40,700 nucleotides of DNA, taken from Acetobacteraceae bacterium. GTDB taxonomy: Bacteria; Pseudomonadota; Alphaproteobacteria; Acetobacterales; Acetobacteraceae. The notes below the pieces were generated by a model. The model did no database searches and was not told the DNA's origin. It saw nothing but the letters and a program-made list of their open reading frames with translations. Location of the stretch: NCBI GenBank assembly GCA_003137135.1, contig PLFB01000129.1, positions 43,707 to 84,406 of the forward strand, given 5' to 3'. Every line of letters starts with the position of its first letter. Position 1 is the stretch's first letter. Position numbers and translations under genes: made by a program. Shown here one piece after another: positions 1 through 40,700 of this stretch.

Positions 1-606
1 AATGCCGGCCAGGTCTGCGTCTCACCGACCCGGTTTTTTGTGCATGACCAGGTCTATGACGGCTTCGTCGATGAGTTTGCCGCGGGCGCCGCGGGCTTGA
101 AAATTGGCAGTGGTTTGGACGCGTCGATACAGATGGGACCGTTGGCAAACAAAAGGCGGCTGGATGCGATTGAAGGCTATGTGGCGGATGCGACGGCGCG
201 CGGGGCGAGGCTGGCCGCCGGCGGCCAGCGCGCCGCCAATGACGGTTTCCTTTACCCGATGACGGTGCTGGCCGAGGTGCCGCCGAATGCGCGCGCCATG
301 CTGGAAGAGCCATTTGGCCCGCTGGCGCTGATCTCGCGGATCAATAGCCTGGACGAGGCAATCGCGCGCGCCAATCAGGTCGAATTCGGCCTTGCCGCTT
401 ACGCGTTCACCGATTCCGCAAGCGTTGCGGCACAAATCTCCGACGAACTCGAATGCGGCAGCCTGTCAATCAACCATTACACCTCATCATTTCCCGATGT
501 CCCGTTCGGCGGGATCAAGGATAGCGGCTATGGGCGAGAAGGCGGCACGGAGGGGCTGAATGAGTATACGTTTTCGCGCAGCGTTACGCAGCAATGGCGG
601 TCTTAG
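1..606 (+). CDS. NAD(P)-dependent aldehyde dehydrogenase, C-terminal part (5' end outside window)
   Basis: The reading frame is open from base 1 to the TAG at 604-606, so only about the last 201 residues of a roughly 480-residue enzyme are visible. The catalytic cysteine is in GQVCVSP, the sixth visible residue. Other family landmarks are EEPFGPL, the cofactor/active-site region, and PFGGIKDSGYGREGG near the C-terminus. The FGPLA form and overall flow resemble the succinate-semialdehyde dehydrogenase (GabD-like) branch, but the substrate cannot be read from the sequence. It oxidises an aldehyde to an acid in the cytoplasm. It ends 3 bases from the end of the convergent SDR gene. The family call is safe; the substrate is unknown. 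Confidence 0.93.
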   Translation, partial: NAGQVCVSPTRFFVHDQVYDGFVDEFAAGAAGLKIGSGLDASIQMGPLANKRRLDAIEGYVADATARGARLAAGGQRAANDGFLYPMTVLAEVPPNARAMLEEPFGPLALISRINSLDEAIARANQVEFGLAAYAFTDSASVAAQISDELECGSLSINHYTSSFPDVPFGGIKDSGYGREGGTEGLNEYTFSRSVTQQWRS

Positions 607-609
607 GAG

Positions 610-1365
610 CTATACGAACCAGCGCCCGCCATTAACCAATATTGTCTGCCCGGTGATGAATCGGCCTTCCGCGCTGGCGAGCAATGCGACCATCGCGCCG
701 ACATCCTCGGCCTCGCCAACAAAACCCACGGGGATGGCGGCCATGGCTTTTTTGGCCTCTTCGCCCGCACTCTGGGCGAGCGCCCTGGTCATGATTGGAC
801 CGGGGCAGACGGCGTTGACGGTGACACCGTGCGGCGCGAATTCGCGAGAGATCGAGCGGCTGAAACCGATAATGCCGGCCTTCGCCGCAGCATAGTCATG
901 GCTGCCGACCGGGCCGATCAGCGCCGATTCCGAGGCCATGTTGATGATGCGGCCATGCCCGCGCGCCACCATGCCGGGCGCGATGAGCCTGGTGAAGCGC
1001 ATGGTCGTGAACAGATTAATTTCGATAACAAAACGCCAGACATCCTCGCTCGATTCCAGGAACGTGGCTTTGCGTTCCCGCGCCCCTTGGCCGACATTGT
1101 TCAACAAGATATCGATCGGGCCGAGCTCGGCTTCCGTCCGTTCCACGGATGCGGTGATCTGGGCGAGATCGGTGCAATCGGCTTCGACCGTCAGGACGCG
1201 GGCGCCGAGCATTTCCAGTTCGGCGCGGGTTTCCGCCAGGGCGACTACCTCGCGGTCGATCAGCGCGATGCTGGCCCCTTCCGCGGCGAAGCGCAGCGCG
1301 CAGCCTTTGCCGATGCCGTTCGCGCCCCCGGTGACCACGGCGATCCTGCCCTCAAGTCTTTTCAT
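610..1365 (-). CDS. SDR-family NAD(P)-dependent oxidoreductase
   Basis: A classical short-chain dehydrogenase/reductase of 251 residues. The Rossmann motif TGGANGIG is at residues 12-19 and the structural NNVG follows. The catalytic set is Ser in the INMASES segment, then Tyr and Lys in DYAAAKAG. The C-terminal FITGQTILVNGG is typical of the family. It probably interconverts a hydroxyl and a keto group on a small cyclic or acyl substrate. I start at the ATG at 1365; an in-frame TTG 12 bases upstream is also possible, and neither has a clear Shine-Dalgarno. It lies 66 bases downstream of the LysR gene on the same strand and may be co-transcribed with it. The substrate is not determinable. Confidence 0.9.
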   Translation of the reverse strand: MKRLEGRIAVVTGGANGIGKGCALRFAAEGASIALIDREVVALAETRAELEMLGARVLTVEADCTDLAQITASVERTEAELGPIDILLNNVGQGARERKATFLESSEDVWRFVIEINLFTTMRFTRLIAPGMVARGHGRIINMASESALIGPVGSHDYAAAKAGIIGFSRSISREFAPHGVTVNAVCPGPIMTRALAQSAGEEAKKAMAAIPVGFVGEAEDVGAMVALLASAEGRFITGQTILVNGGRWFV

Positions 1366-1431
1366 GAGATCAGGCAAGCAGCGTGGCCAGGCGCGCGCAA
1401 GTGAGTTTTCCGGGCGTTACATGAATTGACT

Positions 1432-2340
1432 TCATGCCGCCTCTGGCGGTGCGGAATCTTGCGCGAGTTTGAGGACATTTTGGACCAGCCGGCTGGGCTC
1501 GCCGGCGCGCCGCATCAGGGAAATCGTCGAGGTGATGGCGGTGTCGATATCCCTGTATACGACCTGCGGCAGCATAAAGCTGCTAACGCAGGCCGGCAGC
1601 ACGGACACGCCGAGACCCGAACCGACGAAGCTGACGGCGGTCTGCCAGCCGGGGACTTCCTGCTGGATCCGCGGCGAGAAGCCGGCAGCGCGGCACATGG
1701 CGATAATCTGGTCGCTATTGCGCGAGGTGCGGTCGCGCGGGAACAGGACGAAATTTTCCGCGGCCAGGTCTCGCAGTTTCAGCCGGCCTTTACCCTTGGC
1801 ATAGCGGTGGCCGGAAGGCAGCACCGCGACATAGGGTTCCTTGGCGAGCGGCAGGAATGCGAATTTTGGGTCCGCAATCAATTCGCGCGCGATGGCGGCG
1901 TCGATCCGCTCCGATTCCAGCGCCTCGGACAGCGCGTCGGGCAAAAGCTCAAACAAATTGACATGAATGCCCGGCAGCCGCGCGCGCAGCCGGCCCAGAA
2001 TCACCGGCAGGATCTGAATGGCGGTGGTGGCGGTAAAGCCGAGGTTCAGCACGCCGGCCTCTCCCTTACCGGCCTGCCGCGTTTTGGCCAGGCCCAGCGC
2101 CGCGTCATCGAGCAGCCTGCGCGCCAGCGCCAGCAGGGTAGCACCGGAATCGGTCAGCCGCACGGCCCGCGTGTCGCGATCAAGCAATGTGTGGCCGATA
2201 AAGGTTTCCAGTCGCTTGATCTGCTGGCTGAGCGGCGGCTGAGACGTGCCCAGGCGCAAGGCGGCCCGGCCGAAATGCAGTTCCTCGGCCACCACGGCGA
2301 AGGCGTAAAGCTGGCGGAGTTCAAGTTGCGGCCGGTCCAT
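1432..2340 (-). CDS. LysR-family transcriptional regulator
   Basis: 302 residues, the usual LysR length. The N-terminal winged helix-turn-helix runs from about residue 5 to 64 (LELRQLYAFAVVAEELHFGR, then SQPPLSQQIKRLE), followed by an effector-binding domain. The open frame continues far upstream through the neighbouring gene, but the HTH alignment places the start at the ATG at 2340. The HTH resembles the BenM/CatM branch that controls catabolic operons. It is divergent from the phytanoyl-CoA dioxygenase-like gene across 93 bases, the usual LysR arrangement with a target gene, and it lies upstream of an SDR on its own strand. The inferred role is control of the divergent gene, of itself, and perhaps of nearby operons in response to a pathway compound. 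Confidence 0.93.
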   Translation of the reverse strand: MDRPQLELRQLYAFAVVAEELHFGRAALRLGTSQPPLSQQIKRLETFIGHTLLDRDTRAVRLTDSGATLLALARRLLDDAALGLAKTRQAGKGEAGVLNLGFTATTAIQILPVILGRLRARLPGIHVNLFELLPDALSEALESERIDAAIARELIADPKFAFLPLAKEPYVAVLPSGHRYAKGKGRLKLRDLAAENFVLFPRDRTSRNSDQIIAMCRAAGFSPRIQQEVPGWQTAVSFVGSGLGVSVLPACVSSFMLPQVVYRDIDTAITSTISLMRRAGEPSRLVQNVLKLAQDSAPPEAA

Positions 2341-2433
2341 ATATATCTTTGATGATATGAATATCGGTAGAATATATATTGGACGGTCAAAAGTCCATCG
2401 GATACAGGGATGACAATAACTCAGGAGGAAAAA
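2341..2433. promoter_or_regulatory. Divergent LysR/dioxygenase promoter region with ATATC repeats
   Basis: This AT-rich 93-base region stands out in a GC-rich window. It holds ATATC at 2343-2347, GATAT at 2354-2358 and ATATC at 2361-2365, forming overlapping inverted repeats with spacings of 6 and 2 bases. A palindromic AATATATATT follows at 2371-2380. A LysR regulator divergent from its target normally binds here, so these repeats are candidate half-sites. A strong ribosome-binding site, GGAGG at 2424-2428, sits 5 bases before the ATG at 2434. Binding is inferred, not shown. Confidence 0.5.
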
Positions 2434-3360
2434 ATGCTGTTGGAAGATACCAGGATGCTGTCGCCCCAACCACGCGACGTGATGAGCGAGGCGGAAGTCG
2501 CGCATTTCAATGAAGCCGGCTTTGTCGTGCCGAAAGTCGGTCTGCCGGCGCAGGACGCGGCCTATATGCGCGCGACCGTGGAGCGCGTCTTTGCCGATAA
2601 TCCCGGCTGGGCCGGTATCATGCGCCAGCCCCATGTGCCGATCCGCCCCGGCCAGCTTGAAGGCGTTGTGGGCGGCGAGGATATTTTCAAAATTGCCGTG
2701 CACCCGGTGATCATCGCCGCCGCGCGCCGGCTGATCGGTGAAAACCTGATCCTTTGGGGCGGCGAGATTTTTGCCAAGCCCGGCGGCATCGGCATGCGCA
2801 CGCCCTGGCACCAGGATTGCTACAACCCGGCGATCAAGGCCGGTCCGGGCCGGCCATTCCCCCGCAGCGTCATGCTCTGGATCGCGGTGGATGATGTCGG
2901 CCTGGATAATGGCTGCCTGCGCTTCATCCCCGGCAGCGGCAAGAACGGCAAGCTGAACTATATCCAGCGCGAGAAGAGCAGCGATCTGCTGAATTTCGAG
3001 GTTGATGGGCTGACCATCAACGAGGAGGACGCGGTCAACGGCGTGCTGCCCTCCGGCCAGTATTCGTGCCATGATTTGTTCGTCGTGCACGGCGCCAATG
3101 CCAACACATCGGGCCGCCGCCGCGCCGGTCTGACATTCCATTACATGGCCGCCGAGGATGCGTATGACCGCAGTTTTGGCGCGGCGAAGGGTTCCTCCGG
3201 CGACCGCAAGCCGGCGCCGCTGGCGGACCGGCCGATCTGGCTGGTCCTGGGCGAGAACAAAAACCCGGTGAATGATTTTGTCACCGGGCACCAGAATCTG
3301 GAGGATCTGGACGAGTTGGCGGAAGCAACCAGGCGCCGGCTGACGCCGCTATTTGGTTAA
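2434..3360 (+). CDS. Phytanoyl-CoA dioxygenase (PhyH) family Fe(II)/2-oxoglutarate oxygenase
   Basis: 308 residues from the ATG at 2434, preceded by GGAGG at 5 bases. An in-frame ATG eight codons upstream lacks such a site. The iron facial triad can be placed: His126 and Asp128 in TPWHQDCY, and the distal His219 in FVVHGANANTSGRRR. The Arg residues just after it are well placed to bind 2-oxoglutarate. The family hydroxylates lipids, CoA esters and small metabolites using oxygen and 2-oxoglutarate. The gene is divergent from the LysR regulator and likely under its control. Its stop overlaps the stop of the convergent MFS gene (TTAA at 3357-3360). The substrate is unknown; hydroxylation of a branched or cyclic pathway intermediate is a guess. 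Confidence 0.88.
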   Translation: MLLEDTRMLSPQPRDVMSEAEVAHFNEAGFVVPKVGLPAQDAAYMRATVERVFADNPGWAGIMRQPHVPIRPGQLEGVVGGEDIFKIAVHPVIIAAARRLIGENLILWGGEIFAKPGGIGMRTPWHQDCYNPAIKAGPGRPFPRSVMLWIAVDDVGLDNGCLRFIPGSGKNGKLNYIQREKSSDLLNFEVDGLTINEEDAVNGVLPSGQYSCHDLFVVHGANANTSGRRRAGLTFHYMAAEDAYDRSFGAAKGSSGDRKPAPLADRPIWLVLGENKNPVNDFVTGHQNLEDLDELAEATRRRLTPLFG

Positions 3361-4739
3361 GTCGCTTTCGTGCCGCCGCGGGTTGCACTGACCGCGGCGC
3401 CGATGACGGCGATGGCGGCGGCGGCGTCCAGGGACAGGCTGGCGCCGCCGCTTGGCGCGAAGCCAAGCAAAAAGGCGACAAATGCGGCGCCGATGGCCTG
3501 GCCGAGCACCCGGGCCGTCGCCCCCACCGTGCTGGCGCCGCCGCTGCGTGGTTTTGGCACTGATCCGATCTGGGTGGCCGAATTCGGCGGTAGAAACAGG
3601 CCGTAGCCGAACCCGCAAAGCAGCATCCGCCAGATGATGTTCCACACCGCGGCGCCCGCCGGCAACGCCGCCAGCGCCACAAGCCCCGCGGCCAGGAGCA
3701 ACAGACCGGCGCTGGCAAGTTTTTCGGGCGCCGCGCGCCGCGCCAGCCGGCCGGCAAACGGCCCCATGATGCCAACCATGACGGGCCATGGCGTGATCAG
3801 CAGCCCGATGGCGGTCTGGTTACGGCCGATCTCATGGAACAGAAACGGGATCGCCACATAGGCCATCAGCTGCGCCATAGAGGACAGAAAGGTGGTGCTG
3901 ACCGAGAGGGTGAACAGCCGGATCCTGAACAGATCGACCGGCAATAACGGCGCGGCACGTTTGCCCTGCCGACGGACCAGAAGGACGCCAAGGCAGAAGC
4001 TGAGCGCAACTTCGCCGGCCGCGATGGCGGTACCCTGGCCGTGGCCGGCGGCGTCAATCCCCAGAGCCAGCAGGCCGAAAACGGCGGCGCTGAGGGCGGC
4101 GCTTGCACCATCGAACGGATTCTTGCTCCGCGGAAACGCCGGCAGAACACGGCTGGCAATGATGAGGGTAAACCCGCCGATCGGCACATTCACCGCGAAC
4201 AGCCAGGGCCAGCTGGCGACCGAGAGAATGCCGGAAGCGACGGTGGGCCCGGCGGCAAGCGCAATGGCCACCACCAGCGTATTGCGGCCAATGCCCGTTG
4301 TCAGGTCCCGGCTTGGGTAAATACCCCGCAGCATGGCGTTGGTGACCCCGAGAATGCCGGCGCCCCCAATGCCCTGCGCGAAGCGCGCAAGGGCGAGCAT
4401 GGCAAGGCTGTGCGACAGCGCGCAGGCCAGCGAGGCGGCGGTAAAAATGATCAGGCAAACCCGAAAAACCCGATCATGACCATGGATGTCCCCCAGCGCG
4501 CCGAGCACCAGAAGCGACATGCAGACCGAGAGCTGATAGGCGTTGACGATCCAGATCGAGCCGGCAGGGGAGATGTGGAGCACCGTCACGAAGGTCGGCA
4601 GCGCGACATTGGCGATCGTGCCGTCCATCACGCTCATCACGATGGCAAGCCCGATCGCCAGATGCGCCCAGTAACGGCGTGGCGCGGCGAGACCGTCGGT
4701 GAAGCTGTCCGGCGGGGCCAAAGCCGGGGCTGCCGTCAT
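3357..4739 (-). CDS. MFS transporter, DHA2 (EmrB/QacA)-like, probable exporter
   Basis: 460 residues, strongly hydrophobic, consistent with the 14-helix DHA2 group. TM1 carries the DHA2 signature in VMDGTIANVALP, the loop motif is GALGDIHGHDRVF, and a motif-C-like segment AIALAAGPTVASGI follows. The open frame extends upstream into the SDR gene, but the ATG at 4739 gives a normal N-terminus and lies 8 bases after the SDR stop. It is the last gene of the P450-SDR-SDR-MFS operon. DHA2 proteins usually export hydrophobic or toxic compounds by proton antiport, so it may extrude a pathway substrate or intermediate; uptake cannot be excluded. Its stop codon shares TTAA with the convergent dioxygenase gene. 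Confidence 0.9.
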   Translation of the reverse strand: MTAAPALAPPDSFTDGLAAPRRYWAHLAIGLAIVMSVMDGTIANVALPTFVTVLHISPAGSIWIVNAYQLSVCMSLLVLGALGDIHGHDRVFRVCLIIFTAASLACALSHSLAMLALARFAQGIGGAGILGVTNAMLRGIYPSRDLTTGIGRNTLVVAIALAAGPTVASGILSVASWPWLFAVNVPIGGFTLIIASRVLPAFPRSKNPFDGASAALSAAVFGLLALGIDAAGHGQGTAIAAGEVALSFCLGVLLVRRQGKRAAPLLPVDLFRIRLFTLSVSTTFLSSMAQLMAYVAIPFLFHEIGRNQTAIGLLITPWPVMVGIMGPFAGRLARRAAPEKLASAGLLLLAAGLVALAALPAGAAVWNIIWRMLLCGFGYGLFLPPNSATQIGSVPKPRSGGASTVGATARVLGQAIGAAFVAFLLGFAPSGGASLSLDAAAAIAVIGAAVSATRGGTKAT

Positions 4740-4747
4740 TCCGGCGG

Positions 4748-5485
4748 TCAACTGGCCAGGATCCCACCGTCGACGACGAGCGGGTGGCCGGTGATGAACC
4801 TGGCCTGATCGGAGCACAGCCACAGCACGGCGGCGGCGATGTCTTCGGCGGCGGCAACCGGGCCGGTCGTACCCGGCGGCGGCGCCACAACGCCGGCGGT
4901 GGCGCGGGCCAGCATGGGCGTATCCACCGCGCCGGGACAGATCGCGTTGATCCGGATATTTTCTCCGGCATAGCGCGTCGCGGCGGCCTTGGTCATGCCG
5001 ATGACGGCGTGCTTGCTGGCGGTGTAGGCGAACGCGCCAACGCCGGTAAGGCCGGCGATGGAGCCCATGTTGACGATCGCGCCGCCGCGGCGCCGCATTT
5101 CCGGGATCTGGTATTTCATGCCGAGCCACACGCCTTTGGCATTGACCGCCATCACGCGGTCGTACCGCGCCTCGTCGAAATCATCCTGGCCGGGCCGGCC
5201 GCCGCTGATGCCGGCATTGTTGAAGGCAATGTCGAGCCGGCCATAGGCGCCAACCGTGCGCGCCACCGCCGCGGCGGCGTCCTCGGCAAGGCTGGTATCG
5301 GCGCGAATCGCCAGGCTGGTGCCGCCCGATTGCGTAATGATCGCGGCGGTTTCCTCGGCGGCCTCCCGCGCAATATCCGCCAGCGTGACGAGCGCGCCCG
5401 CCGCCGCGAAGGCGCAGGCGGTCGCGCGGCCGATCCCGCTGCCCGCCCCGGTCACCAGCGCGACCTTGCCGGCGAAAAACGCCAT
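4748..5485 (-). CDS. SDR-family oxidoreductase (glucose 1-dehydrogenase/FabG-like)
   Basis: 245 residues. The cofactor motif TGAGSGIG is near residues 12-19 and NNAG near residue 90. The catalytic set is Ser in NMGSIAG and Tyr-x3-Lys in AYTASKHAV. The C-terminus is FITGHPLVVDGG. It likely oxidises a secondary alcohol to a ketone with NAD(P). It starts 6 bases after the preceding SDR stop and 8 bases before the MFS start, so it is tightly packed in the minus-strand P450 operon. The natural reading is that it acts on the P450 product, but two SDRs sit in this operon and their order of action cannot be told from sequence. Confidence 0.9.
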   Translation of the reverse strand: MAFFAGKVALVTGAGSGIGRATACAFAAAGALVTLADIAREAAEETAAIITQSGGTSLAIRADTSLAEDAAAAVARTVGAYGRLDIAFNNAGISGGRPGQDDFDEARYDRVMAVNAKGVWLGMKYQIPEMRRRGGAIVNMGSIAGLTGVGAFAYTASKHAVIGMTKAAATRYAGENIRINAICPGAVDTPMLARATAGVVAPPPGTTGPVAAAEDIAAAVLWLCSDQARFITGHPLVVDGGILAS

Positions 5486-5491
5486 CAGGCT

Positions 5492-6262
5492 TCAAATATG
5501 GATGGCATAGCCGCCATCAACCGTGATCGACGCGCCGGTGATGAAGTTGGCGGCGCGGCTGGCGAGAAATACGGCGGCGCCGGCCACATCCTCTGGCTGG
5601 CCAATGCGGCCGGCCGGCGTCCGCGCCCGTTTTGCATCAAAAGCGCCCGGCCGTTCCGCCTCGGCGCCCCGGGTCATATCCGATTCGATATAGCCCGGCA
5701 GGAGGGCGTTGACCTGGATGTTGTCGGCACCCCAGCTGACGGCGAGGGACCGGGTAAGCTGCAGGATGCCGCCCTTGCTGCACGCATAGGCAGCCCCGGC
5801 AGCGGTGCCGAAAAGCGCGGCGAGCGAGCCCATATTGATGATCTTCCCGCCATTCTGCCGCCGCATCGCCGGGTAGGCGGCCTGGGCGCATAGAAACGCG
5901 CCGGTGAGGTTGATGTCCAGCACCGCCTGCCAATCGGCCAGCGCCGTATCCTCCGCGCGGCTCGCGCGCATGATACCGGCATTATTGACGAGAATATCCA
6001 GCCTGCCGAACCGCGTCTCCGCGCCGCGGACCATCGCCTGGCAGGACTCCGGGCTGGTGACGTCGGTGGCGATGAACGCGGCGCGCGGACCAAGGCTGGC
6101 GGCCATCCGCTCCCCGGCATCGGCATCGCGCGCGGCGATGACGATCGCAGCACCGGCTTTGCCCAGCGCTTCGGCGATGGCAAAGCCAATGCCGCGATTG
6201 CCGCCGGTGACGATGGCGACGCGGCCGGCCAGGCTGAAAGCCTCCAGCCCTTCAGTCGACAC
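5492..6262 (-). CDS. SDR-family oxidoreductase translationally coupled to P450
   Basis: 256 residues when started at GTG 6262. The frame runs further upstream, but the family N-terminus (SLAGRVAIVTGGNRGIG) fits a start near there, and this GTG overlaps the P450 stop by 11 bases, as expected for coupled genes. No clear Shine-Dalgarno is visible, so the exact start is uncertain. Motifs are TGGNRGIG, NNAGIM, Ser in NMGSLAA and Tyr-Lys in AYACSKGGI, with FITGASITVDGG at the end. It likely dehydrogenates the alcohol made by the adjoining P450. The same P450-then-SDR order recurs at 26.5-28.5 kb. Confidence 0.88.
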   Translation of the reverse strand: MSTEGLEAFSLAGRVAIVTGGNRGIGFAIAEALGKAGAAIVIAARDADAGERMAASLGPRAAFIATDVTSPESCQAMVRGAETRFGRLDILVNNAGIMRASRAEDTALADWQAVLDINLTGAFLCAQAAYPAMRRQNGGKIINMGSLAALFGTAAGAAYACSKGGILQLTRSLAVSWGADNIQVNALLPGYIESDMTRGAEAERPGAFDAKRARTPAGRIGQPEDVAGAAVFLASRAANFITGASITVDGGYAIHI

Positions 6263-7499
6263 GCAGGGGGACCGCTTTCGGGGCGCGCTCTTTCGGGCCG
6301 CCAACGACTTCGGGCCGGAAATCCGGGTCACTCAGCCGCAGGTGCTGGAATCGGGAGATCACGGCGCCCACCGCGATGCGCGCCGATAGTTTCGCCAGGG
6401 TGGACCCAATGCATCGATGCACGCCGGCGCCGAAGGACAGATTTTCGCGCGGCTGGGTGCGGCGAAGGTCGAAACGGCAAGGGTCCTCGTAAACCCGCGG
6501 GTCATAATTGGACGCGCCTTCCACCATGATGACCGGCATGCCCTCCTTCAGCTCCAGCCCCGCGAAATTGAAATTTTTGGTGGCATAGCGCAGCGCCGTC
6601 CAGCCCACCGGGTCGGTGCGCAGGGATTCCGCGAGCGCGCCGTTCAGCCCGGCGGCATCTGCTCGCGCCAGCGCCAGCTGCTCCGGGTCTCGGCAAAGCC
6701 GCCACAGCGTCCAGGCGATGTAGGTGACGATGGAGCTGAATCCGCCGGCATAGAGAATTATGAAGGTGGCGTAGAGTTCCGGCGTGGTGATTTTCCCGGC
6801 ATCGTCATGGGCGCCGATGATGTGACTTACCAGATCATCCTGCGGCTGGGCGCGCCGCGCCGCAATCAACGAATCGCAATAGGCCTGGCCCGCGTTCCAG
6901 ACCTTCAGAAATTCCTCAGGCGCGGGGGAGCCGGGCGGCAGGCGCGCATAGGCCGAAAGGCCATCGGAAATGCCGGTGAAGACCTGCCAATCTTGCTCGG
7001 GCAGGCCGAGCAATAGCCCGAGCAGCGTATGCGCCGAAACCCGCCGGCCAAAATCCGCCACCGCGTCAAAAGCGCCGGCCGCGGCAATCTCGTCCAGCAG
7101 GGTTCCCACATAGGCTTTGATGCCCGCTTCCACCGCCGCCAGGCGGCGCGGGGAAAATGCCGGCGCCAGCAGCATCCGCAGCCGCGTATGCGCCGGCGGG
7201 TCGTTATCCGTCACGACCGGCAGGCCTTGCCAATAATAGTATTTTTCCGTTCCCGGCCAAGGGCGCTTCACATTGCTGAACCGCTCATGATCCTCAAAGG
7301 CGATTTTCGCGTCTTCGTAGCGCGTCACGACCGCTTGCGGCGCGCCGCCCACCTCGACAAAAAACGGTGGCGTTGTGGCCCATTCCATCCAGATCGCGCC
7401 GGGGTCGTATTTAACGGCGCTGCTCCACAGATCGATGGTCTTGAGCTTGGAACGGTCGAAGACGAGCCGGGTATCCTGTTCCAGAAGAATATCGTCCAA
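6252..7499 (-). CDS. Cytochrome P450, bacterial class I type, with atypical I-helix
   Basis: 415 residues. The heme-ligand loop is LSFGAGVHRCIG with Cys363; the K-helix ExxR is ESLR. The I-helix reads YAGGFSSIV, with Phe254 and Ser255 where most P450s have an acidic residue and Thr, so the acid-alcohol pair used in oxygen activation is missing. The start is a TTG at 7499, chosen because GGAGG lies 5 bases before it and no nearby ATG fits the N-terminus. It is first in an operon with two SDRs and an MFS transporter. The putidaredoxin-like ferredoxin at 9.9-10.3 kb is a plausible electron donor. It is clearly paralogous to the P450 at 27279-28502. It probably hydroxylates a cyclic lipophilic substrate, but the chemistry may be unusual. 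Confidence 0.93.
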   Translation of the reverse strand: MDDILLEQDTRLVFDRSKLKTIDLWSSAVKYDPGAIWMEWATTPPFFVEVGGAPQAVVTRYEDAKIAFEDHERFSNVKRPWPGTEKYYYWQGLPVVTDNDPPAHTRLRMLLAPAFSPRRLAAVEAGIKAYVGTLLDEIAAAGAFDAVADFGRRVSAHTLLGLLLGLPEQDWQVFTGISDGLSAYARLPPGSPAPEEFLKVWNAGQAYCDSLIAARRAQPQDDLVSHIIGAHDDAGKITTPELYATFIILYAGGFSSIVTYIAWTLWRLCRDPEQLALARADAAGLNGALAESLRTDPVGWTALRYATKNFNFAGLELKEGMPVIMVEGASNYDPRVYEDPCRFDLRRTQPRENLSFGAGVHRCIGSTLAKLSARIAVGAVISRFQHLRLSDPDFRPEVVGGPKERAPKAVPLRVD

Positions 7500-7755
7500 C
7501 GCAGCCTCCGGGATGTTCCTTGGCGGGCGCGACCCGCGGGCAGAACGCTCGTTTTGCGCAGGTTAACCTTTTCCCTGGTGGCGTCACGCGAATAAGCGTC
7601 ATCGCGGCATGACCAAAAATGGCTGGTCCGGCAGCTCTTCCACCGGTATCAAAAATTCGCAACGCCGTTTGCCAGATGTTTGACAGGCTCCCCAAACGTG
7701 TCCGCAGAGACAGGCAAACGCGCTTTGCAAAGCCGGCCGGCTGGGGAGACGCGAT
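7500..7755. promoter_or_regulatory. Divergent P450 / flavin monooxygenase intergenic region
   Basis: This 256-base region separates two divergent operons. Visible elements are ribosome-binding sites at both ends (GGAGG read on the minus strand at 7505-7509, and GGGGAG at 7743-7748), each serving a TTG start. There is also a GGTTAACC palindrome at 7561-7568 and a TTGACA at 7680-7685 without a convincing -10 box at the right distance. No regulator gene is adjacent, so control by a regulator encoded elsewhere is implied. Confidence 0.35.
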
Positions 7756-9117
7756 TTGCCGAAACAAATCATACTGAATGCATTCGAAACAAATGCGCCT
7801 GGCTTCACGCCCCCCGGACAATGGACTAACCCTCGCGACCGCGCGGTAAATTATCTCGATATCGAACATTGGGCCGATCTGGCGCGGCTGCTGGAACGCG
7901 GCAAGTTCGATGGCGTGTTCATCGCCGATGTCCTCGGCAATCTTGATATCTACGGCGGTAATGCGGACGCGGCCATCCGCTCCGGCGGCTGGACGCCATG
8001 CAATGATCCGATGATGCTGGTGCCGGTGATGGCGGCGGTAACCAAACATCTTGGCTTCGGTATCACCGGCAATCTCTCCTACGAACAGCCCTATATGTTC
8101 GCCAGGCGCATCTCCACGCTGGACCATCTGACCAAGGGAAGGCTGGGCTGGAACATCGTCACCGGCTATCTGGACAGCGCCGCAAAAGCCTGCGGCTTGC
8201 CGGCGCAACTGCCGCATGCGGAGCGTTACGAGGCGGCGGAAGAATACATGTCAATCATGTACCAGCTATGGGAAGCCAGCTGGGAGGATGGCGCGGTAAT
8301 CCGCGACCGGGAACGCAAAATCTACGCGCTTCCGGAAAAGGTGCATAAAATTTCGCACGCAGGCCGTTACTACAAGCTGGAAGCGATACACCGCAGCGAA
8401 CCCTCGATCCAGCGCACGCCCGTGCTCTATCAGGCCGGGTCCTCCGGCGAGGGCCGCGCCTTCGCGGCGCGGCACTGCGAATGCATCTTCGTCTCCGGCC
8501 AAAGCAAATCCGGCGCGCGGGCGATCACTGAAGATCTGCGCCGCCTCGCCGCCGAGGCAGGGCGCAACCCCGGGGATTTGAAAGTGGTGGTGGACGGGCT
8601 GACGGTGCTGGGCGAGACGTCGGCGGAGGTGCAGGAAAAACTCGCAGAGCATTCGCGCTACCTTTTGCCGGAAGGTTCGCTCGCCATGATCAGCGCCGCA
8701 ACCGGCAACGATCTCGCCAAACATGGTCTGGATACGCCGCTCAGCTTCGTGAAGAACGAATCCAACAACTCGACCGCCGAGGGGCTGACCAAACGCAATG
8801 AGGGCGTTGTGTGGACGCCGCGTAAAATCGCCGAGCACCTGCACTCAGGCCGCGGCGCCATCTTCGCCGGCACGCCTGCGCAGGTGGCCGATGAGATGGA
8901 AGACTGGATCGATTCAACTGGCGTGGATGGCTTCAACCTCTCGCGCGGCATCAGCTTCGCGACCTTCGATGACGTGGTGAATATGCTGGTGCCCGAATTG
9001 CAGCGCCGCGGCCGCTACAAGCTGGATTACGCCAAGGGGTCGCTGCGGCAGAAGCTGATGGGACATGGTGGCCCGCGCTTGCCCAAGGATCATCCAGCGC
9101 AGGGGTATCGGAGGTAG
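7756..9117 (+). CDS. Luciferase-like (LLM) FMN-dependent monooxygenase, NtaA/SnaA/DmoA group
   Basis: 453 residues, the length of the long NtaA/DmoA branch. The N-terminus (KQIILNAFETNAPG, then GQWTNPRDRA) matches how this branch begins and supports the TTG start at 7756, which has GGGGAG 7 bases upstream. Typical family stretches are GWNIVTGYLDSAAK, PVLYQAGSSGEGRAFAARH and IFAGTPAQVADEM. These enzymes use FMNH2 from a separate reductase to oxidise their substrate; known members act on nitrilotriacetate, dimethyl sulfide, dibenzothiophene sulfone or streptogramin precursors. No flavin reductase is encoded here. It could act as a type II Baeyer-Villiger-like or C-H oxygenase in the pathway; the substrate is unknown. 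Confidence 0.92.
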   Translation: MPKQIILNAFETNAPGFTPPGQWTNPRDRAVNYLDIEHWADLARLLERGKFDGVFIADVLGNLDIYGGNADAAIRSGGWTPCNDPMMLVPVMAAVTKHLGFGITGNLSYEQPYMFARRISTLDHLTKGRLGWNIVTGYLDSAAKACGLPAQLPHAERYEAAEEYMSIMYQLWEASWEDGAVIRDRERKIYALPEKVHKISHAGRYYKLEAIHRSEPSIQRTPVLYQAGSSGEGRAFAARHCECIFVSGQSKSGARAITEDLRRLAAEAGRNPGDLKVVVDGLTVLGETSAEVQEKLAEHSRYLLPEGSLAMISAATGNDLAKHGLDTPLSFVKNESNNSTAEGLTKRNEGVVWTPRKIAEHLHSGRGAIFAGTPAQVADEMEDWIDSTGVDGFNLSRGISFATFDDVVNMLVPELQRRGRYKLDYAKGSLRQKLMGHGGPRLPKDHPAQGYRR

Positions 9118-9141
9118 GAGGCAGCCAGAGTCTTTCTCGGC

Positions 9142-9921
9142 TTACGTGTATTTCGCCGGCCGGCGCTCACGAAACGCGGCGACGGCCTCCAAATGTTCGG
9201 CAGTGCCGCCGGTCTTCGTATGGTTGATGGCCTCCAGGTCAATGATTTCGGCCAGCGTCATGGTTTCGGCGGCAAGCAGGTTTTGCTTGATATAGCCGTA
9301 AGCGGCTCTCGGCCCAGCGGCGAGTTGCGTTGCAAATGCCCAGGTTTCGGACTGCAGCTTGTCGTCATCGAAAACCCGGTTAACCAGGCCGTAGGCTTCG
9401 GCCTGCGCGGCGTCGATAATATGGCCGAGGAGATAAAGCTCGCGCGCCCTGGCGGGACCAATCAGGCGCGTGAGCAGCGCGCTGCCGCCGAAATCGCCCG
9501 AGCGCGCGACCTTCACATAGGCGGTGGTGAACCGGGCGGAGCGGGCGGCGAGGCGAAAATCGCAGGCGGTGGCAAGAGCAAGCCCGGCCCCGGCGGCTAC
9601 GCCATTGACCATCGCGATGGTGATTTTCGGCATCGCGTGAAGCAGCATCGCGATGCCACCCCACCGGCGCAGATTGCCGACTCGTTCGTCGAAACCCTGC
9701 GCCGCGATATGGTTCATCTGTTTGACATCGCCGCCCGCGCAAAAAGCCTGGTGCCCCGCGCCGGTCAGGATGACCACGGCAACCCGTTGGTCGCGCTCGA
9801 TTTCGGTGAGTGCCGCTAGCAACTCATCGCACAGCGCGCCATTGATGGCGTTGCGGCGGTCCGGCCGGTTGATCGTGAGCGTCGCGACCCCTTCCGCCGC
9901 CGAACGGATCAGGTCCGGCAT
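9142..9921 (-). CDS. Crotonase-superfamily protein lacking the hydratase glutamate pair
   Basis: 259 residues from the ATG at 9921; the frame extends upstream over the ferredoxin stop. The crotonase fold is clear: CoA-binding RPDRRNAI, oxyanion loop AFCAGGDVKQM, and GVAAGAGLALATACD. Compared with rat enoyl-CoA hydratase, the positions of Glu144 and Glu164 are Ala115 and Tyr135 (FTTAYVKV), so simple hydratase activity is doubtful. An Asp in SGDFGG (Asp143) sits where isomerase-type crotonases often hold an acid. A CoA-ester isomerase, dienoyl-CoA isomerase-like enzyme or C-C hydrolase is more likely. It lies 22 bases downstream of the ferredoxin gene, in the same operon. Confidence 0.88.
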   Translation of the reverse strand: MPDLIRSAAEGVATLTINRPDRRNAINGALCDELLAALTEIERDQRVAVVILTGAGHQAFCAGGDVKQMNHIAAQGFDERVGNLRRWGGIAMLLHAMPKITIAMVNGVAAGAGLALATACDFRLAARSARFTTAYVKVARSGDFGGSALLTRLIGPARARELYLLGHIIDAAQAEAYGLVNRVFDDDKLQSETWAFATQLAAGPRAAYGYIKQNLLAAETMTLAEIIDLEAINHTKTGGTAEHLEAVAAFRERRPAKYT

Positions 9922-9943
9922 CGCCGGCTCGGCATTACGCAGT

Positions 9944-10270
9944 TCAGATGCTTTGCTGCTCGGGGGTATGAACGACCAAGCCATCCAGCGCGTCTGACAC
10001 CAAAATCTGGCAACTCAGCCGGCTCCCTGGTTTGCGTTCGGAAACCGTGCCCTCCAGCATCTCATCTTCATGCTCAGTCATCGGCGTCAGCTTGTCGGCC
10101 CAGGCATCGTCCACATACACATGACAGGTGGCGCAGCTGCAAAAGCCGCCGCATTCGCCGATGATACCGCCGACGCCGCCCTGCGTCGCGCCGAACATGA
10201 CGCTCTCGCCGGGTTTGATCTCGACAGTTGACTGGCCGCCGTCATGGGCGATGAAAGTGACTTTGGGCAT
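9944..10270 (-). CDS. [2Fe-2S] ferredoxin, putidaredoxin/adrenodoxin type
   Basis: 108 residues from the ATG at 10270; an ATG 12 bases upstream is an alternative. Cluster ligands are Cys40, Cys46, Cys49 and Cys87 (C-x5-C-x2-C ... C), the vertebrate/putidaredoxin pattern rather than the plant type. An extra Cys44 lies inside the loop. The segment CATCHVYVDDAWADK and the end SRLSCQI ... LDGLVV closely follow putidaredoxin, the electron donor to P450cam. It very likely passes electrons to one or both P450s in this window. No ferredoxin reductase gene is visible, so that partner is encoded elsewhere. It is the first gene of a two-gene operon with the crotonase. Confidence 0.94.
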   Translation of the reverse strand: MPKVTFIAHDGGQSTVEIKPGESVMFGATQGGVGGIIGECGGFCSCATCHVYVDDAWADKLTPMTEHEDEMLEGTVSERKPGSRLSCQILVSDALDGLVVHTPEQQSI

Positions 10271-10555
10271 GATTCCATCCAATTAATTTTGTGCAGGCGG
10301 ACGCTGCGCCACGCCAATAGAAGATTCGCGTGGGTTTGCAACATCGCGCCGGAACGTGGGCCGTGTTTGCTATGAAAAATGCTGGTCAACGAGCGAATTT
10401 TCATGGGATTTGGATGAGTTCGGTTCATGAAGCCCGCGGATTTGCAGGCGGTGCGGGCCCCAAGCGGTGACAAGCGCGCGATTTCGGCGTTGCGGCTGGT
10501 TTGACATCGCGCTGGCGGCGGACGGAAATCCAGGCAGAGCGGAACGAGGGATGAT
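10271..10555. promoter_or_regulatory. Divergent ferredoxin / SDR intergenic region
   Basis: 285 bases between divergent genes. An inverted repeat CCACGC (10309-10314) / GCGTGG (10328-10333) with a 13-base spacer lies just upstream of the ferredoxin start and could be an operator or leader hairpin. TTGACA at 10501-10506 is a possible -35 box for the SDR, but no good -10 follows. GAGGG at 10546-10550 is the ribosome-binding site for the SDR start at 10556. Nothing else convincing is seen. Confidence 0.3.
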
Positions 10556-11473
10556 ATGGAGCAAACGATGGCGAATGCTGGCGTTGAAGGCAAGACCGTG
10601 ATCGTGACCGGAGCAGGGCGCGGCATCGGCCGGGACATTGCGCTGCTGATGGCCCGGCACGGCGCGCGCGTGGTGGTGAATGATCTGGGCGTGAGCCTGA
10701 CCGGCGAACCCGGCGGCGATTCGCCGGCGCGCGAAACCGTGGCAGAAATTCTCGCCGCGGGCGGACAGGCGGTTGCGAATGAAGACAGCGTCGCGGAGTG
10801 GGAGGGCGCGCAAAGTCTGGTGGCGCTGGCGGTGGAAACGTTCGGCGGCCTTGATGCCGTTATCAATAATGCCGGCATCATCAGGGAGGTTGCGTTTCAG
10901 GACACTTCGCCGGCGGACTTTGACCGCACGGTGAAGGTTCATCTGTACGGCAGTTTTTATGTCGCGCGCGCAACTGCCCCACACTTCATCGCGCAGAAAT
11001 CGGGCGCGTATATTCATATGACGTCGAGCACGGGCTTGATCGGCCGGCGCAATCTTTCGGCCTATGCGGCGGCGAAAATGGGGATCGTAGGCCTGATGCG
11101 CTCAATCGCGCTGGACATGGCGGCCTATGGCGTGCGCTCCAACTGCATTTCGCCGGCCGCCGCCACGCGCATGTCGCCGGTTCGCGCCAGCGCCGAGAAG
11201 GACGAGGCATTCCGCGCCCGCGTCCGCGGCGACCAGGTCGCGCCGCTCGCGCTGTTCCTCGCCAGCGACGCGGCGGCCGCGATAAATGGCCAGATCATCG
11301 GCGTGCGCCGAAACGAGCTTTACCTCTACAACCAGCCGCGGCCGGTTCGCACATTACACCGGGCGGAAGGCTGGACAGTGGAGGCGCTGGCCGCGCAACT
11401 CATCCCCGCTTGGGGGCCAAGCTTCGTGCCCCTGGAAGAAACGCAAAACGTCTTCGCCTGGGACGCGATTTAG
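10556..11473 (+). CDS. SDR-family oxidoreductase, MFE-2/3-hydroxyacyl-CoA dehydrogenase-like
   Basis: 305 residues, longer than the classical SDRs here. The Rossmann motif TGAGRGIGRDIALLMARHGA, followed by VVNDLGVSLTG with a GG-rich insert, is typical of the dehydrogenase domain of peroxisomal multifunctional enzyme 2 and its bacterial relatives. Catalytic residues are Ser in MTSSTGL and Tyr-Lys in AYAAAKMG. The C-terminal extension of about 50 residues (from RRNELYLYNQPRP onward) is also seen in this group. The likely reaction is oxidation of a hydroxyacyl-CoA to the keto ester in a side-chain or ring-fragment beta-oxidation. GAGGG lies 5 bases before the ATG. Its stop overlaps the stop of the convergent esterase (TTAG at 11470-11473). 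Confidence 0.9.
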   Translation: MEQTMANAGVEGKTVIVTGAGRGIGRDIALLMARHGARVVVNDLGVSLTGEPGGDSPARETVAEILAAGGQAVANEDSVAEWEGAQSLVALAVETFGGLDAVINNAGIIREVAFQDTSPADFDRTVKVHLYGSFYVARATAPHFIAQKSGAYIHMTSSTGLIGRRNLSAYAAAKMGIVGLMRSIALDMAAYGVRSNCISPAAATRMSPVRASAEKDEAFRARVRGDQVAPLALFLASDAAAAINGQIIGVRRNELYLYNQPRPVRTLHRAEGWTVEALAAQLIPAWGPSFVPLEETQNVFAWDAI

Positions 11474-12408
11474 GCTGGCAGCCAGCGCGCCAGCGCCGCA
11501 ATGATTTGCCGCATCGCCGCCTGGCTTTGCGGGTGGTCCGGCGACCTGGTGATGAAGCCATGCGCCATGCCGGGATAGCATATGCTGGTCGCCTCAACCC
11601 CTGCCGCGCGCAGCTTTGCGCCGTATGCCATCCCTTCATCGCGCAGCGGGTCGCACCCGGCGGTCAGGATCAAAGCAGGAGGTAGGGCGCGCAGATCGGC
11701 TTCGTGTAGAGGGGCGACGAGAGGGTTGCGCGGGTGAATGCCCGCCGGCAGGTACTGGGGTAGGAACCAGGCCATCATCCGCGCGGTCAGCAATGGCCCT
11801 TCAGCGTTTTCGCTGTAGGAGGGCTGGGACATACTCGTGTCGCAAATCGGGTAGGCGAGGAGCAGAAATTTGATTGTGGGACCGTCGCGGTCGCGCGCCA
11901 GAAGGGTCACGGCGGCGGCAAGGTTGCCGCCCGCGCTGGACCCGCTAATGCCGATGCCGCCCGGATTGGCGCCGATCTCAGCACCTTGCGCTTGCAGCCA
12001 GAGCAGTGCCGCGTAGGCATCTTCCAGGCCGGCCGGAAATTTATGCTCCGGCGCCAGGCGGTACGCCACTGACACGATGACGATATCGGCCCGCCGGCAG
12101 GTCGCATGGCAGCGCGCGTCGTCATTGCCGATCGAACCGCCCACCCAGCCGCCGCCATGCAGGTGCAGCAAAACATTGTGAACGCCTGAAGCGGCCGGGC
12201 GATAGACGCGGACCGGGATAGGATGGCCCTGCGGCCCGGGAATAGCCCGGTCCTCAACCAATGCCGCCTCGCCGGGCGGCGGCGTGTAGGGCGGTCTTTT
12301 CGGGCGCAGAATCGCCAGCGCCTCGGCCAGCGGCAATTCATCGAGTTTTGGCGCGTTCAGCGTCCCTTCTGCCCGAAATTGCGCTTCCTGAAGCGGGTCA
12401 AGCCGCAT
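11470..12408 (-). CDS. Alpha/beta hydrolase, hormone-sensitive-lipase family esterase or lactonase
   Basis: 312 residues from the ATG at 12408, which overlaps the end of the flavoprotein gene by 11 bases; the open frame goes further upstream but that start gives the normal family N-terminus. The HSL oxyanion motif HGGG is at residues 84-87 (HLHGGGWVGG). The nucleophile is Ser158 in GSSAGG, where the usual form is GDSAGG. The acid is Asp253 (GCDPLRDEG) and the base His283 (GMAHGF). Coupling to a Baeyer-Villiger-type monooxygenase suggests it hydrolyses the lactone or ester made by that enzyme, as in cyclohexanone- and terpene-degradation clusters. The family call is firm; the lactonase role is inferred from context. 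Confidence 0.92.
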   Translation of the reverse strand: MRLDPLQEAQFRAEGTLNAPKLDELPLAEALAILRPKRPPYTPPPGEAALVEDRAIPGPQGHPIPVRVYRPAASGVHNVLLHLHGGGWVGGSIGNDDARCHATCRRADIVIVSVAYRLAPEHKFPAGLEDAYAALLWLQAQGAEIGANPGGIGISGSSAGGNLAAAVTLLARDRDGPTIKFLLLAYPICDTSMSQPSYSENAEGPLLTARMMAWFLPQYLPAGIHPRNPLVAPLHEADLRALPPALILTAGCDPLRDEGMAYGAKLRAAGVEATSICYPGMAHGFITRSPDHPQSQAAMRQIIAALARWLPA

Positions 12409-14047
12409 CGCCGTCCGCTCGTCCGAAGGCAAAACCCTCATAGCCGCCGTCAGCGACGGCGCGACAAATTTCAGTATAGCGGTCCAGCCCGCCCACGTAG
12501 GGCATGAAGACCCGCGAGCCGTCATCCTGGTTGACATGCACCATGTAGTTTTTCACGCCGAGCCGCAGGAGCTTGGAAGCGGCTTCGGCAACGGATTTTG
12601 TCCAGGCCGCCTGCGCCGCAGGCTCGGGTTCTACGGTGGAAAAACCATTTTCCTGCGTATGGGCGATCAGGCCGGCGGTGAAGTTCACATGCTCCTCGTT
12701 CATCAGCACCATATTGGCGAGCACCGAGGGGCTGCCGGGGCCGGTGAGTATAAACAGGTTCTTGAAGCCGCATGTCATCAGGCCGAGCATCGTGCGGGGC
12801 CCGCGATCCCAGTGCGCCGTCGGCGTTTCGCCACGCTCGTTGCGGATATCCACCTGGTCGAGCGCGCCTCGAAAGGCGTGGAAGCCGATCGCAAAAACGA
12901 TCAGGTCAACCTCGTAATGCGCTGTTTCGGTCTGAATCCCGGTTTCGGTGATGCGCCGGATGGGATCGCCGCCGATATCCACCAGCGTGACATTTTCGCG
13001 GTTATAGGTGGCGTAATAATCGGTATCCACGCAGAGCCTGCGCGACCCAATCGGGTGGTCATACGGGCAAAGCCGCTCCGCGACTTCCGGGTCCTTGACG
13101 ATGTTGCGGATTTTGCCGCGCACAAAATCCGCAACCGCGTCGTTGACCTGCTGGTCAATCCCCTGGTCGGCAAAAACGCGGTTCATGCCCTGGCCGCCCA
13201 GCGCCCATTGCCGCTCCAGCCGGTCCTGCCGCTCCGCCGCGCTATATGCGGCAAACGGCAAAGCCGGTCCCAGATTGCTGGAGATCGCGGCCCGTGTCTG
13301 CAGCAAGGCGCGCCGCCGCCCCGGCACATCGGCTGCGGCTTCGCGGCATTTGCCGGCATCGAGCGGCCCATTGCGGGCCGGCACTGAAAAATTGGGCGAA
13401 CGCTGAAACACGGTGAGGTGGCTGGCCTGTTCGGCCAGAACCGGGATGGCCTGCACGCCGGTCGAACCGGTGCCGATGACCGCGATGCGCCGCCCGGCGA
13501 GCGTCACCGGCCGCTCCGGCCAGTGCGAGGCCTGCACCCATTCGCCCTTGAATGCGGCCAGCCCCGGAAAATCCGGCGCCCGCGCGGCGGAAAGATTGCC
13601 GGTGGCCATCACCAGAAAACGGCAGCTCAACTGCAGCCCGGTACTGGTTTCCACCGTATAGCGCGCCGCCTCAGGCAGCCATTGGGCGCGGCTGAGTGCG
13701 GTTTCGAACAGGATTTTGCGCCGCAGATCGAAGCGTTCGGCCACATGGTTCAGATAGGCCAGGAGTTCGGGCTGGCCTGCATAGCGCTCCGTCCAGTTCC
13801 AGTCCTGATAGAGCTCCGGCGAGAAAAAATAGCAATAATCGAGGCTTTCCACGTCCACGCGGGCGCCGGGATAGCGGTTATGAAACCACACGCCACCGAC
13901 GCCGGATGCCTGCTCCAGCCCCAGAACGGATAGCCCCAGCTGGCTGAAGCGGTACAGCGCGTACAGGCCGCCAAGCCCGGCGCCGACGACGATCACGTCA
14001 TAGGCGGTCTGGCGGCTTGTTTGCGTGTCTGTGGCCTGGGCTGACAT
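12398..14047 (-). CDS. FAD-dependent Baeyer-Villiger-type monooxygenase (CHMO-like) with variant fingerprint
   Basis: 549 residues. Two Rossmann motifs are present: GAGLGG (residues 22-27) for FAD and GTGSTG for NADPH. The Baeyer-Villiger fingerprint lies between them as FKGEWVQASHWP (166-177); the position normally held by His is Gln172, though a His occurs three residues later. The segment around HPIGSRRLCVDTDYY and NRENVTLVD is typical of cyclohexanone-monooxygenase-like enzymes. The start is the ATG at 14047 with GGAG just upstream; a TTG 15 bases earlier is less likely. It should convert a ketone to an ester or lactone with NADPH and oxygen. It is coupled to the esterase that follows. 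The Gln may alter activity or substrate range. Confidence 0.91.
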   Translation of the reverse strand: MSAQATDTQTSRQTAYDVIVVGAGLGGLYALYRFSQLGLSVLGLEQASGVGGVWFHNRYPGARVDVESLDYCYFFSPELYQDWNWTERYAGQPELLAYLNHVAERFDLRRKILFETALSRAQWLPEAARYTVETSTGLQLSCRFLVMATGNLSAARAPDFPGLAAFKGEWVQASHWPERPVTLAGRRIAVIGTGSTGVQAIPVLAEQASHLTVFQRSPNFSVPARNGPLDAGKCREAAADVPGRRRALLQTRAAISSNLGPALPFAAYSAAERQDRLERQWALGGQGMNRVFADQGIDQQVNDAVADFVRGKIRNIVKDPEVAERLCPYDHPIGSRRLCVDTDYYATYNRENVTLVDIGGDPIRRITETGIQTETAHYEVDLIVFAIGFHAFRGALDQVDIRNERGETPTAHWDRGPRTMLGLMTCGFKNLFILTGPGSPSVLANMVLMNEEHVNFTAGLIAHTQENGFSTVEPEPAAQAAWTKSVAEAASKLLRLGVKNYMVHVNQDDGSRVFMPYVGGLDRYTEICRAVADGGYEGFAFGRADGDAA

Positions 14048-14215
14048 GAATCTCCGGTCCAAGAACCGCCTGGATAATCATCGTGCCGGAACCAGCCTAG
14101 CCCGCACAGCTGCTGCGGCAGGCTATTATTTGTTATCCGCCGATGAGAACTGGTCGTTTGACGGGACGCGCGGCGCGGCCTCGTTTGCCCACTACGCATC
14201 GAAAAGGGGAAGCGA

Positions 14216-14500
14216 ATGGCCACGTCAGTCGTCAAGATATTCGTCAAACAGGGGCAGGAAGCGGCGTTTGAGGCGATTATCCGCTGCCTGGTGGAAGCCA
14301 GCAACGCCAATGAGCCCGGCATTCGCTTTTACCAGGCATTCCGCGGCGCCGCGGAGGGTGAATACTGGATGCTGGAAGCATTTGACGGTCCCGACGCGTT
14401 GAAGGCGCACACGGCCAGCGATCATTTCAAGGCGATGCGCGCCGATCTCGGCGCATGCTTCGACCGGCCCCCCGAAATCCAGCGCCTCGCCGACCTTTAG
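14216..14500 (+). CDS. Antibiotic biosynthesis monooxygenase (ABM)/YgiN-like domain protein
   Basis: 94 residues, one ferredoxin-like ABM domain. Features are a first strand SVVKIFVKQG, then FEAIIRCLVEASNANEPGIR, the strand YWMLEAFDG, and the typical helix HTASDHFKAMRADL. AAGGGGAA lies before the ATG at 14216. Proteins of this fold act as cofactor-free quinol or anthrone monooxygenases, heme degraders, or have no known enzymatic role. It is divergent from the flavoprotein gene across 168 bases. It may protect against or oxidise a quinone-type or reactive pathway product. The fold is likely; the function is open. Confidence 0.82.
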   Translation: MATSVVKIFVKQGQEAAFEAIIRCLVEASNANEPGIRFYQAFRGAAEGEYWMLEAFDGPDALKAHTASDHFKAMRADLGACFDRPPEIQRLADL

Positions 14501-14526
14501 ACGTTCGCCACGGGCATAAAATAGGT

Positions 14527-14556
14527 TTGACTTTCTGGAAAACGGAATGCTATACG
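14527..14556 (+). promoter_or_regulatory. Candidate sigma-70 promoter for the hydrolase/LLM operon
   Basis: TTGACT at 14527-14532 and TATACG at 14551-14556 are separated by 18 bases and lie 110-140 bases before the hydrolase start. The -10 box falls inside the first unit of the 12-base repeat element, so a protein bound to the repeats would cover the promoter. The assignment is by eye. Confidence 0.45.
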
Positions 14557-14581
14557 GAATGCATAACGTAATGCAGACCGT
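14546..14581 (+). repeat. Three tandem 12-base repeats, candidate operator (copy 1)
   Basis: Three head-to-tail units: AATGCTATACGG (14546-14557), AATGCATAACGT (14558-14569) and AATGCAGACCGT (14570-14581). The array also contains an interrupted palindrome TACG-GA-ATGCAT-AA-CGTA at 14553-14570. The first 32 bases match the element at 39261-39292 at 28 positions. Both copies overlap a putative -10 box and precede a plus-strand gene by 70-90 bases. Such triple-repeat sites suit regulators that bind direct plus inverted half-sites, as known for some IclR-type proteins, but the binder is unknown. This is my strongest regulatory call. Confidence 0.7.
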
Positions 14582-14666
14582 AACTGGTCATTCTGGGTGG
14601 AATTAACTGTCGCGGCCGCATCGCCGCTCTAAGACCAAGTCAGCTGCCACAAGCGAGGTTTCGTTC

Positions 14667-15485
14667 ATGTTTATATCTCCCCTTCCCGAGACCAGGATTG
14701 TCGCGGGCCAGCAGGTTGAAATCCTGATCCGCGGCAAAGGCCAGCCGATTCTGTTCCTCCATGCCGGCCACGGCTTTGAGCCGGATGATCCGCTGGTTAC
14801 CGCGCTTTCGAAGCATTATCGGGTTTACGCGCCGTCGCATCCGGGGTTTGGCGCCTCTGACAGGCCAGATTATGTCAACAGCGTCGAAGACCTCGTTTTC
14901 TTCTATCTCGATCTCATCGAACAGCTGAATTTGCGCGATCTGATCGTGGTCGGCGTTTCATTCGGCGGTTGGCTGGCGGCGGAGCTGGCCACGCGCGGCA
15001 CCGGGCGGATCGCCAAGCTGGTGCTGATTGACGCGGTAGGCGTGAAATTCTCCGGCCGCGAGACGCGCGATATCGTCGATATCTTCTCGACCACGATCGA
15101 GGAAATTCCCAGCCTGTTCTTTAATGATCCGGCGACGGGGCTAAAAACCTTCGGCGGTCTGGACTTTCAGAGCATGACCCTCGAATCCGCGACCCGATTC
15201 GCCCGCAACCGGGAATCCATACTTCTCTTCGGCTGGTCGCCTACGCTTTATAACCCGAAATTGTTGCGCCGGTTGCACCGGGTGCATGTACCGGTGCTCG
15301 TGCTGTGGGGTGGGTCCGACAAGGTGGTCTCGACCAGCTACGGCAAGCAGTACGCCGCAGCTTTCGAGCACGGCGTGTACCGGGAAGTGCCGGCGGCCGG
15401 ACATTACGGATATCTCGAAAAACCGGCTGAATTCGCCGCCGAAGTGATCGGTTTTCTCGAAACAAAATCGCCGGCCGCACTCTAG
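14667..15485 (+). CDS. Alpha/beta hydrolase (MhpC/epoxide-hydrolase-like fold)
   Basis: 272 residues. The triad is visible: nucleophile Ser98 in GVSFGG, acid Asp218 in WGGSDKVV, and base His246 in AAGHYGYLEKP. The oxyanion region is LHAGHG. A Ser nucleophile argues for an ester, lactone or C-C bond hydrolase rather than an epoxide hydrolase or dehalogenase, which use Asp. GAGGT lies 8 bases before the ATG. It is first in an operon with two luciferase-like monooxygenases (21 bases to the next gene) and is preceded by the 12-base repeat element. It may open a lactone made by those enzymes, or cleave a ring-fission product. The substrate is unknown. Confidence 0.9.
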   Translation: MFISPLPETRIVAGQQVEILIRGKGQPILFLHAGHGFEPDDPLVTALSKHYRVYAPSHPGFGASDRPDYVNSVEDLVFFYLDLIEQLNLRDLIVVGVSFGGWLAAELATRGTGRIAKLVLIDAVGVKFSGRETRDIVDIFSTTIEEIPSLFFNDPATGLKTFGGLDFQSMTLESATRFARNRESILLFGWSPTLYNPKLLRRLHRVHVPVLVLWGGSDKVVSTSYGKQYAAAFEHGVYREVPAAGHYGYLEKPAEFAAEVIGFLETKSPAAL

Positions 15486-15506
15486 CGCCGAGAAGGAGAG
15501 CAAAAA

Positions 15507-16685
15507 ATGGAATTCTGGCATTTCTGCGAACAATCGATGCATCCGGCATGGGACAAAATTGATGGTCCCACCAAGGTGCTGGTCGATAACCGTTTCTGCG
15601 ACCCTGAAGTCGCTCACAAGCTCTACAACCGTTATCTCGACGAATGGGTGATCGCCGATCAGCTCGGCTTCAATATTTTCGTAAATGAACACCATGCTTC
15701 GGCGAACTGCATGTCGGCGTCCTGCCTGCTGACCTTGGCGATTCTGGCGCGGCAGACGAAGAACGCCCGGCTGCTATGCCTGGGTGTGCCCGTCACAAAC
15801 CGTACCGACCCGTACCGTGTTGCCGAAGAACTGGCGATGATCGACGTGATTTCCGGGGGGCGGCTGGAGATCGGCCTGGTGAAAGCCTCGCCGTTCGAAC
15901 TTGCGATGTCAAACCAGAGCCCGGCGCGGATCATGGATCGCTACTGGGAGGCGCATGATTTCATTGTCAAGGCGCTGACCCATCAGGGTGCGCCGTTCAG
16001 CTGGGAAGGTGAGTTTTATAACTACCGTAACGTGAATGTCTGGCCGCGTCCCTTCCAGCAGCCGATGCCGCCGATGTGGATTACCGCATCCGGGCCGACG
16101 ACCGGGCGCAAGATCGCGCAGCTCGGCTATGTCATGGCCACGTTCTTCAACGGCGCCGGCACCAAGCCATTATACGACGCCTACAAGGATGAGTACCGCA
16201 AGACGCATGGCAAGCCGGCGCCGATCGACCGCTTCGCCTATCTCGCAATGGTCGTCTGCGGCCGGACCGAGGCTGAGGTGCAGGAGCGGGTGGAGAAGGT
16301 AAAGCCTTACCTGGAAGTGCAGCCGCGCACGCCAAAGGCCTGGTCAAACCCGCCGGGCTACGAGAATGTCGAAATGAACGCGCGTGCGCTGAATTCCGGC
16401 GTTACCGGGCGGATCAATTTCGGCCTGCCGGCCAACCCGACGCTCGCGGAAATGGCCGAAGGCGGCATTCTGTTCGCCGGCACGCCGGACCAGCTTTACG
16501 AGCAGATGGTGAAGTTCAGCGACCGTTGCGGCGGCATTGGCCGGATGCTGATGCTCAGCCAGGCGGGCTATCTCTCGCATGACGAAACCGTCGATACCAT
16601 GCAGCTGTTTGCAGCCGAGGTGGCGCCGCGTCTGCGCGAATATGCGCGGGCGAAAAATGAGGAAATTGTGCAAGCGGCGGAGTGA
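15507..16685 (+). CDS. Luciferase-like (LLM) flavin-dependent monooxygenase
   Basis: 392 residues. The TIM-barrel luciferase-like fold is shown by NIFVNEHHASANCMSAS, then RVAEELAMIDVISGGRLEIG and GILFAGTPDQLYEQMV near the C-terminus. AAGGAG precedes the ATG at 15507. The family oxidises aldehydes, ketones, terpenes and other small molecules with FMNH2 or, in some lineages, F420. It lies between an alpha/beta hydrolase and a second LLM gene. Diketocamphane monooxygenases, the type II Baeyer-Villiger enzymes of camphor degradation, belong to this superfamily, so a ketone-to-lactone role beside a hydrolase is attractive but unproven. No matching reductase is present. Confidence 0.91.
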   Translation: MEFWHFCEQSMHPAWDKIDGPTKVLVDNRFCDPEVAHKLYNRYLDEWVIADQLGFNIFVNEHHASANCMSASCLLTLAILARQTKNARLLCLGVPVTNRTDPYRVAEELAMIDVISGGRLEIGLVKASPFELAMSNQSPARIMDRYWEAHDFIVKALTHQGAPFSWEGEFYNYRNVNVWPRPFQQPMPPMWITASGPTTGRKIAQLGYVMATFFNGAGTKPLYDAYKDEYRKTHGKPAPIDRFAYLAMVVCGRTEAEVQERVEKVKPYLEVQPRTPKAWSNPPGYENVEMNARALNSGVTGRINFGLPANPTLAEMAEGGILFAGTPDQLYEQMVKFSDRCGGIGRMLMLSQAGYLSHDETVDTMQLFAAEVAPRLREYARAKNEEIVQAAE

Positions 16686-16786
16686 ACGTAGCCGAACCGC
16701 AGATGGTTGGCCAAAGATTGTGTTTCATGCCAGAGGGATGAAAACCGATGCTGTTAAAAGTTGAAAATGGTCCTGAGGAGAGCGTC

Positions 16787-17986
16787 ATGTCACAGATCAA
16801 GCTACGTCATGGTGTGTTTGTCGCACCTCTCCACCCGGTTGACGAAGATGCGAATTCGGTGATCCATCGCGACCTCGAACTGATGGAGTGGCTCGACAAG
16901 CTCGGCTATGACGAAGCCTGGATCGGCGAGCATCATTCCGGCGGATGGGAGACCATTTCGTCTCCAGAACTTTTTATCGCCGCCGCGGCGGAGCGAACCC
17001 GCCAGATAAAATTCGGCACCGGCGTAATTTCGCTGCCCTATCATCAGCCTTTGATGGTGGCTAACCGCATCATCCAGCTCGACCACCAGACCCGCGGCCG
17101 GGTGATGTTCGGATTTGGTCCTGGGCTGCTGGTATCGGATGCCGAAATGCTGGGGATCGAGCCGCATACTCAGCGCGACCGCATGGCGCAATCGCTGGAC
17201 GTCATCCTGCGGCTGCTGGCGGGTGAGACAGTAACCGAAAAGACTGAATGGTATGAGCTGAGAAACGCGCAGGTGCATCTTCTGCCCTATTCGCGGCCGC
17301 GGCCCGAAATTGCGGTGGCGAGCGCGGCAACGCCTTCGGGCGGCAAGCTGGCCGGCAAATATAATCTTTCCATGCTCTGCGTCGCCGCGACGGACCCGAG
17401 CGGCGGCTATAATGTTCTCGATATCAACTGGAATTTTGCCTTGGAGACGGCCAAGGAATTTGGCAACACGCTGAGTCGTTCGAACCTTCGGCTGATGGGG
17501 CCGATGCATATCGCCGAGACGCGCGCGCAGGCGCGGGAGAATGTGCGCTGGGGATTGCATAAGTACATCGAATACGCCCGCACGATCACGCCCGGCCGAT
17601 TCGGGGATTTTGGCGACCGCGACCCGGTGGATGTGATGCTCGATGCCGGACATGTCGTCATCGGCACGCCGGATGACGCGGTCGAGGTTTTGAAGAAGCT
17701 GCAAGCCAAGCAGGGCGAATTCGGAGCTTTCCTGCATCAGGCGCATGACTGGGCGAACTGGGAGAACACGAAGCGCTCTTACGAATTGTATATTCGGTAT
17801 GTTGCGCCGCATTTTAACGGCACGAATGCGAACCGTGAAAAATCCTATGACGACTGGAAGGAAAACTCGGTCGCCTACAGCTCAAAAATGGGTGCTGCTG
17901 CCAAGGCGACGCTGGAGAAATACGGCGCGACTGCCGGATTGGAAGCCGGGCGCAAGACCGGGATGATCGGCGCCAAAGCCGGGTGA
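16787..17986 (+). CDS. Luciferase-like flavin-dependent monooxygenase, limonene-monooxygenase-like
   Basis: 399 residues from the ATG at 16787, which has GAGGAG just upstream; an in-frame ATG at 16748 has no such site. The sequence HGVFVAPLHPVDED, then LGYDEAWIGEHHSGGWE and GRVMFGFGPGLLVSDAEMLG, follows the group commonly annotated as limonene 1,2-monooxygenase. The C-terminal region has WENTKRSYELYIRYVAPHFN. It presumably epoxidises or hydroxylates a terpene-like substrate with reduced flavin. It is third in the run hydrolase-LLM-LLM, 101 bases after the second gene. If it makes an epoxide, the two epoxide hydrolases at 33-35.6 kb are logical next enzymes. Substrate assignment is by resemblance only. 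Confidence 0.91.
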   Translation: MSQIKLRHGVFVAPLHPVDEDANSVIHRDLELMEWLDKLGYDEAWIGEHHSGGWETISSPELFIAAAAERTRQIKFGTGVISLPYHQPLMVANRIIQLDHQTRGRVMFGFGPGLLVSDAEMLGIEPHTQRDRMAQSLDVILRLLAGETVTEKTEWYELRNAQVHLLPYSRPRPEIAVASAATPSGGKLAGKYNLSMLCVAATDPSGGYNVLDINWNFALETAKEFGNTLSRSNLRLMGPMHIAETRAQARENVRWGLHKYIEYARTITPGRFGDFGDRDPVDVMLDAGHVVIGTPDDAVEVLKKLQAKQGEFGAFLHQAHDWANWENTKRSYELYIRYVAPHFNGTNANREKSYDDWKENSVAYSSKMGAAAKATLEKYGATAGLEAGRKTGMIGAKAG

Positions 17987-18192
17987 AACGGCCTTGGCCG
18001 CGATCACAGGGCGGAGCGGCGTTCCAATTGGTCATTGTGGCACAACAAAAAATACGGCCGCGCCTGCCGGAGAGTGATGCGCGGATACGACAAATAGGTT
18101 AGCTTAGGCCAAAACCATTGACACGAACACCTTCGTAGATTTCAGGGGTTTGGCGGCCTGCGGGAAGGGGCGTTCCATGATTAGAATGAAAG

Positions 18193-19371
18193 ATGATGAA
18201 GCAAAAGACTGACAGGCAGCGCCAAGCATGCCGGTTGCGCCTGCGCATGCCGGGCGTGATATTGCCGCTGCTCGCTGGCATTGCCCCGGCGGCGTTGATG
18301 ACATGGTCTGCGCCGTGCGTGGCAGCGCCCACGAATGCCGCATCATTCGACAGTGATCCTTTGGTGGCGCCGTCCATCGCGGTTTTGCATCCTGACCAGG
18401 TTGTGCTTGAAACCGTGACCCTGGCCGGCCCGCGGCTTGTAGCCGGCGGCGAGCATGGCGTCATCATCGTCTCGGATGATTACGGCGCGCAATGGCGCCA
18501 GGTTTTTTCTCCCGTAGATGTAACAATTGATCAGATCAGATTTGCTGATGCACGGACCGGCTGGGCAGTTGGGGATTTTGGCGTCGTGCTGAAAACGCAG
18601 GATGGCGGGCTGACCTGGACCAAACAGCTGGACGGGGTGCAAGCCGCGAACTTGATGCTGATCAACGCCGAGGCGATCGCAGCGGCCAATCCAACCGACC
18701 CGGTGGCAGCGAAGCGGGTAAGACACGCCAAACTCTTTGTCAGCGACGGTCCCGACAAACCGTTTTTTCTTGTGCAGATTTTTGATGCGTTGCACCTGCG
18801 GATCTACGGCGCCTACGGCATGGCGTTCGAAACCCTTGATGGCGGCGCACATTGGGCGGATTGGAGCAGCCATATCACCGACCCTGGTCATCTGCATCCG
18901 TACGGTCTGGTCGAGACGGCCGGAACGATGATCTTTGCCGGCGAGCAAGGCATGCTGTTGAGCGGTCCGGCCGCCGGCCCGATTCAGCCGATGACCACGT
19001 CGCCTTATGACGGGAGCTTTTTTGGCATTCTCCAAACGCCAAGCGCCGGCCTTGTCGCCTATGGTCTGATGGGCAGTGTTTATGAAAGCCGGGACCAAGG
19101 TGCTACCTGGACGCAGGCAGTCAATCCATCATCATCAACGATCAATTGCGCCACTCTGAGCTTCGACGGTAAAATCCTGATCGGTGATTGGGATGGCAAT
19201 GTTTCGCAAGTTGAGGGCGCCAAGGTGGTGCCGACCGGCACGAATGCCGGATTTCCCATCTCTGATATGCTGGAGGCGCCGGATCAATCGCTCATCCTTG
19301 TCGGCATCAGCGGTGTGAAGCGCTTTCCGCCGGCTGTGTGGCGTGCCGCATTGACGGGACCCAAGAGCTGA
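18193..19371 (+). CDS. YCF48/BNR-like beta-propeller protein, exported
   Basis: 392 residues. The N-terminus has a basic stretch, a hydrophobic core (VILPLLAGIAPAALM) and a likely signal-peptidase site after CVAA, so the protein is probably periplasmic. The body has repeated propeller blades of the Asp-box/YCF48 kind: SDDYGAQWRQV, TQDGGLTWTKQ, LDGGAHWADW and SRDQGATWTQA. Such proteins bind or scaffold partners. Its stop overlaps the ATG of the MMPL transporter by one base (TGATG), so the two are coupled. The combination YCF48-MMPL-DUF1302-DUF1329 recurs in proteobacterial clusters for hydrophobic compounds; its molecular task is not settled. Confidence 0.85.
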   Translation: MMKQKTDRQRQACRLRLRMPGVILPLLAGIAPAALMTWSAPCVAAPTNAASFDSDPLVAPSIAVLHPDQVVLETVTLAGPRLVAGGEHGVIIVSDDYGAQWRQVFSPVDVTIDQIRFADARTGWAVGDFGVVLKTQDGGLTWTKQLDGVQAANLMLINAEAIAAANPTDPVAAKRVRHAKLFVSDGPDKPFFLVQIFDALHLRIYGAYGMAFETLDGGAHWADWSSHITDPGHLHPYGLVETAGTMIFAGEQGMLLSGPAAGPIQPMTTSPYDGSFFGILQTPSAGLVAYGLMGSVYESRDQGATWTQAVNPSSSTINCATLSFDGKILIGDWDGNVSQVEGAKVVPTGTNAGFPISDMLEAPDQSLILVGISGVKRFPPAVWRAALTGPKS

Positions 19372-21773
19372 TGGACGTCCAACTCGCACCACGGCCGGAA
19401 TCGGCCCGGCTTTCCGCAACGCGGCTAGAGGATTTTGACTATCAGTCCGGTTCGCTGGTTGAACGGCTGCTGTTCAACTGGCGCCCCGTCATTCTCGCCA
19501 TTTGCTTTGTCATCACAGCACTTCTCGGCTGGCAGGCCGTGCAGATACGCATCAACGCCAATTTTTTCGACGGCATTCCGACCAAGAATCCCTACATGGT
19601 CAATTTAATTGCGCATTATGATGACCTGTCGCAGCAAGGCAACACAGTCAGGATCATCGTCGAAGCCAATAGCGGCACGGTTCTGAACCCTCGCTATCTG
19701 CAAACGCTGCAGAACATCAACACGGAAGTTTCGCTGCTGCCGGGCGTTGATCGCGGCAACATGCTCTCGCTCTGGGCGCCGACTGTGCGATGGACGGCGG
19801 TAACGCAAGACGGGTTTGACGGCGGCACGGTGATACCGGATGATTACAACGGTTCAGCCGCCTCGATCCAGGCAGTTCAGAACAATCTCTTTCATTCCGG
19901 CCAGATCGGCAAGCTTGTCGCACCGGATTTCCGCTCGAGCGTGATTGTCGTGCCACTACGCGATGTGGTCGATGCGCGGGGTACGCCGATCAGCTATGGC
20001 GCGTTCTCGCGGCAGCTCGAAGACCTCCGCAAGAAATATGCGGCACAGGGTGTGACCATTCACATCACCGGGTTTGCGAAAGTCGTCGGCGACATCATCA
20101 ACGCGACGCCGGAGATTGCGCTGTTCTTCCTTGTGTCGATCATCATCACCGCGGGGTTCCTGTTTTCCTACACGCATTGCCTGCGCAGTACCTCGCTTGT
20201 CGTATTCTGCTCGCTGATTGCCGTCGTCTGGCAGCTCGGCCTGGTGGTGCTGCTCGGCTTCGAGCTTGACCCTTATACCGAGCTTGTGCCGTTCCTGATC
20301 TTTGCGATCGGCATGAGCCATGGCGCGCAGAAAATGAACGGCATCATGCAGGATATCGGCCGCGGGACACCCCGGCTAATCGCGGCACGCATGACCTTCC
20401 GCCGGCTTTTCATGGCGGGGTTTTCAGCACTGATCTGCGATGCCGTTGGCTTTGCGGTGTTGAGCATCATTCCCATCGTCTCGATCCAGCACCTCGCGAT
20501 CATCGCGAGCCTTGGGGTGTCGATCCTGATTTTCACCAATCTGATCCTGCTGCCAATCTTTCTCAGCTACACAGGTGTAAAAGCCTCGGCTGCGCAGCGG
20601 GCATTGCATGCGGAGGAGCGCGCCTCTATCGGCACGCATTTTCTCTGGGACATTCTCGGCAAGCTTACGGCAAGGCGCTGGGCCATCGCGGCAATCGCCG
20701 TGGCCGTCCTGCTTGCGGGCATCGGCTATAAGGTGAGCGAGAACTTGCAGGTTGGCGACCTCGGCCGGGGCGCGCCCGAACTGCGCGCGAATTCGCCCTA
20801 TAACCAGGATAATGCCTACGCCACCACGCATTACGGCGCGAGCACGGATGTGTTCGTGGTAATGTTCACCTCACCCCCTGGCCAGTGCACTGCGTACGCC
20901 ATGCTGCGCACGATGGACCAGGTGGAATGGGCGGCATCGCAGGTGCCTGGCGTCGTCTCCACCGAATCACTGGCAGCGGCCGCGCGCTATCTGATGATTG
21001 AGATCAACGAGCAGAATTTCAAATGGTTCGATTTGCCCAGGAACCAGTATTCGCTCGATTCCGTAACGGCGACCGGAACAATGGGGTTGTCCAATGACAG
21101 TTGCACGCTCAACCCCCTGCTGATCTACCTAAGCGACCACAAGGCCGGCACGCTGCTGCGCCTTACATCGCGGCTGAAAACCACGATGGCAATGATCTCA
21201 CCGCCGGCCGGAACGCAAATTTTATTGGCCGGCGGCAGTGCGGGCATCGCGGCGGCGACGAACGACACGGTCAAATCCGCGCTCAATCAAATGTTATTCT
21301 GGGTATATGGGGCGGTAACACTGCTGTGCCTCATCGCGTTCCGGTCCTGGCGCGCGGTGCTTTGCGCAATTTTGCCCCTTATCCTGACATCCATTCTCGC
21401 CGAGGCGCTGATGGTCGCACTTGGGATCGGCGTGAAAGTGGCGACCTTGCCGGTGGTTGCCCTCGGTGTCGGCATCGGCGTCGATTACGCCCTGTATGTG
21501 CTCTCCATCGTTCTGGCGCGGCTGCGCGCTGGCGAATCGCTTTACAGCGCCTACCGGCAATCTTTGATGTTTACCGGCCGCGTTGTGCTGCTCACGGGCT
21601 TCACGCTTGCCACAAGTGTCGCGATGTGGGTGTTCTCGCCGATCAAATTCCAGGCGGATATGGGGCTGTTGCTGTCGTTCATGTTCATCTGGAACATGAT
21701 CGGCGCGCTGGTTCTGCTGCCGGCGCTCGCTCATTTTCTGCTGAAGCCAGCGGCAGCAAGACGTTACGGATGA
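19371..21773 (+). CDS. MMPL/RND-superfamily transporter (HAE3-like)
   Basis: 800 residues with the RND layout: one helix near residues 36-58 (ILAICFVITALLGW), a large periplasmic loop, a cluster of helices from about 245 to 400, a second single helix (WAIAAIAVAVLLAGIGYKV), a second loop, and a C-terminal helix cluster ending LVLLPALAHFLL. The GVGIGVDYALYVLS segment with its Asp is the family's proton-relay region in the second half. The start at 19371 overlaps the YCF48 stop; an in-frame GTG at 19338 would lie inside that gene. Family members move lipids, hopanoids or other lipophiles between inner membrane and periplasm. With the neighbouring envelope genes it probably handles uptake or export of the pathway substrate. 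Confidence 0.92.
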   Translation: MDVQLAPRPESARLSATRLEDFDYQSGSLVERLLFNWRPVILAICFVITALLGWQAVQIRINANFFDGIPTKNPYMVNLIAHYDDLSQQGNTVRIIVEANSGTVLNPRYLQTLQNINTEVSLLPGVDRGNMLSLWAPTVRWTAVTQDGFDGGTVIPDDYNGSAASIQAVQNNLFHSGQIGKLVAPDFRSSVIVVPLRDVVDARGTPISYGAFSRQLEDLRKKYAAQGVTIHITGFAKVVGDIINATPEIALFFLVSIIITAGFLFSYTHCLRSTSLVVFCSLIAVVWQLGLVVLLGFELDPYTELVPFLIFAIGMSHGAQKMNGIMQDIGRGTPRLIAARMTFRRLFMAGFSALICDAVGFAVLSIIPIVSIQHLAIIASLGVSILIFTNLILLPIFLSYTGVKASAAQRALHAEERASIGTHFLWDILGKLTARRWAIAAIAVAVLLAGIGYKVSENLQVGDLGRGAPELRANSPYNQDNAYATTHYGASTDVFVVMFTSPPGQCTAYAMLRTMDQVEWAASQVPGVVSTESLAAAARYLMIEINEQNFKWFDLPRNQYSLDSVTATGTMGLSNDSCTLNPLLIYLSDHKAGTLLRLTSRLKTTMAMISPPAGTQILLAGGSAGIAAATNDTVKSALNQMLFWVYGAVTLLCLIAFRSWRAVLCAILPLILTSILAEALMVALGIGVKVATLPVVALGVGIGVDYALYVLSIVLARLRAGESLYSAYRQSLMFTGRVVLLTGFTLATSVAMWVFSPIKFQADMGLLLSFMFIWNMIGALVLLPALAHFLLKPAAARRYG

Positions 21774-21887
21774 CTTCCAGTCATGGCGTCCGGTCCAAAT
21801 TTCCATTTGCGTAAATAGCAAATCAACCCGTAGAAAAAGGCTCACGATTCACAAATAAGAATTCGGTTTTTGGGGACGATAAAAGCA

Positions 21888-23564
21888 ATGAAACAAAATC
21901 ACCAGTCTTTTGCAGCGAAGCTTTCGTATCGCGCCCGCCGCGCCCGGTTTTTGAAGCGCTCTCTGCTCGCCAGCGCCACGGGGCTTGCATTCACGGCATT
22001 CGGCGGGCAGCGGGCTTCAGCGTTTCCGATTTCCACGCCCGTTCCGGGCCTTACCATCACCCTGGACAATACGGTGGAGGTCAACATCCTCGGCCGCACC
22101 GAGCAGAGCAGCCCGGATTCGTTCGACAATCCCAACGGGGATGATGTCGCGCAGAATTTCCGGCATTTCCTCTCGGCGGAGCGTATCGATCTGGATAGCG
22201 GCCTAGACGTGAAATACGATAATTTCGGCTTGCGCATTTCCGGCGCGGCCTGGGAAGATTTTAGCTACGACCAGAACAACAGCAACGCGTCGCCCGGCAC
22301 GATCAACTACAATAGCAGCAAATCAGACTCTTTCTCGCGCGCGGCCGACGGTCTGGCGGGCCACCGCGTCGAGCTTGATGATGCGTTCACCTTCGGGTCA
22401 TTTGGCATTGGCGATTCCACCTTGTCCTACCGTGCCGGCCAGTTCGTGCAAATCTATGGGCAGAGCCTGCTGCTGGCGGCGGAGGGCATTGGCGGCGTGA
22501 TGAACCCGATCGACGGCATCCGCGCGCAGATTTTGCTGAACCCGCAATCGCGCGACATTTTCATGCCGACCCCGCAAATTTCGGTTGTGGAACAGCTCTC
22601 CAACGGCCTCGCCTTCAGCGGCTATTACAAGCTCGGCTGGCGGGCGACAAGAATTCCGCCCTCTGGCTCGTATTTCAGCCCCTCCGATCTGTATGGCCCT
22701 GGTGCGACGAAACTTTTCCTCGGCGGCGGCGCGTTTTTCGGCCGCCAGAACGATATCCGGCCCAATGGCGGCGACAAGCAGTTTGGTGTCCAGATCCAGG
22801 ACAGTTTTTTCAACGACGATTTCGCCCTGCACTTCGTTAATTTCGATGCTTATGCACCCGAGGTCTATATCCACCCCGGCGCCGGCTTCAATCCATTGAC
22901 GGGACAGGTCGGCACTTATCAGTTCGTCTATCCGCGGGATGCGCAGTTGTTCGGCGCGAGCTTCTCCGCGAGCCCGACCTTCGGATCCTACCCGGTAAAC
23001 TTCGGCGTCGAAATCTCCGAGCGGCATCACGAAGGCCTCGTCACGAGTGGCAGCGTGGCGCCATCGGCCGCCAGCAACCAGAGCAATGTGTTTTATCCGG
23101 TTGGCGATGTGGCCCACGGCCTGGTTTCTTTCATCTATGCCTCGCCGCCGCTGCCAATGATCCGCTCCGACCAAGCCTCGGTGACCGCCGAATTCGGCGC
23201 CAGCAAGCTGCTTTCGGTATTCGAGAACAAGGCCAATCTCTACGCCAAGACCGAGGGTCTGGCGGTGGATGGGACGATTGACCTTGGCCTCAGCTACTTT
23301 GACATCTATCCGGCGGTCGACATGGCGCCGGCACTCGGCATTTCCTATGCCCCGCTCGGCAACTCCCCAGAAGGCTATTTCGTGCATGGCGGTGGATCAT
23401 TGTCGCTGGCCGATACGTTCACTTTGAACAAGGTCTATAATCTCACCATCCAGTACCGGCACTATGTCGGCACCTTGAAGAGCACGCTGGGTGGCGCCTC
23501 CGATCCAAGCCAGACATTATACGGCAAGGACTTCATCGGGCTAGAAGCCGATACCTCATTCTAA
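21888..23564 (+). CDS. DUF1302 family outer-membrane protein
   Basis: 558 residues. A long basic N-region precedes a signal peptide (SLLASATGLAFTAFGG) with likely cleavage after RASA. The mature part is rich in alternating strands, Gly and aromatic residues, has GQFVQIYGQSLLL and NPIDGIRAQILL, which fit the DUF1302 style, and ends in Phe as outer-membrane beta-barrels do. I start at the ATG at 21888; the frame continues 18 bases upstream. DUF1302 proteins are usually paired with DUF1329, as here. Likely roles are a channel for, or a binding barrel of, a hydrophobic compound at the outer membrane. The domain call rests on pattern recognition and gene order. Confidence 0.87.
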   Translation: MKQNHQSFAAKLSYRARRARFLKRSLLASATGLAFTAFGGQRASAFPISTPVPGLTITLDNTVEVNILGRTEQSSPDSFDNPNGDDVAQNFRHFLSAERIDLDSGLDVKYDNFGLRISGAAWEDFSYDQNNSNASPGTINYNSSKSDSFSRAADGLAGHRVELDDAFTFGSFGIGDSTLSYRAGQFVQIYGQSLLLAAEGIGGVMNPIDGIRAQILLNPQSRDIFMPTPQISVVEQLSNGLAFSGYYKLGWRATRIPPSGSYFSPSDLYGPGATKLFLGGGAFFGRQNDIRPNGGDKQFGVQIQDSFFNDDFALHFVNFDAYAPEVYIHPGAGFNPLTGQVGTYQFVYPRDAQLFGASFSASPTFGSYPVNFGVEISERHHEGLVTSGSVAPSAASNQSNVFYPVGDVAHGLVSFIYASPPLPMIRSDQASVTAEFGASKLLSVFENKANLYAKTEGLAVDGTIDLGLSYFDIYPAVDMAPALGISYAPLGNSPEGYFVHGGGSLSLADTFTLNKVYNLTIQYRHYVGTLKSTLGGASDPSQTLYGKDFIGLEADTSF

Positions 23565-23679
23565 CGGTCTGAATAGTGAAATCAGGTCATCTTGATATTC
23601 TAAAATATTGGGTCCTGGTTCGGGGAAAAATTGGATAGAAACGGCGTTGAGTCGCGAAAACGAAGATGGGAAAGCGTCA

Positions 23680-25038
23680 ATGAAACTTAAACTCACTCTC
23701 TTGGCCGCCACCGCCAGTATGCTGGCATATCAGCCGTCACCGGCGCGCGCACAGGTCACGGCGGCGCAGGCCGCACAGCTTGGCACTACGCTCACGCCGC
23801 TCGGCGCGGAAATGGCAGGTAATGCCGATGGCAGCATTCCCGCCTGGACTGGCGGCGTCTGCACGATGAACCTGGCCAGCGGCGATAACGGCAACATCCC
23901 GCCAGTGTTCGCCAACGAACAGAAGCTATTCACGATCGATGCGTCTAATGTCAGCAAGTATGCCGATAAGCTAACCCCGGGCGAGATCAAAATGATCACC
24001 ACGTTCCAGGGTTTTCACATGGATGTGTACCCGACGCACCGCACCGGCTGCGCGCCGCAATGGGTTTACGATAATGTTAAAAAGAACGCGCTTACATCCT
24101 ACATGAAGGGTGACTATCCGTTTGGATTTGCTGGCGGCATTCCGTTCCCTATTCCGCAGAATGGCGAGGAGATCGTCTGGAACAGCAATACCGCATGGGC
24201 CGGCCAGGATACGTCCGACGAGGTCAGCAACTATATCGTGCCGTTCAACCATTCGCCCATTTTGACCTCCACTACCTATGTCACCTATTTCAAGGATCTT
24301 TATCAGCCGGGCGTCACGACCGCCAATTATGACGGGATTTATACCCGCGACGAAAGCCAGGTCTCGGCGCCCGCAAACCGCGTCGGCGAAGTATACGATT
24401 CTTTCCAGCCGACATCGACACCGCCGCTCGATTATCGCGTCTGGGAGTATCTGGTCGGCCAGCGCCGGCTGCGTCTTGCACCAAATATCGGCTACGACGG
24501 CGCCTATCCCGATTGCGGCGGTCTCATGGATGCTGATGAAATCTACGTGTTCAACAACAAGCCGGACCATTACGACTGGAAACTTCTGGGCAAAAAAGAA
24601 ATCTACGTTCCCTATAACGAGAACGGGGCCTCTCTGCTGCCGGACACCAGCCAGCTGCTCGGGCCACAATTCCTGAATCCGGACCATATACGTTGGGAGC
24701 TTCACAGGGTCTGGGTCGTTGACGCCACGGTGCGTTCCGGCTTTCGCAATTTGATCGCGCACCGGACAGTCTATGCCGATGAGGACACATGGAGCTTCGT
24801 TCTCGCGGATGAATATGACAGCGCGGGAAATCTGGTGAAGTTCAACTCCATCCTGCCGATGGTCGACCCCGCGATTCCCGCCGTGCCCTTTATCACGACG
24901 GCGCTGTATGACCTTCACGGCGGCGGCTACTGCATGTTCCAGCTTCCTGTCGGCCCCAACCAATGGATCCTGAAAAACTCGGACAAACCCGTATCCGCAT
25001 TCGATCCGCAGCAGATCGTCAACAGCGCTGCGGATTGA
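23680..25038 (+). CDS. DUF1329 family periplasmic/outer-membrane-associated protein
   Basis: 452 residues from the ATG at 23680; the frame is open 72 bases further up but only this start gives a proper signal peptide (MKLKLTLLAATASMLAYQ, cleavage after ARA). The mature protein begins with LGTTLTPLGAEMAGNADGSI, a common DUF1329 opening, followed by IPAWTGG. Later landmarks are YPFGFAGGIPFPIPQNGEE and RTVYADEDTWSFVLADEYD. DUF1329 has a LolB/LppX-like fold thought to bind lipidic ligands, and the gene nearly always sits beside DUF1302. It ends the YCF48-MMPL-DUF1302-DUF1329 block. It probably shuttles a lipophilic ligand through the periplasm; the ligand is unknown. Confidence 0.9.
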   Translation: MKLKLTLLAATASMLAYQPSPARAQVTAAQAAQLGTTLTPLGAEMAGNADGSIPAWTGGVCTMNLASGDNGNIPPVFANEQKLFTIDASNVSKYADKLTPGEIKMITTFQGFHMDVYPTHRTGCAPQWVYDNVKKNALTSYMKGDYPFGFAGGIPFPIPQNGEEIVWNSNTAWAGQDTSDEVSNYIVPFNHSPILTSTTYVTYFKDLYQPGVTTANYDGIYTRDESQVSAPANRVGEVYDSFQPTSTPPLDYRVWEYLVGQRRLRLAPNIGYDGAYPDCGGLMDADEIYVFNNKPDHYDWKLLGKKEIYVPYNENGASLLPDTSQLLGPQFLNPDHIRWELHRVWVVDATVRSGFRNLIAHRTVYADEDTWSFVLADEYDSAGNLVKFNSILPMVDPAIPAVPFITTALYDLHGGGYCMFQLPVGPNQWILKNSDKPVSAFDPQQIVNSAAD

Positions 25039-25148
25039 TCCGAACAGGCGTGGCTACAGACCCCGCCTTCACCTGACCCAGCTTGACCGGCTTATTGATC
25101 CGGTGTTCCAGTTACTTTTCAAGCAAGCCTGCTCTGAAAACAAATAGA

Positions 25149-25173
25149 CCTGGACGATTCCACATCGTCCAGG
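25149..25173. terminator. Hairpin 1: 10-bp perfect stem, probable terminator
   Basis: CCTGGACGAT at 25149-25158 pairs perfectly with ATCGTCCAGG at 25164-25173 over a 5-base loop. A short T-containing run (AATTTCTT) follows on the plus strand. It lies 110 bases after the DUF1329 stop, between convergent genes, as expected for a transcription terminator. Confidence 0.6.
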
Positions 25174-25211
25174 CCTAATTTCTTGCGCAACTTGCATGGC
25201 TGTCGCGTTCT

Positions 25212-25250
25212 CGAAGGTCGTGATAAGTTTGTCACTCATCACGACCTTCG
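25212..25250. terminator. Hairpin 2: 13-bp perfect stem with T-rich tail
   Basis: CGAAGGTCGTGAT at 25212-25224 pairs with ATCACGACCTTCG at 25238-25250 over a 13-base loop. TCTCTTTT follows directly at 25251-25258, giving a good rho-independent terminator shape for plus-strand transcription. It is the strongest of three consecutive hairpins here. Confidence 0.62.
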
Positions 25251-25278
25251 TCTCTTTTGACCAGCAATTTAATGGTTC

Positions 25279-25303
25279 AGGTGAATCGGCTCCCGATTCA
25301 CCT
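25279..25303. terminator. Hairpin 3: 11-bp perfect stem, 3-base loop
   Basis: AGGTGAATCGG at 25279-25289 pairs with CCGATTCACCT at 25293-25303 over a CTC loop. It lies 15 bases beyond the end of the minus-strand LysR gene and could terminate that transcript. No clear T-run follows on either side, so it might instead be an RNA stability or protein-binding structure. Confidence 0.5.
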
Positions 25304-25318
25304 CCAGGCCATATTTCG

Positions 25319-26272
25319 CTATGCTGCGCGGCTTTGCACCTGCGCCGCATCACTTACATCCAGCGCCCTGAACGTTTTGACCAGCCAGTTCTTGAAAGCA
25401 CCAACCTGCGGCACATCCCGCCGCTCGTGTGGAATGGTGAGATAGTAACCAAGATCACGATGCAGCACGGTGTCGAATGGTTCGAACAACTGCCCCTCGG
25501 CGATTTCCCGGGCAAAGTAGGGCCGCTGGGCGATGACGATACCAGCGCCGGAAATCGCGGCCTGATAGGCAACGCTAAGCTCTTCAAACATCATGTTATC
25601 CTTGGCAACGATGCTTTCGCCTTTCACACAGGCGAGCCAGTCTGGCCAGTCATTGCGGCGGAAATCCTGATGTAGAAGCACATGGTCCTTCAGGATTTTT
25701 GGCGAATAGGGCCGCTTGGCTGGGTCGAGAAGTTTCGGGCTGCAGACCGGCCGCAGCTGGTCGTGAAACAACAGCGTGCTTTCAACGCCGCGCCACTGGC
25801 CATGGCCATAGCGAATCCGCACATCTTCCTGGCTGCGGCTCAGTTCCACCGAATCGGTCCCGGACACAAGCCGGACTTTCACCTTGGGATGCTGCACCTG
25901 AAAATTGGCCAGGTTGGGAAGCAGAAAACCAATCATGAAGCTGGTATAGGTTCTCACGGTCAGTATCGAGGCGCTTTTCTGCCCACGGAACTCAGCAGTG
26001 GCAGCACCTAGACGATCGAATATATCAGTCAACCGGTGAGCAAGCATGTCGCTCTTTTCTGAAAGCAGCAGGCCATTATGACAGCGCTCAAAAAGCGGCT
26101 CACCCATATAGTCCTCCAGCGCCTTCACGGACCGGCTGACCGCACCTTGCGTCACGCAAAGCTCATCGGCCGCCTGCGTGAAACTGAGGTGCCTTGCCGC
26201 GGCTTCGAAAGCGCGCAAGGGGTTAAGCGGCGCGATACGCCGTGCTGATCTCGCATGTGGATCTTTATCCAT
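25319..26272 (-). CDS. LysR-family transcriptional regulator, GcvA-like
   Basis: 317 residues from the ATG at 26272, supported by AGGAGG six bases upstream; the open frame goes further up without such a site. The HTH region (LNPLRAFEAAARHLSFTQAA, then CVTQGAVSRSVKALED, then GEPLFERCHNGLLL) is of the GcvA/AmpR type, distinct from the LysR at 1.4-2.3 kb. The effector domain follows, with LLHQDFRRNDWPDWL near its middle. It is on the same strand as, and 230 bases downstream of, the P450-SDR pair, and convergent with the envelope block. It is a candidate regulator for the P450-SDR operon or the other catabolic units here. The inducer is unknown. Confidence 0.93.
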   Translation of the reverse strand: MDKDPHARSARRIAPLNPLRAFEAAARHLSFTQAADELCVTQGAVSRSVKALEDYMGEPLFERCHNGLLLSEKSDMLAHRLTDIFDRLGAATAEFRGQKSASILTVRTYTSFMIGFLLPNLANFQVQHPKVKVRLVSGTDSVELSRSQEDVRIRYGHGQWRGVESTLLFHDQLRPVCSPKLLDPAKRPYSPKILKDHVLLHQDFRRNDWPDWLACVKGESIVAKDNMMFEELSVAYQAAISGAGIVIAQRPYFAREIAEGQLFEPFDTVLHRDLGYYLTIPHERRDVPQVGAFKNWLVKTFRALDVSDAAQVQSRAA

Positions 26273-26400
26273 TTTTTCCTCCTGGGTTGGTAACGCCTTA
26301 TTTGCGCTCCCGATGTTTCCGGTCCCTAAATCACCTTCGAAACCCGCAAGCCTCGATGAACGCGTCTTTCGCACGCCATTACATTTCTTGATGGGTATGA

Positions 26401-26415
26401 GCGTACTGCATACGC
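26401..26415. promoter_or_regulatory. GCGTA-N5-TACGC inverted repeat upstream of GcvA-like LysR
   Basis: GCGTACTGCATACGC has perfect 5-base arms and lies about 130 bases before the LysR start, inside the 230-base gap after the SDR. A second inverted pair, CCCCT (26420-26424) and AGGGG (26441-26445), flanks an AT-rich stretch that includes CATAAT on the minus strand, a possible -10 box. This is a candidate autoregulatory site; no binding evidence is available. Confidence 0.4.
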
Positions 26416-26502
26416 CATCCCCCTGCAAATATTATGATATAGGGGCGGTATGAGGAAAACTCATCGTATGGCCGGGCGTCCCGCACCCGGCGCGCCCGGC
26501 GG

Positions 26503-27282
26503 TCAAGGTGCCGCGAGAACGCCGCCATCCACGGCTAAGGTATGACCCGTAATATAGGAGGCGCGTGGCGAGCAGAGCCAAAGCACGGCCTCGGCCGCCT
26601 CCTCCGGCTGGCCGAGCCGGCGCATGACGCGCGTTTTGGCGACATTTCGCTTGCGCTCTTCATCTTCGCCCAGCCCCTTGGCCAGCATGGGCGTCTCGAT
26701 TCCGGCCGGCGCGATGGCGTTGATCCGTATGCCGAATGGCCCGTTTTCCGCCGCGCCAATGCGCGTCAGCGCCACGATTCCGGCCTTGCTGCTGGAATAG
26801 GCCGCCGAATTCAACACGGTGCGGAATGCGGTGACTGAAGTCGTGTTCACAATCGCGCCGCCGCCGTCCTGCCGGAGCATTTGCTGTATCTCATGCTTCA
26901 TGCAGAGAAATACGCCTTTGAGGTTGACGGAGAGCACGCGGTCCCAGGCTGCTTCCGCCATGTCCGCGATCGCCACTTCCTGCACCAGCGTACCGGCATT
27001 GTTATGCGCGCAATCCAGCCGGCCATACCAGGAGACGGTTTTTTCAACCATGTTTTCAACCGACGCATTGTCGGCAACATCCACCTGCACGAAACGCGCC
27101 TTTCCGCCCGCGGCCAATATATCCGAAACCGTCTTTTGCCCGTCGGCCTCGGCGATATCCGCCACCACAACCGCGGCACCCGCGCGGGCAAACCCAAAGG
27201 CCGTCGCGCGGCCGATTCCTGTCGCGGCCCCGGTGACAAGCGCAACCTTGCCTGAAAACTCCCCGTCGGCAGCGCCGCTCAT
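26503..27282 (-). CDS. SDR-family oxidoreductase paired with second P450
   Basis: 259 residues. The cofactor motif TGAATGIG is near residues 17-24, with HNNAG, then Ser in NTTSVTAF and Tyr-Lys in AYSSSKAGI; the end is YITGHTLAVDGG. Its ATG overlaps the P450 stop (ATGA), so translation is coupled. It most resembles the SDR at 4748-5485 in its central and C-terminal stretches (GRATAFGFARAGA, AVLWLCSPRASYITGH), suggesting a related substrate. The likely role is oxidation of the alcohol produced by the adjoining P450. Confidence 0.91.
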   Translation of the reverse strand: MSGAADGEFSGKVALVTGAATGIGRATAFGFARAGAAVVVADIAEADGQKTVSDILAAGGKARFVQVDVADNASVENMVEKTVSWYGRLDCAHNNAGTLVQEVAIADMAEAAWDRVLSVNLKGVFLCMKHEIQQMLRQDGGGAIVNTTSVTAFRTVLNSAAYSSSKAGIVALTRIGAAENGPFGIRINAIAPAGIETPMLAKGLGEDEERKRNVAKTRVMRRLGQPEEAAEAVLWLCSPRASYITGHTLAVDGGVLAAP

Positions 27283-28502
27283 GAGAGTTTCAGCGGCATC
27301 GACCGCAAGCCGCGTTCCTTCGGTCCGCCGACGATGTCAGGCCAGAAATCCGCATCCGCCAGGTGCAAACCTGGAAAACGCGTCACCACCTCCTGCACCA
27401 CAATTTTTGCGGTCATCTTGGCCAGGAGCGAGCCGATGCAGTGATGGAACCCATGGCCAAAGGAAACCAAGTCCTGCGGCTTGCGCGTGATGTCAAAAAC
27501 CGTCGGGTTCTCGAAGATCGTCGGGTCATAATTCGGCGCCGAGCTGATCAGGTGGATCGGCATGTTTTCAAAAAATCGCAGGCCGGCATATTCAAAATCC
27601 TGCGTTGCCCAGCGCAATGTCGTCCAGGCATTGGTATCCAGCCGCACCGATTCCGCAACCGCCGCCGGCACCAGCGAGAGATCATTTTGCAGTAGCTTGA
27701 GCTGGGCCGGATCCCGGCAGAGACGCCAGAGCGTGTAGGATGCGGTGTTCTGAATGCCGCCAAACCCTGCAGTAAACAGCACCAGCATCGTCGCGAACAT
27801 CTCCTCGGTGGAAACCCGCCCTTCCTGCTCGCCGGCCGCGACGATCTTGCCGATCACGTCGTCTTTCGGCGCCCGCCGCCGCGCCTCGATCAACTGCCCG
27901 CAATATTTATAGCCCTCATCCCACGCGTCCAGATAATCCTGTGGCGGCCCCTCGCCCGGCGCAAGATTGTTGAATGCCGCCATGCCCCGCGCAATGCGAA
28001 CGAAAATCGGCCAGACATCCTCCTCCAGATCAAGGCAGAGGCCGAGCAGGATGTACGCAGCAAGCGGATGCGTCAAATCCGTCACGACATCGAACTCCAC
28101 ACCTTTTTCGGCAGCGATGCCGAGCCGTGCCGAAACGAAATCCTGAATCTGGGTTTCCATGGTTGCCAGCTTGCGGGCGGAAAACGCCGGCGCCATCAGC
28201 CGCCGCAGGCGTATCTGCGTCGGCGGGTCGCTATCGGTGATAATTGGCAGACCGCGATAGTAATAAAATTTTTCCATGCCCGGCCATTTGCGCTTGCTGC
28301 TGGAAAAACGCTGGTAGTCTTCATAAGCCGGTTTCTGGTCCTCATAGCGCGTCATCACCGCCTGCGGCAGCCCCGCCACCATCACGTAGAACGGCGCCCG
28401 CCGCGACCACTCGACCAGATACGCTTCAGGGTGCCGTTTCACATCGCCGAACAAATCGGCATCCACCACTTTGGCCTCATCGAAGCTAAACCCGTCGGGC
28501 AT
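27279..28502 (-). CDS. Cytochrome P450 (second), lacking the I-helix acid-alcohol pair
   Basis: 407 residues. The heme loop is VSFGHGFHHCIG with Cys355; His replaces the usual Arg just before the Cys. The K-helix ExxR is ESVR. The I-helix reads FTAGFGGIQNT: Phe247 and Gly248 occupy the acid and Thr positions, so neither member of the usual proton-relay pair is present. It is paralogous to the P450 at 6252-7499, with shared stretches such as FYYYRGLPIITDSDPP, MAPAFSARKL and VGGPKERGLRSMPLKL near the C-terminus. AGGA lies about 10 bases before the ATG. It is coupled to an SDR. The substrate is unknown, and a non-standard reaction is possible. Confidence 0.93.
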   Translation of the reverse strand: MPDGFSFDEAKVVDADLFGDVKRHPEAYLVEWSRRAPFYVMVAGLPQAVMTRYEDQKPAYEDYQRFSSSKRKWPGMEKFYYYRGLPIITDSDPPTQIRLRRLMAPAFSARKLATMETQIQDFVSARLGIAAEKGVEFDVVTDLTHPLAAYILLGLCLDLEEDVWPIFVRIARGMAAFNNLAPGEGPPQDYLDAWDEGYKYCGQLIEARRRAPKDDVIGKIVAAGEQEGRVSTEEMFATMLVLFTAGFGGIQNTASYTLWRLCRDPAQLKLLQNDLSLVPAAVAESVRLDTNAWTTLRWATQDFEYAGLRFFENMPIHLISSAPNYDPTIFENPTVFDITRKPQDLVSFGHGFHHCIGSLLAKMTAKIVVQEVVTRFPGLHLADADFWPDIVGGPKERGLRSMPLKLS

Positions 28503-28768
28503 GAATCGTGTTTCCTAATTTCATCAGCGTTGCACCACGAAAAAGCCCCGGGCAGAACCAGAATTTTGCGGATTCGAATAGCAGATTTTTGTCTGGTCGT
28601 GTTCACTGGCCGCCCTATTTTTTCTCAATATGTTATGCAATCGGCGCGCTTTTACCGCTACCCTTTAATAATCGTGTGTCACGCCGTCGCGTCCCCACAT
28701 TGCTCCGCCTTTGCCCGCTGCACCTGAGCGGCTATTGAAAAACTGATGAGATACGGAGGAAAATGGAA

Positions 28769-29710
28769 ATGATGAAAGCGGTGCTGGTTCATGAATACGG
28801 CAATCCGGCCGCCATGCGCGTCGAACAAACTGGCATACCCAAGCTCCAGCCCGACGAAATTCTGGTCCGCGTGAACGCGGCCAGCGTCAACCCCGTGGAT
28901 TGGAAGGTCTGTGACGGCATGTTGAAAGACAAACTGCCGATGGCGATGCCGTTCATCCCCGGCGGGGATTTTTCCGGAACGGTCGCCGCAACGGGCAGCG
29001 AGGCCGCCGGCGTCACGATCGGCATGGCGGTTTTCGGCATGACGAGCACACCGGGTTACCGCGCCGGCGCCTTCGCGCAATTCGTCGCCGTAAACGCGAA
29101 CCATGTGGCCGCCAAACCCAAAACCCTAAGCCATGAGGAAGCCGCCGGCGTGCCACTCGCAGCTCTCACCGCCTGGCAGGCCGTGTTCGACCGCGCCGGC
29201 CTGCGCGCCGGGCAAAAAATTCTGATCCATGCCGGCGCAGGCGGCGTCGGCAGCTTTGCCATCCAGTTCGCACGCGCGGCCGGGGCCATCATCACCACCA
29301 CAACCTCGGCGGCGAATACGGGCTACGTCCGCGCCCTCGGGGCCGATGAAGTCATCGACTACCGGGCGCAAAATTTTGGAGATGTCGGGCGGAATTTCGA
29401 CGCCGTCATCGACCTCATCGGCGGCGAAACGCAGGAACGCTCCTACGCCGTGCTGCGGCCCGGCGGCGTTCTGGTAAATGCGTGGGGCGCGATCATGCAG
29501 GACAAGGCAGAAGCCGCCGGCGTGCGCGGCGTCAAGGTCGCGGTCGAGCCGGATGCCAATCAGCTAAGCAAAATTGCCGAACTGATCGATGCGGCCAAGG
29601 TTCGCGTCGCAGTCGCCAAAGTTTTCCCGCTGGCCGATTGCGCCGCGGCACTTGATGAGAGCCGCACGGGCCATGTGCGGGGCAAGATTGTTTTGACGTT
29701 GGAAAGTTAA
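28769..29710 (+). CDS. Zinc-independent quinone oxidoreductase-like NADP-dependent MDR
   Basis: 313 residues. I start at the ATG at 28769 because GGAGG (28755-28759) is 9 bases away; ATGs at 28763 and 28772 are alternatives. Medium-chain dehydrogenase features are NPVDWKVCDG, then PGGDFSGTVAATG, then the cofactor motif HAGAGGVGSFAIQFA. The Cys and His zinc ligands of alcohol dehydrogenases are missing, placing it with quinone or enone reductases. It likely reduces a C=C bond or a quinone with NADPH. It is divergent from the second P450 across about 266 bases with no convincing operator, and ends 2 bases from the convergent alcohol dehydrogenase. Confidence 0.9.
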   Translation: MMKAVLVHEYGNPAAMRVEQTGIPKLQPDEILVRVNAASVNPVDWKVCDGMLKDKLPMAMPFIPGGDFSGTVAATGSEAAGVTIGMAVFGMTSTPGYRAGAFAQFVAVNANHVAAKPKTLSHEEAAGVPLAALTAWQAVFDRAGLRAGQKILIHAGAGGVGSFAIQFARAAGAIITTTTSAANTGYVRALGADEVIDYRAQNFGDVGRNFDAVIDLIGGETQERSYAVLRPGGVLVNAWGAIMQDKAEAAGVRGVKVAVEPDANQLSKIAELIDAAKVRVAVAKVFPLADCAAALDESRTGHVRGKIVLTLES

Positions 29711-29712
29711 GC

Positions 29713-30747
29713 TTACAATCCTGGCACCAGCACGGCGCGCCCGCGCAACCGGCCACTATCCAAACGTTCATAAGCATTCAAAACGTTTTCAAAACTGACT
29801 TTTTCCACATCCGGCTTGATCAGACCGGATTGCGCAAGTTCCAGCACTTCATACAGCTCGTCCAGCGTACCGGCATAAGGAACCGTCACGGAAGAATCGC
29901 GCGCCATCTCATGAAACCGCACCTGCAGCGTGCCGCCCGCAACACCGATGATTTTCAGCTCACCGCGCCGGCCCAGGATTTTCGCGCCCAGCGCAAGCGT
30001 GACATCATTGCCCACCATATCCAGCACCAAAGCGGCACCCAGCCCGCCGGTGATGGATTTAATGCGTTCCGCCGCCTCGGGCCCGGCGAGCACGGTTTCA
30101 TGCGCGCCCAATTCCCGCGCATGTTGCAGCTTATCCGCATTGTTATCCACGGCGATGATCCGGGCAGGCGTTAGCGCGCGGAGAATTTGAATCGCGATAT
30201 GCCCCAGCCCGCCAATGCCGATAAGCACGGCGGAACTCCCCGGCGCCAGCCGCGCGTTAGAATCCTTGATGGCATGATAGGTCGTCAGCCCCGCGCACAT
30301 CAGCGGCGCGGTGGCCACGGGGTCAAGGCTGCCGAGTGCCACGAGATGCCGCGGGTCATCCACCAATATGTAATCCGCCATGCCGCCGTCATGTCCGGCG
30401 CCGGGACCTGCGAATTGCTGCTCACAGATATTCTCATGCCCATGCGCGCAGCGCGCGCAATGCCCGCAGCCCCACGGAAAATACAGCGCATAGGCATCCC
30501 CTTCGCGCAATTTGCTCACGCCGGACCCGACCGCGTCAATCCATCCCGTCGGCTCATGGCCCAGCGTCAGCGGCAGCGGAAAATACGAAGGCTTTGCATG
30601 AATGACCGAAAGGTCCGAATGGCAAAGGCCGGAGCCGGCAGTCCGCAGCCGCACCTGGCCGGGGCCCGGTTCGGGGACCGGCACTTCGCGGATCACCGGC
30701 ATCTCGCCCGCTTCCACCACCTGCAGCGCGCGCATGGTTTTGCTCAT
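29713..30747 (-). CDS. Zinc-dependent alcohol dehydrogenase
   Basis: 344 residues. Catalytic zinc ligands are Cys42 and the pair His64-Glu65, with Cys151 as the likely third Cys/His ligand. The structural zinc site is Cys94, Cys97, Cys100 and Cys108 (CGHCARCAHGHENIC). The NAD motif is GIGGLG at 177-182. AGGGA lies upstream of the ATG. It is the last gene of the five-gene minus-strand operon and follows the aldehyde dehydrogenase by 24 bases, so a primary alcohol to aldehyde to acid sequence is the obvious reading. It may act on a hydroxy acid released by lactone opening; the true substrate is unknown. Confidence 0.94.
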   Translation of the reverse strand: MSKTMRALQVVEAGEMPVIREVPVPEPGPGQVRLRTAGSGLCHSDLSVIHAKPSYFPLPLTLGHEPTGWIDAVGSGVSKLREGDAYALYFPWGCGHCARCAHGHENICEQQFAGPGAGHDGGMADYILVDDPRHLVALGSLDPVATAPLMCAGLTTYHAIKDSNARLAPGSSAVLIGIGGLGHIAIQILRALTPARIIAVDNNADKLQHARELGAHETVLAGPEAAERIKSITGGLGAALVLDMVGNDVTLALGAKILGRRGELKIIGVAGGTLQVRFHEMARDSSVTVPYAGTLDELYEVLELAQSGLIKPDVEKVSFENVLNAYERLDSGRLRGRAVLVPGL

Positions 30748-30771
30748 TTAACGAATTCCCTGTTAGTCAAC

Positions 30772-32280
30772 TCAGCCAGTTACATCCACATACACAGTCT
30801 TCGTCTGCGTGTACGCATCCATCGAATGCGGTCCAAGCTCCCGCCCGTAACCGGACTGCTTGTAGCCGCCAAACCCGGAAATCGGATCAACCTTCAAATA
30901 CGTATTCACCCACACTGTGCCGGCCTTCAGCGCCCTCGCCACGCGGTGCGCGCGGCCGACATCCTTCGTCCACACCGCCGCGGCCAGGCCATAGACGGTG
31001 TCATTGCCCTGCAGCACCGCATCGTTTTCATCCTTGAACGGAATCGCCGCGGCGACCGGCCCAAAAACCTCCTCTTGCGCAATCCGCATCCCGTTCGTCA
31101 CACCAGTATACAGCGTCGGCTTTACAAAATACCCCTTGCCGCCGAGTGTGCCGGCGCCAACCGCAACATGCGCGCCATCGGCCTTGGCGACATCGAAATA
31201 CGATGTAACGCGCTCGAACTGTTCGGCCGAAACCACCGGCCCCATCGTTGTGGCGGGGTTGAACGGGTCGCCGACGGTGAAATGTGCCGTATAGGCGGCA
31301 ATTCGCGCCGCCACCTCGTCATAGATTTTCTCCTGGATAAAAATGCGCGTACCGGCAACGCAAATCTGGCCAGAGAGGAAACAGAACCCGCCGACGCTCG
31401 CCGCCACCGCCTTGTCGATATCGGCATCGGCAAAAATCACGTTCGGCGACTTGCCGCCCAGCTCCAGGCTGACGCGTTTTAAGTTTACCGCGGCGGCGCG
31501 CGTGATCATCTTGCCGACGGCGGTGGACCCGGTAAACGCCACCTTGTCGATATCCGGATGCTCGGAAATCGCCGCCCCGGCCGTCTCGCCAAACCCGGTC
31601 ACGATATTCACCACGCCCGGCGGAAATCCCGCTTCCAGAATCAGCTCGCCGAGCCGGATCGTCGAGAGTGGGGTCTGCTCGGCGGGTTTCAGGATGCAGG
31701 TATTCCCCGCCGCCAGCGCCGGCGCCAACTTCCAGCTGGCACTCGAAATCGGCCCGTTCCACGGCACAATCAGACCGCACACGCCCAGCGGCTCGCGCAG
31801 CGTATAGTTGAAGAAAGCCGCGTCCGACGGGTTGGTTTCGCCGTAAATTTTCGTGGCCCACCCAGCATAATATTCGAATGTCTGGGCGCTCGCCAGCATC
31901 TGGCCGCGCGTCATCGCCAGCGGCGTGCCATTATTAAGCGTCTCCAGCTGCGCCAGTTCTTCGGCATTCTCCGCAATCAGCCGGGACAGTTTTAGCAAAT
32001 ACCCGGCGCGCTGGTGCGGGCTAATCCCGGCCCAGTTCGGGTTCTCAAATGCCTTTCGCGCCGCCATTACCGCATCATCGATATCAGCCTTCGCGCCGGA
32101 AGCAGCATGGCCGATCACCTCCTCGGTCGCTGGATTGACAGCCGCAAAAGTCTCGCCCGAATGCGCCGCCACCCATTTCCCGCCGATCAGCAAGTGTTTC
32201 GCGCCGCCCGTCAGAAAGGCGCGTGCGCCCTCGCCAAGCTGCACTGCCGAAGCGGGGTTTTTGCCGGCATCGCCATCCAT
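30772..32280 (-). CDS. NAD(P)-dependent aldehyde dehydrogenase
   Basis: 502 residues, full length for the family. Catalytic residues are visible: Asn175 (PWNGP), Lys198 (LKPAEQTP), Glu273 (SLELGGKSPN) and Cys307 (GQICVAGTR). The GSTAVG loop binds the nucleotide. AGGAG precedes the ATG by 8 bases. It resembles the general ALDH1/BetB-like branch and differs from the GabD-like fragment at the window start. It likely oxidises the aldehyde made by the neighbouring alcohol dehydrogenase. The 132-base gap before it could hold an internal promoter, but none is evident. Confidence 0.95.
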   Translation of the reverse strand: MDGDAGKNPASAVQLGEGARAFLTGGAKHLLIGGKWVAAHSGETFAAVNPATEEVIGHAASGAKADIDDAVMAARKAFENPNWAGISPHQRAGYLLKLSRLIAENAEELAQLETLNNGTPLAMTRGQMLASAQTFEYYAGWATKIYGETNPSDAAFFNYTLREPLGVCGLIVPWNGPISSASWKLAPALAAGNTCILKPAEQTPLSTIRLGELILEAGFPPGVVNIVTGFGETAGAAISEHPDIDKVAFTGSTAVGKMITRAAAVNLKRVSLELGGKSPNVIFADADIDKAVAASVGGFCFLSGQICVAGTRIFIQEKIYDEVAARIAAYTAHFTVGDPFNPATTMGPVVSAEQFERVTSYFDVAKADGAHVAVGAGTLGGKGYFVKPTLYTGVTNGMRIAQEEVFGPVAAAIPFKDENDAVLQGNDTVYGLAAAVWTKDVGRAHRVARALKAGTVWVNTYLKVDPISGFGGYKQSGYGRELGPHSMDAYTQTKTVYVDVTG

Positions 32281-32412
32281 GGTTCGTCTCCTGGTTTATT
32301 TGCCCAGCTAAAGGCATGCAGTTCTGCTTTCAATGAACCACTCGTTGTCAGTTCAAGCGCGCCCAGGCGGCGCGCCACAAGCCACATTTTTGTATGCGAC
32401 AATGACGCAGCC

Positions 32413-33267
32413 TCATTCGAACAGCTTTATGACGCTTGACGTGTCCCATGCGCCGCCGCCTCGCGCCTGTAATTGCGCATAGCCGCCGCCCGCCAGGCCG
32501 AGTATCGGCAGGCTGGCGCCCAATGCCTCCGCCTCCGCCAGCGCCTGATTGATATTATTGATGGCGAGATCAACCGTGAAACTCGCCGGCAGATGCGCGC
32601 CGGAAACCATCGCCGGGCCCTTGTGTTCAAGCAGATAAGACCGGCTGGAGCCCGCCATCAACACCTCGATCAGCCGATCCATATCCAGCCCCGCGCGCTT
32701 ACCGAAGGCAAGCCCTTCGGCAAGCGCATGCCCCATGCCAACGCCGCAAATCACATTCACCAGCTTCGTCATATGCCCGGCGCCCACCGGCCCCATATGG
32801 CGGATCGTGCCGGCATAGCTTTGCATCATCGGCGCCGCCCGCGCGAAAACCCCGGCATCGCCGCCGGCCATGATGCCGAGATTGCCGGCAACCGCCCCCG
32901 GCACACCGCCGGTGACAGGCGCGTCCAGAACCCCAACGCCGCGCGAATGTGCCTCGGCAGCCAGTTCGCGCGCAAACCCCGGCGTCCCGGTTGCGTGATC
33001 AACCAAAATAGCGCCCTCACGCAGATGCGGCAGAATGTCACCGGCGATCCCGCGCGTCACGGCGATATCGGCAAGGCAGGTGAAGACGATCTCTGCTCCC
33101 GCCACGGCATCCAACGCCGTATCTGCAAGGCGGCCGTTATATTCGCGCCGCCATCGCAAGGCGGTCTCGTGAGTTCTGTTATAAACCGTAAGCTCGTGGC
33201 CCGCCCGCGCCAGGTGCCCGGCCATCGGAAACCCCATTTTGCCGAGACCAATGAAAGCGGCCTTCAT
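32413..33267 (-). CDS. 3-Hydroxyisobutyrate dehydrogenase / beta-hydroxyacid dehydrogenase family
   Basis: 284 residues. The N-terminal FIGLGKMGFPMAGHLARAGH is the family's NAD(P)-binding start, DAPVTGGVPGA the substrate-binding motif, and Lys168 in GHMTKLVNVI the catalytic base. The family oxidises beta-hydroxy acids or reduces short semialdehydes. Its ATG directly follows the TAG of the upstream epoxide hydrolase with no gap, so it is in the same operon. The likely role is oxidation of a hydroxy-acid or semialdehyde intermediate after ring opening. Substrate specificity is not readable from sequence. Confidence 0.93.
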   Translation of the reverse strand: MKAAFIGLGKMGFPMAGHLARAGHELTVYNRTHETALRWRREYNGRLADTALDAVAGAEIVFTCLADIAVTRGIAGDILPHLREGAILVDHATGTPGFARELAAEAHSRGVGVLDAPVTGGVPGAVAGNLGIMAGGDAGVFARAAPMMQSYAGTIRHMGPVGAGHMTKLVNVICGVGMGHALAEGLAFGKRAGLDMDRLIEVLMAGSSRSYLLEHKGPAMVSGAHLPASFTVDLAINNINQALAEAEALGASLPILGLAGGGYAQLQARGGGAWDTSSVIKLFE

Positions 33268-34425
33268 CTACCGTAAGGCCCGGAAAAATTCGCGCAAATC
33301 CTGCACCAGAATTTCGGGCTCCTCCATCGGCACAAAATGCCCGCCGGTCTGCGCCACATTCCAGCGTTTCAAATTATAATACCGTTCCGCCCAGCGCCGT
33401 GGCAGCTTCACGATATCCTTCTCGAACAGCAACACCGCGGTGGGCGCCTCAACCACAGGCTGGCGGTCATGGGACGGTACCCACGGGTTGCGTTTGGCCT
33501 CCGCGTAAAACCGTGCCGAGGTGCCCATACTCTGCGTCACCCAGTACAAGGTCATCGTTGTACACAAATCATCCTTGCTGAAGCGCCGCTCAATCTCGCC
33601 ACCGCAATCACTCCAGCGCCGGCGTTTTTCCAGAATCCAGGCGCAAAGCCCAGCCGGCGAATCGTTCAGCCCATAGGCAAGGGTTTGCGGTTTCGTGCTC
33701 TGCAGGCGCGAATACGCGCTTTCCTGTTCCAAAAACGCCGCATTGCCGGCTGCCCAGCCCTCCTCGCCCGGCCCGAACATCGACGCATCGGGCATGTTGC
33801 CGCTGATCATGCCCAAAGGCCCGGCCAGGTGCACATGAACACCCAGCGTCTTCGCGGCGTACTTATGACCAAGCTGCGCGGTGACGAACGCGCCAAAATC
33901 CCCGCCCTGCGCCGCAAATTTTTCGTAACCCAGGCGCTGCATCAGGCTCACCCACATATCCGCCGTGCGCGAAAAATTCACGCCCGGCCTGGTCAGCGGC
34001 GTGGAAAATCCGAAGCCGGGCAGGGAGGGTATGATAACATCAAACGCGTCCGCCGCATCCCCGCCAAACGCAGCCGGGTCTGTCAACGGCCGAATCACTT
34101 TCTGCAAATCCCAGAACGTCCACGGCCAGCCATGCGACATGATCAGCGGCATCGGCTTCGGCCCGCGCCCGCGTTCATGGATGAAATGAATCGGCAGTTC
34201 GTCAATCACGGTCCGAAAATGCGAAAAGTCGTTCATCGCCCGCTCATGCATCCGCCAATCATAGTCTGCCGCCCAATATCGCAAAAGCTCCTGCAAATAA
34301 GCGCCGTTCGTGCCATACTCCCAGCCATCATTGCCAAAATCCGCCGCCAGCCGCGTGCGCCGCAACCGCGATTTCAAATCATCCAGCACCTCATCCGCAA
34401 TATCGATCCTGAACGGTTCGATCAT
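33268..34425 (-). CDS. Epoxide hydrolase (EHN-domain alpha/beta hydrolase), copy 1
   Basis: 385 residues. The N-terminal EHN-type region (residues 1-110) leads to the oxyanion motif HGWP at 98-101. The nucleophile is Asp176 in QGGDFGAF and the base His363 in GGHFVPMEEP. An Asp nucleophile marks it as an epoxide hydrolase rather than an esterase. It opens an epoxide to a vicinal diol. It starts 2 bases before the stop of a second related gene, so the two form a tandem paralogous pair. Upstream epoxidation could come from a luciferase-like or P450 enzyme in this window. Relatives include juvenile-hormone-type and microsomal epoxide hydrolases. Confidence 0.92.
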   Translation of the reverse strand: MIEPFRIDIADEVLDDLKSRLRRTRLAADFGNDGWEYGTNGAYLQELLRYWAADYDWRMHERAMNDFSHFRTVIDELPIHFIHERGRGPKPMPLIMSHGWPWTFWDLQKVIRPLTDPAAFGGDAADAFDVIIPSLPGFGFSTPLTRPGVNFSRTADMWVSLMQRLGYEKFAAQGGDFGAFVTAQLGHKYAAKTLGVHVHLAGPLGMISGNMPDASMFGPGEEGWAAGNAAFLEQESAYSRLQSTKPQTLAYGLNDSPAGLCAWILEKRRRWSDCGGEIERRFSKDDLCTTMTLYWVTQSMGTSARFYAEAKRNPWVPSHDRQPVVEAPTAVLLFEKDIVKLPRRWAERYYNLKRWNVAQTGGHFVPMEEPEILVQDLREFFRALR

Positions 34426-34427
34426 CG

Positions 34428-35594
34428 TCAGCGCCGGAACGGCCGGAAAAACGCCCTGATATCCTCGGCCAGCGCGCGCGGCTGTTCCATCGCCGCAAAA
34501 TGCCCGCCGCGTGGCATTTCCGTCCAGCGTTGCACATCATAAACCCGCTCCACCCATTCACGCGGCGGCACCGCAACTTCGCCGGGGAAGGAAGCAAATC
34601 CAAGCGGCGGCAGAATGCGTTCGCCGGCGCGAAACATCAGCGGCGTCGCCTGCGCCTCCTTGTAAAGCCGGATGGCGGAGGTAATCGTTTCCGTAAACCA
34701 ATAAACCGAAACATTCGTCAGCAACGCGTCCAGCGGAACCACCGATTCAATATCCCCGTCACAATCTGCAAGCATACGGAACTTATCAATCAGCCACGCC
34801 GCCAGCCCCACGGGCGAATCATTCAGCCCGTAGCCGAGCGTCTGCGGCCGCGACGCATGAATCCCGGTATGCGTACTCGCCCCATGCGCCGCCTGCGCCG
34901 CCATCCGCGCGCAAAACGCCATTTCTGCCTCCGTGAGCGCCGGGTCCGCCCCGCCCACCGGCGGCTGAAGCGAGCCGGGAATCCAATTCAAATGAATGCC
35001 GCTCACCCGCTCAGGGAATAATCTGGCCAGCCACGTCGAAACAGTCGCCCCCCAGTCACCGCCCTGCACCCCGTATGCCTGGTATCCCAGCCGCGCCATC
35101 AGCGCCGCATAAATCTCCGCCATGACCAGCGGTGTCATGCCCGGCGCCACCGGCCGGTCCGAAAACCCATAGCCCGGCATCGAAGGCACGATCACATCAA
35201 ACGCATCCCGCGCATCGCCGCCAAACCGCGCCGGATCGGCCAGCAGCGGCACAATGTCCAGCATCTCGACAAAGGATCCCGGCCAGCCATGCGAAATGAT
35301 CACCGGCATCGGCGCTGGCCCCACGCCCCGTTCATGAATGAAATGAATAGCCCCGCCGTTTATTTCAGTCTTGAACTGTGCCAGCCGGTTGATGCCCGCT
35401 TCCGCCGCGCGCCAGTTAAACCCCTCGCGCCAGTAATCCGTCATCCGCCGCAGCGTCGTCATGTCGGCGCCATAGGCCCAGGGTTCCGCCGCAAGCTCAT
35501 CCGGCCATCGCGCCGCCGTCAGCCGCCGGCGCAAATCGTCCAGCGAGGAGCCTTCAATATGGACGGAGAATGGCGTGACCGGGACGTGTTCCAT
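34428..35594 (-). CDS. Epoxide hydrolase (EHN-domain alpha/beta hydrolase), copy 2
   Basis: 388 residues, the first gene of the minus-strand operon of two epoxide hydrolases, a hydroxyacid dehydrogenase, an aldehyde dehydrogenase and an alcohol dehydrogenase. The oxyanion motif is HGWPGSF at 102-108, the nucleophile Asp180 in VQGGDWGA and the base His365 in GGHFAAMEQP. The GGDWG form is the more canonical of the two copies. Shared stretches with copy 1 (AIHFIHERG, GYGLNDSP) show they are paralogues, but they have diverged well beyond a recent duplication, suggesting different stereochemistry or substrates. Confidence 0.93.
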   Translation of the reverse strand: MEHVPVTPFSVHIEGSSLDDLRRRLTAARWPDELAAEPWAYGADMTTLRRMTDYWREGFNWRAAEAGINRLAQFKTEINGGAIHFIHERGVGPAPMPVIISHGWPGSFVEMLDIVPLLADPARFGGDARDAFDVIVPSMPGYGFSDRPVAPGMTPLVMAEIYAALMARLGYQAYGVQGGDWGATVSTWLARLFPERVSGIHLNWIPGSLQPPVGGADPALTEAEMAFCARMAAQAAHGASTHTGIHASRPQTLGYGLNDSPVGLAAWLIDKFRMLADCDGDIESVVPLDALLTNVSVYWFTETITSAIRLYKEAQATPLMFRAGERILPPLGFASFPGEVAVPPREWVERVYDVQRWTEMPRGGHFAAMEQPRALAEDIRAFFRPFRR

Positions 35595-35645
35595 TTTTTT
35601 CAGAACCTAGCATGCGAGGCCGCCGCGAACCTGCAAACCATATTT

Positions 35646-35683
35646 TGGCATGTCGCCGTGACCGCGCCATTTCCGTCATGCCA
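35646..35683. promoter_or_regulatory. TGGCATG-N24-CATGCCA inverted repeat in divergent promoter region
   Basis: TGGCATG (35646-35652) and CATGCCA (35677-35683) are perfect 7-base inverted arms in the 156-base region between the epoxide hydrolase operon and the divergent SDR operon. The position suits a shared operator or a looping pair of half-sites. The evidence is symmetry and location only. Confidence 0.35.
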
Positions 35684-35750
35684 GGCGCAGAAAATTTCGG
35701 TTGCGGCACGGCCGCTGCCGCGTGACTGAATATACCGGCCAGGAAACAGC

Positions 35751-36506
35751 ATGTTCGACTTTACAGGCAAACGCGTCATCATAACCGGCGGCAGCCGCGG
35801 CATCGGCCGCGCCATCGCCCTCGGCTTCGCCCGCGCCGGCGCCGCCGTTTCCATCTGCGCGCGAGACGCCGCCGCGCTGGAAGCCACCCGGCAGGACCTC
35901 GCCCACCACGCCACCGCCCACGCCGCCACCTGCGATCTCTCCAACGCCGAAGCCATCACGCACTACATTGCGGAGGCCGCCGCCGCACTCGGCGGCATCG
36001 ATATTCTGGTCAACAACGCCTCCGGCTTCGGCCGCGCGGATGACGAGTCCGGCTGGCATACCGCCTTCAATGTCGACCTGATGGCGCTTATCCGTGCCTC
36101 CCACGCCGCCGAACCCTGGCTGGAACGCGCCGCGCCGCACGGGGTCATCATCAATATCGGCTCCACCGCGGCCACCCGACCCTCGACAAAAGCCCCCGCC
36201 TACGGCGCCATCAAAGCCGCGATAAAATACCACACCGCCACCCAGGCCGCCCTGCTCGCCAAGCGCAACATCAGGGTAAACTCCATTGCCCCTGGCTCCG
36301 TCACGGCACCCGGCCATTTCTGGGAAACCCGCAAAGCCGCCGGCGACCCGTCATACCAGGAGGCCATCGCCACGATACCCGCCGGCCGCCTCGGCGAAGC
36401 GGACGAAATCGCCGACACGGTGCTCTTCATGGCCTCCCCCGCCGCACGCTGGGTTTACGGCCAGACCTTGATCGTCGATGGCGGCCAGACCTTGTTCGGT
36501 GGATAA
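35751..36506 (+). CDS. SDR-family oxidoreductase
   Basis: 251 residues. The cofactor motif TGGSRGIG is near residues 12-19, then NNAS, Ser in NIGSTAA and Tyr-x3-Lys in AYGAIKAAI; the C-terminal WVYGQTLIVDGGQT is typical. AGGAAACAGC precedes the ATG. It is the first gene of a plus-strand operon with an enoyl-CoA hydratase (6 bases on) and an amidohydrolase, and divergent from the epoxide hydrolase operon. It likely oxidises a hydroxyacyl or cyclic alcohol intermediate. The gene is markedly GC-rich (about 80% in a 60-base sample at 35821-35880). Confidence 0.91.
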   Translation: MFDFTGKRVIITGGSRGIGRAIALGFARAGAAVSICARDAAALEATRQDLAHHATAHAATCDLSNAEAITHYIAEAAAALGGIDILVNNASGFGRADDESGWHTAFNVDLMALIRASHAAEPWLERAAPHGVIINIGSTAATRPSTKAPAYGAIKAAIKYHTATQAALLAKRNIRVNSIAPGSVTAPGHFWETRKAAGDPSYQEAIATIPAGRLGEADEIADTVLFMASPAARWVYGQTLIVDGGQTLFGG

Positions 36507-36512
36507 CGCACC

Positions 36513-37283
36513 ATGACCGAGGCCAGAATTCTCACCGAGACACGCGGCGCCACATTGATCGTCACCATCAGCCGCCCGGACCGTCGCAACGCAATGGATG
36601 CCGCGGCGGCTCACGAAATCGAACGCGCCTGGGACCGGCTGGACGACGATCCCACCCTGCTTGCCGGCATCATTACCGGCGCGGGTGGCGTCTTTTCCGC
36701 CGGCGCGGATTTGAAAGCCGCGGCTTCAGGCCAGCCCCCGGCGCGCACCGCCAAACGCGGCTTCTTCGGCACCATAAGCCAGCCGCCGCAAAAACCCATT
36801 CTCGCGGCGGTCGAAGGCGACGCATTCGGCGGCGGCTTCGAACTCGCTTTGGCCTGCGACCTCATCATCGCCTCGCAAAGTGCGAGGTTCTGCCTGCCCG
36901 AATGCCGCCGCGGCGTGCTGGCGGTTGCTGGCGGCGCCGTGCGCCTGCCTACCAAAATCCCCGTCAACATCGCGATGGAAATGGCCCTGACCGGCGCTCC
37001 CCAGCCCGCCGCAAGGCTTTACGCCCTTGGCCTCATCAACGTGCTTTGCGCGCCAGGCGAAGCACTCGCCACGGCCCTCAGCCTCGCCAACACCATCGCC
37101 GCCAACGCCCCGCTCGCGGTCGCCGCCGCCAAGCGCGTGGTCCAGGCCGCCGCTGCCTCAAGCGAGTCCGCCGGCTGGACGCGGCAACAGCCGGAATGGG
37201 ACCATTTGCGTGGCAGCGCCGACTACCACGAAGGCATCGCCGCCTTCGCCGAAAAGCGCCCCCCGCAATGGCGCGGCCAATGA
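36513..37283 (+). CDS. Enoyl-CoA hydratase/isomerase with intact catalytic glutamates
   Basis: 256 residues. Crotonase landmarks are RPDRRNAMD, then VFSAGADLKA for the oxyanion loop, then Glu110 in GGGFELALACD and Glu130 in FCLPECRRG, 20 residues apart as in rat enoyl-CoA hydratase (Glu144/Glu164). It is therefore likely a true hydratase, unlike the crotonase at 9.1-9.9 kb. It adds water to an enoyl-CoA in a beta-oxidation-like step. Its stop overlaps the ATG of the amidohydrolase (ATGA at 37280-37283), implying coupled translation. Confidence 0.93.
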   Translation: MTEARILTETRGATLIVTISRPDRRNAMDAAAAHEIERAWDRLDDDPTLLAGIITGAGGVFSAGADLKAAASGQPPARTAKRGFFGTISQPPQKPILAAVEGDAFGGGFELALACDLIIASQSARFCLPECRRGVLAVAGGAVRLPTKIPVNIAMEMALTGAPQPAARLYALGLINVLCAPGEALATALSLANTIAANAPLAVAAAKRVVQAAAASSESAGWTRQQPEWDHLRGSADYHEGIAAFAEKRPPQWRGQ

Positions 37284-38305
37284 CACCCATCCCCACCCGC
37301 ACGATGGCCGAACTTAACCGCTGGCACGTAACCTACACCGAGGCCGCGCTGGAGCCGGATCTGCCGATCATCGACTCCCACCACCACATGTGGGACCGCC
37401 CGCCGGAGCGCTACGCCCTGGACGAACTGCTCACCGAGTTTGTCTCCGGCCACAACATCCGCGCCAGCGTCTTCGTGGAATGCACGGCTATGTTCCGCGC
37501 CGACGGGCCGGAAGCGCTGAAACCCATCGGCGAGACCGAATATGTCAACGGCGTCGCCGCCGCCAGCGCCAGCGGCATTTACGGCCCGTCGCGCCTCTGC
37601 GCCGGCATCGTTAGCTATGCCGATCTCACCGCCGGCGAAGCAGTCCGCCCCCTCCTGGAAGCCCATACTCGCGCCAGCCCCCGTTTCCGCGGCATTCGCC
37701 AGCAGGCCCAGCATGACCCCGTACTCGGCAGTATGGCCCGCCGCCGCCCGCCGCCTGGCCTGCTGAAAAACCCCGAATTCCGCGCCGGCTTCGCGGCCTT
37801 GGCCCCGCTCGGCCTGAGTTTCGACGCCTATCTCTATTTCACCCAGCTGGACGAGCTTCATGACCTGGCAAAAACCTTCCCGGACACGACGATCATCCTG
37901 AACCACGCCGGCACGCCCCTCGGCATCGGCCCCTATGAAGGCCACCGGCAAAATGTCTTCAAAACCTGGTCCGAAAGCCTGCGCCGCCTGGCCGGGTGCC
38001 GCAATGTCTCGCTGAAAATCGGCGGCCTCGGCATGACCCTCTGCGGCTTCGGCCTGCATGAACGGGAGATGCCACCAAGCTCCGATGACCTGGCCGAGCT
38101 CTGGCGCCCCTATGTCGAGGTCTGCATCGACGCCTTCGGCGCCACCCGTTGCATGTTCGAAAGCAATTTCCCCGTGGACAAGCAATCCTGCGGCTATCCC
38201 GTCCTCTGGAACGCCTTCAAGAAATTATCCGCCACAAGATCTGCTGAGGAGCGTACGGATCTGTTCAGCGGCACTGCGCGGCGCGTCTACCGGCTTGACC
38301 TCTAA
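37280..38305 (+). CDS. Amidohydrolase-2 family metal-dependent hydrolase
   Basis: 341 residues from the ATG that overlaps the hydratase stop; an in-frame ATG at 37304 is an alternative. The long upstream frame belongs to the hydratase region and is not used. Motifs are DSHHHMWD (HxH metal pair), ILNHAGTPLG for the next His, and MFESNFPVDK near the end, where Asn stands at the place often held by Asp (SDYP-type). Members hydrolyse lactones or decarboxylate ring acids, and many are uncharacterised. Being coupled to an enoyl-CoA hydratase and an SDR, it may hydrolyse a ring-opened or lactone intermediate. Its stop overlaps the convergent cyclase stop (CTAA). Confidence 0.9.
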   Translation: MTPIPTRTMAELNRWHVTYTEAALEPDLPIIDSHHHMWDRPPERYALDELLTEFVSGHNIRASVFVECTAMFRADGPEALKPIGETEYVNGVAAASASGIYGPSRLCAGIVSYADLTAGEAVRPLLEAHTRASPRFRGIRQQAQHDPVLGSMARRRPPPGLLKNPEFRAGFAALAPLGLSFDAYLYFTQLDELHDLAKTFPDTTIILNHAGTPLGIGPYEGHRQNVFKTWSESLRRLAGCRNVSLKIGGLGMTLCGFGLHEREMPPSSDDLAELWRPYVEVCIDAFGATRCMFESNFPVDKQSCGYPVLWNAFKKLSATRSAEERTDLFSGTARRVYRLDL

Positions 38306-39108
38306 AACAACGCAATCGGCCTAATCGGCGACCCCGTGCCCCCCTGTATCCGCAACGGCAGCGCGCAGAACATGAATTCATACACGCCCTCTTTCGCCAA
38401 CTCATCCAGCCGCAGATTTTCGATAATGTTGATCCCCCGCCGCACCATCAACTCCACATGCGCCGGCATATCCGAAGGCCGCCGGTCATAAGCGAACGTG
38501 TCGGACCCGGTCACGCGAATGCCCTGCTCGCCGAGCCACACCGCCGCCTCCCGCACCGGCCCCGGCCCGCCATCGAACACCCCGACATAGCGCCGATGAT
38601 CGCCCCAATAACGCTCCCAGCCGGAGCGTATCAGCACCGCGTCGCCGGCGCGGATTTCCACGGCTTCGCGCCGCGCCGTCTCCGCCAGTTCCTCGCTCGA
38701 AATGCCGTGGGCCGGCGGCAGGCTTTCACCGCCGTGCAGCAGCGTCACATCCAGCAACACACCCCGGCAGAAAATCGGCGCAACCGTCTCAATCCCGTGC
38801 TCACGATACCCATCCCGCCGATCCGCCACCGCTTCCGCCTGCCGTTCCGGAAACACCACGCCGCAGCACGCGATATGGTTCAGCGCATCGATATGCGTGC
38901 CGTTATGGCTGCCCATCGTGAACATATCGCTGGACGCCGAAACATCCGACCCGCCAAGCCGCGAATCGCCATGCAGCTTCGTCAACCGGAACATGAAAGG
39001 CGGATGATTCGGACTATACGGCATGTCCTCATTCATCACATGCCCCAGTTCAACAATCCTCCCGGCCGAGACGATGCCACGAAAATCCTCAAGCCAAGCC
39101 GTCGCCAT
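38302..39108 (-). CDS. Cyclase family protein (kynurenine formamidase-like hydrolase)
   Basis: 268 residues. The metal-binding hallmark HNGTHIDALNH (residues 68-78) is the HxGTHxDxxxH motif of the cyclase/KynB superfamily. Other features are a GDAVLIRSGWERYW stretch and a C-terminal PIRPIALF. Family members cleave formamides, isatin and possibly lactones, using a divalent metal. The gene stands alone on the minus strand, divergent from the CoA-ligase operon and overlapping the convergent amidohydrolase gene by 4 bases at the stops. A role in hydrolysing a cyclic intermediate is possible; the substrate is unknown. Confidence 0.92.
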   Translation of the reverse strand: MATAWLEDFRGIVSAGRIVELGHVMNEDMPYSPNHPPFMFRLTKLHGDSRLGGSDVSASSDMFTMGSHNGTHIDALNHIACCGVVFPERQAEAVADRRDGYREHGIETVAPIFCRGVLLDVTLLHGGESLPPAHGISSEELAETARREAVEIRAGDAVLIRSGWERYWGDHRRYVGVFDGGPGPVREAAVWLGEQGIRVTGSDTFAYDRRPSDMPAHVELMVRRGINIIENLRLDELAKEGVYEFMFCALPLRIQGGTGSPIRPIALF

Positions 39109-39244
39109 TCTTGCTCACCAAAAATCCGAAGGTGACATTAACGCATTCGCGGGCGGAAGGTCCGGCACGATAATTTTGCCGGGTCGTGATGAAGATTGCA
39201 CATGCACGTTCCAAATCTTGCAAGCCCGCAGAGCGTAATTCTGG

Positions 39245-39271
39245 TTGACGCCTTATTTGTAATGCTATACG
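39245..39271 (+). promoter_or_regulatory. Candidate promoter for the CoA-ligase operon
   Basis: TTGACG at 39245-39250 and TATACG at 39266-39271 lie 15 bases apart, shorter than ideal. The -10 box is inside the first unit of the 12-base repeat element, as in the promoter at 14527-14556. The suboptimal spacing would suit a promoter that needs an activator, though this is inference. Confidence 0.4.
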
Positions 39272-39296
39272 GAGCCCATAACGAAATGCAGATCAC
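39261..39296 (+). repeat. 12-base repeat element, candidate operator (copy 2)
   Basis: Units are AATGCTATACGG (39261-39272), AGCCCATAACGA (39273-39284) and AATGCAGATCAC (39285-39296). Over 32 bases it matches copy 1 at 14546-14577 in 28 positions; unit 1 is identical. The middle unit has lost the left half of the ATGCAT palindrome. It lies 72 bases before the CoA-ligase beta-like start. Sharing with copy 1 suggests one regulator controls both operons. Confidence 0.68.
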
Positions 39297-39368
39297 CTTC
39301 GCCGCCGAGACGAGGGATTCGGGCGCGAATACAGACTAACTCTGACGACATGTTATGGAAACCCCTCG

Positions 39369-40514
39369 ATGATGCTGCTGGAACATCACGCCAAGGAACT
39401 GCTCGCGCAAGCCGGCGTCCCGGTACCCGAAGGCATTCTCGTCACTGACTCCAAAGCCGCGCATTTCGCTTTTCCCTGCATAGCGAAGGCGCAGGTGCCG
39501 GTCGGCGGCCGCGGCAAGGCGGGCGGCATTCTGAAAATCAACACAGTGGCAGACGCCCAGCCCATCATCGAGCGGATCCTCGGCCTCACCATCCGCCACC
39601 ACCCGGTCCGCGCCTGCCGGCTTGAAGCGCTGGTGGACGAAGCCGCGGAGGCCTATTTCAGCCTGGCCTTCGATGCCGATACCGGCACAATCAGAGTTTT
39701 GATGGCGGCGGAGGGCGGCGTGGACATCGAATCGCCGGAAATGCGCGCCAAACTTCTGCAAGTTTCAGCACCCCCCGCCGAAGACTCCGCGCAAGCGGCG
39801 GTTGAAACCTTGCTCCCGTCTTTGCCACCAGCGATGCGCGCCGCCATGCGCGAAGCGGCAGTGCGGTTGATTCCATTGTTTTTCGCCCGCGAAGCCGTCC
39901 TCATCGAAATCAATCCCCTTTTCATCCTGGCCGATGGCGGCTGGATCGCCGGCGACGCGAAAATCATCACCGATGACAATGCCTTGCCGCGCCAGCCCGA
40001 ACTGCGCGCGCTGATCGAGCACTATCCAACACTCTACCCCGAAGCCGCGCTGAAACTCGCCCAAGGGTTCGACTTTGTGCGGCTCGATCCGGAAGGCGAT
40101 ATCGGCCTCGTCACCACCGGTGCCGGCCTCAGCATGCAGCTCGTCGATGAAATCATCCAGCGCGGCCATCGGCCTTTCAATTTTTGCGACATCCGCACCG
40201 GCGGCTTCAAGGGCGATCCCTCACGCCTGATCCAGGTTCTCAAATGGGTCGCCTCCGGCCCGAAAGTCCGCTCGATTCTGATGAATTTTTTTGCCGGCAA
40301 CACCGATCTCGCCGAACTCGTGCCGCTGATTCTGCAGGCGCTCGAAGCCGTCCCGCAATTGCGCCAGCCAATCACCCTGCGCATGACCGGAAACGGGCTG
40401 GACGCCGCGCGAAAAATTCTCGCCGCATCCGGCAACCCAATTCATGTCGAAACCGATCTGGAATGCGCCGTCGATCGCGCGCTCGCGGATGCGAAGGAAT
40501 CGCAAAATGGCTGA
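39369..40514 (+). CDS. ATP-grasp CoA ligase, succinyl-CoA synthetase beta-like subunit
   Basis: 381 residues. The N-terminal EHHAKELLAQAGVPVPEG and AKAQVPVGGRGKAGGI form the ATP-grasp start and nucleotide loop shared by SucC and malate-CoA ligase (MtkA). LIEINPLFIL is the metal-binding segment. The CoA-ligase part has VTTGAGLSMQLVDEI and GNTDLAEL where housekeeping SucC typically reads NGAGLAM. With no malate dehydrogenase or sucAB beside it, and an upstream operator shared with a catabolic operon, it is probably a pathway-specific ligase that activates a dicarboxylic or other acid. The second of two adjacent ATGs is an alternative start. No clear Shine-Dalgarno is seen. Confidence 0.9.
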   Translation: MMLLEHHAKELLAQAGVPVPEGILVTDSKAAHFAFPCIAKAQVPVGGRGKAGGILKINTVADAQPIIERILGLTIRHHPVRACRLEALVDEAAEAYFSLAFDADTGTIRVLMAAEGGVDIESPEMRAKLLQVSAPPAEDSAQAAVETLLPSLPPAMRAAMREAAVRLIPLFFAREAVLIEINPLFILADGGWIAGDAKIITDDNALPRQPELRALIEHYPTLYPEAALKLAQGFDFVRLDPEGDIGLVTTGAGLSMQLVDEIIQRGHRPFNFCDIRTGGFKGDPSRLIQVLKWVASGPKVRSILMNFFAGNTDLAELVPLILQALEAVPQLRQPITLRMTGNGLDAARKILAASGNPIHVETDLECAVDRALADAKESQNG

Positions 40515-40700
40515 TGCTTTCCTCGCACATGACATTCCGGTGCTCGTCCAGGGCGCCACCGGCCGTTCCGGCCGCAGCCAGACCGCGCAGATGGTGGCCT
40601 ACGGCACCAACATCGTCGCCGGCGTCTCCCGCCGCGACGACCCGGAAGTAAAAATCCCCCTGTTCAAAACCTGCGCCGAGGCGGTGCGCGAAACCGGCGC
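40507..40700 (+). CDS. Succinyl-CoA synthetase alpha-like subunit, N-terminal part (3' end outside window)
   Basis: The ATG at 40507 overlaps the beta-subunit stop by 8 bases, and the frame stays open to the window end, giving 64 residues. PVLVQGATGRSGRSQTAQMV followed by AYGTNIVAGVS matches the CoA-binding Rossmann start of SucD/MtkB-type alpha subunits, and VKIPLFKTCAEAV matches the next strand and helix. The active-site His that is phosphorylated lies beyond the window. It forms the heteromer with the preceding gene product to make an acyl-CoA from acid, CoA and NTP. Confidence 0.9.
   Translation, partial: MADAFLAHDIPVLVQGATGRSGRSQTAQMVAYGTNIVAGVSRRDDPEVKIPLFKTCAEAVRETG

Follow-up and report, generated by a model that had tools for sequence, protein, structure and literature searches.

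We find that positions 18193-25038 of the window, the 40,700-nucleotide stretch of Acetobacteraceae DNA analyzed here, encode a Ycf48-type beta-propeller (C), an HAE3/MMPL RND transporter (D), a DUF1302 barrel (A) and a DUF1329 LolA-fold protein (B) in that order, and that their sequences place this cassette among the AmeABCD-type four-part envelope systems, a kind already described. Sequence and fold establish the identity of the parts and their membership in the cassette. Our best explanation of the locus as a whole, to which we give about an even chance, is that such a system exports a hydrophobic compound and serves an apparently acquired catabolic island, with outward direction, cargo class and assembly all read from homologues only. 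How hydrophobic substrates and intermediates pass through the envelope of Gram-negative degraders is poorly understood, and for a system known from a handful of experiments the locus supplies an explicit catabolic setting and an infrequent order of genes; we take it as a good instance of a described but little-studied system, and not as a new one.

Architecture of the cassette and its four proteins

All four cassette ORFs lie where the initial annotation had placed them, on the forward strand behind three enzyme genes: an alpha/beta hydrolase that is first in the co-directional run (14667..15485; Pfam Abhydrolase_6, 7e-25) and two luciferase-like monooxygenases (LLM1, 15507..16685, Pfam Bac_luciferase, 1.2e-30; LLM2, 16748..17986, Bac_luciferase, 2.4e-39). 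The AmeC-like periplasmic propeller follows at 18193..19371 (PSII_BNR/Ycf48 PF14870, E 1.4e-11), the AmeD-like transporter at 19371..21773 (ORF 19338-21773; MMPL PF03176, 2.7e-19; TIGR00921 HAE3, 3e-31), the AmeA-like outer-membrane barrel at 21888..23564 (ORF 21870-23564; PF06980, 3.5e-76) and the AmeB-like periplasmic protein at 23680..25038 (ORF 23608-25038; PF07044, 7.3e-99), and these coordinates and Pfam matches confirm the order claimed for the seven genes. The true starts of D, A and B are likely the ATG codons at 19371, 21888 and 23680. The first of these overlaps the stop codon of C as TGATG, the usual sign of coupled translation. The signal peptides previously assigned to A, B and C are visible to us as signal-peptide-like N-termini, judged by hydropathy and by eye. 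A hairpin scan places a bidirectional terminator-like hairpin at 25142..25180, between the cassette and a convergent LysR gene, and it is followed in the same interval between the DUF1329 and LysR genes by two more at 25212-25250 and 25279-25303.

Protein A ends in Phe and is modeled by AF2 with about 18-19 long strands (mean pLDDT 85); its nearest folds in Foldseek are chitoporin, AlgE, Occ channels and general porins, and the TM-scores by query are modest (0.32-0.47). A FadL-like barrel was considered for A and rejected, as FadL is absent from the 50 best Foldseek matches. Protein B (mean pLDDT 90) matches members of the LolA superfamily, namely LolA3 (TM-score by target 0.83), the DUF1329 structure 4z48 (0.77), 3bk5 and 3buu, and we find no lipobox Cys in its N-terminal signal-like region, MKLKLTLLAATASMLAYQPSPARA-QVTA. 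Since the lipobox Cys is missing and the best solved relatives belong to the LolA superfamily, the label LolB-like given to B in the initial annotation should read LolA-like.

In the inner-membrane pair, C probably begins its mature part near residue 46, and its family profile matches solved Ycf48/HCF136 structures with E down to 1.4e-26. Protein D has two large loops between hydrophobic stretches, matching expectation for a twelve-helix RND protein, and is 49-58% identical to the RND proteins of the sister-genome and most plasmid cassettes. Its TM10 Asp-Tyr proton-relay motif (GVGIGVDYALY, 21483..21488, forward strand) is invariant in 108 aligned cassette RND sequences, and aligns with the VGVDF motif of HpnN and the DY motifs of MmpL5. 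The TM4 Ser-His motif (IGxSHG, 20316..20321, forward strand) is likewise invariant in the 108 sequences, a figure that is selection-biased for 80 named loci because one scan pattern used there contained SHG; Ser-His is also present in a 13-row alignment of sister and plasmid sequences fetched without that pattern. MmpL5 has Asp-Tyr in both halves; in the cassette RND proteins TM4 carries Ser-His and TM10 carries Asp-Tyr. When the N- and C-terminal halves of D were aligned as internal repeats, in order to pair the two motifs, nothing significant emerged, and we therefore make no claim that His replaces Asp. A search beside the RND gene for the membrane-fusion protein or TolC-type factor of an HAE1 tripartite pump found neither, the neighbors being Ycf48, DUF1302 and DUF1329.

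Related systems, gene order and ancestry

The four families encoded together in the window are those of AmeABCD of Castellaniella defragrans 65Phen, where a DUF1302 barrel, a DUF1329 LolA-superfamily protein, a COG4447/Ycf48-type protein and an HAE3 RND transporter lie beside hydrophobe-degradation genes (PMC6394551), a likeness drawn at the level of protein families. The A-B-C-D order of Ame is typical of such systems without defining them, whereas the window runs C-D-A-B, and Ame adjoins monoterpene ring-cleavage genes whereas the window cassette adjoins a hydrolase and LLM monooxygenases. Within the surveyed set of cassettes, the RND protein of the window belongs to one lineage with the other cassette RND proteins and shares its history with A, B and C. 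In Pseudomonas putida, DUF1302 and DUF1329 proteins act together with a periplasmic protein and an efflux transporter of RND type (PP_0765/PP_0766 and PP_2018/PP_2019) as two units, AB and CD, for which AlphaFold contacts suggested a strong C-D and weak A-B and B-D interactions (PMC10866462); there the units occupy two separate loci, whereas in the window they are adjacent and swapped. A benzene-degrading methanogenic enrichment expresses a related ORM2a 'Nanopod' cluster that also unites a porin-like protein, DUF1329, YCF48 and MMPL in a hydrocarbon degrader, but in a distant anaerobe and with extra universal-stress and hypothetical genes (PMC13101534), and Delftia nanopods contain DUF1302 and DUF1329 proteins (PMC3110197). 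The hopanoid transporter HpnN (PDB 5khn) is HAE3-type like D, but it works without the dedicated barrel, LolA-like and propeller partners (PMC6394551) that the window encodes, and D does not reach the NCBIfam equivalog cut-offs for HpnN (57.2 against 751.85 bits, and 23 against 1100).

We surveyed DUF1329 matches in 61 related genomes, 60 stretches cut from them, plasmid records and 80 named-genome loci; together these gave 148 distinct loci, each carrying one or more of the four families. All four occur in the order ABCD at 102 of the 148, bearing out the view that this family set recurs, and C lies directly before D, overlapping or abutting it, in most. Because loci were fetched by a B or D match and close strains were counted separately (the window itself enters the table twice, once as its own locus L037), these counts describe a sample and not independent events; the four-gene linkage is far beyond chance. 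The order CDAB is found at two surveyed loci only, the window and a plasmid of P. aeruginosa LYT4, while Vibrio alfacsensis has BACD. The source genome of the window carries four cassettes: the one described here, two complete ones in the order ABCD and a fourth truncated at a contig end.

Trees built with FastTree from 108 four-gene loci, for each of the four proteins singly, for AB and CD and for the combined set, agree on the position of the window: within or beside a single clade of 23-26 loci, almost all of which come from sister genomes, and on a long branch (0.6-1.2 substitutions per site). Between the four proteins, pairwise-identity matrices show correlations of 0.84-0.90, a range that shared species ancestry could partly produce. 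A mosaic origin of the swapped order was considered and is rejected, as the trees of the single proteins and those of the AB and CD pairs all put the window in or beside the sister-genome clade. As all four proteins fall in this same clade, the window cassette is, on these trees, a rotated one with an uncommon gene order.

The swapped order in the window, the separation of AB from CD in P. putida and an excess of B over D together suggest that AB and CD are separable, and gene order makes them look like two modules, which could be tested separately. Totals over 15 genomes of the genus, fragments included, are 47 A, 76 B, 42 C and 45 D; B outnumbers D in eight of the 15, a lead only, as the drafts are fragmented. 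We tentatively consider that the modules may be exchangeable, such that one inner-membrane engine (CD) would serve several outer-membrane AB, or B-alone, modules of differing substrate specificity. If true, this would explain the swapped order, the split P. putida loci and the genomes in which DUF1329 genes exceed RND genes. DUF1329 genes far outnumber RND genes in five sister genomes (G012, G014, G028, G033 and G035), with nine near full-length DUF1329 genes against three RND genes in G012, and several DUF1329 genes in these genomes adjoin BVMO or LLM genes.

Catabolic context and direction of transport

The gaps along the run from the hydrolase gene to the cassette are 21, 62 and 206 bp, and the last of these, before C, contains nothing resembling a terminator. 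GC content is 58.0% over 14.0-28.8 kb of the window versus 64.1% and 62.8% outside it, a modest contrast with a segmentation gain not reached in 100 shuffles of 1-kb blocks; within this segment lie the hydrolase gene, the two LLM genes, the cassette, LysR, an SDR and a P450. The genes of the segment look as if they were acquired together. In ten genomes of the genus, nine LLM genes (window locus excluded) lie within 10 kb of DUF1329 versus 3.7 expected (P ~0.014), as do four BVMO genes versus 1.1 expected (P ~0.026), in rough tests that assume uniform spread, include some orthologous pairs among the LLM loci and show modest enrichment. Gene order, shared low GC and this enrichment thus support the catabolic linkage that had been proposed. 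The attached oxygenase genes probably degrade a hydrophobic compound, and the enzymes taken by themselves would make an alicyclic or terpenoid-like compound a candidate substrate.

It may be instead that the cassette is as described and the upstream hydrolase and LLM genes are unrelated to it, and so uninformative on cargo, in keeping with the finding that no other surveyed cassette has a close homologue of LLM1 or the hydrolase beside it (phmmer, 1e-20). We regard this as unlikely, as the genes share a strand and one GC segment, and are separated by short gaps with no terminator-like site between, and LLM and BVMO genes recur near DUF1329 in sister genomes.

In the export mechanism that we favor, proton-driven D would extract a hydrophobic compound from the inner membrane, stabilized or gated by the translationally coupled periplasmic propeller C; the LolA fold of B would shield the compound in the periplasm, and barrel A would pass it through the outer membrane. 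The cassette would in this way serve an apparently acquired catabolic island composed of the hydrolase, the two LLM enzymes and probably also the P450 and SDR, and would hold the level of a lipophilic growth substrate, or of an intermediate that leaks, within tolerable limits. Characterized MmpL and HpnN relatives move their cargo outward. The same-composition cassette with the only direct experiment, Ame, also favors efflux or tolerance: deletion of all four genes at once gives poor growth on limonene and other non-functionalized monoterpenes but normal growth on acetate and perillyl alcohol, lowers monoterpene tolerance, and leads de-energized cells to accumulate slightly more Nile Red, a small effect (PMC6394551). 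On the strength of the Ame data and of these relatives, outward transport appears more likely than inward.

The same cassette could also work inward, with A taking up a lipophilic growth substrate, B crossing the periplasm with it, and the RND-propeller pair passing it on to the inner membrane, or across it, for use by the monooxygenases. We hold this to be quite possible though not probable: it is against such a route that the outward-moving relatives and the Ame deletion phenotypes of dye accumulation, tolerance and perillyl alcohol growth count, while all four P. putida homologues are essential on Tween 20 (PMC10866462), a phenotype that fits uptake and tolerance equally well. The families most often flanking the named-genome cassettes, MFS, LysR, SDR and acyl-CoA dehydrogenase (as raw counts), likewise accord with uptake, the benzene-culture study leaves the direction open (PMC13101534), and the nearest folds of A mix uptake porins with the exporter AlgE, which counts against an outward-only reading. 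Far less probable is a general role in envelope-lipid or outer-membrane maintenance with the catabolic genes as mere neighbors. A LolA-fold partner and the HAE3 relation to a hopanoid exporter would suit such a role, but DUF1329 is unmatched in 22 of 37 genus genomes searched, with 1-11 matches in the others (many of them drafts), plasmid-borne copies adjoin benzaldehyde dehydrogenase and aromatic-catabolism genes, and D lies far below the HpnN equivalog cut-off (57 of 752 bits). That a lipophilic compound is routed across the envelope, as the initial annotation had proposed, is well supported and is the reading already published for such cassettes (PMC6394551, PMC10866462, PMC13101534); of that interpretation overall, the envelope route and the catabolic linkage are supported, a terpenoid or steroid is at most a candidate cargo, and the LolB-like label falls.

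Elsewhere in the window, too, genes for oxygenases, dehydrogenases, epoxide hydrolases and CoA-type enzymes are abundant. A divergent flavin monooxygenase at 12398-14062 scores 231 of 1100 bits to the pentalenolactone D synthase PtlE, well below cut-off, and two epoxide hydrolases lie in tandem at 33268-35594; together these genes fit the catabolism of cyclic terpenoid-like compounds.
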